DNA of 64,000 nucleotides from NCBI RefSeq assembly GCF_900176375.1, contig NZ_FWYF01000002.1, forward strand, positions 718,161-782,160, in the 5' to 3' direction. The notes beneath the pieces are model-generated. The model made no database searches, was not told the origin of the DNA, and worked only from the letters and a program-made list of their open reading frames with translations. Each line of letters starts with the position of its first letter. The first letter of the stretch is position 1. The stretch comes from Reichenbachiella faecimaris (GTDB taxonomy: Bacteria; Bacteroidota; Bacteroidia; Cytophagales; Cyclobacteriaceae). Positions 1 to 64,000 of the stretch are shown here, in pieces. The position numbers and the translations under genes are program-made.

Positions 1-213
1 AGGTCTTCTATGAATTTTAATTGAATAGTGATTTTCTACATAAGAACCATTGATTCGTTCTGAACGAACCAGTTCGTATTTAAGTGACTCAATATGTCTG
101 GTAGCCTCAAATACTTCACGCACTTTTTCAGGAGCCGATTTTTTACTCGGATCTGTAAAACTTAGTGAAACTATTGCAAAAAAGGCAACTAACCAGAATT
201 GAGACTTCATCAT
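1..213 (-). CDS. Secreted DUF1571-like protein, 3'-truncated by window edge
   Basis: Reading the reverse strand from an ATG ATG pair at 213 gives 71 open codons that run off the window start, so only the N-terminus is present. It begins with a typical signal peptide (MMKSQFWLVAFFAIVSLSF) followed by a helical stretch and the segment LVRSERINGSYVENHYSIKI. That segment resembles the start of DUF1571 proteins, a LolA-like fold in which an R/E-x-E-R-x-x-G strand opens the beta-sheet. The family name is from memory and rests on a short stretch. The protein should be exported to the periplasm. No clear ribosome binding site is visible, which is common in this phylum. It is divergent from the S9 peptidase, with 107 bp between the two starts. 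Confidence 0.6.
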   Translation of the reverse strand, partial: MMKSQFWLVAFFAIVSLSFTDPSKKSAPEKVREVFEATRHIESLKYELVRSERINGSYVENHYSIKIHRRP

Positions 214-320
214 ATTATTTCAATAAGCCAGAAATGGCATTCTTACTTATGACAAATAATAAAAGGCACACCCCCAAATGCTTTTCTATTTTGTAAATTG
301 CCCGCAAAATCCAAGATGCT

Positions 321-2222
321 ATGAAAAAGTTTATTACCCTGATTTGTTTGTCTTTATCACTTCATACAGTTTTCGCCCAGAATGTAATGACTCCGGAATT
401 GTTATGGAGTCTGGGTCGGGTGAGTGGAATAGGAATTTCCACTGATGGCAATTCCATCGTTTATGCCGTCACCCAATATGACATAGCTACTAATGATAAA
501 AACACGGAATATTTCTCAATTCCTGTTTTAGGAGGAGCCCCTTCCAAGATAGATGATCCTTTCAAATTATTAGCTGATCAGAGTATTTCACCTAACGGTA
601 AGTACAAGGTTTATCATCGTCCTGTGAAGATTTATAGTGCAACAGGAAAAGATTATTATCCTGAATTGGACAAATCGGAAGTGCAAATTTACAATGATCT
701 GATGTACAGACATTGGGATACCTGGGCGGACGGTACTTATAATCATGTGTTCATGAGTAAAGTGGACGGAACCGATGAAGTGGACATTATGAAAAACAAA
801 ACGTTTCATAGCCCAACCAAACCATTTGGGGATGAGACAGATTATATCTGGAGCCACAAGGGCGGAAAAATTTTGTATGTAACAAAAGCTAAGGCAGGCT
901 CAGCCTATGCTACAAGTACGAATACAGATATTTTTTCATACGACCTCCATACACTCACTACAACAAACCTAACCAAAGGTATGCTGGGCTATGACAACAA
1001 TCCAGCATATTCTAAGTATGGCATACTTGCTTGGTTGAGCATGAAAACAAGTGGATATGAATCGGACAAAACAGATATTGTGATTTCGGATCGATATGGA
1101 AAAAGAAACTTAACAGAGGGCTGGGATGGAACTGTGGATAGTTTCAAATGGTCTGAAGACGGCAAAACGATTTATTTCATCGCGCCATTTGGAGGAGAAA
1201 AACATCTCTTTTCTGTGGACTATCCAGGAAAATCTAAGAAGCTTCCAGTAGTAAAGCAGATTACCCAAGGGCAATTTGACGTAACAGGTATTGTGGGTCA
1301 AAACGGAAAGCAAATCATTGTATCGCGAACAGATATGAATCATGCGACAGAACTTTTCACGGTCAACCTTAGTGACGGTAAAATGAAACAACTGACGCAT
1401 GTGAATGACGAAAGGTACCAGTCTATTGGCCTAGGTAAAGTAGAAAAAAGAATGATCACCACTACAGACAATAAACAAATGGTGACGTGGGTAATTTACC
1501 CACCTGATTTCGACCCAGCCAAAAAATACCCAACCTTGTTGTACTGTCAAGGTGGTCCTCACGGCCCATTATCTCAGTTTTATTCATTTAGATGGAATTT
1601 TCAGCTGATGGCGGCTCAAGGTTACATTGTAGTAGCACCAAATCGAAGAGGTATGCATGGCCATGGGGTAGAGTGGAATGATCAAATCAGTAAAGATTAT
1701 GGGGGGCAGAATATCCAGGATTATTTATCAGCTATAGATATAATGGCAAAAGAGCCATTTGTAGACGAAAATAGATTGGGAGCTGTGGGAGCCAGCTATG
1801 GAGGCTATTCAGTTTTTTACTTGGCAGGAATGCACAACAAAAGATTCAAAACTTTTATATCTCATGATGGCATTTTCAACTGGAGAAGCATGTATGGTAC
1901 CACAGAAGAGATGTTTTTTGTCGATTGGGAAATTGGAGGCCCCTATTGGGAAAAGGATAATGCCGCAGCTCAAAAGTCTTATGCGGAATTTAATCCAATT
2001 GAATTTGTCCAAAAATGGGATACACCTATCATGATTGTACAAGGTGGAAAGGATTATAGAGTGCCCATTGGTCAGGGCTTAGAAGCTTATCAAGCAGCAC
2101 AATTGTTAGGTATAAAAAGCCGTTTGATATATATCCCGAACGAGAACCATTGGGTGCTTTCTGCACAGAATGGTATGGTCTGGCAGCGAGAATTTTTCCG
2201 TTGGTTGCGCGAAACGTTATAG
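321..2222 (+). CDS. Secreted S9-family prolyl oligopeptidase-type serine peptidase
   Basis: This 633-residue protein has a signal peptide (cleavage near residue 19-20, after VFA), a seven-bladed-propeller-like N-terminal region to about residue 380, and a C-terminal alpha/beta-hydrolase domain. The nucleophile elbow GASYGG places the catalytic serine at about S492, with the acid at about D578 (GGKDYRVP) and the histidine at about H610 (NENHWV). That order and spacing are those of the S9 (DPP/acylaminoacyl peptidase) family. It should cleave short peptides in the periplasm or at the surface, with substrate unknown. The small zinc-ribbon gene follows after only 3 nt and a strong terminator closes the pair, so the two are probably co-transcribed. 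Confidence 0.93.
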   Translation: MKKFITLICLSLSLHTVFAQNVMTPELLWSLGRVSGIGISTDGNSIVYAVTQYDIATNDKNTEYFSIPVLGGAPSKIDDPFKLLADQSISPNGKYKVYHRPVKIYSATGKDYYPELDKSEVQIYNDLMYRHWDTWADGTYNHVFMSKVDGTDEVDIMKNKTFHSPTKPFGDETDYIWSHKGGKILYVTKAKAGSAYATSTNTDIFSYDLHTLTTTNLTKGMLGYDNNPAYSKYGILAWLSMKTSGYESDKTDIVISDRYGKRNLTEGWDGTVDSFKWSEDGKTIYFIAPFGGEKHLFSVDYPGKSKKLPVVKQITQGQFDVTGIVGQNGKQIIVSRTDMNHATELFTVNLSDGKMKQLTHVNDERYQSIGLGKVEKRMITTTDNKQMVTWVIYPPDFDPAKKYPTLLYCQGGPHGPLSQFYSFRWNFQLMAAQGYIVVAPNRRGMHGHGVEWNDQISKDYGGQNIQDYLSAIDIMAKEPFVDENRLGAVGASYGGYSVFYLAGMHNKRFKTFISHDGIFNWRSMYGTTEEMFFVDWEIGGPYWEKDNAAAQKSYAEFNPIEFVQKWDTPIMIVQGGKDYRVPIGQGLEAYQAAQLLGIKSRLIYIPNENHWVLSAQNGMVWQREFFRWLRETL

Positions 2223-2225
2223 AAA

Positions 2226-2468
2226 ATGAAATGCGTTACAAATAAGATTTGCTACGACACTAAAGAACTGGCTGAGGAGGCATTGATTGAACATCGTGCA
2301 CGCTATTATCATAATGAAAATAGCGGCCCGATTAATGTCTATGAATGCCGAGATTGTGGGAGTTACCATTTTACCTCACAGGGTGAGGTCAGTGAATTGA
2401 TCAAGCAAAACAAATCTAAAATTGACGCTAGCCGAGAGGCCAATTATTGGGAAAGGAAACTGAGATGA
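2226..2468 (+). CDS. Small zinc-ribbon-like protein
   Basis: An 80-residue cytoplasmic protein with four cysteines arranged as two pairs, an early C3/C9 pair and a later CRDC pair near residues 41-44. The second pair is followed by GSYHFTS. The pattern Cx5C, a helix rich in Ala/Glu, then YxCxxCxxYHxTS matches a widespread family of very small zinc-binding proteins of unknown role. Residues between the pairs are predicted to form one helix, and the C-terminus is charged. It starts 3 nt after the S9 peptidase stop and ends at the intrinsic terminator, so it is a real second cistron rather than a shadow. Function is not known; zinc binding is inferred from the cysteine spacing. Confidence 0.75.
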   Translation: MKCVTNKICYDTKELAEEALIEHRARYYHNENSGPINVYECRDCGSYHFTSQGEVSELIKQNKSKIDASREANYWERKLR

Positions 2469-2498
2469 AAAAAGGGTTCGCGATTGCGAACCCTTTTA
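2468..2498 (+). terminator. Bidirectional intrinsic terminator
   Basis: A perfect 12-bp stem (left arm 2470-2481, right arm 2486-2497) with a 4-nt loop. An A-run precedes it and four T end the right arm. It lies between the stop of the zinc-ribbon gene and the stop of the convergent TonB receptor gene and could serve both. Confidence 0.85.
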
Positions 2499-2529
2499 CT
2501 ACTAACTAATTACTCAACTTTACTCTTCT

Positions 2530-5322
2530 TTAAAATCTTACATTTACCGTCAGGTTATACAAAGAACCCAATTGGCTGAAGTGATAGCCATCATAAGTCA
2601 TTTGTGAATATCTCTGGTTGAAAGTAATAAGGTTCGACTGATTCTGCACTTGTGCAGCGTCATTCAATAATGTTTCCCCAGCTGCATTCAATGCCTTGAA
2701 TTCCCATTCTGGTAACACGTTGAAGATGTTGTTCACATTGAAAGAAATGTTTACTTTATCAGTTGCACTGAAATTGACTCCTAAATCAGTAACCACCTTA
2801 GGCTTGAATTCTGTTTTTAAATTAGAATCCATTCCTTGTTGTCTGAAAGTAGTAGTGCCGAAATAGGTGTTGTTCAAAGAGAACCCGAATTTGCCTAATT
2901 CATAGTTTACACCCAATATCCACTTAGTTTTAGGTCTAGAGGTAAAGAATAAAGCTTCTTGTGTGTCATTCACTACAGATTGACCTGCACCTGCTACCAA
3001 TGCTGGGTTTTTGACGTCTCCATCTCTTTCGTTCTGAATCGTATAATTTCCAGACAAGGTGAAACCTAATGTTCCATTGCCAGCACTTAAGTTTTTGTAA
3101 TTAGCAACAAAATCAATACCTGAAGTTTTTGTGTCCAACGCATTAACGAAGAAACTGACATCACTTAAGTTGTTATCCGTAAGCACCTGATCTAGAGGTG
3201 TACCACCACCAGAAGTTGGACCTATCTCTGTACTCAACACAATTCTGTCAGAAACAGAAATATTGTAGTAATCTACTGTAACATCAAAATTGTCGTTTGG
3301 TCTCATGCCAAGTCCAACTGTGAAGTTGAAAGACTCTTCAGCGTCTAGCTGGGGAATACCTAACAGTTTGGCTTGTGGGGAAACGTTATTAACCAACCCA
3401 CCTACTTGTATACCTGCCCCAGGTACAAAGCTGTACTGTGCTTTTTGAGTATAAATCTGGTGCAAAGTTGGTGCCCTGAATCCTGTAGAAGCAGACGCTC
3501 TCAATGTCATCTTGTCGTCCATCAATTTGTATCTGGAGCTCAGCTTCCAAACAAAAGCTTGCCCAAAGTCGCTATAGTTTTCCACTCTGGCTGTACCGTT
3601 CAACAAGAAGTTGTCTGTAACGTCATAAGACAAATCGAAATATCCTCCAATGTTGTATCTATTGAATTTACCCGAATTTTCTGGCGTGTTGCCAGCAAAT
3701 GAATCGGCTCCTCCACCGTCATAAGAAGCCTTTCCTCCTTCGATTACCGTAAAGGTTTCATTTCTAAACTCAGCACCAAATGCCATAGCAAGTGATGAAG
3801 AAATTTCTTTAGAAATATCAATGTTACCTACAATATGGTTAAACCTGGTTCCTCCTGGATCAAAACTAATAGGGCTATTTTCTCTGTAAAGCAATGAACC
3901 TTCATTGATTTCTCCAGGATCTACCGCACCATCACTATTAGCATCTAACCACGTGGATGGAGAATAAACAAAATTTCTGTTGTGAGAATTGGTTACTTTA
4001 TATGTCTGTGTATTTCCTCCTACAGTGAAACTTCCATCGTAAGTCCAGCCATTCATTTCAGACCTAACACCTAGGGTTCCATTGTAGTCATTTAACAAAC
4101 CGTCAAAAGTTGGAACATATCCGTCATAGCCGCCAGCATTTGTTGGGTGATCGCCAGGGAAGAAATTTGCCAAGTAAGGAAAATCTGTAATAGTTCTCCA
4201 ATAAGGTGTTCTGTAGTTGGCATAGCTATTTACGTTCTTATAAACATATGCCCCATTAAAATATCCTTTGGTATTGCTACTGATGTTGAACCCACCGTTC
4301 AATAAGAATTTGGCCGCAGTTGTCTCAGGTGAACCATTAATATTGCCCGCATCAGGCCTTCTATTTAAAAATTCTTGTACATCTGCGATATTAGCACCAA
4401 AATCAGCTGCTTCGCCAGCAGCATTTACAGTTCCCGGGCGATTGGCTAGCTCTCTTTTTGAGAAATCAACAGTGTAGTTTAGGAAGCCACCCTCCCCCAG
4501 ACTCGTACCTGCATTCAAACTCACACCAACAGATTCTCCATCTCCTTCTCCTGTGATTCCACCTCTTAGTGTCACCGAACCATAGTCTACATCGTCTTTC
4601 AAAATGATGTTCATGACTCCGGCAATCGCATCAGATCCATATTGTGCAGATGCCCCATCTCTCAAGATTTCAACTCTTTCGATTGCGTCCTGTGGGATGG
4701 CTGAGATATCAGCGCCTGTCTCACCTCTACCGGGTGAAGTTTGGGTGTAGAGCAAGGCACTTAGATTTTTTCTCTTTCCATTGATCAGGATCAATGTTCT
4801 ACTAGGCCCCATGTTTCGAATTTCATAAGGGTCAAGAAGAGAAGTAGCATCGTTTACTGGTGTCTGTACAGAGTTGAAAGAAGGCACTCTATAAGTTAAG
4901 GCCTTATCAAAAGTGTTTTGACCAGTGCTTGTCAGCTCTTTGGCGTCAAGAATGTCTACAGGTACAGCAGTGTCAATATTTGATCGAGGTCTACTTCTAG
5001 TACCTACTACCACAAGTTCGTTGAGCAATTCTACATTTTCCTCGATTGTAACGTTCAAAGATTTGTTTTCTCCAGAAGCTACAGTTACGTTGATGGTTTT
5101 TTTGTTGTACCCGACGAAGGCAACAGAAACATCATGCGTGCCAGCAGGCACTTTCAATTCGTAAGCTCCATTCACATCAGTGATTGTGCCGTTACTGCTA
5201 GAGATACTTACTGTAGCTCCGATTACTGGGCCATTCTTGTCTGTAATGGTACCACTGATTTGTTGCGCATGAACCAAAAATGGCATGACCAGCAACATTA
5301 AAATCTGTAATGATTTCTTCAT
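2530..5322 (-). CDS. TonB-dependent outer-membrane receptor (stand-alone)
   Basis: A 930-residue protein with a signal peptide (MKKSLQILMLLVMPFLVHA), then a carboxypeptidase-like regulatory beta-sandwich (about residues 20-105, starting QISGTITDKNGPVIGATVSI). A TonB plug follows (about 115-245, including the RVEILRDGASAQYG segment), and then a long barrel ending in an aromatic residue (NVRF). It should take up a scarce ligand through the outer membrane using TonB energy. No SusD, DUF4249 or TonB partner lies beside it, so the ligand cannot be guessed. About residues 460-471 form a canonical EF-hand-like loop (DANSDGAVDPGE) within the barrel region, probably extracellular. The gene is monocistronic and ends at a shared terminator. 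Confidence 0.93.
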   Translation of the reverse strand: MKKSLQILMLLVMPFLVHAQQISGTITDKNGPVIGATVSISSSNGTITDVNGAYELKVPAGTHDVSVAFVGYNKKTINVTVASGENKSLNVTIEENVELLNELVVVGTRSRPRSNIDTAVPVDILDAKELTSTGQNTFDKALTYRVPSFNSVQTPVNDATSLLDPYEIRNMGPSRTLILINGKRKNLSALLYTQTSPGRGETGADISAIPQDAIERVEILRDGASAQYGSDAIAGVMNIILKDDVDYGSVTLRGGITGEGDGESVGVSLNAGTSLGEGGFLNYTVDFSKRELANRPGTVNAAGEAADFGANIADVQEFLNRRPDAGNINGSPETTAAKFLLNGGFNISSNTKGYFNGAYVYKNVNSYANYRTPYWRTITDFPYLANFFPGDHPTNAGGYDGYVPTFDGLLNDYNGTLGVRSEMNGWTYDGSFTVGGNTQTYKVTNSHNRNFVYSPSTWLDANSDGAVDPGEINEGSLLYRENSPISFDPGGTRFNHIVGNIDISKEISSSLAMAFGAEFRNETFTVIEGGKASYDGGGADSFAGNTPENSGKFNRYNIGGYFDLSYDVTDNFLLNGTARVENYSDFGQAFVWKLSSRYKLMDDKMTLRASASTGFRAPTLHQIYTQKAQYSFVPGAGIQVGGLVNNVSPQAKLLGIPQLDAEESFNFTVGLGMRPNDNFDVTVDYYNISVSDRIVLSTEIGPTSGGGTPLDQVLTDNNLSDVSFFVNALDTKTSGIDFVANYKNLSAGNGTLGFTLSGNYTIQNERDGDVKNPALVAGAGQSVVNDTQEALFFTSRPKTKWILGVNYELGKFGFSLNNTYFGTTTFRQQGMDSNLKTEFKPKVVTDLGVNFSATDKVNISFNVNNIFNVLPEWEFKALNAAGETLLNDAAQVQNQSNLITFNQRYSQMTYDGYHFSQLGSLYNLTVNVRF

Positions 5323-5536
5323 GTTAAATTTATTTTAGTTGATATAGATATAGGCACAGTTGTCCTGCACTTGTTTAGATATACAGCTAAGTGATGGGTA
5401 GCACCCACCCTGATAGAAGAAAATTTTTTATTGGGGTCAGAAACAGAATATTCGACTTGTTTTGTGGCGATTTAGGATATAAAAGTGGGATGTGGTTTTC
5501 TTTTGCTGATTTAACTTAATCTTAACATTGAATTCG

Positions 5537-5697
5537 CAACTACAAAGGAATTCATTGCGTTCTTTGTGGTAGAAAATAGGTGCAGTCGTGCAGCTACCAA
5601 AGACACAGCGGGGATGACCAAGCAAAAGTAGATCGTCGCGAAAGGGGTTTTATGAACAAGAAGCCTCAGCTGAACTGGCAAATGCCGGTTTTTTTTG
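5537..5697 (+). ncRNA. Candidate small RNA ending at an orphan intrinsic terminator
   Basis: This gene-free stretch ends in a good terminator (5673-5697) that no upstream plus-strand gene needs, so something short is probably transcribed here. A 9-bp hairpin with one wobble pair (arms 5539-5547 and 5562-5570, 14-nt loop) lies near the proposed 5' end. A weak promoter-like TTTTG...TAACATTG lies upstream (-7-like box near 5522-5529). The 5' end is a guess. I do not recognise an SRP, 6S, tmRNA or RNase P signature. A 22-codon ORF starting at 5652 runs through the terminator and is not convincing as a gene. Confidence 0.35.
5673..5697 (+). terminator. Orphan intrinsic terminator
   Basis: The stem AACTGGC / GCCGGTT (7 bp, one T-G wobble, loop AAAT) is followed by six further T. 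It sits 125-150 nt upstream of the globin promoter region, in a stretch with no recognisable plus-strand gene before it. It is the main evidence for the candidate small RNA. Confidence 0.65.
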
Positions 5698-5733
5698 TGC
5701 CTAATTTCCCCAAAACCTAATTCCCCGCCTTAA

Positions 5734-5765
5734 AACCTGTCACATGACAGGTTATTACATGTCAT
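5734..5765 (+). promoter_or_regulatory. Palindromic operator upstream of globin gene
   Basis: A perfect 9-bp inverted repeat AACCTGTCA / TGACAGGTT with a 2-bp spacer occupies 5734-5753. A third TGTCAT half-site lies at 5760-5765, inverted relative to the central ATGACA. Such a dyad upstream of a globin suggests a dimeric regulator. A Crp/Fnr-family or other nitric-oxide or oxygen-responsive factor is the natural guess, but the regulator is not identified. It lies about 55-80 bp upstream of the -7 box, consistent with activation from an upstream site. Confidence 0.6.
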
Positions 5766-5816
5766 AAAAATCGCTTGCCCTTGCTATCACCCATAGTTAT
5801 CGAAAGTGGAGCCTCA

Positions 5817-5824
5817 TAGATTTG
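5817..5824 (+). promoter_or_regulatory. Bacteroidota-type -7 box for the globin gene
   Basis: TAGATTTG matches the TAnnTTTG consensus of the phylum exactly. No TTTG -33 element is visible at 19-21 bp upstream, which fits a promoter that depends on the activator bound at the upstream palindrome. It implies a transcript start near 5830 and a leader of about 80 nt. Confidence 0.5.
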
Positions 5825-5856
5825 TATTACAATTTTAATATGAGAAAATGCTTACA

Positions 5857-5891
5857 TCGGGGTATTGAGGATGCCAATACTCCGAATTTTT
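5857..5891 (+). promoter_or_regulatory. Leader hairpin with T-run before the globin start
   Basis: An 11-bp stem (5857-5867 with 5875-5885, one G-T wobble, 7-nt loop) is followed by a short T-run (5888-5892). It lies in the predicted leader about 20 nt before the globin ATG at 5912. It has the form of an intrinsic terminator or attenuator. It might alternatively be a translational control or mRNA stability element. Confidence 0.45.
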
Positions 5892-5911
5892 CCAAACTAA
5901 AATTTAAAATC

Positions 5912-6328
5912 ATGACAAATACAGTTGCAATAACTCCATACAATAAAAAACTGGTCCGCGCGACTTTCTGGATGGTAGAGCCAAAGGCAGATGAGGCGGC
6001 AGAAATTTTTTATACTAAACTCTTTGAGATGAGTCCAGAACTTAGACCTCTCTTCAAAGGTAATATGAGGGATCAAGGCAAAAGAATGATGGAAATGCTA
6101 AGTACAGTAGTAAAAGGGTTGAATACACTGGATGTTTTGGCTCCATTGGTAAGAAGTATGGGAAGAAGACACGTGAACTATGGAATCAAAACCGAACACT
6201 ACAACATGGCGGCGGCTGCACTTATGTATTCGCTCAAAGAAGAACTCCAAGAAAATTGGAATGAGGAGGTCGAGTCAGCTTGGCTCGAGGTCTACCAAAC
6301 GGTTTCAGATATCATGCAATCAGCCTAA
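5912..6328 (+). CDS. Single-domain bacterial globin
   Basis: A 138-residue haem protein resembling the globin domain of flavohaemoglobin/Vgb-type haemoglobins. From the chosen ATG (MTNTVAITPY) the key positions are F48 (CD1, in PLFKG), Q55 (E7, DQGKRMM) and the proximal H96 (F8, in GIKTEHY), with the usual RRHVNYGI segment before it. It ends after the H helix with no FAD/NAD reductase domain, so it is a stand-alone globin for O2 or NO chemistry. The frame is open 30 codons further upstream, from a TTG at 5822. That extension would read through the leader hairpin and is not globin-like, so I reject it. A tiny membrane-peptide ORF follows after 2 nt. Confidence 0.9.
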   Translation: MTNTVAITPYNKKLVRATFWMVEPKADEAAEIFYTKLFEMSPELRPLFKGNMRDQGKRMMEMLSTVVKGLNTLDVLAPLVRSMGRRHVNYGIKTEHYNMAAAALMYSLKEELQENWNEEVESAWLEVYQTVSDIMQSA

Positions 6329-6330
6329 TT

Positions 6331-6411
6331 ATGACATTTAAAAAATACGTCCGCATTGCCATCAGTTTACTTTCTTATGTTTTAATCATGGCGTTGGTGA
6401 TAGCAGGGTGA
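6331..6411 (+). CDS. 26-residue single-helix membrane peptide
   Basis: Two nucleotides after the globin stop, an ATG opens a 26-codon frame (MTFKKYVRIAISLLSYVLIM... ending VIAG). It has three positive residues at the N-terminus, then about 18 hydrophobic residues, the profile of a single N-in membrane helix. Close spacing to the globin suggests translational coupling. Small single-helix proteins often accompany respiratory oxidases, but no homology can be claimed here. It might be a chance ORF. It ends 7 nt before the stop of the convergent gene. Confidence 0.4.
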   Translation: MTFKKYVRIAISLLSYVLIMALVIAG

Positions 6412-6418
6412 ATAGCAT

Positions 6419-9253
6419 CTAGAAGGTAACACCCCCAAATATTATTTCTATTACCTGATCATTTGCGTTGGGCAAGTAGCTATAACGTACCCCCATGTCA
6501 ATCAAAGGTAGCAGCCTAAACAAGTTGAAATTGAAGGATACTTCTGCACCTATAGAATAGAACAAGTCGTCAGGTTGATCAGCATCTCGTCCAATCCCCT
6601 GATCGAAAAACACATTCGTGTAAACTCGCTGAAGATTAATAATCGGCCCCAAATGCCAATCTATGTATATCAATGGCAATTTATAATTGACTGAAAGGTT
6701 GACGAATTCATCGAAAGATTGATAATTATACCCTCTCGTAAAATTGATGGGACTTGAAAATTGATAATCTTCCTGATTGGCAAATTCAAGAGCTCCTCTT
6801 AGATGCAAAGAGTGATGGTCGAACAAACCTGGGAAATAAAGGTTTGACTGTGCTGATAAAAGCTCACCATGGATATTTCCGCCAAGTGGCGTATGTTGAT
6901 AACCCACGTACAACGTCTGCCCCCATTTACTATTCAAATCCAAAAAGCTTTTTTTAAGTAAACGTGAAAATTGTGCACTATAATCAAGGCTAAAAAGTTT
7001 CTGGTTTTCTGATGTTATTATCACGTTTGTTGGCAATCGATAGTCATACGCATGGATGTAGTTGTAACCAGCACTTAAGTTAGCTCTCTGGTTGTAGCGA
7101 CTATTTGTAAGATAAAATGGTACTCTGATTCCCGATTCGAAAACATTTTCGGTCCATTGATAAGAAACCAATGACCCATCATCCAATCTTGCCCTAGCAG
7201 CTCTATTACCAAACCCGAAGGACACATCAATGATTGGATAAAGGGCTTGATAACTCACTTTTGCCTTACCTCTCCAGGTATTTTCATTGTTGTTGTAGAT
7301 CGCGCTAGCTGACATTGTAGTTGTTTCCAACAAATCTTTTGAGGTCATACCAACTGAATAATTACTATTGTCTGGGATGGCATTGAGCCCCCAAGTATGT
7401 GGGCGAAAGGCCTTCACCATTTTATGATATTTTGAAGCGCTATATTCTGTGTCAGGGTAGTTGTACAGTACATCCTCAAAGCCTTCTTCTTCCACCATTT
7501 CTTTTTCGAAGTTGAAACCAATATATTTTACGTCTTCAATTTTTGTCCAAGAGTTAGCATCCACTGGGGTGGAGGCCATTTCGAACCCATCAGCTGTATA
7601 GTCATTGTAAAAGATCTGATTGTCTTTTGAAACCCTTGGATGAAAAGCGCCAAATTTTGAGTTGGTGACTTGGTAAGTTTCCTTAGTGACAAGATTCAGG
7701 GCATGAATATTATCAATGCCATTGTAATCAGTAGCATAGTACAACCAGCCATCGTGCAAGACTGGATTTCCCAGGTTCTCCCTGTCCGAAAAATAGAGTT
7801 CTTGCTCTTTCCCACTTTGTATATTTTTAAGAATAATGGCTTTTCCCTCTGCTCGATTCTTCAGCACTAATAAATTTTCGCCAGGGAGATCAAATTGAGG
7901 AACAGAGTACAAAGCATTTTCCTTGTTTTCAAAGGCCTTTATTAATTCTCCATTCCTGGCATTTAATAAATGAATGCTAAACAATCCATCTACAGATTGA
8001 TGAATAGCGGCCACCAATTTTCCATCAGGCGAAATGGAAGGGGCTAAATACTTTGATTTTTTGGTCAGTCGAGTAGCTTCTCCTGTTTCTAGGTTTAGTT
8101 TTTTGATGACCGAGTAAGTTCTTCTTTGCCATCTAGAATCAAGCTCTAGCTCAGTCCAAACCACTGTAGAATCATTTGAACTCAATGCTTCTGGGTTTAG
8201 CCAGGTGCCCAGTTGATAAGAGGTTTCTTCTTTTCCGTCTTCGTCTATCAATACAAACGAAGCAATATCAGAAAACCCAATCTTCACTACCAAAACCTGA
8301 TCATTTAAAACCTTTCTTGGATAATAGTAGTTGGTAAATTTTTTGTTTGTTTGGTGTGGTATCGCGGTGAACTTTGTAGGACTGATTTGCTCAAGTTGCT
8401 CTGTATACAGTTGCTTTTGCTCGGCCAACATTTCGTTATAAGTGGGCACCAGGTGTTTGCCTGTTGCTTTTTTCATGCTATTAGAAAAGGTAAAAGGCAT
8501 ATAGGGTTGTGCAAATGACCTCCCTAAAATTTTATCCCAAATATCCACACCACTTTTGTTTTTCAAATAGGTGGTCATCAGATAGCCTGTTACATAATGG
8601 TTGGGCACAAAATCCTTATATGATTTAAGGTATTGTTTATAATAATTGAATTCTTCTTTTTCTATCAAATTGGCTTTGAAAGCCATCAGAAATGAGGGGA
8701 TACGCCCACGCCCTGTTCTACCAAGAGCAGTTTCTATTCCTACGGCATCTCCTTCGAAAAACCATTGGGGTGCAGCTGCCGCAGCTGCCATGAATGGGCC
8801 ATACTCACCTGTGAGAAAATAGAGTGCTTTATTGAAAGGTGTAATGGCTTTTTCAAACTGAACCATGTGTCTGTACTCATGAACAGCCAATCTTTCCAGC
8901 CACCTATCGTTTCCCTGGTGGCGATAATTCTGCGGCTCGTACATATAAAACTCAGAATGAAAGGGAGCCACTGTAACAAAGCCATTGGATATGGCATGTT
9001 GGTTTTGAAGAATGACAGGGAAGCGTCTTGGACTGGCGCCAAGCGAATGGCTGGCTGGCTTATAGATGTTTTCTAAAATATTGGTGGTGCGCTGTGCTTC
9101 TGCTTCAAGGCCTTTTGGGTAAATGATTTTGAAGTGCTCACTTTTGATTTGTTGCCACTTAATGGAGGGTGGTAAATTCGGAAGCTCTTGTGCCTCTATG
9201 CGGGGAAGCGCGAAAATTAATAGGCCTATGAGTAGAGAATATTTTTTGAGCAT
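6419..9253 (-). CDS. Outer-membrane protein: gluzincin-like peptidase domain, TolB-like propeller, C-terminal barrel
   Basis: A 944-residue protein with signal peptide (MLKKYSLLIGLLIFALPRIEA). The N-terminal domain carries a complete zinc-metallopeptidase motif, HEYRH (H125, E126, H129), and a downstream glutamate in FFEGDAVGIE (E167) that could be the third ligand, as in peptidase MA-like enzymes. Residues of about 290-620 read as WD40/TolB-like beta-propeller repeats (for example SPDGKLVAAIHQ). The last 270 or so residues alternate as an Omp85/BamA-like barrel and end in VTF, a classic terminal beta-signal. The protein probably sits in the outer membrane with a periplasmic or surface protease-propeller head. 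Substrate unknown. It starts 1 nt after the aminotransferase stop, so the two form an operon. Confidence 0.8.
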   Translation of the reverse strand: MLKKYSLLIGLLIFALPRIEAQELPNLPPSIKWQQIKSEHFKIIYPKGLEAEAQRTTNILENIYKPASHSLGASPRRFPVILQNQHAISNGFVTVAPFHSEFYMYEPQNYRHQGNDRWLERLAVHEYRHMVQFEKAITPFNKALYFLTGEYGPFMAAAAAAPQWFFEGDAVGIETALGRTGRGRIPSFLMAFKANLIEKEEFNYYKQYLKSYKDFVPNHYVTGYLMTTYLKNKSGVDIWDKILGRSFAQPYMPFTFSNSMKKATGKHLVPTYNEMLAEQKQLYTEQLEQISPTKFTAIPHQTNKKFTNYYYPRKVLNDQVLVVKIGFSDIASFVLIDEDGKEETSYQLGTWLNPEALSSNDSTVVWTELELDSRWQRRTYSVIKKLNLETGEATRLTKKSKYLAPSISPDGKLVAAIHQSVDGLFSIHLLNARNGELIKAFENKENALYSVPQFDLPGENLLVLKNRAEGKAIILKNIQSGKEQELYFSDRENLGNPVLHDGWLYYATDYNGIDNIHALNLVTKETYQVTNSKFGAFHPRVSKDNQIFYNDYTADGFEMASTPVDANSWTKIEDVKYIGFNFEKEMVEEEGFEDVLYNYPDTEYSASKYHKMVKAFRPHTWGLNAIPDNSNYSVGMTSKDLLETTTMSASAIYNNNENTWRGKAKVSYQALYPIIDVSFGFGNRAARARLDDGSLVSYQWTENVFESGIRVPFYLTNSRYNQRANLSAGYNYIHAYDYRLPTNVIITSENQKLFSLDYSAQFSRLLKKSFLDLNSKWGQTLYVGYQHTPLGGNIHGELLSAQSNLYFPGLFDHHSLHLRGALEFANQEDYQFSSPINFTRGYNYQSFDEFVNLSVNYKLPLIYIDWHLGPIINLQRVYTNVFFDQGIGRDADQPDDLFYSIGAEVSFNFNLFRLLPLIDMGVRYSYLPNANDQVIEIIFGGVTF

Positions 9254-9254
9254 G

Positions 9255-10403
9255 TTAGATAGCTTCTTTTAATGCTCTTAGTAATTTACTCATATCTTTT
9301 TCATCGTTGTAGACATGTGGAGACACGCGAATAAACTCGCCTCGAATAGACACATTCACTCTGTGTACTTTTAGAGCAGTTGTCAGATGATCTATTTTTT
9401 CCTTAGGAAATTTGATCCCGAATAAATGCGCGCCTCGTGATCCCTCTTCTTCAGCAAACAATCCTAGTTCTCTCACCTCGTCCAGCGGAGACTTGATGAG
9501 GTCTTCACAGTATTGTTGAATGTTTTCAACCCCCCACTTTCTTATTTCTTTGATAGAAGCTATCAACATAGGGTTGGCGATAAAATTGCTTTGCTGACCC
9601 ATACCATAGCGCATAGCACCTGCTTCATATTCACCCTGATAGTTCACCAGATTGGCAAAGTCTTTACTATGCAACCTGTTGATCCAGTTTTGTTCAATAG
9701 GCTCTCCTCCGTCGAATCTGGAGCCATAGTAAGCGAGACCACTTGTGTAGGGTCCAAGCAGCCATTTGTATCCAGCCACGATGAGCGCATCAGGTTTTAT
9801 ATCCACAATGTCAAGGGGCAATGCGCCTACGGACTGAGTACCATCAATGATTAGAGCAGCACCTACTTCATCACACTTTTTCCGAATGGCCTTCAGGTCG
9901 AATAATGTCCCATCTGCCCAGTGCACATGTCCAAGACTGACAGCTTTAGTGTTTTCAGATATAGCTTCCAGAATGCTTTCATTCCATTTTTTGCCTCTTT
10001 TTTCTTCTGTATTGGGAGCTGATACTAAAATAAGATCTGCTGAGTGCTTATCACAATGGCTTTTCCATGGATAGACGTTGCTAGGAAATTGACCTTCTGT
10101 GAGGACAATGTTTTCTCCTTTTTTGATGGGCAGGTTATTGACCACATTTCCAATGCCATAAGACACAGAGGGTATCATTACAATTCGGTTAGGCTCGGGA
10201 TTATTGATAAGGTCGGAATATAGTATGCGTAGGGTGTCTGCATCCTTAAAAAAGTCTTCTCCAGAGACTTTATTCGGTTGGCGTTTGGCTTTGATTCCTT
10301 CGATCCCAGCCTTTTCTACTTTCTTGAGCACGGGCGCCATATAGGCACAATTCAGATAGGCAAATTTTTTATTGAGATTAAATTTCTTTCTTTGACAGTT
10401 CAT
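9255..10403 (-). CDS. Class V PLP-dependent aminotransferase (cysteine desulfurase/kynureninase-like fold)
   Basis: A 382-residue cytoplasmic enzyme of the fold-type I class V family. The Schiff-base lysine is K213 in AGYKWLLGP. The PLP-contacting pair D188/Q190 lies in IIDGTQSVGALPLD, and H161 in LGHVHWADG would stack on the cofactor. No conserved catalytic cysteine loop typical of a dedicated NifS/SufS is obvious near the C-terminus, so the exact reaction (desulfuration, transamination, epimerisation) is open. It is the first gene of a two-gene operon with the giant outer-membrane peptidase-like protein, and is divergent from the Rieske gene, with 50 bp between starts. Confidence 0.85.
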   Translation of the reverse strand: MNCQRKKFNLNKKFAYLNCAYMAPVLKKVEKAGIEGIKAKRQPNKVSGEDFFKDADTLRILYSDLINNPEPNRIVMIPSVSYGIGNVVNNLPIKKGENIVLTEGQFPSNVYPWKSHCDKHSADLILVSAPNTEEKRGKKWNESILEAISENTKAVSLGHVHWADGTLFDLKAIRKKCDEVGAALIIDGTQSVGALPLDIVDIKPDALIVAGYKWLLGPYTSGLAYYGSRFDGGEPIEQNWINRLHSKDFANLVNYQGEYEAGAMRYGMGQQSNFIANPMLIASIKEIRKWGVENIQQYCEDLIKSPLDEVRELGLFAEEEGSRGAHLFGIKFPKEKIDHLTTALKVHRVNVSIRGEFIRVSPHVYNDEKDMSKLLRALKEAI

Positions 10404-10453
10404 AAGGTATTGTTGTGTCGAAAGTTTAATATTAGAGAATAAAGGCCAATCTG

Positions 10454-10774
10454 ATGGAGAAATATTTAGTTTTTGAATCTAAAGAACAGGCTGAGAGAGT
10501 CATTCCACTAAATCAAATCAAAAAGATTCGGATTGGAAAGGAGGAGTTTTGTCTGGCCCATACCATTAATGGCTTTGTGGCGTTTGAAAAAAACTGTCCC
10601 CACATGGGAGATGACTTGAGCAAAGGGAAAATAAACTCTCTTGGAGAAGTGGTCTGCCCTTGGCACAGTTATCGTTTTAGCCTGACCTTAGGAGACGAAT
10701 GTGAAAATCGGTGCGACGGACTCCAGACCTATCGCACGGATTGGGAAAATGGGCAGCTACATGTGTTCGTTTGA
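10454..10774 (+). CDS. Rieske [2Fe-2S] ferredoxin-like protein
   Basis: A 106-residue soluble protein whose two cluster motifs are intact: CPH at 48-50 and CPWH at 68-71, giving two Cys and two His ligands. It has no signal peptide or membrane helix, so it belongs to the NirD/ferredoxin-type cytoplasmic Rieske proteins rather than the bc1 complex type. It probably passes electrons to an oxygenase or reductase encoded elsewhere. It is divergent from the aminotransferase gene and convergent with the M24 peptidase, with 2 nt between stops. Confidence 0.9.
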   Translation: MEKYLVFESKEQAERVIPLNQIKKIRIGKEEFCLAHTINGFVAFEKNCPHMGDDLSKGKINSLGEVVCPWHSYRFSLTLGDECENRCDGLQTYRTDWENGQLHVFV

Positions 10775-10776
10775 TT

Positions 10777-12255
10777 TTACTCCCCAGATTTCAATTCTGG
10801 CAACGTGTAATCAGTAAATATGCTGGTCTCTTTCATCAGTTTTTCAATTTCTTCAGACTTACGTGGTGCTTTGTTAGATAACAATTCGCAACCATCTTTG
10901 GTGATTAAATAGTCATCTTCTATTCTCACTGGGATGTTCCACCATTTTTTATCAGCAGGGCTGCCGCTCGGAATATAAATGCCAGGCTCAATCGTAATGG
11001 TCATATTCTCTTCTAGACTGCCATGCAGTCCTTTGTCATGTACATCCAGACCAATGTGGTGACAGCACCCATGAGGGTAGTATCTATTTCTTCCAGTTTC
11101 TGTGTTGATCACATCTTCATCTTCCACGCTTTCATACAGACCCAATTCCACCAATCCGTTATTAACTATTTCTTTGGTGGTTTCATAAAGCACGCTAAAA
11201 GGTAATCCTACCTTGCAGGTATCTGCTGCAGCTTGCTGAGCCGCATACACCAAATCGTAAATCAGTTTTTGTTCTTTTGTGAATTTGCCATTTACTGGAA
11301 TAGTCCTTGTCACATCGGCAGTGTAACCATGATATTCTGCACCTAAGTCCATCAGGATCAGCTCACCATCTTCAATGGCTGGCTTGTAGTTGTCAATATA
11401 ATGAAGTGTACACCCGTGGTTGCCTGCTCCCACTATACTCGGGTAACCTTCATATTCTGCGCCATATTTTTTGAATACAAATTCATGAATACCTTGAATT
11501 TCTGCCTCTGACATACCTGGTCTCATGGCTTTCATTACCTCACGTTGTCCTATGGTGGATATATCCACAGCCTTTCTGATAAGGGTCAATTCTTCCTTGG
11601 TCTTCACTCCTCTAAGTTCCTGCATCAAGGTATCTAGCGTAACTACGTCCAAATTGTTTTTCTGAGCTTCAATAGCCAGTTCCCCTTGCTTGTAACCTAC
11701 CTTTTCTTTGAACTGTTCGATCAAATCGTATAAATCCCCTTCTTCTTCTGTGTCTCTGACATCATTTTGAAAATCATAAAACAGCACCTTATCAAAAGTT
11801 GAGAAGTCAATATTGAAAGTTTTAAAGTCTGGGTTTTCAAATGCGATTTGAACATCCAATTTTTCAGAAGCTCCATCTTTGCCCAATCGAGCACCATCAT
11901 ACAGCTCTCTTAATGCATCTCTGCCTCTGACGAAAAGAATTTCATTTAGTTTTTCATCATTTACTTGTTGTTGTTCTTTAAATACCAAAAGCACACCATG
12001 AGGTTCTTTATGCCCAGTCAGATAATAAAAATTTGGATCTTGATGGTAGACATAATAAACATCATTGGATCTGTTTCTGACGGCATTCGCGAAGAAAATC
12101 GCGACAGAGTTATCTGGCATTTTGGCTCTAAGCTCTGCACGTCTTTCTTTATGAAACTCACTTTTCAAATCATCTGAAGCTACCTTCTGTTGGGCAGTTG
12201 CCAGAACGGGCAATAAGCACAACAGCGTTCCTAATACTTTTCTCATTTTAGACAT
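10777..12255 (-). CDS. Secreted Xaa-Pro aminopeptidase (M24B)
   Basis: The protein has a signal peptide (MRKVLGTLLCLLPVLATA), an aminopeptidase-P N-terminal domain to about residue 200, and a pita-bread M24 domain. From the start at 12255 the dimetal ligands are D303 and D314 (MDLGAEYHGYTADVTRT), H399 (CCHHIGLDVHD), E423 (TIEPGIY) and E446 (RIEDDY). It should release N-terminal residues preceding proline, probably in the periplasm. The frame extends to a TTG at 12378, but that extension would run through the terminator of the next gene and hide the signal peptide. The ATG at 12255, or the one at 12246, is therefore the right start. Confidence 0.9.
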   Translation of the reverse strand: MSKMRKVLGTLLCLLPVLATAQQKVASDDLKSEFHKERRAELRAKMPDNSVAIFFANAVRNRSNDVYYVYHQDPNFYYLTGHKEPHGVLLVFKEQQQVNDEKLNEILFVRGRDALRELYDGARLGKDGASEKLDVQIAFENPDFKTFNIDFSTFDKVLFYDFQNDVRDTEEEGDLYDLIEQFKEKVGYKQGELAIEAQKNNLDVVTLDTLMQELRGVKTKEELTLIRKAVDISTIGQREVMKAMRPGMSEAEIQGIHEFVFKKYGAEYEGYPSIVGAGNHGCTLHYIDNYKPAIEDGELILMDLGAEYHGYTADVTRTIPVNGKFTKEQKLIYDLVYAAQQAAADTCKVGLPFSVLYETTKEIVNNGLVELGLYESVEDEDVINTETGRNRYYPHGCCHHIGLDVHDKGLHGSLEENMTITIEPGIYIPSGSPADKKWWNIPVRIEDDYLITKDGCELLSNKAPRKSEEIEKLMKETSIFTDYTLPELKSGE

Positions 12256-12345
12256 TAATGGTTTTTTGATGCAACCTAGCGATTTATGAACAGTTTTGTC
12301 AACAACAAAATGACTGAACGGAATAGCTCTGATGTGAGTGGTCAC

Positions 12346-12375
12346 AAAAAAGCCCCGATCAATGACCGAGGCTTT
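12346..12375 (-). terminator. Intrinsic terminator after the desaturase
   Basis: On the minus strand, stem AAAGCC-T-CG pairs with CG-G-GGCTTT, extendable inward to 12 bp with wobble pairs around an ATT loop, and is followed by six T. It lies just after the desaturase stop and before the M24 peptidase start. Confidence 0.85.
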
Positions 12376-12396
12376 CAAAATTTTGTAGCAAAACGG

Positions 12397-13167
12397 CTAG
12401 GCAGCTTTTTTAAAGCTTTCTCTTTTTACAGAAACTTCAAGTTTCTTGATATGTATCATGCCTAGTTTATCCATCACCCACATGATCAAATATGTCGGGT
12501 CGATCTCGTGCCAACGCACACCACCAAAGTTAGCCCTGTTGCCATGTTTGTGATGATTATTGTGATAGCTTTCGCCCATCATCAAGAAATCAAATGGAAG
12601 TAAGTTTTTGGAAGTATCGCCCACTTTGAAATTCACATAACCATAGATGTGAGCAAACCAGTTGATGATTGCACCATGAATTGGAGCCATCAAAAATGCT
12701 GCTGGCAAAAACAACCATTGCCACCAGGCAGTTGCGAATGTATAAAAGAAGAGTGTATAGGCAGTACCCCAGGCAAGTCTTGAAATCCAAGACCTGGCAA
12801 ATTTGTCAAAAGCAGTCCATTCTGGCACACCATCTGTAAAGCGTTTTTCAACTTCCATCTGCTTGCTCGTAATCGCTGAGTATGTAGTCTTGGTTCTCCA
12901 CATCATGGCGAATAGGTTTTCGTCATATTTTGGCGAATGAACATCTTTTTCAGTATCTGCATAGGCGTGATGCATGCGGTGCATGGTGCCATATCCATAA
13001 GCACTTAAATAATTTGAGCCTTGGAAGAGCCAAGTTAGGAAGTAACAAAGCTTCTCTCCGAACCTTGACATAGCAAAGCTCTGATGCGCAGAATATCGAT
13101 GCAAGAAGAAAGTTTGAAAAAACAAACCCCCATACCACATCACCAACATAAAAATTAATATTTCCAT
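12397..13167 (-). CDS. Membrane fatty-acid (acyl-CoA) desaturase
   Basis: A 256-residue integral membrane di-iron enzyme. The three histidine boxes are present: HRYSAH (H23-H28), HRMHH (H63-H67) and the late HNNHH in GESYHNNHHKHGN. A further conserved segment, DVHSPK, follows the second box. Hydrophobic helices flank the boxes as in stearoyl-CoA (delta-9) desaturases. It should introduce a double bond into membrane acyl chains, adjusting fluidity. At about 256 residues it is shorter than eukaryotic enzymes but normal for bacterial ones. It is divergent from uvrA and has its own terminator. Confidence 0.92.
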   Translation of the reverse strand: MEILIFMLVMWYGGLFFQTFFLHRYSAHQSFAMSRFGEKLCYFLTWLFQGSNYLSAYGYGTMHRMHHAYADTEKDVHSPKYDENLFAMMWRTKTTYSAITSKQMEVEKRFTDGVPEWTAFDKFARSWISRLAWGTAYTLFFYTFATAWWQWLFLPAAFLMAPIHGAIINWFAHIYGYVNFKVGDTSKNLLPFDFLMMGESYHNNHHKHGNRANFGGVRWHEIDPTYLIMWVMDKLGMIHIKKLEVSVKRESFKKAA

Positions 13168-13276
13168 TTCAATTGTTTGTTTGCATATACAAGGACAGTA
13201 TCAACCCTTGTTTGTGACAAAGTTCGGCAAAAAAATCAATATTTTTTGATCGTGTGTATTTTGGCATCCGTATCTC

Positions 13277-13284
13277 TATCTTTG
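13277..13284 (+). promoter_or_regulatory. -7 box upstream of uvrA
   Basis: TATCTTTG fits the TAnnTTTG consensus and lies 24 bp before the chosen uvrA ATG. A TTTG lies at 13260-13263, but the spacing (13 bp) is shorter than usual, so the -33 element is uncertain. Confidence 0.4.
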
Positions 13285-13308
13285 CGGATTGTTAAAATTT
13301 CACTTTCG

Positions 13309-16125
13309 ATGGCGGAAACACTAGAAAACCAGGTAGCTAAAAATATAGATCAATTGGATCCTCGGGACTTTATAATTATCAAGGGTGCGCGAGTCAACAA
13401 CCTGAAAAATTTAAGTGTTGCCATCCCTAGAAATAAGCTGGTCGTAGTCACTGGTCTGTCTGGCTCAGGAAAATCTTCTCTGGCTTTTGATACACTTTTT
13501 GCTGAGGGACAAAGAAAATATGTAGAGAGTCTGAGCTCGTATGCTCGACAGTTTTTGGGAAGGATGGAAAAGCCAGAGGTTGACTATATCAAAGGCGTAT
13601 CTCCTGCAGTAGCTATTGAACAAAAAGTGAATACCAGAAACCCCAGATCCACAGTGGGTACTACCACTGAGATTTACGATTACATCAAATTGCTTTATGC
13701 CAGAATAGGACAAACCATATCGCCAATCAGTGGTAATCCAGTAAAAAGAGACACTGTCTCCTCTGTGGTCAATGCCATTCATCAATATGAAGAAGGCACT
13801 AAATTTATGGTAAGTGCCCCATTAACATTGACAGCCGACCGCACACTTGAAATAGAATTCAATATCTTGTTGAGTAAGGGATTTACTCGTGTTCTTGTTG
13901 ATGGAGTATTAGAGCAAATAGAAGATTTGGATGCGAAAAAAGTCGATCCAGAGAAGGTTGAAATTCTGATTGACCGTTTGAGTGTGAATAAGGAAGATGA
14001 AGATGCGACCTTCCGTTTGTCTGATTCAGTTCAGACTGCCTTTTTCGAAGGTCATGGAGATTGTATTATCCGCTTTCGTGAAGAAGGGTCCAGAAGGTTC
14101 TCAGACAGGTTCGAATTAGATGGTATGTCTTTTGAGGAGCCATCAGTCAATCTTTTCAGCTTCAACAACCCATACGGCGCTTGTCGCAAATGTGAAGGTT
14201 TTGGCAAGGTGCTGGGCATTGATCCTGATTTGGTGATTGCAGATAAGAACCTGTCCGTTTATGAGGGCGCCATTGTTCCTTGGAGAAGTGAGACCATGAA
14301 AAAATGGTTGCAACCGCTTTTACAAATCGCACACGATATTGACTTTCCGCTTCACCGTCCCGTCAAAGACCTTTCTGAGGAAGAATACAATCTGCTCTGG
14401 GAAGGCAAAGGAAAATTCGAAGGCCTATACGCTTTCTATGCCTTTATCGAATCTCAACTACATAAGATTCAATACCGAGTAATGCTATCACGCTATCGTG
14501 GAAAAACGACTTGTCCGGATTGTAAAGGTACTCGCCTACGAAAGGATGCTTTCTATGTAAAAGTAGGTGGCAAAGCGGTTTCGGAATTGGTGTTGATGCC
14601 GATCGATCGTGCGTTAGACTTTTTTGAATTACTCGAATTAAATCAGTATGATCAAAAAGTAGCCAAACGAATTCTCAAAGAAATCCAAAACAGACTGAGT
14701 TACATGAAGGAAGTGGGCTTGGGTTATTTGACTTTAAATCGCTTGACTTCTACTCTTTCTGGGGGTGAATATCAGAGAATTAAATTGGCCACATCATTAG
14801 GAAGTGCACTGGTAGGCTCTATGTATATTTTGGACGAGCCCAGTATTGGTTTGCACCCAAGAGACACTGCTCGCTTAGGCAATGTACTTGAAACACTTAA
14901 GCGATTGGGTAATACTGTGATTGTCGTAGAGCATGAGGAGGAGGTGATGAAACGTGCTGATCAGATTATTGATATTGGCCCAGCAGCGGGTATTCATGGC
15001 GGAGAGTTAGTTTTTCAAGGAGATTGGGAGGCCATTCTAAAAGAAAAAGAATCTGTTACGGCAAGGTTTCTGAACGGCATTGAATTTATTCCTACCCCTA
15101 CCAGGAGACGTCCCTGGAAGCACAGTATTGACATTTTAGGAGCAAGAGAAAATAACCTGAAGCGGATTGATGTATCTATTCCTTTAGGGGTTTTAACTGT
15201 AGTAACAGGTGTGAGTGGCTCGGGCAAGTCGACCTTGATCAGAAAGATTTTATATCCAGCTTTGGGTAAAATAGTAGGGGTCACAGGAGAAGAGACTGGA
15301 AAATTTGGAGAGCTGGATGGTGACTACAAAATGATCCAACGTATGGAGATGATCGACCAAAACCCATTGGGACGGAGTTCTCGATCCAACCCAGTGACTT
15401 ATGTCAAAGCATACGATGCGATCCGTCAACTCTACTCAGATCAGCCAACAGCTAAACAGCGAAATCTCAAACCAGCACATTTTTCTTTTAATGTAGATGG
15501 CGGACGATGCGAGACCTGTCAAGGCGAGGGAGAGGTAAAAATAGAAATGCAGTTTATGGCAGACCTGCATCTAACTTGTGATGAATGCAAAGGCAAAAGA
15601 TTCAAAGAAGATATACTTGAGGTCACTTACAAAGACAAGCATATTGCTGATATACTGGATATGAGTATTGAGGAGAGCTTAAATTTTTTCGAAGATCAAA
15701 AAGCTATTATTTCTAAGTTGCAGCCACTGGATGATGTGGGATTGGGCTATGTGAAGTTAGGCCAGTCTTCCAACTCACTCAGTGGTGGGGAGGCTCAGCG
15801 AGTGAAACTCGCTTCATTCTTAGGCAAAGGGCAATCGGCCAATAAAGAAAAGATTCTTTTCATATTCGACGAACCAACCACAGGGCTTCATTTCAAAGAC
15901 ATTGAAAAACTGCTGGATAGTATCAATGCTTTGGTGAATCAAGGCAATACAGTGCTTATCATTGAGCACAACATGGAGATTATAAAATCAGCGGACTGGA
16001 TTATTGATCTGGGGCCTGATGGAGGTGATCATGGCGGACAGCTATGCTTTGCAGGCACGCCAGAAGAGATGGTGAAATTGGACGATAACCATACTGCGAA
16101 GTATCTTAAGGAGAAGATACAATAG
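13309..16125 (+). CDS. uvrA: Excinuclease ABC subunit A (UvrA)
   Basis: A 938-residue DNA-damage sensor of nucleotide excision repair, a twin ABC ATPase. The first Walker A (GLSGSGKSS) is at about residues 49-57 and the second (GVSGSGKST) lies in the C-terminal half. Both ABC signatures (LSGGE) are present. Two zinc modules are visible: CRKCEGFG with CPDCKGTR in the first half, and CETCQGEG with CDECKGKR in the second. I start at ATG 13309 (MAETLENQ). The frame extends to a TTG at 13177, but the extra 44 residues would cover the promoter and are not UvrA-like. It is monocistronic, followed by an unrelated toxin-antitoxin pair. Confidence 0.97.
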
Positions 16126-16157
16126 CCGTATTATCATCTGAAAGCTCAATTTTTTCG

Positions 16158-16165
16158 TATCTTTA
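16158..16165 (+). promoter_or_regulatory. -7-like box directly before the antitoxin start
   Basis: TATCTTTA (one mismatch to TAnnTTTG) ends 5 nt before the antitoxin ATG at 16171, so a transcript from it would be leaderless or nearly so. No convincing -33 element is present. Confidence 0.3.
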
Positions 16166-16170
16166 ATATT

Positions 16171-16386
16171 ATGGAAACCCTGCGAATAGACATATTGAAT
16201 CCTAAAGCTCGAAAGTTGCTGGATAGCCTACAAGAGATGAATTTGATAAAAATTTCTCAAGATGAAACATCAGATTTAAAGCAATTTTTGAAAAGCACAA
16301 GAAAATACGGCGATGAGGTTCCAAGCGAGAGCGAAATTCTTACGATGGTGAAAGAAGTAAGGGCGGAAGGCTATGGTGAAAAGTAA
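16171..16386 (+). CDS. Antitoxin of a PIN-type toxin-antitoxin pair
   Basis: A 71-residue protein starting METLRIDILNPKARKLLDSL, a pattern typical of the small proteins encoded before PIN toxins in Bacteroidota. The N-terminal part looks like a short strand-helix dimerisation/DNA-binding unit. The C-terminal part (SESEILTMVKEVRAEGYG) is charged and helical, suited to capping the toxin active site. It overlaps the PIN gene by 14 nt, the usual antitoxin-first coupling. Assignment rests on gene order and the conserved N-terminus; I cannot name the Pfam family with confidence. Confidence 0.7.
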   Translation: METLRIDILNPKARKLLDSLQEMNLIKISQDETSDLKQFLKSTRKYGDEVPSESEILTMVKEVRAEGYGEK

Positions 16387-16795
16387 GTCGATTAGACTCA
16401 TCATTGACTCTAACTTGTGGATTGGCTTTATTATCTCCAATAATTTAAACAAGCTCGATTCATACATTTATTCAAATAATACACGGATTATTTTTTCTGC
16501 AGCTTTGGTAAGAGAACTAAGACGGACGGGAACTAAACCAAAATTACAAAAGTATTTTGAACGATATTCGATTGATTTGATTTTACAGAAATTCGATAAG
16601 TATATTGATTTTCATGAGGTTATTAGCAAAGTAAACGTTTGTCGTGACCCCAATGATGATTTTTTGTTAGCCTTGGCCAAGGACGCAAAGGCTGATTTTT
16701 TAATCACTGGAGACAAAGATCTTCTAACCTTGAAAGTTTTTGAAAAAACAAAAATTGTTACATTTCAAGCTTTTGATCAACTGACGGCCAATTAA
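16373..16795 (+). CDS. PIN-domain toxin (putative endoribonuclease)
   Basis: A 140-residue single PIN domain. The acidic metal-binding residues expected of the fold are visible: an N-terminal aspartate in LIIDSNLWIGF (about D12), a glutamate in the ALVRELRR helix, and aspartates in CRDPNDDFLLALA and TGDKDLL. This is the arrangement of the 'putative toxin-antitoxin system toxin component, PIN family' group. It should cleave RNA when free of its antitoxin. Its stop codon shares a base with the start of the following muramidase gene, so the TA pair is coupled to a cell-wall gene, which is unusual. Confidence 0.85.
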   Translation: MVKSKSIRLIIDSNLWIGFIISNNLNKLDSYIYSNNTRIIFSAALVRELRRTGTKPKLQKYFERYSIDLILQKFDKYIDFHEVISKVNVCRDPNDDFLLALAKDAKADFLITGDKDLLTLKVFEKTKIVTFQAFDQLTAN

Positions 16796-17967
16796 TGATG
16801 CAAACAGGCCTAGAATCTCTCCAAAAAAATCATGCTGGCATCAATGGCAGTGTGGGCTATCTCTGTCATGCTGCCTCAGTAGATTCTAACTACGCCCATG
16901 GTATAGATGTTGTCAAATCCATTTTTGGTTCTAGGTTGAAGAAGCTGTTTTCACCTCAGCACGGATTATTTGCAGATGTGCAAGACAACATGGTTGAGTC
17001 CAATCATTTTCATCACAGCCATTATGACCTGCCTGTTTATAGTTTGTATTCCGACACTAGAAAACCTTCCAAAGAAATGCTAGAAGGATTGGATCATGTG
17101 TTGATCGACTTACAAGATGTTGGTACTCGAGTATATACCTATATCTACACGATGACCTATATGATGGAGGCTTGCGCTGAAAATGGAATAGAGGTGATCA
17201 TCTTGGATAGACCCAATCCTATAGGTGGATTGAAAGTAGAAGGAAACATGCTAGACCAGACCTACAAGTCCTTTGTAGGGCGGCATGAGCTACCTATGCG
17301 TCATGGAATGACCATTGGCGAAGTGGCACTAATGGCCAAAAAACACTGGGGCATTGATTGTGCTCTTCGTGTTATTGAAATGAAAGGTTGGAAGCGTAGG
17401 CACCTCTTTTGGGATACCAAATTACCTTGGGTTCTTCCCTCCCCAAATCTTCCAAACCCAGAAACGGCCTTCCCATTTGTAGGGACTGTCCTTTTTGAGG
17501 GTACTAATGTTTCGGAAGGCCGAGGTACAACCAAGAGCTTAGAAACTATAGGCCACCCAAGTATGGCCAACTATGAATTGTTGGAGGCACTTAAAAAATC
17601 TTTTGAGGCCGCGGGATTAAGTGGTTTTATTTTACGACCCGTTTCGTTTATGCCCACTTTTCAAAAACATGCTGGTCAGGTATGCCACGGATATCAAATT
17701 CATGTGACGGATTATAGTGCTTTTTCGCCATGGCATGTGGGCCAGCTTATGTGTAGAGACTTTTATCAGCATCTGGGTAGGGACTTTCAATGGAAGCAAC
17801 CACCTTATGAATACGAAGAGGAGTTGATGCCTATAGACATTTTGAACGGTACGGATCAAATCAGAAGATGGGTAGAATCAAATGGCACATTCACTGATTT
17901 GATATCCATAGAGTCTGAAGGAAAAACAGATTTTATAGAGAAAAGGTCTGAAATAATGATCTATTAA
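16795..17967 (+). CDS. namZ: NamZ-type exo-beta-N-acetylmuramidase (DUF1343)
   Basis: A 390-residue protein matching the DUF1343 family, whose characterised members remove terminal MurNAc from peptidoglycan fragments. Recognisable blocks are LFSPQHGLFADVQDNM, HVLIDLQDVGTRVYTYIYTM, LDRPNPIGG, and PSPNLPNPETAFPFVGTVLFEGTNVSEGRGTT. No signal peptide is visible, so this copy probably works in the cytoplasm on recycled muropeptides, unlike secreted members. Two ATGs are available (16795 and 16798). The first overlaps the toxin stop by one base, indicating translational coupling. A weakly conserved first block (PQHG instead of the common PEHG) is the only oddity. Confidence 0.88.
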   Translation: MMQTGLESLQKNHAGINGSVGYLCHAASVDSNYAHGIDVVKSIFGSRLKKLFSPQHGLFADVQDNMVESNHFHHSHYDLPVYSLYSDTRKPSKEMLEGLDHVLIDLQDVGTRVYTYIYTMTYMMEACAENGIEVIILDRPNPIGGLKVEGNMLDQTYKSFVGRHELPMRHGMTIGEVALMAKKHWGIDCALRVIEMKGWKRRHLFWDTKLPWVLPSPNLPNPETAFPFVGTVLFEGTNVSEGRGTTKSLETIGHPSMANYELLEALKKSFEAAGLSGFILRPVSFMPTFQKHAGQVCHGYQIHVTDYSAFSPWHVGQLMCRDFYQHLGRDFQWKQPPYEYEEELMPIDILNGTDQIRRWVESNGTFTDLISIESEGKTDFIEKRSEIMIY

Positions 17968-18123
17968 TATTCATTTTACGAACTACTTAGTTTTTATAGT
18001 TAATTTTAAAGCCAGTTCGCCCAAAACTGATGTGTTTTCTCGGACACAAAATTGTGTAGCCAGTGCCTAATATCCCTAGGTCAATTGGTTTACTGATTTC
18101 TTTTTTAATCTCAAAATGAAAAT

Positions 18124-20310
18124 ATGGCTGCTAAGCAATCTTCAAAAACCATTATTGTTTCTAATAGACTACCAGTTCGAATTGTAAAAGAGGGTGAAAA
18201 ATTGGCCTTTATGCCAAGTGAGGGCGGATTGGCAACTGGCCTGGGCTCAATTTACAAGCAAGGAGATAATATTTGGTTGGGTTGGCCTGGTGCGGTTTTG
18301 AATACCAAAGCAGAAGAGGCACAGACAAAGAAGGAATTGAAGGAGCAAAACATGGCGCCTGTTTTCCTGACCGAACAAGATATAGAACTCTACTATGAAG
18401 GGTTTTCGAATGAAACCCTCTGGCCGAACTTTCATTACTTCAATCAATTCTCAGAATTCAATCATGAATATTGGGAAGCCTATAAGGCCGTCAATCAGAA
18501 GTTTGCAGATCAGATTTTAAAAAATGCCAATCCAAATGATACGATTTGGATTCATGATTATCAGTTGCTGCTGCTGCCCGCTTTGGTGAGGGCAGAAAGG
18601 CCGGATATTTCCATTGGTTTCTTTTTGCATATACCATTTCCTTCTTATGAGTCCTTTAGGCTTTTGCCTTGGAGAAGAGAACTGTTGCTTGGCATGCTTG
18701 GTGCGGATTTTCTTGGTTTTCATACCTATGATGACACCAGGCACTTCCTGTCTTCAGTGAGTAGACTTGCTGGTATCGGCAATGAGCATGGCCATATCAA
18801 CTATAATAATCGTCAGATCATGGCGGATGCCCTACCCATGGGAATCGACTATGACAAATACGCAGAAGTAGCCGCTGCACCCGAAACCTTGGAGCGTGAG
18901 GTAAGATATCGTACGAGCATTGGCAGTGAACAACTGATTCTCTGTATTGACCGTTTGGATTATTCCAAAGGAATTCCGCAGAGACTGAAGGCCTTCGAAA
19001 AATTGCTTGAACGCTACCCAGAGTATCTGGAGAAAGTATCTATTCTCATGGTGGTGGTTCCCTCTAGAGATCAAGTCGGAAAATACAAAGAACTGAAAGA
19101 GGAGATAGATCTTTTGGTCGGGCGTATCAATGGACAGTATTCTCGCCTTAGTTGGACGCCTATCCATTATTTCTACAGATCATTTCCACTGCATGCGCTA
19201 TCCGCCTTTTACAGAATGGCCCATGTGTGTTTGGTGAGCCCAATGAGAGATGGGATGAATCTGGTATGCAAAGAATTTATTGCAAGTAAACTAGATAAAA
19301 AGGGTGCGTTGGTATTGAGTGAAATGGCTGGAGCATCTAAAGAGCTCTCGGATGCTTTATTGATTAATCCAAATAATCGTTATCAAATGGTGGAGGCAAT
19401 CCGAGAGGCCTTGGAAATGGATGAAAAGGAACAAATGCAGCGTATGACTGTGATGCAAAACACACTCAAAAGGTATAATATTTACAACTGGGTAGATCTG
19501 TTCATGAATCGTCTGTCTATTGTGAAAAAAGCACAGCGTTCCCTGACGACCAAGTTGCTAGATGACAAATCGACAAACACAGTCAAATCAGCCTACAAAA
19601 AATCTAAAGAACCGCTTATATTTTTGGACTATGATGGTACGTTGCAAGGTTTTTATGGTGATCCACAAGCCGCCAAACCAGATGCAGAGCTATATAGTAT
19701 TGTCAACGGATTGACCAAAAAGGCCAATGTGATAATCATTAGTGGCAGAGATAAAACCACACTTGGAGAATGGTTCAAAGAGTGCAAAGTAGATCTCATA
19801 GGAGAACATGGCGTATGGCTTAAGGCCTATAAAGAGGACTGGCATACCATTACCAACCTGACAGATACTTGGAAAGAGGCCATTAGTGAAGTACTGGATG
19901 GTTATGTGGCAAGAACCCCTGGTTCATTCATAGAAGAAAAGGACTACTCTTTGGTTTGGCATTACCGCAAGGTGGAAACCGGCCTTGGGGAGCTCAGAAC
20001 CAGAGAGCTAACGAGCCATTTGAAATACCTCGCCTCCAACCAAAACCTTCAAGTACTGGAAGGAGACATGGTCGTGGAGATCAAGAGCACGGAAATCAAC
20101 AAAGGTCGAGCAGCTCGCAACTGGATGAAACGCTACGAAGGAGCAGACTTCATTATGGCAGCAGGAGATGACTGGACGGACGAGGATACTTTCAAAGTGA
20201 TGCCTTCTGATGCCTATACCATCAAAGTGGGTAGCTCCAATTCTGCAGCCAAATTTAGTGTGAATAACTATGAGGAGGTGAGGGAATTGTTGAAGAAAAT
20301 GAACAGCTAA
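18124..20310 (+). CDS. Bifunctional trehalose-6-phosphate synthase/phosphatase (OtsA-OtsB fusion)
   Basis: A 728-residue cytoplasmic fusion. Residues 1 to about 470 form a GT20 trehalose-6-phosphate synthase: RLPVR and GGLATGL near the N-terminus bind phosphate, IHDYQLLLLPALVR, and the SPMRDGMNLVCKEFIA donor-binding segment follows. Residues from about 490 form a HAD phosphatase with the DYDGT motif (nucleophile D502, acid D504), SGRDKTTL, and GDDWTDEDTF for magnesium. UDP-glucose and glucose-6-phosphate would thus be converted to trehalose by one chain, for osmotic or desiccation protection. It stands alone in a 150-bp spacer and overlaps the convergent downstream gene by 3 nt. Confidence 0.95.
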   Translation: MAAKQSSKTIIVSNRLPVRIVKEGEKLAFMPSEGGLATGLGSIYKQGDNIWLGWPGAVLNTKAEEAQTKKELKEQNMAPVFLTEQDIELYYEGFSNETLWPNFHYFNQFSEFNHEYWEAYKAVNQKFADQILKNANPNDTIWIHDYQLLLLPALVRAERPDISIGFFLHIPFPSYESFRLLPWRRELLLGMLGADFLGFHTYDDTRHFLSSVSRLAGIGNEHGHINYNNRQIMADALPMGIDYDKYAEVAAAPETLEREVRYRTSIGSEQLILCIDRLDYSKGIPQRLKAFEKLLERYPEYLEKVSILMVVVPSRDQVGKYKELKEEIDLLVGRINGQYSRLSWTPIHYFYRSFPLHALSAFYRMAHVCLVSPMRDGMNLVCKEFIASKLDKKGALVLSEMAGASKELSDALLINPNNRYQMVEAIREALEMDEKEQMQRMTVMQNTLKRYNIYNWVDLFMNRLSIVKKAQRSLTTKLLDDKSTNTVKSAYKKSKEPLIFLDYDGTLQGFYGDPQAAKPDAELYSIVNGLTKKANVIIISGRDKTTLGEWFKECKVDLIGEHGVWLKAYKEDWHTITNLTDTWKEAISEVLDGYVARTPGSFIEEKDYSLVWHYRKVETGLGELRTRELTSHLKYLASNQNLQVLEGDMVVEIKSTEINKGRAARNWMKRYEGADFIMAAGDDWTDEDTFKVMPSDAYTIKVGSSNSAAKFSVNNYEEVRELLKKMNS

Positions 20311-20795
20311 AGCCCTTTTGTCATCTCTTTCAGGTTGATGGACTCTCCTTTTTGAAAGAAGACCTCCCTCACCACATCCATGTGTCCCCATAAGTATTTG
20401 TGGCCTTTTAGGGCTTTGGTAGAGCGCATACGTCTTTTGAGTCTGGCTATTTCTTTGTCTGTCGCTTTTCTTCTCTCCCCTAGTTGACCATATAGTTTTA
20501 CGGCTGGGTAGTTATCAAACCTGCGTTTGAATAATGATTTTACCCAAAACCATCTACTGCTATTGACACCCAATACACAGATGTTTTTATTGGATCTGGC
20601 ATGTTTGGGCAACTTGGTTGGAAACATTTCAAAATAGAAACCTGCTTGATTGTCATTTAGAAAAAGAGAGCCAATAGGCGTCACTGTAGGATTATTTTCT
20701 TCATCTACTGACCCAATGGATACATGTAAGTTGGTTTTAAAACTTTGGTTGAAATGCTTTCTAATTTTTGACCAGTCGTTTGTTAGATTCATCAA
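20307..20795 (-). CDS. Pyridoxamine-5'-phosphate-oxidase-like flavin-binding split-barrel protein
   Basis: A 162-residue cytoplasmic protein. The N-terminal half, with NLHVSIGSVDEENNPTVTPIG, GFYFEMFPTKLPKHARSNKNICVLG, reads as the PNPOx-like FMN-binding split barrel. The C-terminal third is basic (RRKATDKEIARLKRRMRSTKALKGH). The family handles FMN or F420 cofactors and often has no known substrate. It overlaps the end of the trehalose gene by 3 nt on the opposite strand. The assignment is by fold pattern and is moderately certain. Confidence 0.7.
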   Translation of the reverse strand: MMNLTNDWSKIRKHFNQSFKTNLHVSIGSVDEENNPTVTPIGSLFLNDNQAGFYFEMFPTKLPKHARSNKNICVLGVNSSRWFWVKSLFKRRFDNYPAVKLYGQLGERRKATDKEIARLKRRMRSTKALKGHKYLWGHMDVVREVFFQKGESINLKEMTKGL

Positions 20796-20846
20796 GCTGT
20801 GGTTTGAATTCCTTTCTACATACGCAATTCACGGACTGGAGATGTA

Positions 20847-21215
20847 CTATTTTTCTACTTCACTAAAAAGCTCTACGATATCTTCTGGAACCTGCTGTGG
20901 TTTGACCATAGATACCCTTGTACTTCCAATATTGCCAATAGGTACTTTATCAATAAATGAGAATGGTGCTCCAAGAATTAGACGTACAGTTTGGCCTAAT
21001 ACTTCCTTACAATTTCCAGTCCGAATGGCCAAAAGAAGCATTTTCCAATGTGTTTCTGTATGCTGGTATGGATAGCGCTGACCTATAATATGTGCTCTCT
21101 CCAGATGATGCCAGGCGCTTTCAAAATCCTGCCTGTTCAATGCTGTTTTGTATTGACCCAGTTCATTTTTGTACATAGGCTTTAGATGGGCGAGCATTTT
21201 GATATTCAACTTCAT
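20847..21215 (-). CDS. DUF3703 family protein
   Basis: A 122-residue protein with the DUF3703 pattern: an N-terminal helix (LKPMYKNELGQYKTAL), the block FESAWHHLERAHIIGQRYPYQHTETHWKML, and a distal NIGSTRVSMVKPQQVPEDI. The His/Glu-rich central block (AWHHLERAHIIGQ) is invariant-looking and could bind a metal, though no activity is known. The open frame extends to 21338, but the extension overlaps the terminator of the next gene. The ATG at 21215 fits the family's usual length. Confidence 0.8.
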   Translation of the reverse strand: MKLNIKMLAHLKPMYKNELGQYKTALNRQDFESAWHHLERAHIIGQRYPYQHTETHWKMLLLAIRTGNCKEVLGQTVRLILGAPFSFIDKVPIGNIGSTRVSMVKPQQVPEDIVELFSEVEK

Positions 21216-21298
21216 CTTTATTTTTTTAGTTACAAAGTTGTGAGAGATATAAAAGGAAGGCTTGTATGAACTGGCTGAGTTTTTGCCGACCGTACGAT

Positions 21299-21325
21299 AA
21301 AAAAGGCCAGCAACTGCTGGCCTTT
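21299..21325 (-). terminator. Intrinsic terminator after the DUF2911 gene
   Basis: Minus-strand stem AAAGGCCAGC / GCTGGCCTTT (10 bp, 4-nt loop) followed by a six-base T-run, 27 nt after the DUF2911 stop. Confidence 0.88.
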
Positions 21326-21351
21326 CAAACATATCCAAAATCGGAATTTTC

Positions 21352-22479
21352 TTATGATTCGTATGCGCTGGTATCTACCCCCATTTCTTTCAATAACTTG
21401 ATTGAATTAGACTTGACATTGGCAGGAGGGTCTAGCGATAAAGACTTTTTCAGATTTTTAATGGCGTTTTTGTTGTCGCCTTTGGTTTTGTAGGCTTCTC
21501 CCAAACTATCCCAGCAGTTGGCATTTTTTGGGTTTCTTTTAGCATTCAAAGTGAAGTACTCTATGGCTTTGTCATACTTCTGCTGGCCTATCATCTGATA
21601 ACCGAGGAAGTTGAGTTGACCTACATTGGCCAAAGCAACAGATTCATCTGTAATAGCCTGTGCTTCTGTTGTTTTTCCAAGTGCTGTCAGGATTTGACCC
21701 TTGGTAGCCAAGTTGTTGAAATTTTTGGTATTGGCTATTGACTGATCCACCCAAATCAAAGCCTGCTCTAACTCTACATTATTTTGTGCACAATAGTTGG
21801 CCGCCTGATTGAGTCCTTGCCAGCCAAAACCTGGGATAGACCTTAGTTCATCTTTAAAATTGGCTACCACGATGCTGTGTACATCATATTCTACTTTGAA
21901 TGGAATGGCTTTTTTCTCCCACTTGAGTGCAAGGGTTGCGCTGGTATTGTCCATGGCAATTGCATCATAGCTCAATACTTCAGTGTGTGCGATATCCATG
22001 GTTTGAACATCTACTCTAAGTGCATCTTCAGCTTCTTTGTAATAAAAGCTACCCCAAGATGAAGAGTTTTTAGAAAAAATCACTGTGGCTTTGCCATCTT
22101 CATATATAGCCATGTGTAAGCCGTAGGTTCCTGCCTTCAAATCTTTGCCTTCTATTTTCACATCATCAGAAAAAGTAATGATTGTATTTTCATTGGCTCC
22201 TGCTCTCCAGGGGATATTACTTCCATCTACAAATGAGGTAGCCTCAAATCCCCAAGGCACGAGCGTGCCCCAGATTTGTCCAGTACGATCTGTCCCTCTG
22301 AGCGTAACTCTTGGTCTGGAGTATTTGATATTGACAGTTGAAATACCGATGGTTTGCGTCATTTCACCTGCTGGAACTACCGCTCTCGGCGTGGTCACGT
22401 TTTGGGCACTTACCTCCCAACACAGCATAGCGACAATCGCAGCTGTAAATAGTGCTTTCATGTTATTTTTTGTCTTCAT
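21352..22479 (-). CDS. Secreted DUF2911 protein with C-terminal TPR repeats
   Basis: A 375-residue exported protein with signal peptide ending near VSAQ. Residues of about 35-185 match DUF2911 (IKYSRPRVTLRGTDRTG, LVPWGFEATSF, WRAGANENTIITFSDDVKIEGKDLKAGTYGL), a beta-rich domain common in Bacteroidota. The C-terminal 120 residues hold TPR-like helices (IGQQKYDKAIEYFTLNAKRNPKNANCWDSLGEAYKTKGDNKNAI). It probably acts in the periplasm or at the surface as a scaffold. Reaction unknown. It is monocistronic with its own terminator. Confidence 0.85.
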   Translation of the reverse strand: MKTKNNMKALFTAAIVAMLCWEVSAQNVTTPRAVVPAGEMTQTIGISTVNIKYSRPRVTLRGTDRTGQIWGTLVPWGFEATSFVDGSNIPWRAGANENTIITFSDDVKIEGKDLKAGTYGLHMAIYEDGKATVIFSKNSSSWGSFYYKEAEDALRVDVQTMDIAHTEVLSYDAIAMDNTSATLALKWEKKAIPFKVEYDVHSIVVANFKDELRSIPGFGWQGLNQAANYCAQNNVELEQALIWVDQSIANTKNFNNLATKGQILTALGKTTEAQAITDESVALANVGQLNFLGYQMIGQQKYDKAIEYFTLNAKRNPKNANCWDSLGEAYKTKGDNKNAIKNLKKSLSLDPPANVKSNSIKLLKEMGVDTSAYES

Positions 22480-22570
22480 AATATAAAATGGTTATGGTAT
22501 TTGAATTTTTAACAATTAGTTAAACGTGTATCCAGTATGCCTGAGAAGATTTTGTGATAAACGGTAAATT

Positions 22571-22581
22571 CCGTGATAAAA
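22571..22581. repeat. 11-bp inverted repeat, left copy (flanks DUF1801 gene)
   Basis: CCGTGATAAAA here is the exact reverse complement of TTTTATCACGG at 23188-23198. The two copies bracket the DUF1801 gene. A partial second GTGATAAA lies just upstream, near 22551. Confidence 0.5.
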
Positions 22582-22724
22582 GGGGTTTTGTATGTATTAC
22601 TTAGGATGGTTAATCGTACCATATAAGCCCACTGGCTCGCATCTATCCATACCCTTACCTTCGAATAATCATTTTTGACTGTTGGTGTATTATGATTTAA
22701 TTTTATTGAAAACCACAAATTGCC

Positions 22725-23168
22725 ATGCAAAGCTCAGCGACATCTGTACAAGAGTATCTGGAATCTTTACCTGAAGACAGAAGAGAAGCCATTACTAGGG
22801 TAAGAGAAATCATACTTAAAAATTTACCCACTGGCATTGAGGAAACCATGAATTGGGGCATGATTAGTTATGAAGTGCCTCTGGAGTTTTATCCAGATAC
22901 CTATAATAAAAAACCCCTACTGTTTGCAGCATTGGCTTCTCAAAAAAACCACATGGCTGTATATCTGAGTGGAATTTATTGCGATGAGGCCTTAAGAGAA
23001 AAATTCGAGATGGATTACAAAGCTTCGGGCAAGAAGATGGATATGGGCAAAAGCTGCGTCCGTTTCAAAAAGTTAGAACACCTTCCACTGGATGTTATTG
23101 GCTGGGCCATTGGAGCTGCTGACATGGAAACCTTCGTGCTCTACACCAAAGAGAGTAGAAAAAAGTAA
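22725..23168 (+). CDS. DUF1801 (YdhG-like) protein
   Basis: A 147-residue soluble protein. The blocks SVQEYLESLPEDRREAITRVREII, EETMNWGMISYEVP and KSCVRFKKLEHLPLDVIGWAI are those of DUF1801, a small alpha/beta family related in fold to the frataxin-like YdhG group. Function is unknown; some relatives are linked to iron or to stress. No signal peptide. It is monocistronic between two divergently placed spacers, and an 11-bp inverted repeat lies on each side. Confidence 0.85.
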   Translation: MQSSATSVQEYLESLPEDRREAITRVREIILKNLPTGIEETMNWGMISYEVPLEFYPDTYNKKPLLFAALASQKNHMAVYLSGIYCDEALREKFEMDYKASGKKMDMGKSCVRFKKLEHLPLDVIGWAIGAADMETFVLYTKESRKK

Positions 23169-23187
23169 AACCTCTATTCCTACATTA

Positions 23188-23198
23188 TTTTATCACGG
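23188..23198. repeat. 11-bp inverted repeat, right copy
   Basis: TTTTATCACGG, the reverse complement of the copy at 22571-22581, 20 bp after the DUF1801 stop. Confidence 0.5.
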
Positions 23199-23405
23199 CC
23201 TGTGGGGGTAAAACCAGTTATAGTTTTCATGAATCTGGAAAACGATAAATTTTTAGCGTGATATGGTAACTTCTTGGGTGGAAATGCTGTCTTTCATAGT
23301 GTTATCTCGACCCATCAAATAGTGATAATCATTTAATTACGTGAAATAGAAAACAACATCGTCTTCTAAAAAGTCAAAACAACTAAAACAAATTTTTTAA
23401 ACTCA

Positions 23406-25781
23406 ATGAATAAACTTCTATTGGCCAAGCTTTTGGTGTGCTTTACGTTTTTTGCGCAAGCTCAAAATACCATCAGTGGCTATGTAAAAGATGCAAGCAA
23501 TGGAGAAACACTGATAGGCGCCACCGTCTTAATCAAGGGCAGCTCCCAAGGTGTAATTACCAACGTGTATGGCTTTTATTCCATTACCCTTCCGGCAAAT
23601 ACATACGAGGTTGAATACAGGTATATTGGCTATCAGCCTACTGCTCAACAAGTAGATCTCTCAGAAAGCAGAAGAATAGACATAGAACTATTGTCTGACA
23701 GCCAGCAACTGGAAGAAGTAGTCATTTCTGCAGAGCCAGAAGATGTCAATGTTTCTGGTATGCAAATGTCTACCAATAAACTGGATATTGAAACCATTAC
23801 CAAGATTCCATCCTTTATGGGAGAAGCTGATGTGCTTCGCAGTATCCAGATGGTGCCAGGGGTTGCGACTGTTGGCGAAGGCGCTTCAGGATTTAATGTG
23901 CGAGGAGGTAGTGTTGGTCAGAACATGGTTTTGTTAGATGAAGCACCAGTTTACAACTCCTCTCACTTGATGGGTTTTTTCTCTGTCTTCAATCCTGACG
24001 CAGTAAAAGACGTCAATCTGATCAAGGGAGGTATTCCTGCTAGGTATGGAGGAAGAATATCTTCTGTGTTGGATATCAGAATGAAGGAAGGAAATGTGAA
24101 AGAATTTCAAGGACAAGGGGGTGTTGGTACAGTTTTCAGTCGTTTGTCATTGGAGGCGCCAATCGTAAAGGACAAAGCATCTTTTATCCTGGCGGGTCGT
24201 CGGTCATATATAGATGTGCTGGCAAAGCCATTTACTGATGTATTTGACGGAGGAGCAGCACTCAATTTTTATGATTTAACAGCAAAAACCAACTGGAATA
24301 TCAATTCCAAAAACAGAGTTTTTTTATCTGGTTATTTTGGTAGGGATGTATTCAAGTTTGATAAGCAGCAAGGGTTTAATTGGGGAAATAGCACGGCCAC
24401 ACTTCGTTGGAATCATATTTTCAATGATAAGCTGTTTGCCAATTTCACAGCATTTTATAGTGATTACGATTATGAACTTGCATTTGGCGAGGACGAAATG
24501 GACAAGTTCAGGTGGAGTTCCAGAATTTTGAATTATGACTTCAAGCCAGAGTTTACCTATTTCATGAATCCAAATAATGAAATATCATTTGGTGGGGAGG
24601 CACTTTTTTTCAAGTTTGAACCAGCCAATGTCAATACTGTAAATGTAGGTGAGGCGGCAGACAACAGTTTGCCCAGCAAGAACGCATTAGAAACAGCACT
24701 TTACATTTCCAACAATCAGAAAATTGGTACTGATATCGAATTGCAATATGGTGTTCGATTTTCCAATTTCAACCTGTTGGGCTCTGGCATGGCTTACACT
24801 TATGGAGATACAATTCCAGGTGAACGAAGACCTTTGCTAGACAGTACCTCCTATGATTCAAGAGAAGTGATGGAATCTTATCACAACCTTGAACCAAGAT
24901 TAGCTATCAAATATCAATTCAATAAGAATAATTCGTTTAAGGCCAGTTATAATAAAACAAGTCAATACATACACCTGGTGTCTAACACGACAGCTTCTAA
25001 CCCACTAGATGTTTGGAATCCAAGTAGCAATAATATAGAGCCACAAATCGGCCATCAGGTGGCCTTGGGCTGGTTTAGAAATTTTGGGCCTGACAATAAT
25101 GTGGAATTTTCTGCTGAGGTGTATTACAGGAAGACCAAGAATCAGATAGATTATATAGACGGAGCCGAGTTGTTGATCAATGAATATATAGAAGGAGATC
25201 TTTTATCAGGAGATGGCAGGGCTTATGGTTTGGAATTGTATGCCAAGAAAAACACAGGCAGACTCACTGGGTGGGTGAGCTATACCTTGGCAAGAACAGA
25301 GTTAAAAGTAGATGGAATAAATAACGGGAACTGGTACCCCACTCGCTACGATCAGGCACATAATTTTAAGACAGCTGTTTTTTACGATCTGAACAAGAAC
25401 TGGCAGTTTTCTGCAAATTTCACTTTTTTGACTGGCACACCTACTACATTTCCAACGTCAAGATTTGAACAGGCAGGTTATGTAATACCCTATGCCCATG
25501 GAGACGGAAGGAACAATTTCAGAATCCCGAGCTATCACAGGTTTGATCTCTCAGCTACCAAATACAATAAGACCGTTCGGAAAAATGGCAAGCCAAAACG
25601 ATTCCACAGTCATTGGGTATTTGCTGTTTACAATGTGCTTGGAACCAAAAATCCGTTCTCCATTTATTTCACTCAAGCAGACGAGCGTTTTGCGCAAGGT
25701 CAGCCAGTGGATACCCAGGCCAGACAGGTTTCTATTATCGGCAGTATGATTCCTTCCGTTTCTTACAATTTTAAATTTTGA
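23406..25781 (+). CDS. TonB-dependent receptor paired with a DUF4249 lipoprotein
   Basis: A 791-residue outer-membrane receptor with signal peptide (MNKLLLAKLLVCFTFFAQA), carboxypeptidase-like regulatory domain (about 22-105, NTISGYVKDASNGETLIGATVLI) and plug (about 120-230). The plug contains GFNVRGGSVGQNMVLLDEAPVYN and IKGGIPARYGGRISSVLDI. The barrel ends in YNFKF. The DUF4249 lipoprotein gene follows 5 nt after its stop. That pairing is conserved in Bacteroidota and recalls SusC/SusD, with the lipoprotein possibly acting as an outer lid. The ligand is unknown. A Fur-like sequence lies about 60 bp upstream, which hints weakly at iron control. Confidence 0.93.
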   Translation: MNKLLLAKLLVCFTFFAQAQNTISGYVKDASNGETLIGATVLIKGSSQGVITNVYGFYSITLPANTYEVEYRYIGYQPTAQQVDLSESRRIDIELLSDSQQLEEVVISAEPEDVNVSGMQMSTNKLDIETITKIPSFMGEADVLRSIQMVPGVATVGEGASGFNVRGGSVGQNMVLLDEAPVYNSSHLMGFFSVFNPDAVKDVNLIKGGIPARYGGRISSVLDIRMKEGNVKEFQGQGGVGTVFSRLSLEAPIVKDKASFILAGRRSYIDVLAKPFTDVFDGGAALNFYDLTAKTNWNINSKNRVFLSGYFGRDVFKFDKQQGFNWGNSTATLRWNHIFNDKLFANFTAFYSDYDYELAFGEDEMDKFRWSSRILNYDFKPEFTYFMNPNNEISFGGEALFFKFEPANVNTVNVGEAADNSLPSKNALETALYISNNQKIGTDIELQYGVRFSNFNLLGSGMAYTYGDTIPGERRPLLDSTSYDSREVMESYHNLEPRLAIKYQFNKNNSFKASYNKTSQYIHLVSNTTASNPLDVWNPSSNNIEPQIGHQVALGWFRNFGPDNNVEFSAEVYYRKTKNQIDYIDGAELLINEYIEGDLLSGDGRAYGLELYAKKNTGRLTGWVSYTLARTELKVDGINNGNWYPTRYDQAHNFKTAVFYDLNKNWQFSANFTFLTGTPTTFPTSRFEQAGYVIPYAHGDGRNNFRIPSYHRFDLSATKYNKTVRKNGKPKRFHSHWVFAVYNVLGTKNPFSIYFTQADERFAQGQPVDTQARQVSIIGSMIPSVSYNFKF

Positions 25782-25786
25782 TTAAA

Positions 25787-26713
25787 ATGAAAAGTAATTT
25801 CAAATATTTAATACTATCCGCTTTCGGCATACTATCCGCTTGCGACGATCAGATTTATCCAGAACTAGATGACGCTCCAGAAGTACTGGTGGTAGATGCA
25901 TGGATCGATGATCTGATGCAAGATCAAGTAGTAACGCTGAGCATGACACAGCCCTATTTTGAGAGTTCGGAAACAAAACCTGTGACAGGGGCCGAAGTGT
26001 ACATTACTGATAATGATGGAAATCGATTTGATTTTATAGATGAAGGTGTAGGCCAATATGTTTGGTCTCCAATGACAGATGGGTTTGGGATTATTGGTAA
26101 TACGTATGAACTGACCGTGGTATCGCGTGGAGATACATTTAAGGCAACCTCTATGAAAAACAGAGTACCCAAAGTGGATAGCATCACCTTTGAATACAAC
26201 GAGGACAAAATTTTCGGAACGGTAGAGACTTATTATTCAGCCGAACTATGGGTGACCGATCTGATTGGCGAAGGAGATATCTATTGGATAAAGACTTTCA
26301 AAAACGAAGAGTTTTTGAATAAGCCTTCAGAGATAAGCCTGGCTTGGGATGCTGGATTCAACAAAAGTGCGCCCTTTGATGGAGACCCATTTATTCCACC
26401 AATTCGAAGCAGTATCAATCCAGAAGACTATGATGACAATGACGAGTTTATCTCTCCCTATGCAGATGGTGATTCGGTTTATGTAGAACTGCATGCTATT
26501 ACAGAATCAGCGCGCAATTTTTTGAGCGAAGTCCAAATACAGACAAATAGAGAAGGGGGATTTGGGGCATTGTTTGCCACTCCACTGAGTAATGTGCCAA
26601 CTAATATTAAAAATGAGACTTCAGACCGTTTGGTAGTAGGTTTCTTCAGCGTTTCGTCAGTAGAAACGAATGGCAATAAATTGGATGTAAGTCAGGTACC
26701 AAAAGAGAATTAA
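25787..26713 (+). CDS. DUF4249 surface lipoprotein
   Basis: From ATG 25787 the protein is 308 residues with a lipoprotein signal (MKSNFKYLILSAFGILSAC, lipid-modified C19). It then reads PEVLVVDAWIDD and VTLSMTQPYFES..PVTGAEVYITDNDGNRFDF, the opening of DUF4249. The rest is beta-rich and ends without a membrane segment. It is presumably anchored to the outer membrane beside the TonB receptor encoded just upstream and may contact the ligand. The frame also opens at a TTG overlapping the receptor stop, but the ATG five bases after that stop gives a cleaner lipobox. An intrinsic terminator follows. Confidence 0.88.
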   Translation: MKSNFKYLILSAFGILSACDDQIYPELDDAPEVLVVDAWIDDLMQDQVVTLSMTQPYFESSETKPVTGAEVYITDNDGNRFDFIDEGVGQYVWSPMTDGFGIIGNTYELTVVSRGDTFKATSMKNRVPKVDSITFEYNEDKIFGTVETYYSAELWVTDLIGEGDIYWIKTFKNEEFLNKPSEISLAWDAGFNKSAPFDGDPFIPPIRSSINPEDYDDNDEFISPYADGDSVYVELHAITESARNFLSEVQIQTNREGGFGALFATPLSNVPTNIKNETSDRLVVGFFSVSSVETNGNKLDVSQVPKEN

Positions 26714-26738
26714 GAATTTGCAGTTTAGTTCGATTGAG

Positions 26739-26769
26739 AAAACCCGGACAGTAGGTCTGGGTTTTTTTA
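26739..26769 (+). terminator. Intrinsic terminator of the TonB receptor/DUF4249 operon
   Basis: Stem AACCCGGAC / GTCTGGGTT (9 bp, one wobble, 5-nt loop) followed by five more T, 26 nt after the DUF4249 stop. Confidence 0.85.
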
Positions 26770-26868
26770 TTGTACGATCTGTGTATTCATCTGACTAAGC
26801 ACAGAATCTACATGATTGTATCTGTTCTGTAAGACGGTTAGGTCTTCACGATAAGCTCTTTTTTTCAT
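26767..26868 (-). CDS. Possible 33-residue ORF, probably not a gene
   Basis: A GGA-preceded ATG at 26868 opens 33 codons (MKKRAYREDLTVLQNRYNHV...) that end inside the opposite-strand terminator. It is highly charged with no known motif, and could be a remnant or a chance frame. It lies downstream of the AraC-permease gene in the same direction, 70 nt after its stop. Confidence 0.15.
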   Translation of the reverse strand: MKKRAYREDLTVLQNRYNHVDSVLSQMNTQIVQ

Positions 26869-26938
26869 GGACTGGATATGTCCTTAATTCAGTTACCATT
26901 TCACTTTTGTACCAAAAACTCATGAGATTCAGCGCAAC

Positions 26939-29900
26939 TTATTCGTACCTCAAAGCTTTCACTGGACTGGTTGCAGCTATTTTCAATACGACCATACTCA
27001 CACTCGCCAGGGCTACTGTAAGCAAGGCGACGGCAGACCAGACAAATGGCATGAACCCTAAGGTAGTTTGATAAGGAAACTCCATCAACCATTCTTGCAT
27101 GAGCAGGTGGGCAATGGGAAGCCCAATTGCCAGTGCTATGCCTACTAATGCGGCAAACTGGGCGAAAATCATTTGTATGATTTGAATAGGGCGGGCACCT
27201 AATATTTTTCTGATACCTACTTCTTTTACCTTTTGGCTGAGCATGGCCAGTGCAATTCCTAAAAGCCCAAGGCAGGCAAGAAATAGTGCAACACAAGTGA
27301 AAATAGAAAAGACGCTTAGTGTGCGAACTTCACTTTCATATAGATCGCCCAGTTGCTGATCTAAGAAATGGAATTCAAATGCCTCTTCCTGATCGAATTT
27401 AGTATATGTCATTTCAATAGCCTCTAGAGTTTGTTGGAAGTTTTTTCCATCTAGTTTTAGCACCATGTGATTGAGCAACTCAGGGCGATGTTGGATAATC
27501 AATGGGTTTATGGTTTGGTGCAGGGACTTATAGTGAAAATCTTTTACGACACCAATAACAGTAATTTCCAAATCATATCCGCCCAAATGCCAAGCAAGTT
27601 TTTCACCAATAGGTTGCTTAAGGTTTAAACTTCTTGCAGCCGTTTCATTGATTAAAACATTGGTGCCAGCAGAGTCTGCAGCATAGCTGCTCTGAAGTGC
27701 GCGTCCTGAAACTAGCTCAAATCCCAGAAGCTCTGTAAGGCCAAAATCGACAAAAACCTCTGTTGCATCTAAATAGTCGGGATGATATTTTACTGAGGTT
27801 ACGGGATGATTGTCGAATTGTGAACCGGGTAAATTGGATGCTGCTGAAACTTGTTTTACACCCGTAATCGCACGGAGCTCGTTCTGAATGGCCCGAGCCT
27901 CAGACAGATTGATTCCTCCATGCTCTACACTAGATGGAATAGGAATAGAGATGACAGCCTCTTGATCAAACCCTAATTCTTTGGACTGCATGAAATCAAT
28001 TTGCTTCAATATGATCAAACTGGAGGTAATCAGTATGGCAGATACTATGAATTGACAAACGACAAGAAGACTTCTAAGCCTATTGCTTTCCCCAGCCACA
28101 GATAGTTTTCCCTTAAGTACGTCTGAAGGCTTGAAGGAAGAAAGAAAAATGGCAGGATAAATTCCGGCTAGAAGCCCAATAGCAAAACAAAGCAGTAGCG
28201 CCTTTCCAATGAATGCATAATCTAATAAGTCGTTAAAGGAAAATGTTTTATCAGCGAGTTGATTAAAATGGTTCATCACTAAGCCAGTTAACCCAAGTGC
28301 CAGGATCAAAGCAACAAAACAGAAGAGTACAGACTCTAAATAAAACTGTGCCGTGAGGTGCCTGGATACGGCTCCTAATGTTTTCCTCACACCGATTTCC
28401 TTGGCACGTTCTACGGATTTGGCAGTAGTCAGATTTACATAGTTGATGGCTGCTATGATCAGGATAAAAAACATGGTACCTATAAGAATATAGACATATA
28501 GGATGTTGCCGTTATTTTCCAGCTCCCAGCGCAAGTGCGAGTGGAGGTGTATGTCGGCGATAGGCTGAAGTTCAAATCTGATTTGACCTGTATCAAATCT
28601 ATCTTTTGCACCTGAGTCCCAGTTGAGATACTGAAGTACCCAATCGCCAATTTTGGATTGTAAATCACTGGGGGAACTTCCTTCCTCCATCAAGATATAG
28701 TTGAAATGACCAAAATCTGCCCAGGTCATCCAGTGGCTTTCTGGGTTGATGGCTTTTACAGTTTCGTAAGAGATCAAGGCATTAAAATGAAAATGAGCAT
28801 TTTTAGGCATTCCTTTGACTACCAGAGACACCTCCATTGGCATATCACTTACATTGAGAATCTGGCCGATGGCATTTGCTTCTCCAAAATATTTGATGGC
28901 CATAGCCTCAGTTATGACGAGAGTATTAGGCTCTTTGAGTGCCTCTTGATCGCCTGCAACAACTTCTAATTGAAATACATCCAGAAAGGTGGAATCTGCA
29001 AAGTAGAAATCTGGCTCATCAAACTTCAGTTTAAGTTGTTTGTTCTCAACTTTAATTTCTTGTTTGGTCAGGCCAGTTCCGTACCAGGGGGAAAAACTCA
29101 CGGCATTTTTTACTTCTGGAAAATCTCTCCGTATGGCCTGAGCCATGGGGTGAGGCGTTCGCGTTTGTGAATGCTCAGCAATCCAGCTGATCCTATATAT
29201 ATTTTCGTGATTGGGCAGGGATTGATCATAGGACAACTCATGCGCTATGAATAAGTAAATAAGGATACTACAGGTAAACCCCACTGTAAGTCCGAAAAGA
29301 TTGATGAATGTGAAAACCTTGTTTCTATTCAGCGTTCTGATAAATGTTTTGAAGAAATTAGTGATCATGGTGCGTTTGAGTTTTTTGGTAAAAAGATGAC
29401 TCAAACTAAAGGTGCGACCTGTTGATGATGGTTTTTTCCTATTGGGTAGCAGTACTTCCCGATAGGATCGAACGTCTTTCCTATCTCGATATTCTGAGGG
29501 TGTGAGGCCCGTGTGTCGCTTGAAAGCTGTATTAAAAGCTGACTTGGAATTGTAGCCTACCAAGGCAGCAATGTTCTCTACCTTGGTATTTTTTTGCTCT
29601 GGATCTTTGAGCAAATGGCGAGCCTCGCGTATTCTATATTGGCTAATCAATTCCTGAAAACTAACGCCCTTATTTTCATTGAGCACCTGCGACAAATGAT
29701 GAGTGGTTGTATGAAGTTGGGTAGCAAGACCGCCGAGCGAAATATCATCCTTCAGATAGAATTTGGTTTCAACCAGGAGCTTATCCAAGTTTTCTACAAT
29801 CCCAGCTTTTTGTGCGGCAGAGAGCGTTGATTTTTTATACTTGTTCGAAACAGGAATGGGCGAGGCAAAACCAGACTCTCGAAATATTTGAATGTATATA

Positions 29901-30460
29901 AACAGGAAGTTTATTAAAATGCCTGCCCAGATGAATTCAATCGAGAGAATTTGTCCTAAAAATAAAAAGGATAGGAGCAACAGGATATTTAGCCCAAAGT
30001 AATTCCTGAACCAGACTATTCTAGCGCCAGAATTTTGGAACCAGAAGATGCCACGACTAGCAGCTTCCTTTTTTACTTTTTGAACAGAATCAAAAAGAAT
30101 AACAATGGTCAAACAGTTGACTAACCAGAGCTGATCAAAATAATAGGCAGCTGTGGCTAATACAATTGCGAGTGAAATGAGCCCAACGTGCTTAGGACTG
30201 ATACGAGAATTTTGTGTGAAGAAAGCAGACCCATACCAGCTGAGCGACAAGGCAGGTGCCATCAGGGAAAGTTCGCGCCAAAATTCATCTGACACGAAGT
30301 GAGAGAAGAGGGCAAAACCTAGATAGACAATGACTAATTGACCTAAAAATCTGCTGGCAGGAAATCTGTTTAGTATTAGAAAAAACACAAGTCCAAGCCC
30401 AGTAAGGCATGTGCATGCCATCAACATCTCCATCCAAGGCCAGGTCATCCATTGATCCAT
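26939..30460 (-). CDS. Single-chain fusion: membrane AraC-type regulator + FtsX/MacB-type ABC permease
   Basis: One uninterrupted 1173-codon frame. Residues 1 to about 195 hold several membrane helices, as in membrane-tethered AraC regulators of Bacteroidota. Residues of about 220-327 form an AraC helix-turn-helix pair, with the second helix in IAALVGYNSKSAFNTAFKRHTGLTPSEYR. A basic linker (about 328-364) follows. Residues 365-1173, starting MITNFFKTFIRTLNRNKVFTFI, are a complete MacB-type permease: first helix, periplasmic PCD domain, three-helix FtsX block (ending ERAKEIGVRKTLGA), then a second PCD and FtsX block (VKEVGIRKILGARP). Either half alone would be full length for its family. An in-frame ATG at 29368 could start the permease separately. 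No ATPase gene is adjacent. Confidence 0.85.
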   Translation of the reverse strand: MDQWMTWPWMEMLMACTCLTGLGLVFFLILNRFPASRFLGQLVIVYLGFALFSHFVSDEFWRELSLMAPALSLSWYGSAFFTQNSRISPKHVGLISLAIVLATAAYYFDQLWLVNCLTIVILFDSVQKVKKEAASRGIFWFQNSGARIVWFRNYFGLNILLLLSFLFLGQILSIEFIWAGILINFLFIYIQIFRESGFASPIPVSNKYKKSTLSAAQKAGIVENLDKLLVETKFYLKDDISLGGLATQLHTTTHHLSQVLNENKGVSFQELISQYRIREARHLLKDPEQKNTKVENIAALVGYNSKSAFNTAFKRHTGLTPSEYRDRKDVRSYREVLLPNRKKPSSTGRTFSLSHLFTKKLKRTMITNFFKTFIRTLNRNKVFTFINLFGLTVGFTCSILIYLFIAHELSYDQSLPNHENIYRISWIAEHSQTRTPHPMAQAIRRDFPEVKNAVSFSPWYGTGLTKQEIKVENKQLKLKFDEPDFYFADSTFLDVFQLEVVAGDQEALKEPNTLVITEAMAIKYFGEANAIGQILNVSDMPMEVSLVVKGMPKNAHFHFNALISYETVKAINPESHWMTWADFGHFNYILMEEGSSPSDLQSKIGDWVLQYLNWDSGAKDRFDTGQIRFELQPIADIHLHSHLRWELENNGNILYVYILIGTMFFILIIAAINYVNLTTAKSVERAKEIGVRKTLGAVSRHLTAQFYLESVLFCFVALILALGLTGLVMNHFNQLADKTFSFNDLLDYAFIGKALLLCFAIGLLAGIYPAIFLSSFKPSDVLKGKLSVAGESNRLRSLLVVCQFIVSAILITSSLIILKQIDFMQSKELGFDQEAVISIPIPSSVEHGGINLSEARAIQNELRAITGVKQVSAASNLPGSQFDNHPVTSVKYHPDYLDATEVFVDFGLTELLGFELVSGRALQSSYAADSAGTNVLINETAARSLNLKQPIGEKLAWHLGGYDLEITVIGVVKDFHYKSLHQTINPLIIQHRPELLNHMVLKLDGKNFQQTLEAIEMTYTKFDQEEAFEFHFLDQQLGDLYESEVRTLSVFSIFTCVALFLACLGLLGIALAMLSQKVKEVGIRKILGARPIQIIQMIFAQFAALVGIALAIGLPIAHLLMQEWLMEFPYQTTLGFMPFVWSAVALLTVALASVSMVVLKIAATSPVKALRYE

Positions 30461-30506
30461 GGGATGAAATTAGGGAATAAAAGGGAGCTAGGAAAAAGTG
30501 TTTACT

Positions 30507-31370
30507 TTAAAAGTATTTGAGATACTGCTCTGGCATGGCATCTAGTGCTTGGATGGCAATGTCTGTGAAGAAAACTTCAGCTGCCTCACTTTGGATTTGT
30601 ATTTTGCCCTTGGTCATAGAGACACTCGTTCCATCATCTATATATCGAGAGTTTTTCAAAATCATCACTACCTTTCCATTGACCATGTGCAGGCTTTTTC
30701 CATCATAGCTGATCAATTCCAAGGTGTTCCATTCCCCTTGTGGGTTTTCAGCATTTTCACTTCGCATACAAAAACCACCAGCTGCTTGCTCTGCACCCAG
30801 ACCAATAAAATCTGGAGTCGGATCTGCAATGGGGTTCATTACACTTTCGGGTATATAGGCTCTGATATCAATGGCAGAGTTGGCTTGACTCCAATAGTCT
30901 CCCATGTGTCCTTCCATGATCTGAAATTCTTGAGACAGCATCCAAGATCTCCAGTATTCTGCACCCATTGGTCCGATGGAGTGATATAAGATGCCCGAAT
31001 CTTTTAGCTTTTCTTTTCTTGGGGGCCACTTTTTTTCACCCCATTTCACTTTTAGACGGAGACGATAATTTTCATATTCCTTTTTCGAAATTAAACACCC
31101 GTAAATTTCGCCACTCACTCTCAGCATAAACTCACCTGACTTTTCTGAAACCGTAAATACGTCGTGTCCTGCTGGGTTTAACCCAATGGGAGCGATGAGA
31201 TTTCCTTGAGCATCTCTAGGCTCACTGCCATTATAATCAATTTGATGTCTATAGCTCAAATAAGTGTCCCATTGTGAAAGTTTAGCGTCCAGAAGAGGAG
31301 TCCACGGATTTTCTTTGATGGAAAAAGAACAAAGGAGTATAAACAGGGAGTAAATCAGAAAATTTTTCAC
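30507..31370 (-). CDS. Secreted DUF1080 (3-keto-disaccharide hydrolase-like) protein
   Basis: From a GTG at 31370 the protein is 287 residues with signal peptide (read as MKNFLIYSLFILLCSFSI). The mature part is a concanavalin-like beta sandwich matching DUF1080: GEIYGCLISKKEYENYRLRLKVKWGEKKW, KDSGILYHSIG, QEFQIMEGHMGDYW, GEWNTLELISYDGKSLHMVNGKVV, GKIQIQSEAAEVFFTDI. Family members hydrolyse or bind sugars, and some act on 3-keto-disaccharides. The frame extends to a TTG at 31469, but that adds a non-signal stretch. The gene is divergent from the AraC regulator, which may control it. Confidence 0.82.
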   Translation of the reverse strand: MKNFLIYSLFILLCSFSIKENPWTPLLDAKLSQWDTYLSYRHQIDYNGSEPRDAQGNLIAPIGLNPAGHDVFTVSEKSGEFMLRVSGEIYGCLISKKEYENYRLRLKVKWGEKKWPPRKEKLKDSGILYHSIGPMGAEYWRSWMLSQEFQIMEGHMGDYWSQANSAIDIRAYIPESVMNPIADPTPDFIGLGAEQAAGGFCMRSENAENPQGEWNTLELISYDGKSLHMVNGKVVMILKNSRYIDDGTSVSMTKGKIQIQSEAAEVFFTDIAIQALDAMPEQYLKYF

Positions 31371-31502
31371 GGCGATAATTTTCCTAAAACTAAGAGAATG
31401 TATGCTAATAATGGGAGGATAATTATCCCAATTGTAAGGGGTGCTTGAGTCATAACTAATCTTTCTCAATGCCGTATTTTAAAAGCCAAATAACCAAATG
31501 CC

Positions 31503-32393
31503 ATGAAAAAACTCAAACTACAGCAAACACAAGAAAAAGACTCTTATGATCTGGAAGACTTAAATAATTTTAGAATAGATGTTTTTTCTCCCCTGCATTG
31601 TGCTTTGGATGCCTTGGGTGAGGGAAGCCGCCAGAAGGGTTTTGCTATTGTCTGGCTCAAGGATGGAAATGGCACACATGATTTAGATTTGAAAAGGCAT
31701 TATTACGAGGGTTCGGTCATGTTTGTCTTGGCGCCAGGTCAGATTCATAAGCTGAATCAGTTTACGGAATCTGAAGGGTATGTCGTTCGATTTTCGCCAG
31801 CAGTTTTTCAGCACGAACAAGACTTTATGAATCATGTGCTAGATACCTGCTTGTTTGATAGCAATACGTCTTGCCCAGTGATTCAGGTAGATGAAAAAAG
31901 CAAAACCACTTTCGAAAGTTTGTTTAGCCAACTGCATGAAGAATTCTTGATTCAAGATGTAAACGCCAGTGATATTATTTGTTCTTATTTAAAAATTCTT
32001 ATTTCTCAAATCAATCGAATCAAGAGAAAAAAATCTAGTGATCAAGTGCCAATCAATGATGCTGGGTATAAACTCTTCAGAGCATTGAAGATCGCCATTG
32101 AAAAAAATTATAAGGAACATCATTCAGTTCAGCATTATGCTGATTTGCTCCATGTCCAACCCAGAGCACTCAACGCAGTGGCTCGAAAATATGCAGATCG
32201 TTCGACAGGTGAAATTATTCAAGAAAGACTGCTACTTGAGGCCCAGAGAATTCTCTATCACGAAGACAAACGGGTGAAGGAAATCTGTTATGAATTGGGT
32301 TTTGATGACCCTGCCTATTTCACAAGATTTTTCAAAAAACATACGGGTCTGGCTCCACAATTTTACAAGGATCAGGTAGAAGTAGCCCTATAG
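31503..32393 (+). CDS. AraC-family transcriptional regulator with N-terminal sensor domain
   Basis: A 296-residue soluble regulator. The N-terminal 170 residues resemble a cupin-type ligand domain (VMFVLAPGQIHKLNQF, GYVVRFSPAVF). The last 100 hold the AraC double helix-turn-helix: HYADLLHVQPRALNAVARKYADRSTGEIIQ and KEICYELGFDDPAYFTRFFKKHTGLAPQFY. It has no membrane segment, unlike the fused AraC in the preceding gene. It is divergent from the DUF1080 gene and followed 97 nt later by DoxX, so it may control one or both. Inducer unknown. Confidence 0.9.
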   Translation: MKKLKLQQTQEKDSYDLEDLNNFRIDVFSPLHCALDALGEGSRQKGFAIVWLKDGNGTHDLDLKRHYYEGSVMFVLAPGQIHKLNQFTESEGYVVRFSPAVFQHEQDFMNHVLDTCLFDSNTSCPVIQVDEKSKTTFESLFSQLHEEFLIQDVNASDIICSYLKILISQINRIKRKKSSDQVPINDAGYKLFRALKIAIEKNYKEHHSVQHYADLLHVQPRALNAVARKYADRSTGEIIQERLLLEAQRILYHEDKRVKEICYELGFDDPAYFTRFFKKHTGLAPQFYKDQVEVAL

Positions 32394-32490
32394 ATCCAAG
32401 ACTGACCAAAAGTCCATGATATGATCCGATTTGTCCATTAACCAAGGCAACACGCCTTCGTTTCTTTGACCCTAAACAAATCAAAATATC

Positions 32491-32907
32491 ATGGAAACAT
32501 TAAAAATTGACAAAAACCAAAGCCTTGCACTTTTCATTCAGCGTGTGCTGGTGGGCTTTCTCCTGCTCTTTCATGGCATTGCCAATCTCACTTCTGGATA
32601 TGCTTTTATCAAAAGTGTTTTTGCAGGATATAGCATGCCTGAATTTTTTGCCTATGGTGCCTTCATTGGGGAAATAGTTGCTCCCTTATTGATTATTGCT
32701 GGGTACAGAACCAGGCTGGCCGCTTTAGCCTTGGTATTCAACATGCTGGTGGCTACCCTACTGGCACATTCGGGGGACATTTTCGCATTGAATCAGTATG
32801 GTGGATGGGCCATAGAACTACAAGCATTCTATCTCTTTGGTGCATTGGCTGTTTTCTTCTCAGGGGCAGGAGTCTATGCTGTCTCAAAAAACAATAGTTG
32901 GGATTAA
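32491..32907 (+). CDS. DoxX-family membrane protein
   Basis: A 138-residue four-helix membrane protein. The pattern FIQRVLVGFLLLFHGIANL (first helix, with H at the membrane face), FFAYGAFIGEIVAPLLIIAGYRTRLAAL and a C-terminal GALAVFFSGAGVYAV is typical of DoxX. Family members include thiosulfate:quinone oxidoreductase subunits and oxidoreductase-associated proteins, but most are uncharacterised. It follows an AraC regulator, a common arrangement. A perfect 15-bp hairpin closes the transcript. Confidence 0.88.
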   Translation: METLKIDKNQSLALFIQRVLVGFLLLFHGIANLTSGYAFIKSVFAGYSMPEFFAYGAFIGEIVAPLLIIAGYRTRLAALALVFNMLVATLLAHSGDIFALNQYGGWAIELQAFYLFGALAVFFSGAGVYAVSKNNSWD

Positions 32908-32912
32908 CCATT

Positions 32913-32945
32913 AGACCAGTAAGGTTTCAAAAACCTTACTGGTCT
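32913..32945 (+). terminator. Strong hairpin after doxX
   Basis: A perfect 15-bp inverted repeat (32913-32927 and 32931-32945) with a 3-nt loop, 6 nt after the DoxX stop. The T-run is weak, so termination may need a factor, or the hairpin may stabilise the 3' end. Confidence 0.65.
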
Positions 32946-32983
32946 TCTGCTATTATTCTTTCCAGTCTGAATAAACGAAAATC

Positions 32984-33829
32984 ATGAAGCATATTATTTT
33001 TAGTATGGCATTGTTGATTCCCATACAAGTGTTCTGTCAAATGATCGATATCTTTCAGAATGAACAACTTTCAATTTCTCGCCTTTACGCAGGATTAAAT
33101 TCAACCACACTATTCCAAACTGATAGTATCTCAAGTCAGTCCCAAGTCAACTTGCGTGTAGGAATCAAGTCAGAATTAGCCCTGAGCGATCAAATCATAC
33201 TTAAAACCTGGGGAGCAATTCAGATCAGTAAATTGCAGCCTGTAGCCGGGTACAATTCTTTTGGGCTAATGACCAAACCTACCAAAAAAATTACCTGGCA
33301 TGTAGGACTGATTGCCACTCCCACAACTGTGATACGTCCCAACCCCACTACATGGGAAAGTCAGGTAGAAACACATACACAAAGTACCATAATACCCGGT
33401 CGGCCAGGAACAAAGGTTTCCTATTCTCTGGCAACAAATTCTATCGTTACCTATGGTTATTTCAATCATGGAGAGTTGTGGGTGCATCATTTGAATATCT
33501 CTATTCATGATTGGCGTCTGGCAGGGTATCTTTTGGATGATGGAGCGTATTTTGCTGCTTTTACTTACAGAAAGGGTTGGTTAGAAAACACCACCACTTT
33601 TAATTCTGCTAAAGAGCTTTCTGCCTCCTTTTTTATTAACCTAAAAAAAGACTTTGTCCTCATGCTGGACGCGGAGTATGCACTCAATCAAGAGGAGGCG
33701 GCCTTCCTTCAAACAGGGATTAGGAAATACATTCAGGCTTCACCAGTTCACCTCAGTGGTTTTTTTGGTTTGACTTATGATTGGAAAACGCAGGTGGTGA
33801 TCGGGCAAATTTTCATCCATCTGAGCTAG
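32984..33829 (+). CDS. Secreted beta-rich protein, likely outer-membrane barrel
   Basis: A 281-residue protein with signal peptide (MKHIIFSMALLIPIQVFC). The rest consists of alternating strands and short turns (for example VNLRVGIKSELALSDQIILKTWGAIQ and GYFNHGELWVHHLNISIHDWRLAGYLL), which suggests a small outer-membrane barrel. I do not recognise a family. It is separated from doxX by a hairpin and convergent with the DUF2271 gene, 3 nt between stops. Confidence 0.65.
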   Translation: MKHIIFSMALLIPIQVFCQMIDIFQNEQLSISRLYAGLNSTTLFQTDSISSQSQVNLRVGIKSELALSDQIILKTWGAIQISKLQPVAGYNSFGLMTKPTKKITWHVGLIATPTTVIRPNPTTWESQVETHTQSTIIPGRPGTKVSYSLATNSIVTYGYFNHGELWVHHLNISIHDWRLAGYLLDDGAYFAAFTYRKGWLENTTTFNSAKELSASFFINLKKDFVLMLDAEYALNQEEAAFLQTGIRKYIQASPVHLSGFFGLTYDWKTQVVIGQIFIHLS

Positions 33830-33832
33830 GGG

Positions 33833-34684
33833 TTATTCATCCATTTCTAAACTCACGACCACTCGATCTATGATTCGTTGAGCTGTTGTGATGGTTGTCA
33901 GGTCTGGATATAAATGACCTGTACGTCCAGAGTGATGAGAATGACCTATCAGCTGCATCAGCGTAAAGTAAGGATTCTTTTCTTTATTCAATGTGGCCCG
34001 ATAGATGAGCGAAGGCTGACCGAGTAATCCTGTACCTCCATGATAAAGGGAGTCATCTGGAAAGTCATATTCTGAGTAATATTCGTTGTCGTCGAAAGCT
34101 ACATTTACTTCCAGGTAGATGTCGAAATAAACCAAAGAGTCAGGGACTTGACTTTGAACATAAAAATTTCCCTGAGGTGTAGCGCCTGTCATTCCATCTA
34201 TTACTGGTTGATCAAAAGTGGGAGCGTAAAAGCCTTGTTGTGTTTCTTTGCCCCGGCTATGTGACCAATACGGAAGTGCATCTACCAAACGGAGATTTTG
34301 TCTGGAAATGGGATCTGTGCCCTTTTTTTCATCAAAGGATTTGAAATTGTCCGCGGTTCGGCCTGACATGAAAAGGCCTTTTGCGGACGACTCAGTAATG
34401 AATAAAGTTTTAATAAAATGGCCATTAGTGTCTGTCACCCAAATCACCACTTGAGGGTGCCAAAAGTGAATGCCGCTTTTGATATCAAGTAACAATTTAG
34501 ACCCCTGACTTTCGTCAGAAATATAGTAAGAATAGTGCTGTGACCGAACTTCGTTGGCTTGTTTGGCTTTGACCCTCGCTCCCCAAGTCATCATTTCCCC
34601 GAAAGGGAAAGCTTGACGATAAGCCATGAAGAATAGGGCAGAAACAATTGCTCCTGCCAAAACAAACTCTTGACGTATATTCAT
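33833..34684 (-). CDS. DUF2271 protein with possible flavinylation motif
   Basis: A 283-residue protein with an N-terminal signal anchor (about residues 6-22). The segment IHFWHPQVVIWVTDTNGHFIKTLFIT followed by a C-terminal GHSHHSGRTGHLYPDLTTITTAQRIIDRVVV fits DUF2271, a family I know from clusters with PepSY and ApbE. Residues 163-169 are DGMTGAT, which satisfies the D-x-x-[ST]-G-A-T pattern at which ApbE attaches FMN. That is suggestive, not proof. It starts at the stop of the DUF4405 gene (1-nt overlap) and is the last gene of a three-gene operon. It most likely transfers electrons on the periplasmic side. Confidence 0.65.
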   Translation of the reverse strand: MNIRQEFVLAGAIVSALFFMAYRQAFPFGEMMTWGARVKAKQANEVRSQHYSYYISDESQGSKLLLDIKSGIHFWHPQVVIWVTDTNGHFIKTLFITESSAKGLFMSGRTADNFKSFDEKKGTDPISRQNLRLVDALPYWSHSRGKETQQGFYAPTFDQPVIDGMTGATPQGNFYVQSQVPDSLVYFDIYLEVNVAFDDNEYYSEYDFPDDSLYHGGTGLLGQPSLIYRATLNKEKNPYFTLMQLIGHSHHSGRTGHLYPDLTTITTAQRIIDRVVVSLEMDE

Positions 34685-34890
34685 TAGCTTTTTTTATGAG
34701 TGTAAGACTTGAAACTCGGCCAATTGTTAGTGAGATGAAGGCCTACACACGCCATAAAGAAGTAACCAAAAACCGTATGAATAGTGGCAAGCTTTCTGGA
34801 ATAGTCCAGAAAAAAGGAAAGCACTCCACTAACAGCTAAGACAAAAAAGCACAAAGCTGTAAGCAGACTGACCAAGTTTTTGTATCTCAT
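34684..34890 (-). CDS. Two-helix DUF4405-like haem membrane protein
   Basis: A 68-residue protein made of two membrane helices. Each carries one histidine in a typical haem-b position: H38 in LATIHTVFGYFFM, and H52 in CVGLHLTNNWPSF. The HxxxG and H-x-x-N-W patterns are those of DUF4405, but this copy is close to the minimum possible size. A haem could be held between the two histidines or between two chains. The gene starts 1 nt after the upstream Cys-containing gene and overlaps the DUF2271 gene by one base, so the three products are made together. Confidence 0.75.
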   Translation of the reverse strand: MRYKNLVSLLTALCFFVLAVSGVLSFFLDYSRKLATIHTVFGYFFMACVGLHLTNNWPSFKSYTHKKS

Positions 34891-34891
34891 G

Positions 34892-35308
34892 CTAGTTACT
34901 CGCCAATTGGTTTTTCATGGCGGAGAGATCGCTTCGCATACTCGCAACTAATTGGGCTTTGCTGCTGTAGTTGGGAGAGCCAGCTGCTAAATTCAACGTT
35001 TGCCTCATGCAAGCCACATCCATATAGAGGATGAGCAAAGTGGCGTCTTCTGAATTGTTTTCAATATCTAATGGAAGATGCTTGAGAGCACTATGACTGA
35101 TAGCCGCTTCTTTCATTTCGATTTTTGCAGCACCAATGAGTGTTTTCACTTCACTCACTTCACCCCTCAACTTTGTAATGACTTTTGCCTCACCTACTTT
35201 GGTGTTGTTTGGACCACAGGCTTTAGGGTCACAGCTTTTGTTGGTTTGAGAAAAACTGGTAGAAACGGTCGCTCCTATTATGAGCAGGCTTAATAGTATT
35301 TTTCGCAT
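34892..35308 (-). CDS. Small secreted protein with N-terminal cysteine pair
   Basis: A 138-residue exported protein with signal peptide (MRKILLSLLIIGATVSTSFS). The mature protein begins TNKSCDPKACGPNNTKVGEAKVI. The CDPxxCGP cluster could bind a metal or form a redox disulfide. The remainder is helical, with LRGEVSEVKTLI and MRSDLSAMKNQL resembling each other, so it may contain a diverged internal repeat. No family name is known to me. It is the first gene of the operon and sits downstream of a consensus -7 box. Confidence 0.75.
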   Translation of the reverse strand: MRKILLSLLIIGATVSTSFSQTNKSCDPKACGPNNTKVGEAKVITKLRGEVSEVKTLIGAAKIEMKEAAISHSALKHLPLDIENNSEDATLLILYMDVACMRQTLNLAAGSPNYSSKAQLVASMRSDLSAMKNQLASN

Positions 35309-35329
35309 GACTTAAATTTTTGATTTATT

Positions 35330-35337
35330 CAAAGTTA
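35330..35337 (-). promoter_or_regulatory. -7 box of the redox operon
   Basis: On the minus strand TAACTTTG matches TAnnTTTG exactly, 22 bp before the first ATG. There is no TTTG at the -33 position, as expected for an activator-dependent promoter. Confidence 0.5.
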
Positions 35338-35370
35338 GTCTCGTGCTAAAAAAAATTGATCCAACGAATC

Positions 35371-35397
35371 GTTATACAAACGTTAATGAAAAGTTAA
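35371..35397. promoter_or_regulatory. Three 11-bp-spaced direct repeats (OmpR/PhoB-type operator)
   Basis: GTTAT at 35371, GTTAA at 35382 and GTTAA at 35393 repeat with a period of exactly 11 bp, the helical spacing used by OmpR/PhoB regulators. They lie between the sensor kinase and the DUF2271/DUF4405 operon, about 34-60 bp upstream of the operon's -7 box and 40-66 bp upstream of the kinase start. Confidence 0.6.
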
Positions 35398-35436
35398 AAA
35401 AATGACTTTTTGACTGTTTTGTACGTATTTGCAGAT

Positions 35437-36648
35437 GTGAAAAAGAATAAACTTTGGGGACTGGTGGCTTGTCTGGTTGTTGTGCTGATCAGTCTACTGG
35501 TTTTTCAAATCCAGTGGTTGCTCACCTCGGCACAGCTCAAAGAAGACCAGTTTCGTCACAGAGTCACACTGGCCTTGTGCTCGGCTGTGGAGGAACTGGG
35601 AAAGGACAAACGCGTCTGTTCGGCACTGGCTTCTTGTTCTGTAAAACAGGGTGGAGGACTAGTAGAATTTGTGGGTGTTCACAATGGACATCGAATTGAA
35701 AGCACGGTAGATCGCTATTTGCAATTCTATAAAATTGATATTCCGTTCGATGTGACCCTTTCCAAATCTGAAGCAAAGGCTGATGTGGGGTATGTCCAGG
35801 CCAAGATGCCAAACATGGAAAATGCGTCCATCCATATTGACTTCCCTTCGAGACAAGATTTCATCCTATCCGAGCTTAATGGCATGTTTGTTACCTCCTT
35901 TCTGCTGATAGCGATTCTAATAGTGATTTGTGGCATTACACTCAAATGGCTGTTTAGGCAGCAACAGATTCAACTAGATACTGTAGATTATATTGATGCT
36001 GTGAGTCATGAATTAAAAACACCTATTAATAATATTTCATTGGCACTGACTATGTTGGGCAAACAAATTGATGAGGGCAAAACAGAAAAAGTGAACTACT
36101 ATATGGACGTGGCTAAATCTGAGAACGAGTCACTTAAAAACAGGATCAATGAAGTATTGGGCATGGGCTCACTCGAAAGGATTTTGGGCAATCAAAAGGA
36201 TGAAATATGCGACATACATGAACTTATTGAGATTGCCCATTCACGTATGTCTGTCAAAAAAGAAGAGCTGAAGGCAAGCATTGTAATGGACCTTCAGGCT
36301 CAAAATAGCCAGATTAGAGGCGATTATAAGGAATTATTGAATGTGTTGATTTGTCTGATTGACAATGCTCTTACTTATGCCGTCAAGGAACCACTGGTAC
36401 TTATAGAAACATCCAATGCGAATGGGCAGATTCGTATAAGTATCAGAGATAATGGGGTAGGTATACCTGAAGAGCTGCATGATCAAGTGTTTGAAAAATA
36501 TTTTAGAAATGAGGAGGATGAGTCTGGTCATGGTGTTGGATTATTTCTTGTCAAAAAGATTATTCAGCTGCACGGAGGGGATATCGTATTGCAAAGTAGC
36601 TCAGCAGACGGAAGTAAATTCACCATTCAATTACCCATGACCAAATGA
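35437..36648 (+). CDS. Sensor histidine kinase with cysteine-containing periplasmic domain
   Basis: From GTG 35437 the protein is 403 residues. It has one helix (about residues 6-24), a periplasmic domain of about 120 residues, a second helix (FVTSFLLIAILIVICGITLKW), and then an H-box (AVSHELKTPINN, H191) and an ATPase domain. The ATPase shows LIDNALTYA, DNGVGIPEEL and SGHGVGLFLV. The periplasmic domain opens with several cysteines (ALCSAVEELGKDKRVCSALASC), so it could sense metal or thiol state. The frame also opens at TTG 35410, but GTG gives the better membrane start. The response-regulator gene overlaps its end by 4 nt (ATGA). Confidence 0.88.
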   Translation: MKKNKLWGLVACLVVVLISLLVFQIQWLLTSAQLKEDQFRHRVTLALCSAVEELGKDKRVCSALASCSVKQGGGLVEFVGVHNGHRIESTVDRYLQFYKIDIPFDVTLSKSEAKADVGYVQAKMPNMENASIHIDFPSRQDFILSELNGMFVTSFLLIAILIVICGITLKWLFRQQQIQLDTVDYIDAVSHELKTPINNISLALTMLGKQIDEGKTEKVNYYMDVAKSENESLKNRINEVLGMGSLERILGNQKDEICDIHELIEIAHSRMSVKKEELKASIVMDLQAQNSQIRGDYKELLNVLICLIDNALTYAVKEPLVLIETSNANGQIRISIRDNGVGIPEELHDQVFEKYFRNEEDESGHGVGLFLVKKIIQLHGGDIVLQSSSADGSKFTIQLPMTK

Positions 36649-37340
36649 AGAAGCAGATCCCAAAACTACTTTTGGTAGAAGATGATAGGCATGCCGGAAA
36701 CCTGATTAGAGACTTGCTTGAATCAGAAGGATTCTTGGTGAGTTTGGCTTCTGATGGAGAGGAGGGCATTCGGATATTCCAAAGTGGTAAGTTCGATCTT
36801 TGTGTGTTGGATTGTATGTTGCCCGGGATGGACGGTTTTGCACTGGCCAAATTGATTAAAGTCAATCAGACTAAAATGCCCTTACTTTTCCTGACGGCCA
36901 AGTCCATGAAAGAAGATGTATTGAAAGGGTTCGATTTGGGGGCTGACGATTACTTAACTAAACCCTTTGATCCAGACGAGTTGGTTTGTCGCATTCGTGC
37001 AATTTTAAGAAGAAGTGAAAATATTAAAGAAAAGGGAGAAGAAAGAATAGTCACTTTTGGGAAGTACACTTATGACTCCAAAAACCAAAGTCTCTCTATC
37101 CGTGGAGAAGTGAGACGAATGACAAGAAAGGAAAGTCAGGTACTCCAGCTTCTGACAAGAGACTTGAATGAGATAGTGAACAAAGAAGAACTGCTACTTA
37201 CGATTTGGGGCGCCTCGGACTATTTCACTGGCCGAAGTTTGGATGTATTTATAGCTAAGCTTCGCAAATATCTAGAAGATGACCCAAATGTGGAGATTGA
37301 GAATGTGCACAGTGTGGGATATATTTTGAAGGCAGTTTGA
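36645..37340 (+). CDS. OmpR-family response regulator
   Basis: A 231-residue regulator. The receiver domain has the acidic pair in LLVEDD, the phosphorylation site D56 (CVLDCMLPGMDGF), the conserved T of LTAKS, and K of YLTKPF. The C-terminal winged helix (residues of about 135-231, MTRKESQVLQLL, DVFIAKLRKYLEDDPNVEIENVHSVGYIL) is of the OmpR type. It overlaps the kinase gene by 4 nt and presumably binds the three direct repeats upstream of the kinase, regulating the divergent redox operon. Confidence 0.92.
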   Translation: MKKQIPKLLLVEDDRHAGNLIRDLLESEGFLVSLASDGEEGIRIFQSGKFDLCVLDCMLPGMDGFALAKLIKVNQTKMPLLFLTAKSMKEDVLKGFDLGADDYLTKPFDPDELVCRIRAILRRSENIKEKGEERIVTFGKYTYDSKNQSLSIRGEVRRMTRKESQVLQLLTRDLNEIVNKEELLLTIWGASDYFTGRSLDVFIAKLRKYLEDDPNVEIENVHSVGYILKAV

Positions 37341-37351
37341 TTGATGAATTA

Positions 37352-37648
37352 TCAGACTTCAAACAACAATCGTTTGCTTTGCTTCACCTCTTCCAATTGC
37401 CGTATGTCTACAAAGGACTTTTCAAACCAAAGCGTTACGGTTTTCCCAAATAAGGAGTTAAACTCGTCTTGTAGTTGACAATAGTTGTCAGCGTAGTGCA
37501 TGGTTGGGATATTGGCGTCAAATCGTACCATGAAGTGAATCTGATCTTTTTGCAATGTAGGGTTGTCAATGATAGACAATTCTTTGACTTTATGCTTTTC
37601 GCAAAGTGCTTGGACTCGATTGATATGTTTGGCTATTTCTATGACCAT
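37352..37648 (-). CDS. Degenerate MNT-type nucleotidyltransferase-like protein
   Basis: A 98-residue cytoplasmic protein. Its layout, helix (IAKHINRVQALCEKHKVKELSIID), strand (IHFMVRFD), then Y-x-x-x-Y-x-x-L-x-x-EF..LFGKTVTLWFEKSF, matches the minimal nucleotidyltransferase (MNT) antitoxins. However, the catalytic GSxxxGxxxxxSDxD motif is missing: the loop reads IIDNPTLQKDQIHF. It may therefore be an inactivated antitoxin or a binding-only protein. No HEPN partner lies next to it. It is convergent with the response regulator gene. Confidence 0.55.
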   Translation of the reverse strand: MVIEIAKHINRVQALCEKHKVKELSIIDNPTLQKDQIHFMVRFDANIPTMHYADNYCQLQDEFNSLFGKTVTLWFEKSFVDIRQLEEVKQSKRLLFEV

Positions 37649-37704
37649 TTACTATCAAAAGTAAAACGGAAGTACAATTCTTGAAATACCTATTAATTGG
37701 TATT

Positions 37705-40092
37705 TTATCTCTCCCCCATCACCTCAAACCTGAAATTCAACTCCTGTCCCTGACCATCTAATAGGTGCAGCTCATGTTGACCCGGTTTTGTAAATAGCCC
37801 CAGTTGATGAACCCGCTTGGTGCTGCCCAGGTAGATTCCATCCAAATGCCAGTAGATGGTTTCTTTGGTGTCGCTATGTGCAGCTTCAAAGATGGTTTGC
37901 CCATAAGTGCCGTCTAGTTCCTTAGGGATATACACTTTGGCATTGGGTTTTGGATAGATCATTTCAAGCGTGGTGGTTTTTGACGATTGGTCACAGCCAG
38001 CCAAAAATTTAGGCGGGCTTTGGTAATCTGTGTTGTACTGACGATAGTACCAAGCTTGGACGGGTGGCAGGGCAAACCAGCTTTTGTGTATCATTTGATT
38101 CACGTCATAACAAGAACTATTGACTTGATAGGTTTGCGTTTTGTCTAAATGAATGAGTTGATGAAAGCTACAAGCAGCTGAATTTTCTATCGTAATTGGC
38201 AATGAAACCTCTTCCTTGTTTTCACAATTAGGATTAACCTTTTGTCCGCTCTCCTTGCAGATTTCAAAAACCTGTGTTTCGCTCGTTGGCACCTCATCAA
38301 AGGGGTCACTTTCTAGTTGCTCAAAGATCTGGAACATTAGGGGTGCGGCGGCCTTTCCTCCGACCAGTCCAGGTCTACCCTCTCCATCTGCATTGCCGAC
38401 CCATACACCTACAACATAGCGGCCGTTGAGCCCAATCGCCCAGGCGTCGCGAAAACCAAAACTGGTGCCTGTCTTCCATGAAATAGGCGTGGAGGAGCGA
38501 AACTGCTCCCAGCCTGCAAAGTCCTCAGGCCTGTGCAAACCTTTCATGGCTTGGAACATAGACCAGATCGAGGCAACGCTCAATTCCTCTGGGTTTTGCA
38601 TAGTAGCCAATGGTGTTACTGCCTGATTCGTCAAATATTGATGTTGGATATAATTATCCGCATCATATTGGGCAGTGATAGATTGGTCAAAGGAGTGGCG
38701 ATAAACTCGGTACAGATTGGCATACATATTTACCAATTCGTCGAGGCTGGATTCAGCACCACCCAGAATCATAGACAGACCATAATGATCAGCTGGCTTG
38801 TCGAGACTCTTCATTCCAATCCTCTGTAATTTTTGATGAAATTTCTGATAGCCATATTCTTTCAAAAGCATCACAAAAGGTAAGTTGAGGGAGCGGGTCA
38901 GGGCTTCGTCCGCATGCACGGCTCCATGATATTGCAAGTCGAAATTCCTTGGGGCAAATCCTTCAAAAAACACAGGATAATCACCAAGCAACTGCTTTGG
39001 GGAGAGCTGTCCTTCGTCAATAGCTGCAGCATACAAAAATGGTTTCAGCAAACTGCCTGTACTTCGTTTGGCCTGAATGACATCTACAGATGGACTGTGT
39101 ATTTCTTCTGCATTCACATTGCCAACATAGGCTTTGGTTTCACCACTCAGTAGTTCCACGACTAGTGCTGCTCCATTAAAAATGTAATTGGCATTCAACT
39201 GCTGTACATGATTTTCTGTCAGTCTTGTTACTGTATTTTGCAAGCTGACATCAAGTGTCACCTGATTGCGAAGCCCCTTTTTTCCATCTTTGATCAATTG
39301 ACCTAAAAGATGGGGAGCGAGTTGTGGGAGGTCATGAGGCTGTCCGGGGAGTTCCTCTGCCTTGGCCAATGTTAAAGTAGTTGCATCAAAATATCCGTTT
39401 TGATGAAGCTTGGTTAGCAAAAGGTCTCTTTTGCCTTTGTAGGCCTGGTCGTTTTTACCAGGAAAGATGATAGAAGGTTGGTTAGGCAAAACTGCGAGAG
39501 CGGCAGCTTCAGCCCAAGAGAGCCGTTCAGGCGCACGATTGAAATACCGCCAGGAGGCTGCAGAAATCCCCACCACATTTCCCCCAAACGGAGCATGGCT
39601 GGCATAGAGCATTAGAATCTCATTCTTAGCATAAAGAAGTTCGAGCTTGATCGCCAATACGGTTTCCCATAGCTTTTGGAAAATGGTTCTGGGCTGATTG
39701 CCTCTAGCCATACGAATGACCTGCATAGAGAGTGTACTCCCCCCTCGTTTGATGCTACCTGATTTTACATTAGTAATAAAAGCTTTGAAAATAGAAATAG
39801 GATTAACTCCAAAGTGGTAATAGAAGTACTCATCTTCGAAGTGCAGCAGTGCCGTTTCAAACTTAGTCGGCAAGCTATCAACCCTAGGGAATCGCCATTG
39901 ACCATCATCTGCAATTCGGGCGCCCATGAGCTGGCCGTCTGCAGATTCTATTGTGGTGGTATAGGGTTGATCAAATAGGGGATCAGGTAGTGGAAGCAGC
40001 AAAAACAAAATCGACCCGAGCAGCAGGAGCTGCACGAGTCGGTTTTTTAAGATTTTTGTGATTTTCTTTTTCATGTTTGACATCGTCATCAT
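37705..40092 (-). CDS. pbpC: Penicillin-binding protein 1C (transglycosylase/transpeptidase)
   Basis: A 795-residue bifunctional peptidoglycan synthase. After a membrane anchor (about residues 17-37) comes the GT51 domain with catalytic E86 (HFEDEYFYYHFG) and GGSTLSMQVIRM. A transpeptidase domain follows, with SxxK at S347 (GSLLKPF), an SLN triad (RSLNLPFV) and KTG (WKTGTSFGF). The C-terminal 150 residues are the PBP1C-specific extension. Several ATGs open the frame (40092, 40083, 40074), and the last would give the shortest leader. It lies 112 bp downstream of the alpha-2-macroglobulin gene, the classical pbpC-yfhM pair. Confidence 0.95.
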   Translation of the reverse strand: MMTMSNMKKKITKILKNRLVQLLLLGSILFLLLPLPDPLFDQPYTTTIESADGQLMGARIADDGQWRFPRVDSLPTKFETALLHFEDEYFYYHFGVNPISIFKAFITNVKSGSIKRGGSTLSMQVIRMARGNQPRTIFQKLWETVLAIKLELLYAKNEILMLYASHAPFGGNVVGISAASWRYFNRAPERLSWAEAAALAVLPNQPSIIFPGKNDQAYKGKRDLLLTKLHQNGYFDATTLTLAKAEELPGQPHDLPQLAPHLLGQLIKDGKKGLRNQVTLDVSLQNTVTRLTENHVQQLNANYIFNGAALVVELLSGETKAYVGNVNAEEIHSPSVDVIQAKRSTGSLLKPFLYAAAIDEGQLSPKQLLGDYPVFFEGFAPRNFDLQYHGAVHADEALTRSLNLPFVMLLKEYGYQKFHQKLQRIGMKSLDKPADHYGLSMILGGAESSLDELVNMYANLYRVYRHSFDQSITAQYDADNYIQHQYLTNQAVTPLATMQNPEELSVASIWSMFQAMKGLHRPEDFAGWEQFRSSTPISWKTGTSFGFRDAWAIGLNGRYVVGVWVGNADGEGRPGLVGGKAAAPLMFQIFEQLESDPFDEVPTSETQVFEICKESGQKVNPNCENKEEVSLPITIENSAACSFHQLIHLDKTQTYQVNSSCYDVNQMIHKSWFALPPVQAWYYRQYNTDYQSPPKFLAGCDQSSKTTTLEMIYPKPNAKVYIPKELDGTYGQTIFEAAHSDTKETIYWHLDGIYLGSTKRVHQLGLFTKPGQHELHLLDGQGQELNFRFEVMGER

Positions 40093-40160
40093 TCGACTCT
40101 TTCGGCTGATTCGTCCCTATAGCAACTGAAATCCGAATCTTAGCTGCTTGAGTCGAACGG

Positions 40161-40183
40161 ATTCCTCGGATAAACCGGGGAAT
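40161..40183. repeat. Short palindromic element between pbpC and the macroglobulin gene
   Basis: ATTCCTCGG / CCGGGGAAT (9 bp with one wobble, 5-nt loop) is followed by GACGG. The same ATTCCTC...GGAATGAC core recurs in the spacer at 45.8-46.05 kb, so it probably belongs to an interspersed family. Confidence 0.5.
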
Positions 40184-40204
40184 GACGGTTAAGCTTACAC
40201 GTTG

Positions 40205-43200
40205 TTACTCCACCACACTCACCCACTGCCCTGCCGTTCGTGCATAAATCGAATGGTCATACATGGCTTCTACAGCCACGGCAGGCAAATAGAATTTACC
40301 TTTGTATGACGCATTGAGTTTGATCTCAAATGTCTTCTTTTCATTTGGTTTCAAATCAAAATACTGCATCACACGATCATCTCGAATATCCATGTAATCT
40401 GGTTCATCCCTAGCTGAGATTCCAGATGTATCATTCAATCGGGTGTTGATGATTTCCCAGCCTGATGGGAAGATTTGAGTCAATGCCAAATCTTTGTATT
40501 CCCCTCTTACTCCTGGGTGTTGAATGGTCACCACAGCAGAGAAGTTGGCACTTTGTTTTAAATCGGACACGGTTAATGTTTTACCATTTTTGTCCCTATA
40601 ACTGACTGTCATTTTGATGTTTTTGGCATCAGCCGTTTCGTTTCCGCCAAGCGGAATGCCTGTTCTGATCATTCGGGCGTAGAGTGGTGCATTTCCAGCA
40701 TTTTTGATCATGACTGGTTGAGACTTTTCTTTTTCTTCTATTAGGATCTGAGTCACGTATTTTCCTTTTTGGAAACTGGCAGCCACACTACCTACATTCA
40801 CTTCAAAATTCACCTCCTCATTCAATTCTGCCCCTTTGGTATAACTCGCAATAGCGACTAAGCTATAAGCTGTAGTTTGTGTGCTCATCCATCGATTTTT
40901 GTCTCCCATCTGCAGGGCTATTTCTTCAAGAATGGGATAAGCCTCTTCTTTTCTTTCCAATACAGAAAGGGTTTCCAAGATCATGGCTCGATCGCGAAGT
41001 CTGGAACCATAGGTGTAAGAAGGCTCATCATATTTCTCCACTGTTTTTGACAAACCATCTATCATGGTTTCGGCTGGCCCTTTGTGTCCGGCAAGGGCGT
41101 AGGCCAGTGCCAGTCGCCATTTGGCGACCGAACTGATGTCATCCATTTCCTTCATGCGATTCATGGCTCCCAATACCTTTTCATCCGCTAAGATCAAGGT
41201 ATATAACCTGTAGGCCTGGATGAGATCATTATCCCTTCTTCCTCCTTTCGACCATTGATTGGCCTGCTTTTTTTGAAATTTTGTCCAGCGACTCAATAAA
41301 CCTTCAGGTACGGCGTAACCCTTCTTTTTAGCTTCCAACAAGAAGTGTCCTGCATAGTTGGTGCCCCAGTCGTTTTCTTCGACCTGGCCTGGCCAGTAAG
41401 CCATGCCTCCGTTGACGGTCTGGAAACTACTGAGTCTTTGAATGGCCGCATTGATGTTGGCACTGATCTGTTGCTTACGCTCTTCAGACAATGGAACAAA
41501 TTCTTCCAAATAAAGCTGTGCAAAAACGGAAGATGTCGTTTGCTCAATACAGCCATGTGGGTAACGGATCAAGTACTGAAGTCTTTGCTCCAGGTTCAAT
41601 GATGGTAGAGAAGAAAGTTCAATCAAACCCTGATTTGTGCCGATCATACCAAGTGGTTGATAACTGGCGCTCCAGCTATCATTAGCTGAGATCAATTGAT
41701 CCTGTACTTCTACTATCTCAGGGTTAGAAGCTCTTACATCTAGCTCAATTTCATGGTTTGAAGTAATGCTACCGCCTTTGGCACTTACACTAATTTTTGC
41801 GAAACCAAGAGACTCAGCTGCCTTCACTCTGAAATAAACAATCTGCTCACCAGGTTGGGCGAATTTGATGGTTTGCGTTCCATCACCTATTACTTTCAAC
41901 TTACCTTCTTCCTTTACAGAAACGGTGACTTGTTTGATTTTGGCATCATTCACAAAAACGGTGACTGGCAAGTCCATTTCTTCTCCTGGCCCGGCTACTC
42001 GTGGCAAGGTAGCTAGTACCATTACGGCTTGTTTCACTGGAGTAGTTTGCTCTACAGATCCATAAGCACCTTCATGAGCAGCCACCACCATAGTTCGTAC
42101 ACTTCCCACATACTGTGGCATGGTGATTTCATGTGAGGCAGTTTCTCCCGCCTTCAATTGGAAAGGCCCGAGGTATTTCACCACAGGCTTAAATCGATTG
42201 GCCTTCTTCGCATCTTGTGCTTCCAATGGAGCATCTCCACCTATCGCCAATAACCTTTCTAATTTTCCACCATAAGCGCCAATCACGTCATCATACAAAT
42301 CCCAGGTTTTTATACCCAAAGCTTCTCTTGCATAAAAGGTTTCCCATGGAGATGGTGTTTTGTATTTCGTCAGATCCAAGATACCATCATCTACCATGGC
42401 GACAGAGTAGGCCATAGTCCTGCCGTTTTGTTCGCTCACTTTCACCTGAAAAGTCTGTTCAGGGTTCAGTTCCTTTGGCATGGCAATCAATGGCTTCAAA
42501 GTGGTGTTAGGATCTACTACTTTGATGGATTGAATGCCATACATGCGAATGGGCAAATCGTTGGCTGTTTGCGCGTGAGGCTGTATCAAGCTGATGTGTG
42601 CGTATACATTGGGTGACATATCAGAAGTAGCCTCAAACTGGATGGCTGTAGCTTTTTCTTCTGTCTCTACCCAAAACGATTGAATGATCTTTTTGCCCGT
42701 TTCTAAACTGACCAAAACTCTCCCGCCTTTGGAACTTGGGAAGGTCAACTTTACTTGCTCACCTACTTGGTAATCAGATTTTTCTACTTCAAAGTTGAGC
42801 ATGCTCACGCCACCAGCGTCACCACGTTTGCCTTTGCCTGCCCATCCGGGCCAGTCTATATAGACTACTTGTCCCGCGCTATGACCAGAAATCGGATCTG
42901 TGACTTTTACATAATATCTACCCCAGTCTGGATATTTTACGTTCAATTCCCATTTGCCTTCTCCGTTAGTGGTATTAATGGTCGTGTTTTGTATTGGTGT
43001 ATTATAGTTTCGACTGACATAGTTGCCAATATCGTCATAGCTGTTGTCCCACCACCAGCGCCAGCTGAGCTTGTAGAACTCTACTTCCACATTTCTTCTA
43101 CTTACCGGCTGTCCTTTGGCATCTACCGTGACTATTCGAATGTTGTGATCTTCATCAGTCAGTAACATGCCTCGCTTGTCTCCTTCAGGTGCTTTGATCC

Positions 43201-45721
43201 CTACAAAAGAGGTGTATGGATAATAAGGAATACTCACTTGATCAATGCTAAAATTGCCTCCTTCTTCATATACCTTTCCGCTAAAAGTGGCCTTTAATGC
43301 TCCAGGAGGATTGTTTTCCACAAACAAATCCAGGTTTATTTTGGCGAATCCATTGGCATCTAACCGACCAGAGAATACCTCCTGACTTTCGGCATAGAAG
43401 TATTTGGATTCGTCATCAAAACTGAAGCTGGGATAATCTTCGAATGTGGTTTTTACAGGAGATACGACCAGCTCATATTCAGCCTTCAATCCGCCAGCTG
43501 TTGCGCCATGCAACCACTTCACATTGAGATCTCCTGAGATATTTTCATCCAGTGCTGTGAGCCTATCCTTTTTGAAATCCAAGTCAATTTTTAAACGATT
43601 GGGTTTGATAGTTTCAATTTTCAGAGACTTGGTGAATGTAGCACCTCCTGCTTTAATTACTGCTTGCCAGCGTCCAGTAGGCGCATCTGTAGCAGTGGCC
43701 AGGTTGAAGGCATACATGCCAGATACTGATTCTGTCTTTACCATTTTTTTGACTTGCTGACCTTGTGGATTATTGAATTCCAGGACGACAGGATAGCCTT
43801 CAGGCAATGTGTTTTCCTTGTCTTCCAAAATAAATGTCAGGTAGATATCATCTCCTGGGCGCCAAACGCCTCGTTCACCATAGATAAAGCCTTTGACTCC
43901 TTTTTGAATCTTTTGGCCTGTGACATTGAAATTGCTCAAAGAGAGCGAAGAGCCGTCATCAATTTTGAGATAACCCATTTGGTTTCCAGATTTTGCGACA
44001 AGTAAGAAGGGTTTGCCTTTCATCTTGATTTTGGCCTGGCCGTCTTTGCTTGTGATGCCAGAACCAATGATCTGCTGTTGATAATCATACACAGCTAAAC
44101 TCACATCGGACAAGGGTTTGGTGTCGAGCATGTTGGTAGTGAAAACGTGTAGGTCGCCGTGGTCACTTCTTTTGGCTACTAAACCTAAATCAGAAGCCAG
44201 TACCAATTTAGTTGGAGTACCTCGATACATATAGTAAGAATCGTGGCACGGGTTCTCACGTTCGCGCCAATCGTAGTTATTGTATGAGTAGTAATTTTCA
44301 TAGTTGTCCCAGTTGCTGCTTTCTTCCTGATTGCCCCAAGCTTCTAAATCTTCCAATTCCCCTTCTTCAGTGTCAGGACAGAAGTAAGCCGACTGCCCCT
44401 TGCGGAAACCTAATTTGATCTGGTACATGGCGCCTGGTTGAATTTTGGTGAACTCGGCAATATCTAAAGTGTATCGATTCCATTGATTAAGATCAGTTAC
44501 CCCTGTTTCCAACAGGTTGATGGTTTTTCTGGCCACAGGACGGCCTACACGATTCAGCTCATATTCATCGCCCATGCTATTTACCTGAAGGTATTGGAGA
44601 ATATTGTCTTCAAAGATCTGCACGATGGTCACATCAACAGCTTTAAGTCCCACTGCTTCAAAGGGAATAATCAACCCTTCAGAATTTGGAATGATGGTAC
44701 CACTATTGGCGGCCATTCTCACCTCGGGTTTGGCTTGTGTCAATTCCAATTGTTTCGTAAAATCTTCTTTGAGCGTATATCCAGCAGAGTTTTTGATTTT
44801 GGAGAAAATCTTGAGGATAACCGTCCCATCTACTTCTGCGGTTGGGTAGAGTTTCAATTCGTTTTGATCTATGACATATCTGGGTTGATTACTACCTAGC
44901 GTGATGAATCCTTTCAGGTTTTGTTTTGGCATCAGTGGGTCTGAGAACAAAACCGAAAGGTAGTCCTGTGAACCACGTGCGATATTGACCGACAATACTT
45001 TGTAATCATTGATAGAAGGAATTTCATAATCCAAATCATCAGATTCTTCTACCCGAATGCTCGTTCCATTCCATGCGATATTTACCTTGCCTGGTTTTTC
45101 CTCTCGCTTCACATTTTCAATCGTAAACGAGTGGCGAGTCGGAGACGCGTGTGTCCAACTGATTGTTAGAGCGTTTTGGTTCTGAGTTGCACTGAGGATT
45201 TGTTCAACTGCTTTGCTATCTACATTGTCAGCCGTTTGTACTTCTCCGTTCAGCTTTACTTTGGACAGATCTTTTGGATCATATAAAGCCATCCCAAGCC
45301 TTTTGACCTCAAAATTTTGAGGGATGGTTCTGAATGCAAACTTGAAGTCTCCTTTATCTTTTGAATCAGGTAGGATTTGAGCCAAATTGAAAGTGGCACT
45401 GTAACTGACGCCATTTTGTAATTTTGCTTCTGGTTCGAAGATGATGGTTCTGCTGTCTTCCCAATAAGCTTTGCCCTTTAGTTTTGGTTCAAACTGGAAG
45501 AGACCAGAAGATGCTTCTGTACCTGGTTTGATTTCTGCTACTGGTTTGGCCATTTTGATTTTAATCTTGGACTGGGCAGAGATGACACCAGAGGTATAGG
45601 CCGAGATATAATCTACAAATAGGCTTTTGGCTTGGTCGAAGTTAGGTCCTTCGATTTCATTTTTCTTTGAGCAGCTAAAAATGAATAGTGCTGCTATGCA
45701 GGCGAAGAGGATTTTTTTCAT
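40205..45721 (-). CDS. Bacterial alpha-2-macroglobulin (YfhM-like lipoprotein)
   Basis: An 1838-residue lipoprotein (lipid C17 after ALFIFS). It consists of many fibronectin-like MG domains, a bait region, and a thioester domain whose signature appears as YPHGCIEQTT. The reactive cysteine is about C1391 and the acceptor Q is at CxEQ+3. The C-terminal part holds the alpha/alpha toroid. It should trap and inactivate proteases that reach the periplasm, in partnership with PBP1C. The gene is first in the operon and is preceded by a 419-bp repeat-bearing spacer shared with purB. Confidence 0.93.
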   Translation of the reverse strand: MKKILFACIAALFIFSCSKKNEIEGPNFDQAKSLFVDYISAYTSGVISAQSKIKIKMAKPVAEIKPGTEASSGLFQFEPKLKGKAYWEDSRTIIFEPEAKLQNGVSYSATFNLAQILPDSKDKGDFKFAFRTIPQNFEVKRLGMALYDPKDLSKVKLNGEVQTADNVDSKAVEQILSATQNQNALTISWTHASPTRHSFTIENVKREEKPGKVNIAWNGTSIRVEESDDLDYEIPSINDYKVLSVNIARGSQDYLSVLFSDPLMPKQNLKGFITLGSNQPRYVIDQNELKLYPTAEVDGTVILKIFSKIKNSAGYTLKEDFTKQLELTQAKPEVRMAANSGTIIPNSEGLIIPFEAVGLKAVDVTIVQIFEDNILQYLQVNSMGDEYELNRVGRPVARKTINLLETGVTDLNQWNRYTLDIAEFTKIQPGAMYQIKLGFRKGQSAYFCPDTEEGELEDLEAWGNQEESSNWDNYENYYSYNNYDWRERENPCHDSYYMYRGTPTKLVLASDLGLVAKRSDHGDLHVFTTNMLDTKPLSDVSLAVYDYQQQIIGSGITSKDGQAKIKMKGKPFLLVAKSGNQMGYLKIDDGSSLSLSNFNVTGQKIQKGVKGFIYGERGVWRPGDDIYLTFILEDKENTLPEGYPVVLEFNNPQGQQVKKMVKTESVSGMYAFNLATATDAPTGRWQAVIKAGGATFTKSLKIETIKPNRLKIDLDFKKDRLTALDENISGDLNVKWLHGATAGGLKAEYELVVSPVKTTFEDYPSFSFDDESKYFYAESQEVFSGRLDANGFAKINLDLFVENNPPGALKATFSGKVYEEGGNFSIDQVSIPYYPYTSFVGIKAPEGDKRGMLLTDEDHNIRIVTVDAKGQPVSRRNVEVEFYKLSWRWWWDNSYDDIGNYVSRNYNTPIQNTTINTTNGEGKWELNVKYPDWGRYYVKVTDPISGHSAGQVVYIDWPGWAGKGKRGDAGGVSMLNFEVEKSDYQVGEQVKLTFPSSKGGRVLVSLETGKKIIQSFWVETEEKATAIQFEATSDMSPNVYAHISLIQPHAQTANDLPIRMYGIQSIKVVDPNTTLKPLIAMPKELNPEQTFQVKVSEQNGRTMAYSVAMVDDGILDLTKYKTPSPWETFYAREALGIKTWDLYDDVIGAYGGKLERLLAIGGDAPLEAQDAKKANRFKPVVKYLGPFQLKAGETASHEITMPQYVGSVRTMVVAAHEGAYGSVEQTTPVKQAVMVLATLPRVAGPGEEMDLPVTVFVNDAKIKQVTVSVKEEGKLKVIGDGTQTIKFAQPGEQIVYFRVKAAESLGFAKISVSAKGGSITSNHEIELDVRASNPEIVEVQDQLISANDSWSASYQPLGMIGTNQGLIELSSLPSLNLEQRLQYLIRYPHGCIEQTTSSVFAQLYLEEFVPLSEERKQQISANINAAIQRLSSFQTVNGGMAYWPGQVEENDWGTNYAGHFLLEAKKKGYAVPEGLLSRWTKFQKKQANQWSKGGRRDNDLIQAYRLYTLILADEKVLGAMNRMKEMDDISSVAKWRLALAYALAGHKGPAETMIDGLSKTVEKYDEPSYTYGSRLRDRAMILETLSVLERKEEAYPILEEIALQMGDKNRWMSTQTTAYSLVAIASYTKGAELNEEVNFEVNVGSVAASFQKGKYVTQILIEEKEKSQPVMIKNAGNAPLYARMIRTGIPLGGNETADAKNIKMTVSYRDKNGKTLTVSDLKQSANFSAVVTIQHPGVRGEYKDLALTQIFPSGWEIINTRLNDTSGISARDEPDYMDIRDDRVMQYFDLKPNEKKTFEIKLNASYKGKFYLPAVAVEAMYDHSIYARTAGQWVSVVE

Positions 45722-45794
45722 GGAAGTTTGCGGATTATTAATGGTGCATAAAAATAGGGGATTGGGTTTGAAACTTCATATTGTACTGCTAGAA

Positions 45795-45848
45795 ACTAAG
45801 GAGATTTTTCCAGTCATTTGGCCTCCGTCAAATTCTTTGCGAAATGAC
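45795..45848 (+). repeat. Interspersed repeat, copy A
   Basis: Starts ACTAAGGAGATTTTT and ends GCGAAATGAC. It aligns with copy B at 45999-46052 over almost its whole length. Confidence 0.6.
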
Positions 45849-45934
45849 CAAAGAGACGGCTTGGCGCTTACTTGAATATGGGTAGATCTAACACGCGAGA
45901 TTACCATTAAGTGGTTTAAACCAGCTATCCTCAA

Positions 45935-45967
45935 GTCATTCCGTAGCTTGCGGAGGAATCTTCTTAG
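45935..45967 (-). repeat. Interspersed repeat, short inverted copy
   Basis: On the minus strand it reads CTAAGAAGATTCCTCC...ACGGAATGAC, the same ends as copies A and B with a shorter middle. Confidence 0.5.
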
Positions 45968-45998
45968 TTGCGTATTGAGCGTTGGCTAACTGCCACTG

Positions 45999-46052
45999 AC
46001 TAAGGAGATTTCTTCAATCATCCGACTATCGTCGAATTCCTTACGAAATGAC
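45999..46052 (+). repeat. Interspersed repeat, copy B
   Basis: Starts ACTAAGGAGATTTCTTC and ends TACGAAATGAC. It is a direct copy of the element at 45795-45848. Confidence 0.6.
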
Positions 46053-46086
46053 AAAAATCAGAGTTCCTCATCTAACCAGATTTGTC

Positions 46087-46094
46087 TAATTTTG
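46087..46094 (+). promoter_or_regulatory. -7 box upstream of purB
   Basis: TAATTTTG fits TAnnTTTG and lies 46 bp before the purB ATG. No clear -33 partner is visible. Confidence 0.4.
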
Positions 46095-46140
46095 CCGTCC
46101 AATAATTTTGGCGCAAGCCACTCATACTAAGTAAAGAAGG

Positions 46141-47496
46141 ATGGAATTGAATGCACTCACGGCGATCTCGCCAGTAGACGGAAGATACAGAAGACACACT
46201 GCTCAGTTGGCTGAGTATTTTTCAGAGTTTGGTTTGATCAAATACAGAGTACATGTAGAGGTGGAATACTTCATTGCATTGTGCCAGCATCCTTTACCAC
46301 AGCTGAAAGATGTGGATACTTCCGTATTTGGGAAGTTGAGACAAAGTGTGGTTGAGTTTTCTGAAGGGGATGCTCAGGCCATCAAAGACATTGAAAAAAC
46401 GACCAACCATGATGTAAAGGCAGTTGAGTATTTCATCAAAGCCAAATTTGACGATTTGGGTCTAAGCCAATTCAAAGAATTCATCCACTTTGGATTAACT
46501 TCTCAGGATATCAACAATACAGCAATTCCTTTGCAGTTGAAGCATGCCATTGAAGAGGAATACCTTCCTTTGATTAATCAAATCACGGATACCCTGATGG
46601 GCTTGGCAGAAGATTGGAAAGATATTCCAATGCTGGCTAAGACGCACGGTCAGCCGGCTTCTCCTACTTTATTGGGCAAAGAAATTTTGGTGTTTCATGA
46701 GCGATTGACTCAGCAGATCAACATGCTGGATGGCGTGAGATATGGTGCCAAGTTTGGTGGTGCTACGGGTAACATGAATGCACATCATATCGCTTACCCA
46801 GAAGTGAACTGGATCAAGTTTGCTAACAATTTTGTAGACAACACACTTGGACTGAGAAGAAGCTATCCGACTACGCAGATTGAGCATTATGATGACATGG
46901 CTGCGCTGTTTGACAACCTGAAAAGAATCAACACGATTTTGATTGATTTTAGTCGGGACATCTGGCAATATATCTCCATGGGCTATTTCAAACAAAAAAT
47001 CATCAAAGGTGAAGTAGGATCATCTGCTATGCCTCACAAGGTAAATCCTATTGACTTTGAAAATGCGGAAGGAAACTTGGGCATTGCTAATGCGAACTAT
47101 GACTTCCTTGCTGGCAAATTGCCCATCTCAAGATTGCAAAGAGACTTGACGGATTCAACAGTTTTGAGAAACGTAGGTGTACCTATTAGTCATTCTTTCA
47201 TTGCTTTGAAATCATTGGAAAAAGGAATTGGCAAACTGGAATTGAATCAGCATGCTATTGAGTATGATCTGGATCAAAACTGGGCAGTGGTGTCTGAGGC
47301 CATTCAGACGATCTTAAGAAGAGAGGCATACCCAGAACCTTATGAAGCTTTGAAGGCTTTGACTCGTGGCAATCAAGAAATCACACATGAGGTGATTAAG
47401 GATTTTGTGGATACGTTGGAGGTATCGGATGAATTGAAGAAGCAGCTGAAGTCGATCACACCTTTTAATTATACTGGGATTAATCCTTTGGGTTAA
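46141..47496 (+). CDS. purB: Adenylosuccinate lyase
   Basis: A 451-residue enzyme of the fumarase/aspartase superfamily. The signature GSSAMPHKVNPIDFENAEG contains the catalytic serine loop, and TTNHDVKAVEY and THGQPASPT supply the other two conserved regions with the active-site histidines. It catalyses two steps of purine synthesis: SAICAR to AICAR, and adenylosuccinate to AMP. The N-terminal SPVDGRYRRHTAQLAEYFSEF is typical of the longer purB class. It is monocistronic, followed by a repeat-rich spacer. Confidence 0.97.
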   Translation: MELNALTAISPVDGRYRRHTAQLAEYFSEFGLIKYRVHVEVEYFIALCQHPLPQLKDVDTSVFGKLRQSVVEFSEGDAQAIKDIEKTTNHDVKAVEYFIKAKFDDLGLSQFKEFIHFGLTSQDINNTAIPLQLKHAIEEEYLPLINQITDTLMGLAEDWKDIPMLAKTHGQPASPTLLGKEILVFHERLTQQINMLDGVRYGAKFGGATGNMNAHHIAYPEVNWIKFANNFVDNTLGLRRSYPTTQIEHYDDMAALFDNLKRINTILIDFSRDIWQYISMGYFKQKIIKGEVGSSAMPHKVNPIDFENAEGNLGIANANYDFLAGKLPISRLQRDLTDSTVLRNVGVPISHSFIALKSLEKGIGKLELNQHAIEYDLDQNWAVVSEAIQTILRREAYPEPYEALKALTRGNQEITHEVIKDFVDTLEVSDELKKQLKSITPFNYTGINPLG

Positions 47497-47503
47497 TTAT
47501 TGA

Positions 47504-47541
47504 CCTCGTGCAAGTGTTTATCCGTCCTCATGCAAGTGTTT
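47504..47541 (+). repeat. 22-bp-period tandem duplication
   Basis: Two copies of CCTCrTGCAAGTGTTT begin at 47504 and 47526, with one base difference between them. Confidence 0.6.
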
Positions 47542-47668
47542 TGACTTGTTCTATTTCCGTTTTGCACAAGTGACAAACCACCTGCGCTGGATGGATTTTT
47601 CATTTTTTGGCTTGACCCAAAAAACGAACCGCGGCGGCGGACCGCCAAAAAAAGCAAGACTGCGAATG

Positions 47669-47770
47669 AATTCCTAATATTTAGGCTGGTACGGCGCTGA
47701 AATCCAAACTCACTCCGTTCAAACACGGATTTCATGTAGATCTCATTGGCCTAAATATCTTAATGGAATT
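47669..47770. repeat. Nested inverted repeat (about 102 bp)
   Basis: Three pairs of arms are nested. The outer is AATTCC (47669-47674) with GGAATT (47765-47770). The middle is ATATTTAGGC (47677-47686) with GCCTAAATAT (47749-47758), exact over 10 bp. The inner is TGAAATCC (47698-47705) with GGATTTCA (47727-47734). It would fold as a long branched hairpin and has the form of a REP/MITE-like element. Confidence 0.7.
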
Positions 47771-47873
47771 AATTCGATGTCAAAATTCTCGAATGATTAA
47801 TAGTGTTTATCCAACCTTGTGCAATTCTTTTCCACTTGCTCTAGACGAGATAGCAGTTGTGCTAACTGACAGA

Positions 47874-47892
47874 TCGCGGAACAGATCCGCGA
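47874..47892. repeat. Short perfect hairpin
   Basis: TCGCGGA and TCCGCGA pair over 7 bp around ACAGA. There is no adjacent T-run on either strand, so it is not a standard terminator. Confidence 0.5.
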
Positions 47893-47947
47893 AAGTATTT
47901 GTTTCCCTTTAGGAGAACAGAATAGTGGGGTTTAATCAAATGGCTAT

Positions 47948-48361
47948 TTAACCACGTCTATCACCACTGGTCATGGCGCAGGCTTTGAAGCGCTTGTTGA
48001 CCGTTGCGCGCCACCAGGGGCCTTTGGTGAAAAATAGAATGGTCTTGGTGGTCGTATTGGTCTTAAACCTGCGCCACCAAGGGACAAGGCCTGGTTCGGG
48101 TCTGTGCTCTATGCCATATTCGAAGCCCATGTTGTGAGTGACTTGCATGGCGCATGGATTGCCGAACAATACCTTTCCTCCATCTTTCACATAGATAAAC
48201 CTGATTTTTTTTTCTTTTGGGAAATTGCTCGACTTATTTTCTTTGACTTTCTTGTTGACTTTTCTTGTTGGCAAATCCTCTTCTATAGGGCTTTGCGCCC
48301 ACGTATCAGCAGCTATTCCTAATAGTAGGCACGAAAGGATAGAAAAAAAGAAAAGCTTCAT
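47948..48361 (-). CDS. Small secreted protein of unknown family
   Basis: From ATG 48361 the protein has 137 residues with a signal peptide (MKLFFFSILSCLLLGIAADTWA). A lysine-rich linker follows, and then a compact segment with GNPCAMQVTHNMGFEYGIEHRPEPG and a C-terminal GPWWRATVNKRFKACAMTSGDRRG. Two cysteines, one in each block, could form a disulfide. The basic tail would suit binding to a polyanion or membrane. The conserved-looking Trp/Arg/Cys blocks argue for a real gene, but I do not recognise a family. The frame opens further at a TTG (48376), which adds nothing. Confidence 0.65.
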   Translation of the reverse strand: MKLFFFSILSCLLLGIAADTWAQSPIEEDLPTRKVNKKVKENKSSNFPKEKKIRFIYVKDGGKVLFGNPCAMQVTHNMGFEYGIEHRPEPGLVPWWRRFKTNTTTKTILFFTKGPWWRATVNKRFKACAMTSGDRRG

Positions 48362-48420
48362 TTTCAAATAAATCAATTAACAAGACAAGATATAAACTGA
48401 ACGGCAAAGAAGTTAGTGCG

Positions 48421-48681
48421 TTAGAGGGAAATTATTCCTTCTATTTTGGCGGCTTCCTGATAATGGTCGATGATCTCCTGACTTGAAGCTGCCATGATCT
48501 TGACAGTGGTACTCACATATTTTCCTCCACTGGAGGATTTTTGTGTCACTTCGTGCTTGGGGAATAATTTCTCTATCTCGTTCACCTGATCTGGTTTTAC
48601 GATAAACTTGAATACGTATAGCGTGGGAAAACTATGTGTATTGTCTAATTTCTCTTTGAATGAGTCTGTAGATTGATCCAT
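48421..48681 (-). CDS. DUF493 (YbeD-like) protein
   Basis: An 86-residue cytoplasmic ACT-like domain protein. FPTLYVFKFIVKPDQVNEIEKLFPKHEVTQKSSSGGKYVSTTVKIMAASSQEIIDHYQEAAKIEGII follows the DUF493/YbeD pattern: strand, helix, [ST]SxGKYxS strand pair, then helix. E. coli YbeD is linked to lipoylation and allosteric sensing, but the function here is unknown. The PpiD terminator lies immediately upstream, so it is transcribed separately. Confidence 0.8.
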   Translation of the reverse strand: MDQSTDSFKEKLDNTHSFPTLYVFKFIVKPDQVNEIEKLFPKHEVTQKSSSGGKYVSTTVKIMAASSQEIIDHYQEAAKIEGIISL

Positions 48682-48687
48682 ATAAAC

Positions 48688-48717
48688 AAAAAAGTCACGT
48701 CCTTTAGGAACGTGACT
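48688..48717 (-). terminator. Intrinsic terminator after ppiD
   Basis: Minus-strand stem AGTCACGT / ACGTGACT (8 bp, extended by CC/GG) followed by six T, about 20 nt after the PpiD stop. Confidence 0.85.
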
Positions 48718-48737
48718 CGAATTTATAATTTTATTGA

Positions 48738-50846
48738 CTAAAAGAATTTATATCTCTCGTCTTTGATTTCAGCTAATTCTTTAATGGTCTGGTCAACACT
48801 GTAAGCAATTCGTCCTTGACGCTGCTGCAAAACTTGTGTGCGGTACGACTCGTAATCAGAAATTTCTGGAGCTTCTAGCTTATTCACCATTTCAATGATC
48901 AATACGCCATTGTCCACTGCGAACGGTTTAGTGGTTTCTCCATTTTCCATTGAGAAGGCTACACCTACAGCTTCAGGAGCTAGACCCACACTCTTTAGCG
49001 AGTTGCTGCTCAATTTCAATGCTGGCATATTGTACACCTTGGCACCTTCACCATAGCTTGCGGCTATTTCATCCATTGTGCCTGTCAGGCCATTTAGCTT
49101 TTCGGTAATGATTTTCGCTTTTTTCTGATCTCTTACTTTTTTGGTTACTTCAAATCTTACTGATTCCAATGCTGCAACTCCTTCTTCTTGCTCATCAGTT
49201 AATACTGCGATTACATATTGATCATCAATTTCGAATACCTCAGATACATCTCCAATGCTCGCTGTGTTGTATGCCCAATAAACGATACTTCTTCCTTCAG
49301 CAATTCCTGTGATGCGTCTGTCGTTTTTGCGAACACGGGCTGCAGTTTTTATGGACAAATTATTTTCTTTAGCAGTGGCTTCGAATTCTTCAAGGTTAGA
49401 TGCGTTAAGAGCGAATTGCTCAGCATCTCTATAGTATTTGTTTCTTGTGTCATCGCTTACAAAAATATCTAAAGCCACCTTTGCAATTTTGTAAACTACA
49501 TTAGTCTTGGTTTCTGTTACGTTGATGATGTGATAACCAAACTGTGTTTCTACTACGTCGCTCAACAATCCTTTTCTAGAAGCACCATATACGGCTTCCT
49601 GAAACGGAGCTACCATGGCACCTTCTGCAAACCAACCTAAGTCCCCTCCCTTAGAAGCTGTTCCGTCAGTTCCGTGCAGTCTTGCCATTTCTGCGAAGTC
49701 AGCTCCGCTTTTGATCTGTTTCAATACGTCTCTTGCTTCTTTTTTAGCTTTGGCTTTTTCTGCATCACTATCACTAGCCCACTTGAAAAGAATGTGGCTT
49801 GCTCTGGCAGAGTTAGCGTCGCTAGGTCTCATGCTTGCCACCTTGTAAATGACATAGCTGCCATTTTCTATCACTGGCCCTACAAACGTACCAGCGCCCA
49901 TCACTACATCTTCGCCCTGAAAAACAGCTGGAAGCTCGCCTGGCGTATAATTTTTAAATGCATCTGAAGCATCAGAGTTAACAACAGCAAAAGTGGAATC
50001 GTTATCCGTGTTGATCAATTCTGATTTTAGTTTTTCAATCTGCTCAACTACCATAGCTGTATCATCAGCAGATGGCACCACGTCGAATGAAATGTACTTC
50101 ACAGATTTGGACTCTTCTCTTTGGTATTCTTTTTCGTTATCACTTAAATAAGCTTTCAATTCACTATCGGATACATTGATCGCTGTGTCTGCCATAGACA
50201 AGAATGGCACATAGACATAATTGATTTCTGCTGTATTAGATTCGTTTTGGTATTTGAACTTGGCTTCAGCCTCTGTGGCGTAGTTCGTTTTTATCATTAA
50301 GTTGTCAAACTTCAACCTCAATCTACTTGGACCCAAGTTCTTCTCGAAATTGTACCAGTTGGCACGTTGAGCTGGCGTTTGCTCACCAAGGTTTTGTAAG
50401 AAAGCTACTACATTGTCTTTGCTAAATTCTCCAGTTTGTGGATCAGTAAAAGCCTGTCTGATTTCAGGGCTGATGTTATCACCTTGAACCATGTCAACGA
50501 TTTCTTCATCAGAAACATCAATGCCGATAGCGTTAAATTCATTTTTGAATGCGTATTCGGCAACCAATGCATCCCAAGTCAGGTTTCGAATACCTGCTAT
50601 GTCGTTAGACGTTGGAGTTCTTCGGTTAGATTGTGTCCAGTTATATTCCATCTCGTCCTGTTTGGCCAGGAAATCCTGATAAGAAATATTAGAGCCAGCG
50701 ATTTCGCCAACATTGGTTTTTGAATTGCCAAGTAGGGTTGAATTAGGGCCTAATAGGTCAGCGCCTACGAATGCCACAATTGAAAATCCAATTAGGAAAA
50801 CAATGATCTTACTCCCCTTCTCTCTTAGCGTATTTATTGCTGCCAT
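48738..50846 (-). CDS. ppiD: PpiD-type peptidyl-prolyl isomerase/periplasmic chaperone
   Basis: A 702-residue membrane-anchored chaperone. It opens MAAINTLREKGSKIIVFLIGFSIVAFVGADL, with one helix (residues of about 13-30), then a SurA/PpiD N-terminal helical region. A parvulin domain (about residues 340-440) contains ASHILFKW, GADFAEMARLHGTDGTASKGGDLGWF and GYHIINVTE. A second, diverged parvulin-like segment follows. It probably assists folding of outer-membrane proteins at the Sec exit. It follows the CNNM gene in an envelope-biogenesis operon and is ended by a terminator. Confidence 0.9.
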   Translation of the reverse strand: MAAINTLREKGSKIIVFLIGFSIVAFVGADLLGPNSTLLGNSKTNVGEIAGSNISYQDFLAKQDEMEYNWTQSNRRTPTSNDIAGIRNLTWDALVAEYAFKNEFNAIGIDVSDEEIVDMVQGDNISPEIRQAFTDPQTGEFSKDNVVAFLQNLGEQTPAQRANWYNFEKNLGPSRLRLKFDNLMIKTNYATEAEAKFKYQNESNTAEINYVYVPFLSMADTAINVSDSELKAYLSDNEKEYQREESKSVKYISFDVVPSADDTAMVVEQIEKLKSELINTDNDSTFAVVNSDASDAFKNYTPGELPAVFQGEDVVMGAGTFVGPVIENGSYVIYKVASMRPSDANSARASHILFKWASDSDAEKAKAKKEARDVLKQIKSGADFAEMARLHGTDGTASKGGDLGWFAEGAMVAPFQEAVYGASRKGLLSDVVETQFGYHIINVTETKTNVVYKIAKVALDIFVSDDTRNKYYRDAEQFALNASNLEEFEATAKENNLSIKTAARVRKNDRRITGIAEGRSIVYWAYNTASIGDVSEVFEIDDQYVIAVLTDEQEEGVAALESVRFEVTKKVRDQKKAKIITEKLNGLTGTMDEIAASYGEGAKVYNMPALKLSSNSLKSVGLAPEAVGVAFSMENGETTKPFAVDNGVLIIEMVNKLEAPEISDYESYRTQVLQQRQGRIAYSVDQTIKELAEIKDERYKFF

Positions 50847-50931
50847 TGTATAAAATTGTTTAAAACGAAGCGCAAAATAAGCAAGACTGATGTTAATATC
50901 AAAACTTTTCCTATGCTTAGGAATTTGATTG

Positions 50932-52215
50932 TCACGGAGTTATACTGGGTGGGTTTATTTTGAGACGAACCTTTTCAATTCTGGCTTCGTCCATGAGCAA
51001 TATTTCTATTGAAAAACCTTCTATTTCAATGATTTGGCCCTTTTTGGGGAGATTTTCGTTGACGGACAAAATCAAGCCGCCTATGGTATCAAAATCACCT
51101 TTTGGCAGGGACCAGTTATAAGTTTCATTGAGATAAGTGATTTCCTGTCTGGCACTTAAGATATATTCCTGATCATTGAGCTTTTCTTCGAGCAAATCGG
51201 ACTCATCGTGCTCATCATGAATTTCGCCAAAAATCTCCTCAATGATGTCTTCTATACTTACAATTCCCGAAGTCCCTCCGTATTCATCTACTACCAGTGC
51301 TAGTGTTTTATGATCTGTGATCATTTGAAGCAGAAGCTCGTTAGCTGCCATGGTTTCTGGCACTATAATGATCTTGGTCAGAATGCTCTTGATGTCAACT
51401 GGTTTTTTGAAGAGTTCGAGTGAGTGACAGTAGCCTATGACATCATCAATGGACTCGTTGTAGATTATAATTTTCGAGTGTCCACTTTCAATGAATTGAT
51501 TATTTAACTCATCTATACTGGCATTTACGTCTATGGCAATAATTTCAGTTCTAGGGATCATGCACTCACGAACCTTTACAGTTTTGAAATCAAGCGCATT
51601 GTTGAAGTATTTTGTGTCGACATCCTGCTCTGCTTGATCGATTCGGTCGTCAGCTATTTTTTTGATGTAATTGTTTAGATCAGTAAGCCCAAAAACAGGA
51701 ATCTCATCAGAATAATTGAGTCTTAACAATTTGACTATAAAAATCTTGCTGGCAAATACAATAAGAAAAACTGCTGGACTAAGGATGTAATAGATGATCA
51801 AAAAAGGGACTGCCAGAAACGATAGTAGCCTGTATGGGTTTACCAGAAAAATACTTTTAGGAATGTACTCAGCCGTAAAGAGCACTATAATGGTAGAAAT
51901 AATAGTTTGCAAAAGCAACACGATCAGATCATTGGAAAACTGCATAGGTAATATTCTAACCAACCAAGGATCCAGTAGCATGGCCATAAAAATACCATAG
52001 ATAACTAGGGTAAGATTGTTGCCAATAAGTGTGGTGGCAATAAAATTGGAGGGCTTACGGGCAAATTTGGATAGTACTCTGGCCGATAATGTTCCTTGTT
52101 GGCCTTGTAGTTCGATATGCAGTTTATTGGTCGTGATAAATGCAATTTCCAATCCTGAGAACAGGGCAGAAAAAATGATGCATACGATGATTACTCCTAC
52201 CAGAAATGGATCCAT
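50932..52215 (-). CDS. CNNM/CorC-family (hemolysin-like) membrane protein
   Basis: A 427-residue protein. The DUF21/CNNM membrane domain spans about residues 1-175 (SGLEIAFITTN, then AEYIPKSIFLVNP). Two CBS domains follow (VRECMIPRTEIIAIDVNASIDEL and TLALVVDEYGGTSGIVSIEDIIEEIFGEIHDEHD), then a CorC_HlyC domain at the C-terminus. The family handles magnesium or other divalent cations. In Bacteroidota one member is the gliding protein GldE, which cannot be separated from general CNNM proteins here. It starts 4 nt after the 53-residue membrane protein. Confidence 0.9.
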   Translation of the reverse strand: MDPFLVGVIIVCIIFSALFSGLEIAFITTNKLHIELQGQQGTLSARVLSKFARKPSNFIATTLIGNNLTLVIYGIFMAMLLDPWLVRILPMQFSNDLIVLLLQTIISTIIVLFTAEYIPKSIFLVNPYRLLSFLAVPFLIIYYILSPAVFLIVFASKIFIVKLLRLNYSDEIPVFGLTDLNNYIKKIADDRIDQAEQDVDTKYFNNALDFKTVKVRECMIPRTEIIAIDVNASIDELNNQFIESGHSKIIIYNESIDDVIGYCHSLELFKKPVDIKSILTKIIIVPETMAANELLLQMITDHKTLALVVDEYGGTSGIVSIEDIIEEIFGEIHDEHDESDLLEEKLNDQEYILSARQEITYLNETYNWSLPKGDFDTIGGLILSVNENLPKKGQIIEIEGFSIEILLMDEARIEKVRLKINPPSITP

Positions 52216-52219
52216 TTGA

Positions 52220-52381
52220 TTATTTTTTCTCCTTTTTTAGTTTGTATAAAAGTATAAGAGAAATACTTAGCATAAAAATCCAATAGGAATGCATAAATCC
52301 TAAAGTCATGGTTTGATGAAGTCCAATAAGGAAAAATGCCGCGGATAAAGTAAGAATAATGATTTGTAACAAGTTGTTCAT
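52220..52381 (-). CDS. 53-residue two-helix membrane protein
   Basis: A short frame that needs careful reading: MNNLLQIIILTLSAAFF...KLKKEKK. It has two hydrophobic helices (about residues 4-20 and 33-46) joined by GLHQTMTLGFMHSYW, and a lysine-rich tail. It sits between lptC and the CNNM gene, starting 2 nt before the lptC stop region and ending 4 nt before the CNNM ATG. The tight packing shows that it is a real cistron. Function unknown. I believe similar small proteins occur at this place in related genomes. Confidence 0.75.
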   Translation of the reverse strand: MNNLLQIIILTLSAAFFLIGLHQTMTLGFMHSYWIFMLSISLILLYKLKKEKK

Positions 52382-52383
52382 CG

Positions 52384-52929
52384 CTAATTAGTCTGTGGCT
52401 GCTTAGTTTGAGGCATAATAGACATGACTCCACTGGGTTTGAGTATGGTATATTCTTCAAAGTTCTGGCTGGCTTCTAAACCCTCGCCTGTTAGTACTTC
52501 ATCTTCCGTTTTAATGGTCACAAAGTTGTCCGTGTAAATTTGCTCTTTTTCTGGATCCCAATTAAGCAGCTCTGTGGATAGTTCATCGCCAGTAAAAAGA
52601 CTTCTCATAATTACATTCCCTTCTGCTTGATAATAGTCTTCTTCTGAAAAATAATAGCCTTTATCCGCCAAAAGTGTGGAGGTCACTAGCCCGAAGGGAT
52701 TATAAAATCTAAGGTATATTCCATCAGGAAAGTCTCGATCTTGATTAGACAAAACCAGTTGAGTTCGTGCAACAAGGCGGAGTTTGATGATCGCAGAATC
52801 AGAGACTAACATGTCAATATTACGCATGGCGACTTCGGGGCCATCGTAGATTTCATGATCTACTTTTTTTTGCTCTTTACAGCTAAAAAATAGGCCAATC
52901 AGACCAACAATAAACCATGATTTATTCAT
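52384..52929 (-). CDS. lptC: LPS-export protein LptC
   Basis: From ATG 52929 the protein is 181 residues. It has a lipoprotein-like N-terminus (MNKSWFIVGLIGLFFSC, C17), unlike the single membrane helix of E. coli LptC. The rest is the long beta-jellyroll of the LptC family: GIYLRFYNPFGLVTSTLLADKGYYFSEEDYYQAEGNVIM, EQIYTDNFVTIKTEDEVLTGEGLEAS. It should pass lipopolysaccharide across the periplasm from LptB2FG to LptA. The longer TTG start (52956) would run into the upstream terminator. It heads an operon with the 53-residue protein, CNNM and ppiD. Confidence 0.87.
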   Translation of the reverse strand: MNKSWFIVGLIGLFFSCKEQKKVDHEIYDGPEVAMRNIDMLVSDSAIIKLRLVARTQLVLSNQDRDFPDGIYLRFYNPFGLVTSTLLADKGYYFSEEDYYQAEGNVIMRSLFTGDELSTELLNWDPEKEQIYTDNFVTIKTEDEVLTGEGLEASQNFEEYTILKPSGVMSIMPQTKQPQTN

Positions 52930-52963
52930 TGAACAAATGTGATCATTTATATACAAAATAAAA

Positions 52964-52999
52964 AAGCACTCTGAGGGACTTAATGCCTCCAGAGTGCTT
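52964..52999 (-). terminator. Intrinsic terminator after the TPR gene
   Basis: Minus-strand stem AAGCACTCTG / CAGAGTGCTT (10 bp) with an inner GG/CC pair and a T-rich tail, 20 nt after the TPR gene stop. Confidence 0.85.
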
Positions 53000-53020
53000 C
53001 CTTTTAATAATCTCTTCTCT

Positions 53021-54313
53021 TTACGGCCTTCTTTCTAGCACTACTGTCTCGTTGATCCAGCAGCCTACTGTCATGGACTGACCTTCTGTGAGGCCAAGTT
53101 CAAAAATTTCTTCAATCGAAGGAAATTGCTCTTTGGCTTTGGCCATGGCAGCAGTATCTCCTGCTCTTTTGTATTGGTTGTAAGCCGCAATAAAAACTAA
53201 TCTGTCGTCTACTTTGCTTACGCCAGCTTTACAGTCATTATAACTCTGCATGTAAAGATTGCCCACCAAAATGTATGCCTTAGTAGCTGAAGGGTCGTTC
53301 GCCAGGGCTTTTCTTGCATTTGTGCGTGCAGCTGACTTGTTCCCATTTGAAGCATACATCTGAGCCATGCTCATGTATATTTCTGACTTCTTTAAATTGT
53401 CATCTGTGAGATCTAAGGCTTGGTCATAATATTCACTTGCCTTTCCTAAATCTTCTGCTGATGCGTACTTGAGTGCAATTACTTTTGCTAAACCAAAGGC
53501 AGGTTCACTTTTATAAACCAATTCGGCTGCTTCAACGAAAGTTGGGCTCTCAGAGCATTTGGCCGTAAGCATCAATTGGAATACCTTTTTAGCCATTTTG
53601 GGATCTTGACTTTCTCGCATTTTTGGCGCCAGCTTATCTTCCACGAAAGCACAGTCTACAGTTACTGTAGCAGTCAATAATTTATCAACATTAGCCTGAA
53701 TTTTTTCAAGCCTTGGTACATTTTTACCCTTTGAGATTTTTCCATCAATTACATCTGAAATCATCCCATACCTGTCAATAACTGCTTCATCAGTGATGTC
53801 GCCTCCGCTTAGCTTGTATCTTCTAACTACATCCATGTAGGCCATCAAATTGTTGTCCAACGTTCTGGCTTGGTTCATGTCGAATGTTTTATCAAAAAGC
53901 GTCATTAATTCTTGATATTTTGACGAAGTGCTTTTATAGTATTTGTAAGCAGTAAATGCTTTTCTGTTGAGCACATTTGCTTCATCTCCAAAATACTTTA
54001 TTCTATCATCATACATCTGGAGTGCTTTCTCTTGAAGCGCTAATTTTTTTGCAGGGTCAGATTCTGCATCAACCAAACCTTCATATATTTTGGCTCCATT
54101 GATATATAGTGATTCGTTGAGATCTGGTGAATTGTCTAGCAACCACTGATGTGGGGCTACTGCTGTAGCAAATTGCTTGCTCTTCACAGCATCTACATAG
54201 AGTGCATTTTTTTCTTTGGCTGTCTCCACATCCTCTGGCCATTTCCATCCCTGCTGTGCAATTGAGATCGTATTTATCGCTATAAATAATCCTAATAGTA
54301 CTAGCTTTTTCAT
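53021..54313 (-). CDS. Secreted TPR-repeat protein
   Basis: A 430-residue exported protein with signal peptide (MKKLVLLGLFIAINTISIA). Most of it is helical, with TPR-like pairs (ESLYINGAKIYEGLVDAE, DLGKASEYYDQALDLTDDNLKKSEIYMSMAQMYASNGNKSAARTNARKALANDPSATKAYILVGNLYMQ) and several cysteines (for example TVDCAFVEDKL, TAKCSESPT, YNDCKAG, VGCWI). It probably scaffolds a periplasmic or outer-membrane complex. It lies downstream of coaX and the barrel gene and ends at a terminator, so it closes that transcript. Confidence 0.8.
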   Translation of the reverse strand: MKKLVLLGLFIAINTISIAQQGWKWPEDVETAKEKNALYVDAVKSKQFATAVAPHQWLLDNSPDLNESLYINGAKIYEGLVDAESDPAKKLALQEKALQMYDDRIKYFGDEANVLNRKAFTAYKYYKSTSSKYQELMTLFDKTFDMNQARTLDNNLMAYMDVVRRYKLSGGDITDEAVIDRYGMISDVIDGKISKGKNVPRLEKIQANVDKLLTATVTVDCAFVEDKLAPKMRESQDPKMAKKVFQLMLTAKCSESPTFVEAAELVYKSEPAFGLAKVIALKYASAEDLGKASEYYDQALDLTDDNLKKSEIYMSMAQMYASNGNKSAARTNARKALANDPSATKAYILVGNLYMQSYNDCKAGVSKVDDRLVFIAAYNQYKRAGDTAAMAKAKEQFPSIEEIFELGLTEGQSMTVGCWINETVVLERRP

Positions 54314-54400
54314 ATTTTCAAAATTTAATAGTCTTTAGCTTTCTTAAAGTCTAAATGCAAAACATTGCTGGTTTCACTGAAAGAAAGCGCAACATAATAA

Positions 54401-55687
54401 TTAATTGTATTTTCTTCTAACAAACCAGCGATCATTGATCGTCGCACCCAATACAAATTTGAAGTATTGCTCCTTAACAAGGACTTCTGAGGCTTCTCCT
54501 CGCTGACCATATTTAAAGGCCATATTGATTGCAGATACTCCTTTAACTGGTAACGACCAGCCAAAATTGATGCCAAAGTTATTTACTGTTTTTCCTTCTA
54601 TTACGAATGGCTCTTGTTTAAAATCAACACCAAATCTATATTTTACTCTTTTGAAGTAGCTATTGACGTCGTTGTATTTTGGAGTAATTTCAAATCCAAG
54701 TCCAACAGCCCAAGTACTTTGATACTTTTCTGCATCTGCTACGTAGCTTGCATCATCAAAAGCAAACCCTGCATTTTCTTGCCAAAAAGATCGTTTGACA
54801 TCTAATCCTATTGTAAGTTTATTGAGTTTTTGCCAAGAAAAACCAACACCTAATTCTGTTGGTAATTGATATACTCCTGTTTGGTCATTAATTAGTGTAT
54901 CTCCAGGAACTGTGGATCCATTGCTGGTTTCTACCTCAAGGCGGTCGAATCTGGTACCTTTTATGTCACCTCCGACATCATAAGTAAGGCCAAAATTCAA
55001 TAGATTTTTTTCCGAAACGGCCTTGCTATAAAATAAGCCAACACCTAGATCAAACCCTGAATAATTTGTCTTTTCATGAACTCCAGTAGGAAACTGCTGA
55101 GAAATGCCTTCACCTTCCAAAAATATTGCCGTTCTTGCCTCTGTGAGGCCAAAAATGTATGACATGCGTAGCCCTGCAGAGAGCCCCTTGGCGACTTTTA
55201 TGCCATTTGAAAAATAGACCTGGTTCAAACCGCCATCTCCCTCGAAGTCAATAATGGCATCTACGTTTGTGCCAGTTACATCTTGTCTTGTAGAGAAGCT
55301 ATAGTTGACCGAACTATATGGCATGAGGCCAATACTCGAAGTCCATGTATTTGGCATGATAGGAAAGGCCAGAATTAAATACTTAAACCCTCCAGTTCCT
55401 ACTTTGACAGAATTGAAGCTGTTTGAAACCGTTCTGTTCTCACCTTCAACGCCAATTTCAAATACCGTTAGGGAATTGTAGGTTAAAAGAGCGGGGTTCA
55501 TATTGTTGACATGCCAAATGGATGGAGTGGCTATTCCCACGTTACCCATAGCAGCATTATTTGCTAGAGCCATCCCATTTAAGTCCCCAACTCCAATCAC
55601 GGTGTATGGGGAGTACTTGTTTTGTGCTAAAACAAATTTGCAGCTTAAAAAAGCTGCAAGAATAATAATCCATTTAACTCTGCTCAT
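54401..55687 (-). CDS. Outer-membrane barrel protein (PorV/FadL-like fold)
   Basis: A 428-residue protein with signal peptide (MSRVKWIIILAAFLSCKFVLA). The mature part opens NKYSPYTVIGVGDLNGMALANNAAMGNVGIA and then alternates strands through to WFVRRKYN. The N-terminal 'GVGD..AN..AMGN' pattern is shared with Bacteroidota barrel proteins of the FadL/PorV-like type. It overlaps coaX by 14 nt, so the two are co-translated. The exact role (porin, secretion shuttle, assembly) cannot be told from sequence alone. Confidence 0.75.
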   Translation of the reverse strand: MSRVKWIIILAAFLSCKFVLAQNKYSPYTVIGVGDLNGMALANNAAMGNVGIATPSIWHVNNMNPALLTYNSLTVFEIGVEGENRTVSNSFNSVKVGTGGFKYLILAFPIMPNTWTSSIGLMPYSSVNYSFSTRQDVTGTNVDAIIDFEGDGGLNQVYFSNGIKVAKGLSAGLRMSYIFGLTEARTAIFLEGEGISQQFPTGVHEKTNYSGFDLGVGLFYSKAVSEKNLLNFGLTYDVGGDIKGTRFDRLEVETSNGSTVPGDTLINDQTGVYQLPTELGVGFSWQKLNKLTIGLDVKRSFWQENAGFAFDDASYVADAEKYQSTWAVGLGFEITPKYNDVNSYFKRVKYRFGVDFKQEPFVIEGKTVNNFGINFGWSLPVKGVSAINMAFKYGQRGEASEVLVKEQYFKFVLGATINDRWFVRRKYN

Positions 55688-56405
55688 TGTACTCCAATAT
55701 CCTGTTCAATCCGATCAACACCAATTTAGGGGATGCAAAGATGGTTGCTTTTAAATTAGATTCAAAACTATTTGCTGCTCTGCCGCACATAATGACTTCT
55801 AAATCAGGCCATTTGACCAAATAGCGACTTATGATACCATCTACTTCAGCTGAAATCCCATTAATTACACCACTCACCATGGCGTCCTTCGTGGTTTTTC
55901 CTACGAGTTCTACCTTATTGTATTTGGTGATTAGTGGCAGTCTTTTGGTATAATCATTCATGGCTTTAAATCTTAAATCAATGCCAGGAGAAATACTGCC
56001 CCCTTGATACTTATGGTTTTTGTCCAAAAAATCATAAGTGATGCAAGATCCCATATCAATGACTAAATTATTCTTGCCAGAATTGATACATTCTGCTCCA
56101 GCCAATGCGGCAATTCTATCCACCCCTAGTGTGTTTTTTGTTTTATAATGATTCTCAAAGGGAATTGGTGTGCTGGCGTCTAAAATAATTATTCCATTGG
56201 CTGTCAACTGGCTAGCCAAATCTTGTGCTTCAGATGCAACCGAACAGATTATTATTCGTTTAGCAGCACTTTGATTGACCAAAGAGACAACTTCTTGGAG
56301 GCTCTGAAATACCCAGTCTTTGATCAATTGAGAACCTTGAAATTGACCAACTTTTATAGAAGAGTTGCCCATGTCTATGACGAAATTATCTGACTTATTG
56401 CTCAT
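55674..56405 (-). CDS. coaX: Type III pantothenate kinase
   Basis: A 243-residue ASKHA-fold enzyme. The phosphate-1 motif is VIDMGNSSIKVG (about residues 9-20). The family blocks NTLGVDRIAALAGA, LVIDMGSCITYDFLD and YQGGSISPGIDLRFKAM follow in order. It phosphorylates pantothenate in the first step of coenzyme A synthesis. The type III enzyme is the usual one in Bacteroidota. It is the first gene of the coaX-barrel-TPR operon and overlaps the barrel gene by 14 nt. Confidence 0.95.
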   Translation of the reverse strand: MSNKSDNFVIDMGNSSIKVGQFQGSQLIKDWVFQSLQEVVSLVNQSAAKRIIICSVASEAQDLASQLTANGIIILDASTPIPFENHYKTKNTLGVDRIAALAGAECINSGKNNLVIDMGSCITYDFLDKNHKYQGGSISPGIDLRFKAMNDYTKRLPLITKYNKVELVGKTTKDAMVSGVINGISAEVDGIISRYLVKWPDLEVIMCGRAANSFESNLKATIFASPKLVLIGLNRILEYNEQS

Positions 56406-56499
56406 GGAATGGTGTTGCCTTTATTGTACTTTTTCTATACTGTGAAATTAATGGGAGAACTTATTACGTACAAAAATTGTAAAATATTAATACTACAGG

Positions 56500-56530
56500 T
56501 TTGGTTTTAGCATTTCAGATAATATCTTTA
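56500..56530 (+). promoter_or_regulatory. Full Bacteroidota-type promoter for the NhaD-like gene
   Basis: TTTG at 56500-56503, a 19-bp spacer, then TATCTTTA at 56523-56530 (one mismatch to TAnnTTTG). This is the best -33/-7 pair in the window and points to a leader of about 100 nt before the ATG at 56638. Confidence 0.5.
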
Positions 56531-56637
56531 TTACCTTGTTGTTGGCCTGCTATGAGAAGAATAAAAAATTTACCTTTTGAAACTAAAATGATCGGCTCAG
56601 ATTTAATATAATTGCCCTCATTATTTCTATTAGCAGT

Positions 56638-58122
56638 ATGTACAGATATTTGGTTCTTATTATTTTGTTGTGCTTCTCCCTTAAGGGGTATGCTGGCAGT
56701 ATTGAGACCATTGAGTTGGAAACATCTACAGTAGAATTAGCTTCAAATACTGAAGCTGTGGCAGAAATAGTTAGTGACGATGCTCATCATCATGCGCCCT
56801 CATGGAGTGTGATTCCATTTGCCTTATTGCTTATAATGATTGCCACGGGCCCTTTGTTCTACGAGCACTTTTGGCACAAAAATTATCCAATTGTTGCGTG
56901 TGTACTGGCTGGATTAGTCGTTTTGTATTATCTGTTTGGTTTGCACAATATGCATGCACCAGTTCATGCTTTAGCTGAATATGTCCAGTTTATCGCCCTG
57001 CTTAGTGGACTATTTATTGCCTCTGGCGGCATTATGATAGAGGTAGATAAGGAGGCCAAACCAATGACCAACGTAATTATCTTGTTGATTGGAGCTTTAA
57101 TTTCTAATATCATTGGTACCACAGGAGCTTCTATGCTTTTGATTCGTCCGTTTATCAGATTGAATAAAAATCGAATCAAACCTTATCATATCATATTCTT
57201 CATTTTTATGGTGAGTAATATAGGTGGCTCGTTGACGCCTATTGGTGACCCACCACTTTTCTTAGGCTTTCTGAAGGGTGTTCCTTTTTTCTGGACGCTT
57301 CAATACAATATCCTTCCCTGGATATTTGCCTGCTTATCATTAGCAGTGGTTTTCTACTTTACAGATAAAAAGAATAAGGCAGATTATAGCTTTGGAGAAA
57401 GTACTCACCAGCCTTCGAATACGGTTACATTCGTAGGCACAAAGAATTTTTTATGGCTGGCTGTTATTGTAGGAGCTGTGTTTTTGGATCCAAATGTCTT
57501 GGATTGGGTGCCAGCGATTCATTATGATGGTCAGAAATTCTCTTATATCCGGGAAATAATTATGCTGACTGGAGGCTTCTTGTCGTATAAATTTGCGAAT
57601 AAAGAAGCGCTACAATGGAATGAGTTTAATTTTGAGCCCATTCGTGAAGTTGCCTTTATTTTTATCGGCATATTTGGTACGATGATGCCAGCGCTAGAGT
57701 TGGTTGGGAATTTTGCTCAGTCTGATGCTGGAGCCGCTATGATTACGCACAACACCCTTTACTGGGGAACGGGTTTACTCTCTGGTTTCTTGGATAATGC
57801 ACCAACTTATATCAATTTCTTGACGGCAGCTTTGGCTTCACAAGGAGGATCAATTACAACTATGGCAGATGTAGTCGGCTTTTCTAATGGAGAGTTTGTC
57901 AATTCTATCTTGTCGCTCAAGGCGATATCTATTGCGGCTGTATTTTTTGGATCAATGACCTATATTGGTAATGGGCCTAATTTTATGGTAAAGTCTATTG
58001 CAGAGCAAGTAGGAATTAAGATGCCCTCTTTCTTTGGCTACATCATTAGATTCTCGATTCCGATCTTGTTGCCACTCTTTGTCATAGTGTGGCTGATTTT
58101 CTTTTACTGGCAGCTGTTATAA
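56638..58122 (+). CDS. NhaD-like sodium:proton antiporter
   Basis: A 494-residue integral membrane protein. An N-terminal signal-like helix and a His-rich periplasmic segment (DDAHHHAPSW) precede about ten to twelve transmembrane helices. ASGGIMIEV, ISNIIGTTGASMLLIRPFIR, NIGGSLTPIGDPPLFLGFLKG and LSGFLDNAPTYINFLTAA are typical of the NhaD branch of the ion-transporter superfamily. It probably exports sodium in exchange for protons, which suits a marine host. It is monocistronic, with a good promoter upstream, and convergent with ribH (11 nt between stops). Confidence 0.9.
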   Translation: MYRYLVLIILLCFSLKGYAGSIETIELETSTVELASNTEAVAEIVSDDAHHHAPSWSVIPFALLLIMIATGPLFYEHFWHKNYPIVACVLAGLVVLYYLFGLHNMHAPVHALAEYVQFIALLSGLFIASGGIMIEVDKEAKPMTNVIILLIGALISNIIGTTGASMLLIRPFIRLNKNRIKPYHIIFFIFMVSNIGGSLTPIGDPPLFLGFLKGVPFFWTLQYNILPWIFACLSLAVVFYFTDKKNKADYSFGESTHQPSNTVTFVGTKNFLWLAVIVGAVFLDPNVLDWVPAIHYDGQKFSYIREIIMLTGGFLSYKFANKEALQWNEFNFEPIREVAFIFIGIFGTMMPALELVGNFAQSDAGAAMITHNTLYWGTGLLSGFLDNAPTYINFLTAALASQGGSITTMADVVGFSNGEFVNSILSLKAISIAAVFFGSMTYIGNGPNFMVKSIAEQVGIKMPSFFGYIIRFSIPILLPLFVIVWLIFFYWQLL

Positions 58123-58133
58123 AATTGAGCTGA

Positions 58134-58610
58134 CTAGAGCGCCAACATTTTTATAGCTGTGATGGCCGCCTCATCACCTTTGTTTCCATGCTTTCCTCCA
58201 GCCCTATCTGTGGCTTGTTTTTGATTCTCAGGTGTAAGTACACCAAAAATGACGGGTTTGTCATATTTCAATGAAACGTTGGTGATGCCATGGGCTACTG
58301 CATCACAGATGAAGTCAAAATGGCGAGTTTCACCCTGAATGACACACCCTAAACAAATTACTGCATCCACATCATCTCTTTGAGCAAGTTTTTGTGCACC
58401 AAGGCTAAGCTCAAAACTACCTGGTACATCTACTCTGTGAATATGCTCTGGCTTTGCTCCATGATGCTTGAGGGTTTCAATCGCTCCATTATAGAGTGAC
58501 TCTGTAACTTCCTCATTCCACTCGGATACCACAATAGCAAATGTCTTATTAGAGATGTCAATGACATTTTTTGAACTGTATTCGCTAAGGTTTTTAAGGT
58601 TACTGGCCAT
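58134..58610 (-). CDS. ribH: 6,7-dimethyl-8-ribityllumazine synthase
   Basis: A 158-residue enzyme of the penultimate riboflavin step, which assembles into large shells. The diagnostic segments FAIVVSEWNEEVTESLYNGAIETLKHHG, HRVDVPGSFELSLGAQKLAQRDDVDAVICLGCVIQGETRHFDFIC and KPVIFGVLTPENQKQATDRAGGKHGNKGDEAA contain the active-site residues, with H88-like in ETRHFD. It is downstream of the TPR gene but behind a terminator, so it may have its own promoter. The ribH-TPR-recF neighbourhood is familiar in this phylum. Confidence 0.95.
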   Translation of the reverse strand: MASNLKNLSEYSSKNVIDISNKTFAIVVSEWNEEVTESLYNGAIETLKHHGAKPEHIHRVDVPGSFELSLGAQKLAQRDDVDAVICLGCVIQGETRHFDFICDAVAHGITNVSLKYDKPVIFGVLTPENQKQATDRAGGKHGNKGDEAAITAIKMLAL

Positions 58611-58636
58611 GGGGTCTATTTTGAATTTTAAAATAA

Positions 58637-58666
58637 AAAAGGGAAAGGTATAAACCCATCCCTTTT
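58637..58666 (-). terminator. Intrinsic terminator between the TPR gene and ribH
   Basis: Minus-strand stem AAAAGGGA / TCCCTTTT (8 bp) with inner GG/CC pairs and a T-rich tail, 20 nt after the TPR gene stop. Confidence 0.75.
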
Positions 58667-58686
58667 AAAATATTTTTGTTGACAGC

Positions 58687-59391
58687 TTAGTTAGTCAATC
58701 CTTCGAGTCTCGCTACATGCTTTACAGACTCTTGGTATTCTACTACGCCGTAGAAATCATTGACGATGGTTTGGTAATTGTTTTTTGCGGCACTCAAGTT
58801 TCCAGCTTGCTCATTGGCAATAGCCGCTTTAGTCAAGTACGTTGGGCTAAACTGCTTATTCGCATTATAGTCAGCTGCTTTTTCATATTGATCTGCAGCC
58901 TCACTATAGTTGCCCAATTCCATCTGTGCATCACCAATTAAAGCATAAGCCCTTGCTTGAATGATATAATCAGAAGCACTAAAAGCACCTAAGTAACGAA
59001 TGGCGTTTTCGAAATCACCAAGCTCTAAATAAGTGGCACCTGCATAATAATTGGCCATATTAGCAGCATCAGTCATGCTATATTCACTAATAATATCAAG
59101 GAAACCATAGTCGTTTCCATCACCATTTAATGCTTTACCCAAGCTATCTGCTTCAAAGTAATATACCGCTTGAAACATATCTCTTTCGGCATTTTCATTT
59201 TGCCCTTGGATATAGTAGTTGCTAAACATGTAGCCAACAATGGCAACTACAATTATTCCCGCCAATACAGATACAACTGTTTTGTTCTTTTCAATAAACT
59301 GTTCTGTTCTTGAAAGTTGTTCTGCTATCGCTTCCGGATTCTCAAACAAATCGTGGTCGTGACTCTCCGTGCTTTTTCTCTTCTTTGTCAT
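58687..59391 (-). CDS. Membrane-anchored TPR protein (YfgM-like)
   Basis: A 234-residue protein with a short cytoplasmic N-terminus (MTKKRKSTESHDHDLFENPE), one helix (VSVLAGIIVVAIVGYMFSNYY, about residues 40-60) and TPR repeats in the periplasmic part (YYAGATYLELGDFENAIRYLGAF, AYALIGDAQMELGNYSEAADQYEKAADYN, AIANEQAGNLSAAKNNYQTIVNDF). It resembles YfgM, which works with PpiD at the translocon. It lies beside ribH and recF. A consensus -7 box (TACATTTG, minus strand, 59414-59421) precedes it. Confidence 0.82.
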   Translation of the reverse strand: MTKKRKSTESHDHDLFENPEAIAEQLSRTEQFIEKNKTVVSVLAGIIVVAIVGYMFSNYYIQGQNENAERDMFQAVYYFEADSLGKALNGDGNDYGFLDIISEYSMTDAANMANYYAGATYLELGDFENAIRYLGAFSASDYIIQARAYALIGDAQMELGNYSEAADQYEKAADYNANKQFSPTYLTKAAIANEQAGNLSAAKNNYQTIVNDFYGVVEYQESVKHVARLEGLTN

Positions 59392-59413
59392 TCTATTTCA
59401 AAAATTCTGACCG

Positions 59414-59421
59414 CAAATGTA
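59414..59421 (-). promoter_or_regulatory. -7 box before the YfgM-like gene
   Basis: Minus-strand TACATTTG matches TAnnTTTG exactly, 23 bp before the ATG. A TTG lies 15 bp further upstream, closer than the usual 19-21 bp. Confidence 0.4.
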
Positions 59422-59467
59422 GCAATATTTTAAAATCAATAGTTAATGCCGCAAATTATATCCGTTA

Positions 59468-60499
59468 TTAGTCCTCCAAGAATGGGTAGGCCGGGTCTGC
59501 ATACACATCTGTGTAAGCATTCTCCGGAGCAGGATATGCTGATTCTTCAGCGAATTTTACGCAAAGGCTAACTTCTTCCTTTACTTTTTGGTCAATGGTT
59601 GTTAATTCGTTTTCTGTTGCCAGTTTCTTAGTAAGAATTTCTTTTCTCACCATTTCTACTGGATCTTTCGCCTTATAAGATTCTACTTCTTCCTTCGTTC
59701 TGTATTTGGCAGGATCAGACATAGAGTGTCCTTTGTATCGATAAGTCCTCATTTCCAACAAAGTCGGACCGTCACCTTTTCTAGCTCTCTCTGCCGCCCT
59801 AGCTACAGCATGGTGTACGTCGATTACTGACATGCCATCTACAGACTCAGAAGGCATTTCATAAGCACTACCTAATTGATCAAGGCCAGTGACGTTAGAC
59901 GTTCTTTGTACGGAAGTACCCATGGCATAGCCGTTGTTTTCAATCACAAAGATTGCTGGTAATTTCATGGTCATAGCCATATTCAAGGCCTCATGGAAAG
60001 CACCTTGTCTGACGGCACCATCACCCATATAGGTAATGCTCAATTTGCCAGTGTTGTTATATTTTTCTGCGAAGGCGAGACCAGCACCTAACGGCACCTG
60101 ACCTCCTACAATCCCGTGGCCACCAAAGAAGTGATGCTCCTTGTCAAAAATATGCATAGAGCCACCTTTTCCTTTTGAAATACCTGTTTCCTTGGCAAAT
60201 AACTCTGCCATGATTTTTTTAGGGTCGGTTCCCAAAGCGATTGGGTGCGCGTGATCTCTATAAGCCGTGATGTATTTATCACCTTCTTCGAGCGCACTTA
60301 CTGCTCCAGCTACACAGGCTTCCTGGCCAATGTACAAGTGACAAAATCCCTTGATCTTTTGCTGACCATAAAGCTGACCCGCTTTTTCCTCAAATTTTCT
60401 CATCATCAACATGGTTTCATACCATGTCATATAAGTTTCTTTTGAGAATTCGTTTTTGGATGTTGCTTTTGATTTCTTTTTTTCTTTTACACTTGCCAT
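59468..60499 (-). CDS. pdhA: Pyruvate dehydrogenase E1 component, alpha subunit
   Basis: A 343-residue thiamine diphosphate enzyme subunit. The ThDP motif begins at GDGAVRQGAFHEALNMA (about residues 159-175) and closes at ENNGYAMGTS (N188/N189). The activator-loop YRDHAHP (H83) and the segment TYRYKGHSMSDPAKYR are those of PDH/BCKDH E1 alpha. The order of loops and the N-terminal YETMLMMRKFEEKAGQLYGQQKIKGFCHLYIGQEA fit PdhA. With an E1 beta (not in the window) it decarboxylates pyruvate. It is divergent from recF. Confidence 0.93.
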   Translation of the reverse strand: MASVKEKKKSKATSKNEFSKETYMTWYETMLMMRKFEEKAGQLYGQQKIKGFCHLYIGQEACVAGAVSALEEGDKYITAYRDHAHPIALGTDPKKIMAELFAKETGISKGKGGSMHIFDKEHHFFGGHGIVGGQVPLGAGLAFAEKYNNTGKLSITYMGDGAVRQGAFHEALNMAMTMKLPAIFVIENNGYAMGTSVQRTSNVTGLDQLGSAYEMPSESVDGMSVIDVHHAVARAAERARKGDGPTLLEMRTYRYKGHSMSDPAKYRTKEEVESYKAKDPVEMVRKEILTKKLATENELTTIDQKVKEEVSLCVKFAEESAYPAPENAYTDVYADPAYPFLED

Positions 60500-60608
60500 T
60501 TCAAAAGTTATTTAAGCGTTTTGACTTAATTAAGTACTTTGGGATTGTCGTTTCGCTTGTTTTTACGAACAGCGAAATTAGTTAAATTAGTAGTTACCGC
60601 AAAGCATT

Positions 60609-61715
60609 ATGTTTCTTCAATCACTCTCCTTGCAATATTTTAAGAATTATGAAAAGGTGGAGGTTTCATTTTGCGATCATTTCAACTGTCTGGTAGGGAT
60701 AAATGGCAGTGGAAAAACCAATGTACTCGACGCCATTCATTATTTATCCACCACGAAGAGTGCTTTTCATGCATTGGACGCTCAAAGCATCAATCATGAT
60801 GGGCAATACTTTGTCATTAATGGACAGTTTTGCCTGAATGATAAAGAAAGCAAGGTGCATTGTAGCCTAAAGAAAAATAGCAGAAAGACGTTTAAGGTAG
60901 ATGATTACGAATACGAAAAACTGAGTGAACATGTAGGTAAATTTCCAATAGTGCTGATTGCACCTAATGATGATGAACTGATTCGTGAAAGCAATGAAAC
61001 AAGGCGTAAGTTCTTTAACAGTATTATTTCACAATATGATCAAAAGTATTTGCACTCATTGATCAAGTACAACCATCATCTCAAACAACGCAATGCGCTA
61101 CTGAAATCTATGAATGAATCTGGCAGAATGGATGATGTCATGATTGAAGCCTACAACGAGCCATTAATAGTTCTAGGCCAAGAAATAGCCAAAACGAGAA
61201 AATCTTTTATTAAAGAATTCCTTCCTCATCTTCAGGCTAATTATGACAGAATATCTGACAAGAGAGAGAAAGTAAGTGTGGTGTACCATACAAAAGTTTT
61301 GGATAAGAATTTTGCCGAACAACTTGCTAAAGGGACTCAAAAGGATGTGATTACTCAGCGCACAAATCTAGGGATTCACAGAGATGAGTATTTATTTGAA
61401 ATTGATGACTTTTTGATAAAAAAATATGGTTCTCAAGGTCAGCAAAAATCCTTACTCATTAGTTTGAAGTTAGCTCAATTTGAGTTCATCAAATCTCATT
61501 TAGGGCAGACACCTATTTTACTATTGGATGATATATTCGACAAGCTGGATGATGGCCGCATTTCTCAATTGATGTCCATTATAGGTTCAAATGATTTCGG
61601 ACAAGTCTTTGTCACTGATGCGCGAGAGGAGAGAACAAGAAGTTTGCTTCAGGGAAAATTTGAACCTATGAAAATATTTCAGGTGAGCGGAAACACGATC
61701 CAAGAATTGGATTAG
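60609..61715 (+). CDS. recF: Recombination and repair protein RecF
   Basis: A 368-residue SMC-like ATPase that loads RecA onto gapped DNA. Walker A is GINGSGKT (residues 30-37), the signature is YGSQGQQKSLLISLKLAQ (late, residues of about 270-290), and Walker B with the D-loop is TPILLLDDIFDKLDDGR. The N-terminus (LSLQYFKNYEKVEVSF) is the standard RecF opening. It is not next to dnaA or dnaN here. It overlaps the convergent kinase gene by 4 nt. Confidence 0.95.
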   Translation: MFLQSLSLQYFKNYEKVEVSFCDHFNCLVGINGSGKTNVLDAIHYLSTTKSAFHALDAQSINHDGQYFVINGQFCLNDKESKVHCSLKKNSRKTFKVDDYEYEKLSEHVGKFPIVLIAPNDDELIRESNETRRKFFNSIISQYDQKYLHSLIKYNHHLKQRNALLKSMNESGRMDDVMIEAYNEPLIVLGQEIAKTRKSFIKEFLPHLQANYDRISDKREKVSVVYHTKVLDKNFAEQLAKGTQKDVITQRTNLGIHRDEYLFEIDDFLIKKYGSQGQQKSLLISLKLAQFEFIKSHLGQTPILLLDDIFDKLDDGRISQLMSIIGSNDFGQVFVTDAREERTRSLLQGKFEPMKIFQVSGNTIQELD

Positions 61716-63028
61716 TTGTGTCTTTTGAATCTGAGATAAAATGTGCTGCCTTTCCCAACTTCACTGTCTACAGATAGTTCGCCCTCCAGCTTAGCCATGA
61801 ATTCTGAACATAAAGAAAGCCCAATGCCTGAGCCTCTTTCGAGTTTTGTGCCTGCTGTGTGCGCATGGTTGAACGTAAAGAGTTTGTCAAGTCTTTCTTT
61901 TTCAATTCCGACACCTTGATCTTGAATGGCTAGCTCCACCCACCTATCTGTGGATTGGAAGGAGATCACCACAGTCGTGTTTTCTTGACTAAATTTAATC
62001 GCATTGCCCAACAGGTTTCGAAGTACAATGTCAAACATCTCCGAATCAGCATATATTTCTTCACCTTGCTGTACTGTATTTTTGATCTCTATATTTTTCT
62101 CCTGAGCCAGGCTTTCAAGCCCATTCATACAGTGGTTGATACTCGTGGGAATATCAATTATTTCCATATTGATTTGAAAGCCATTCATCTGATTCTTGGT
62201 CCAAAATAGAATTTTTTGAACGTAGCCAATCGTGCCACTGACCTGATGTCCTATTTTTTGTAAAAGTTGAGTTGATTCAGCTGGCGAAATGGCCTTTTCC
62301 TTGAACATATTAACTATTGTGTTAATGCTGTTAAGAGGAGATTGCACGTCATGAGACACGACAGAAAGCAATTTGTCCTTCAACAAATTGTATCGCTCAG
62401 CTTCTATATTTTTCTCATGGAGCAGATGGCCATTGGCAAAAGCTCTCCTCCCGCTTTTTTCTAGCAGATACCCAGCCATAGCTGCCACTACCCAGTTGAT
62501 CATAATATTGGGTAGTTGTCCCATGTGATGGTCATTGGGGTACCACCAAAAACAATATATCACATAAATAACAAGATAGATCACGGCTAAAATTAGTGCG
62601 TTAGTGAAGCGCAATCCGCTTACGGTAAACACGATATAAATCAAGGTAAAGGCAACATTGGAAAAGAAGAGGTAATACATATCTCCATGGATATCTTGAG
62701 CCAGTGAAATCAGGTACAAAAGCAACAAACTACTAAACACAAATTGCTGATGATAAGCAGGGCCCTGCTTGCTCAGGAAATTTGAAATTAAAATAACTAG
62801 CGTATAAAAAAGCAACATGGCTACTCTAGTAGCCACAGGATAAAAAGGGTTTTCCATCCTAAAAAACTCAACCACTATGAGATAGCCTTCTAGCACAAAT
62901 AAGAAAATAAAGACCACCTTCAGCGAGCGATGTGCCGTGGGAAATGCCTTAATTCTGTAATGCTCTTCCACCTCCTTTTCTATAAACTGAAGGGTGAAAG
63001 GATTTTGCTTCAACGAGATTTGCCCCAT
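61712..63028 (-). CDS. Membrane sensor histidine kinase
   Basis: A 438-residue kinase with an N-terminal six-helix membrane domain (about residues 25-190) rather than an extracellular sensor. The H-box is VVSHDVQSPLNSINTIV, with H226, and is followed by an ATPase domain with LLGNAIKFSQ, IQDQGVGIEKERLDKLF and GSGIGLSLCSEFM. The sensor domain probably detects a membrane or small-molecule cue. No response-regulator gene is adjacent in the window, so it is an orphan. It is convergent with recF and lies 83 bp upstream, in transcription order, of nothing else visible except the P450 on the same strand. Confidence 0.9.
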   Translation of the reverse strand: MGQISLKQNPFTLQFIEKEVEEHYRIKAFPTAHRSLKVVFIFLFVLEGYLIVVEFFRMENPFYPVATRVAMLLFYTLVILISNFLSKQGPAYHQQFVFSSLLLLYLISLAQDIHGDMYYLFFSNVAFTLIYIVFTVSGLRFTNALILAVIYLVIYVIYCFWWYPNDHHMGQLPNIMINWVVAAMAGYLLEKSGRRAFANGHLLHEKNIEAERYNLLKDKLLSVVSHDVQSPLNSINTIVNMFKEKAISPAESTQLLQKIGHQVSGTIGYVQKILFWTKNQMNGFQINMEIIDIPTSINHCMNGLESLAQEKNIEIKNTVQQGEEIYADSEMFDIVLRNLLGNAIKFSQENTTVVISFQSTDRWVELAIQDQGVGIEKERLDKLFTFNHAHTAGTKLERGSGIGLSLCSEFMAKLEGELSVDSEVGKGSTFYLRFKRHN

Positions 63029-63111
63029 AGAAATCTATCTACAATATGAAGAGCTGGCTGAGATTAGGAGGCTTTGAGTAATATAACGAATCTAGCCTAA
63101 ATTATAATCGC

Positions 63112-64000
63112 TTAGGTTCTTTTTGTCAACTGAATGTTCACAAGTTGGTTTGGGCGGAGTGTCAGTAGTGGGTTGAAACCAATCTCTTTTGGGGATAACG
63201 GTTTGAGCTTAAAAGTGCGGACAAACTGCACAAGCAAAATGGTCATTTCAAATAGAGCGAAGTTGTTGCCAATGCAAAACCTGGGGCCCCCTCCAAAGGG
63301 TAAATACTGAAATTTGTGTTTGAAATTATAAGTTTCGAATCTATCCGGGTCGAATAAAGCTGGGTTTTCCCAATAGTCAGGATGATGGTGCAACTCGTAA
63401 ATACTATTCATCAATTGATACCCTTCCTCTATTTCAAACTCCCCTAGTCGATCTTGTGCTTTCGCCTTCCTCACAACATTCCAAATGGGAGGATACAAAC
63501 GCATGGATTCTTTGATCACTTGGCCAGTGTATTTGAGGTTAGCAAAATTCATTAAGTCTAAACTTTCATAGTCACCCAACTCGTTGACCTCTTCAAACAA
63601 TCGGTTTTGAATCTCTGGATGATGGGCCAAGAGGTGTAGCATCCAAGTCATCCCTAGCGAAGATGTTTCGTGGCCAGCAACCAAAAAAGTGAGTATTTCG
63701 TCCCTGATTTGAATGAAGTCTTTTTTAGCATCAAGTTTAGTAAGCAAAACAGAAAGCAAGTCTTCAATATCCTTCCCTCCAATCGAAGTTCTTTCTTCAA
63801 TTGTTCTTTGAATCAGATCATTAGAATCTGTCATCATAGCATGATAGTGACGATGATTTTTTGTAGGAATCCAAAGCGGCCATTTGAAAGGGCTACGTAT
63901 TCTATTCACAATAAATTCTTGTCCAAAATTCACATGACCAGACATTTTAGAAAGAATTTCCTCATCTGAAGAATGGATGAGTGAATTCAAAAGAATGGTG
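63112..64000 (-). CDS. Cytochrome P450, N-terminus cut by window edge
   Basis: The frame stays open to the last base of the window, so the gene continues beyond it. A normal P450 (about 450 residues) would be missing roughly the first 150. The visible part contains the I-helix oxygen motif AGHETSS, the ExxR motif ESMRLYPP, the PERF-type block FDPDRF, and the haem-binding loop FGGGPRFCIGNNFA with the axial cysteine. All are intact, so it should be functional. Sequence style is that of bacterial CYP102/CYP4-related fatty-acid hydroxylases, but the substrate is not known. Its stop is 83 bp upstream of the kinase start on the same strand. Confidence 0.93.
   Translation of the reverse strand, partial: TILLNSLIHSSDEEILSKMSGHVNFGQEFIVNRIRSPFKWPLWIPTKNHRHYHAMMTDSNDLIQRTIEERTSIGGKDIEDLLSVLLTKLDAKKDFIQIRDEILTFLVAGHETSSLGMTWMLHLLAHHPEIQNRLFEEVNELGDYESLDLMNFANLKYTGQVIKESMRLYPPIWNVVRKAKAQDRLGEFEIEEGYQLMNSIYELHHHPDYWENPALFDPDRFETYNFKHKFQYLPFGGGPRFCIGNNFALFEMTILLVQFVRTFKLKPLSPKEIGFNPLLTLRPNQLVNIQLTKRT

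Follow-up and report, generated by a model that had tools for sequence, protein, structure and literature searches.

In Reichenbachiella faecimaris, a single open reading frame joins a membrane-bound AraC-type regulator to an FtsX/MacB-type ABC permease. The gene is located at positions 26939-30460 on the minus strand of the window (the whole 64,000-nucleotide stretch of DNA analysed here), starts at ATG and encodes 1173 amino acids in a stop-free frame. We found the same fusion in at least 15 genomes of the family to which the window belongs, a congener included, from 11 genera; the fused architecture is an old family of proteins. The fused protein most likely acts as a one-component transporter-regulator, a leading interpretation in which our confidence is evenly balanced. 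With an AraC domain and an ABC permease in one chain, signalling from transporter to promoter would come down to a single protein, and, if the coupling is true, mutating either half could test such signalling.

Domain architecture of the fused protein

Based on Pfam searches, an AlphaFold2 model and full-length orthologues, the gene encodes seven predicted membrane helices, an AraC helix-turn-helix (HTH) domain, a linker and the permease; the coordinates, length, uninterrupted frame and domain order given in an earlier note on this DNA all agree with our results. The model of the fused protein (mean pLDDT 78.2, pTM 0.61) contains seven helices within residues 9-194 (29879-30436, minus strand), one of them broken at residue 66, followed by an AraC fold and a two-block permease. 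The number seven is taken from this model, because a Kyte-Doolittle scan with one threshold gave six N-terminal peaks in the protein of the window and four to seven in its relatives. Against 16 unfused 7TM-AraC proteins (our working name for these Bacteroidota regulators, not a database term), the N-terminal region reached an hhalign probability of 94.9% (E 4.5e-8), a profile match indicating that it is homologous to the N-termini of these proteins and a predicted sensor or anchor of the 7TM-AraC type.

The AraC-type DNA-binding domain, with its two HTHs, spans residues 245-327 (29480-29728, minus strand). HTH_18 matched these residues at 76.9 bits (Pfam gathering cut-off, 33.6) over model positions 1-80 of 80, and HTH_AraC exceeded its gathering cut-off at residues 284-325. 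The sequence is that of a complete two-HTH AraC/XylS domain, for which DNA binding and regulation are predicted. Relatives were 49-84% identical to the protein of the window in the AraC domain and 9-54% in residues 1-200; the HTH is the best-conserved N-terminal part, and the recognition-helix residues are invariant in 15 fusions. The basic linker that follows (residues 328-364; 29369-29479, minus strand) is mostly disordered according to alignment and model, with pLDDT below 50 at residues 329-357. Its residues 338-364 vary across the 15 family members, while V330 is kept in 15/15, R331 in 13/15 and E336 in 13/15, the window having V at 336.

Residues 365-1173 (26942-29368, minus strand) form a two-block, ADOP/YbbP-like permease, in which MacB_PCD and FtsX each exceed the Pfam gathering cut-off in two stretches. 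The best of these are residues 384-604, the first MacB-like periplasmic core domain (28649-29311, minus strand), and residues 663-776, the first FtsX permease domain (28133-28474, minus strand); the second FtsX helical block, residues 1033-1162 (26975-27364, minus strand), is placed by the model helices and the two FtsX stretches. Up to E 1, Pfam families in the protein are the two HTH families, MacB_PCD and FtsX only. The full-length HTH_18 match, the paired MacB_PCD/FtsX stretches and the concordant AlphaFold2 model bear out the claim of the earlier note that each half is complete for its family.

The best PDB fold match of the model was E. coli YbbP, which likewise has two FtsX blocks per chain, followed by MacB, LolCDE and BceAB chains. 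Residues 374-1173 cover almost all of the ADOP model TIGR03434 (positions 9-803 of 803), yet the score of 285.8 bits is below the curated cut-off of 622.3. The prefix model perm_prefix_2 (NF038404, 35-bit cut-off) was absent among the best 25 of 33 families, whose scores go down to approximately 21 bits. ABC_tran had no Pfam match in the fused protein, which hence has no MacB-type N-terminal ATPase. Segments near residues 684-697 and 1080-1089, conserved in both permease halves, are of a kind that presumably docks ATPases. ABC ATPase-like ORFs, identified by motif, occur at 2 of 17 fused loci and adjoin the fusion at L062 only, the sole one in the window lying approximately 11 kb from the fused gene, so that transport by this permease is putative. 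The whole genome has 48 ABC_tran matches and at least 32 further FtsX permeases.

Origins, pairing and proposed mechanism

In a quick permease tree of 75 rows, each aligned over at least 600 residues (L066, L172 and L180 were left out), the 14 fused permease halves with enough sequence formed a single clade (SH-aLRT 100); the fused row L067 sits on a long branch, and L014, labelled there as a prefix permease, has no recognisable prefix at that locus. The bootstrap of the HTH tree (116 columns, 99 rows) was unsettled. A second fusion, in another family, joins another 7TM-AraC lineage to permeases of other lineages, and this combination indicates that the AraC-permease pairing evolved at least twice. 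Such repeated joining argues for function.

We propose that the seven helices would anchor the AraC domain in the inner membrane and that the flexible cytoplasmic linker would tie it to the duplicated FtsX-type permease, whose two periplasmic MacB-like domains would face the envelope. The permease would most likely sense or report an envelope signal or its own working state, and this state, transferred through the linker, would alter DNA binding by the tethered AraC domain at the membrane. The ATPase would be supplied from elsewhere in the genome, and a kinase, a response regulator and a separate PadR would all be superfluous.

Alternatively, the two halves could work independently, with the fusion only setting their stoichiometry and no signal passing between them. 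The long linker, mostly of low confidence in the model and variable at residues 338-364, and the mostly non-conserved neighbouring genes are consistent with such a co-expression device. Nevertheless, the two or more independent origins, the conservation of V330 and R331 just past the HTH (and of E336 in most members), and the recurrence of the regulator/permease pairing in other forms make it doubtful.

Regarding the neighbours, the upstream gene (30507-31469, minus strand) belongs, by family match, to the 3-keto-disaccharide hydrolase family (PF06439) and is a possible operon partner; the hydrolase-then-fusion order also occurs in the congener and ahead of the broken fusion on a Spirosoma plasmid. 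A divergent gene for a soluble AraC regulator (31503-32393, plus strand) adjoins the PF06439 gene and has the same place in the congener. Since the neighbours of most fusions differ from locus to locus, no regulon is suggested.

The prefix permeases of the genus lie directly behind a PadR gene in 15 of 17 cases, so that the fusion is one form of a broader pairing of regulators with permeases. That related permeases bear small prefix domains, as the earlier note had remarked, was confirmed by perm_prefix_2 matches (NCBIfam) in three of the four unfused permeases scanned. At three loci, fetched precisely because both matches lay close, an unfused 7TM-AraC gene is directly ahead of a permease gene; the closest unfused AraC genes have no permease in their short flanks, and such regulators are therefore not, as a rule, accompanied by permeases. 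Using one PadR query (blastp, E 1e-3), we found no match in the window; of the 17 fused loci, two (L069 and L070) had matches, in neither case adjacent to the fusion. Since permeases are repeatedly paired with a PadR or an AraC regulator, many FtsX permeases of this genome may well be sensors, not pumps.

CadC and ToxR are membrane-integrated one-component regulators; like the fusion, they tether a DNA-binding domain to the inner membrane, but they are not known to have such a transporter half. YbbAP, MacB, LolCDE and BceAB have no DNA-binding domain, and most fusions have no adjoining ATPase gene. Sampled paralogues bear the perm_prefix_2 domain, whereas the fusion has the AraC module instead. 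PMC11237479 describes FtsX/MacB permeases that carry fused HAAS domains and pair with PadR-like regulators, an arrangement put forward there as another solution besides two-component systems. There, as in the fusion, an N-terminal module links the permease to a transcription regulator; however, the regulator is separate and only a small helical domain is fused, whereas the fusion has the whole 7TM-AraC unit in the permease chain, without a HAAS or prefix domain (Pfam up to E 1) and without an adjoining PadR gene. According to PMC7828314, BceAB forms a sensory complex with the kinase BceS, an FtsX-type permease acting as sensor for a regulator as proposed here, although in these BceAB-BceRS resistance modules the kinase and the response regulator are each a protein of their own. 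For CbrA, PMC7096432 describes a transporter and a kinase in one chain; like the fusion, CbrA/SLC5-STAC histidine kinases (transceptors) unite transport and signalling output, but they combine a secondary transporter with a kinase rather than an ABC permease with a DNA-binding domain. By analogy, the fused protein is most likely a single-chain counterpart of the HAAS/PadR-FtsX pairs and of BceAB-BceS. Judged by titles and abstract openings, and setting aside the bacterial genome paper PMC2386152, the literature searched contained no report of an AraC-FtsX fusion, a weak result because subscription journals were thinly covered.

The seam methionine and a candidate internal start

The ATG of Met365 (29366-29368, minus strand) forms the seam and, given its invariance and start-like context, is proposed as an internal start from which a free permease of 809 aa would be made. 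This residue is Met in 15/15 family members and in five other fused copies, amid variable linker residues, and its codon is ATG in 17/17 fusions scored. The A fraction before the seam ATG was 0.455, compared with 0.275 at 1242 other in-frame ATGs. Leader comparisons identified a leader-like element, AAAAACTCAA (29376-29385, minus strand), which also occurs before many stand-alone permease start codons. A leader model trained solely on stand-alone permease starts fitted the seams (p 1.4e-10), the 40 stretches with stand-alone and prefix permease starts having been chosen from listed matches and not covering every paralogue. With amino acids fixed, the fit was above chance (combined p 3e-4), with 4/17 fusions singly below 0.05, the window at 0.078, and related genes not independent; the corresponding test of A content gave a weak combined p of 0.018 in fusions and no effect in prefix permeases (0.32). 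Just upstream of the seam, 11 of 12 codons are identical between the window and the congener, the baseline being 45% of codons where residues are identical; this synonymous constraint is strong in the genus, and several other pairs show little of it or none. Both the invariant seam Met and the preceding DNA resembling stand-alone permease leaders are new observations of this analysis.

Based on these similarities, the gene may yield a free permease in addition to the tethered regulator-permease, in which case one reading frame would dose a regulator and its sensor partner, and the long product could be minor. Tentatively, and as a possibility short of probable, two proteins would arise by internal initiation at the seam ATG, the tethered form reading the transporter state and the free form working; Bacteroidota FtsX permeases would swap their N-terminal modules (none, prefix with PadR, or 7TM-AraC) exactly there, so that the seam would be a plug for one-component regulators. 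We consider it unlikely that the gene resembles an overlapping operon, with the ATG at 29368 giving most of the permease and the fused chain being a minor species or by-product. The invariant ATG, the A-rich upstream DNA, the leader fit and the codons shared with the congener favour such an arrangement, but the linker residues and HTH are conserved, and in a by-product this would be unnecessary; additionally, prefix permeases also keep an ATG at the matching position (15/19), so that the Met may have a structural role, and both the single-fusion tests and the synonymous constraint are uneven.

Several other candidates at the seam were rejected. An AACTCA element was dropped as permease-specific, since, of 20 further stretches examined because they contain motif sites, several lie ahead of starts of other genes; its genome-wide enrichment over the reversed pattern was modest (462 vs 293 and 168 vs 108). 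TAnnTTTG, the Bacteroidota -7 promoter pattern, preceded the seam in 2/17 fusions and was found in 0/23 stand-alone and 0/19 prefix permeases. A stop at the seam in prefix-less orthologues proved wrong, L012 and L111 differing in the upstream region altogether. No Rfam family reached its gathering score in a scan of the 64-kb window.

Integrity of the fused frame in relatives

The full-length orthologue of the congener is 73% identical with an intact frame, and the fused frame is also intact in relatives from other genera that are 50-54% and 34-39% identical. Among the 15 family members, 14 fusions are 1150-1182 aa long and one is cut by a contig end; these members were selected by open frame, so the stop-free 15/15 partly reflects selection. 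The domain order proposed in the earlier note thus recurs in the family and in another one, and its refuting case, relatives always split by a stop in the linker, does not hold, as the 15 members run through the seam. In the surroundings of 70 of the nearest AraC matches we found no split relative, and a permease lay in the short flanks at two loci, both fusions. Because the match lists give minimum numbers and only 17, 10 or 7 candidates were scored per genome in different surveys, some fusions may be missed and the totals are lower bounds.

A decaying or accidental fusion with one non-functional half is very improbable: the fused copy of G180 is in pieces and that of the Spirosoma plasmid is interrupted, but both halves are kept at 34-73% overall identity in many genera, with invariant core residues. 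Chance and a sequencing or assembly artefact (an overlooked stop or frameshift in the linker), in whose favour nothing was found, are excluded by the same uninterrupted frame in independent genomes, from the congener to more distant genera.

Two frames near 1190 aa were not fusions: G118:C60 has a separate AraC gene ahead of a permease, and G283:C1 has an AraC gene of 340 aa. In a plasmid search, 123 records matched and none covered 80% of the query. Among the matches listed, 6/8 Reichenbachiella genomes are without the fusion, which is therefore dispensable, and a scan of genome contigs revealed one relative with the permease part only.

Architecture and spread of the fused protein

ORF 26939-30460, on the minus strand, runs for 1173 residues with no internal stop, and both domain sets exceed their Pfam cut-offs: HTH_18 (residues 245-327) and HTH_AraC (residues 284-325) for the AraC domain, and MacB_PCD and FtsX for the permease, each in two stretches (the best at residues 384-604 and 663-776, respectively); thus, the single chain of AraC regulator and FtsX permease claimed in an earlier note is borne out. 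The NCBIfam ADOP model is matched over nearly its full length (residues 374-1173 to model positions 9-803), with a score of 285.8 bits that does not reach the cut-off of 622.3. In the AlphaFold2 model, seven helices within residues 9-194 are followed by the AraC domain, a low-confidence stretch (residues 329-357), a helix at residues 359-379 and the two-block permease. The top Foldseek match to the fused protein in the PDB was YbbP of YbbAP, followed by chains of MacB, LolCDE and BceAB. The coupling of a regulator to an FtsX permease, and of a transporter to a signal output in one chain, are of an already known kind. The AraC-FtsX/MacB architecture, for which searches of an open-licence library gave no report, and the ATG at the seam between linker and permease are new.

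Within the genus, the fusion was present in 2 of the 8 genomes searched, among the matches listed: the window's genome and that of a congener, whose fusion is 73% identical over its full length. In the family, 14 of 148 genomes had, among the matches listed, a match spanning the HTH, the linker and the permease start in a single open frame, one of which (G093) stops where its contig ends. With the congener included, the domain order that the earlier note proposed to look for is uninterrupted in at least 15 family genomes from 11 genera, the 15 fusions having been chosen by their open frame, as well as in a second group in another family; identity to the window's fusion falls to 34-39% in distant members. 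Short flanks of 70 loci around other AraC matches were checked for a permease; two had one, both second-group fusions, and relatives with halves split at the linker, the case raised against the fusion in that note, were not seen there. In the permease tree, obtained by a quick method, the 14 fused family rows of sufficient length group as a single clade (support 100*), and the HTH tree groups the 15 family fusions with weaker support (91/67).

Separate fusions and gene neighbourhoods

An HTH-linker profile was searched against 291 genomes of the order (10 candidates scored in each) and 395 of the phylum (7 in each), drawn evenly. Further intact fusions among the matches listed came from two genomes, G620 and G511, all of one genus in another family. 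Broken relatives were found in pieces in G180 and interrupted on the Spirosoma plasmid NZ_CP087141.1, for which the PLSDB table, which leaves out pseudogenes, lists no CDS at the interrupted fusion. The HTH tree places the three intact second-group fusions together with that of Spirosoma in a clade of their own (100/100*), and its starred branches require that the fused state was gained or lost at least twice. The second-group permeases are placed away from the fused clade of the window's family, and the tandem fusions of G511 (locus L171, 264-3923 and 4314-7979) have closely related AraC parts and permeases in different clades, so several permeases have been fused with related 7TM-AraC modules. 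By profile comparison, the N-terminal membrane regions of unfused 7TM-AraC proteins match those of the window's family (E 4.5e-8) and of the second group (E 1e-5); comparing the two sets of fusions with each other gave no significant match (E 0.15).

In the window and in the congener, a gene for a 3-keto-disaccharide hydrolase precedes the fusion, and beyond that gene is a soluble AraC gene in divergent orientation. On the Spirosoma plasmid, the broken copy is preceded in the same order by a divergent gene of helix-turn-helix type and a gene for a hydrolase (56% identical), and the remaining fusions have mostly different neighbours. Two of the 17 fused loci contain an ABC ATPase-like ORF, and only in L062 does it lie immediately upstream of the fusion; the sole such ORF in the window is at 13177-16125. 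A search for PadR genes gave none in the window and none immediately adjacent to the fusion in the 17 fused loci. The window also holds a 728-aa ORF (18124-20310), presumably resembling a bifunctional trehalose-6-phosphate synthase/phosphatase.

The seam methionine as a candidate start

Met365 (ATG at 29366-29368) is Met in all 15 family members, while no column of residues 338-364 has a most common residue in more than 10 of the 15. A Met likewise occupies the seam of each intact second-group fusion (three of three) and of the G180 and Spirosoma pieces; the seam codon is ATG in 17/17 fusions scored and, at the same place, in 15/19 permeases with a small N-terminal prefix domain. The A fraction of the 15 upstream bases is 0.455 at fused seams, 0.461 at 22 ATG starts of stand-alone permeases and 0.275 at 1242 other in-frame ATGs. 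With a motif model trained on 23 stand-alone starts alone, the 17 seams outscored other in-frame ATGs of these genes (p 1.4e-10). The same held against the 406 such ATGs within the fused genes (p 1.5e-10) and against 254 that are A-rich (p 5e-8).

The main alternative to a start codon is that the methionine is needed structurally, in the helix ahead of the first permease membrane segment. When synonymous codons were redrawn with the amino acids fixed, fused seams remained above expectation (combined p 3e-4, n=17), as did the prefix class (combined p 1.7e-8, n=15); singly, 4 of the 17 fusions had p < 0.05, the window's had p 0.078, and the genes, where related, are not independent. Between the window and the congener, 11 of the 12 codons preceding the seam ATG are identical, against 45% overall of codons for identical residues; in other genome pairs this conservation is weaker or absent. 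The sequence evidence that the seam ATG is still a start codon is good but not decisive.

AACTCA lies at most 35 bases upstream of 26/40 sampled permease starts in the two Reichenbachiella genomes, versus 1/43 other gene starts in the window. It is present at the seam of the window's fusion (leader-like element, 29376-29385) and of the congener's, in a reading frame different from that of most prefix permeases; AACTC is exact at 4 of 17 fused seams. The core, often AAAACTCAA, is mostly 4-20 bases ahead of permease starts, in noncoding or coding sequence (loci L075-L114), and also precedes some other genes' starts.

Permease paralogues and a possible mechanism

A search of the window's genome with the whole fused protein gave 44 matches, at least 32 of them frames of 789-906 aa that align with the permease half and make up a large paralogous family. 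Among sampled paralogues of this genome and the congener, plus one G118 locus, a PadR gene directly precedes or overlaps 15/17 prefix permeases versus 0/23 stand-alone ones; a 7TM-AraC gene precedes 3/23 stand-alone permeases, in loci picked because matches lay near each other. The permeases of L111 (window's genome) and L091 (congener) are nearly identical, whereas only L091 has a prefix domain and PadR gene; the change occurs at the start codon and the upstream sequence differs, which indicates that N-terminal modules are gained and lost at this junction.

HAAS/PadR permease systems have been put forward as a mode of signalling that could stand in for two-component systems (PMC11237479). BceAB acts as a sensor for a kinase (PMC7828314), and CbrA shows that one chain can combine a transporter with a signalling output (PMC7096432). 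The prefix domain perm_prefix_2 probably corresponds to HAAS. By analogy, the permease of the fusion would most likely sense either its own cycle or a signal in the envelope, to which the AraC domain in the same chain would respond; permease made separately from the internal start could adjust how much worker there is per sensor.

TGCAAC occurs at a near-fixed distance, 53-61 bases ahead of the start, in 7 of the 23 stand-alone permeases (L094, L096, L101, L104, L106, L111 and L114), with GCATCTT 16 bases beyond in two of the seven. As a guess, these motifs may be a single ECF-sigma-type promoter shared by a set of paralogues. The pair occurs at four sites genome-wide, one of them ahead of a permease start examined.
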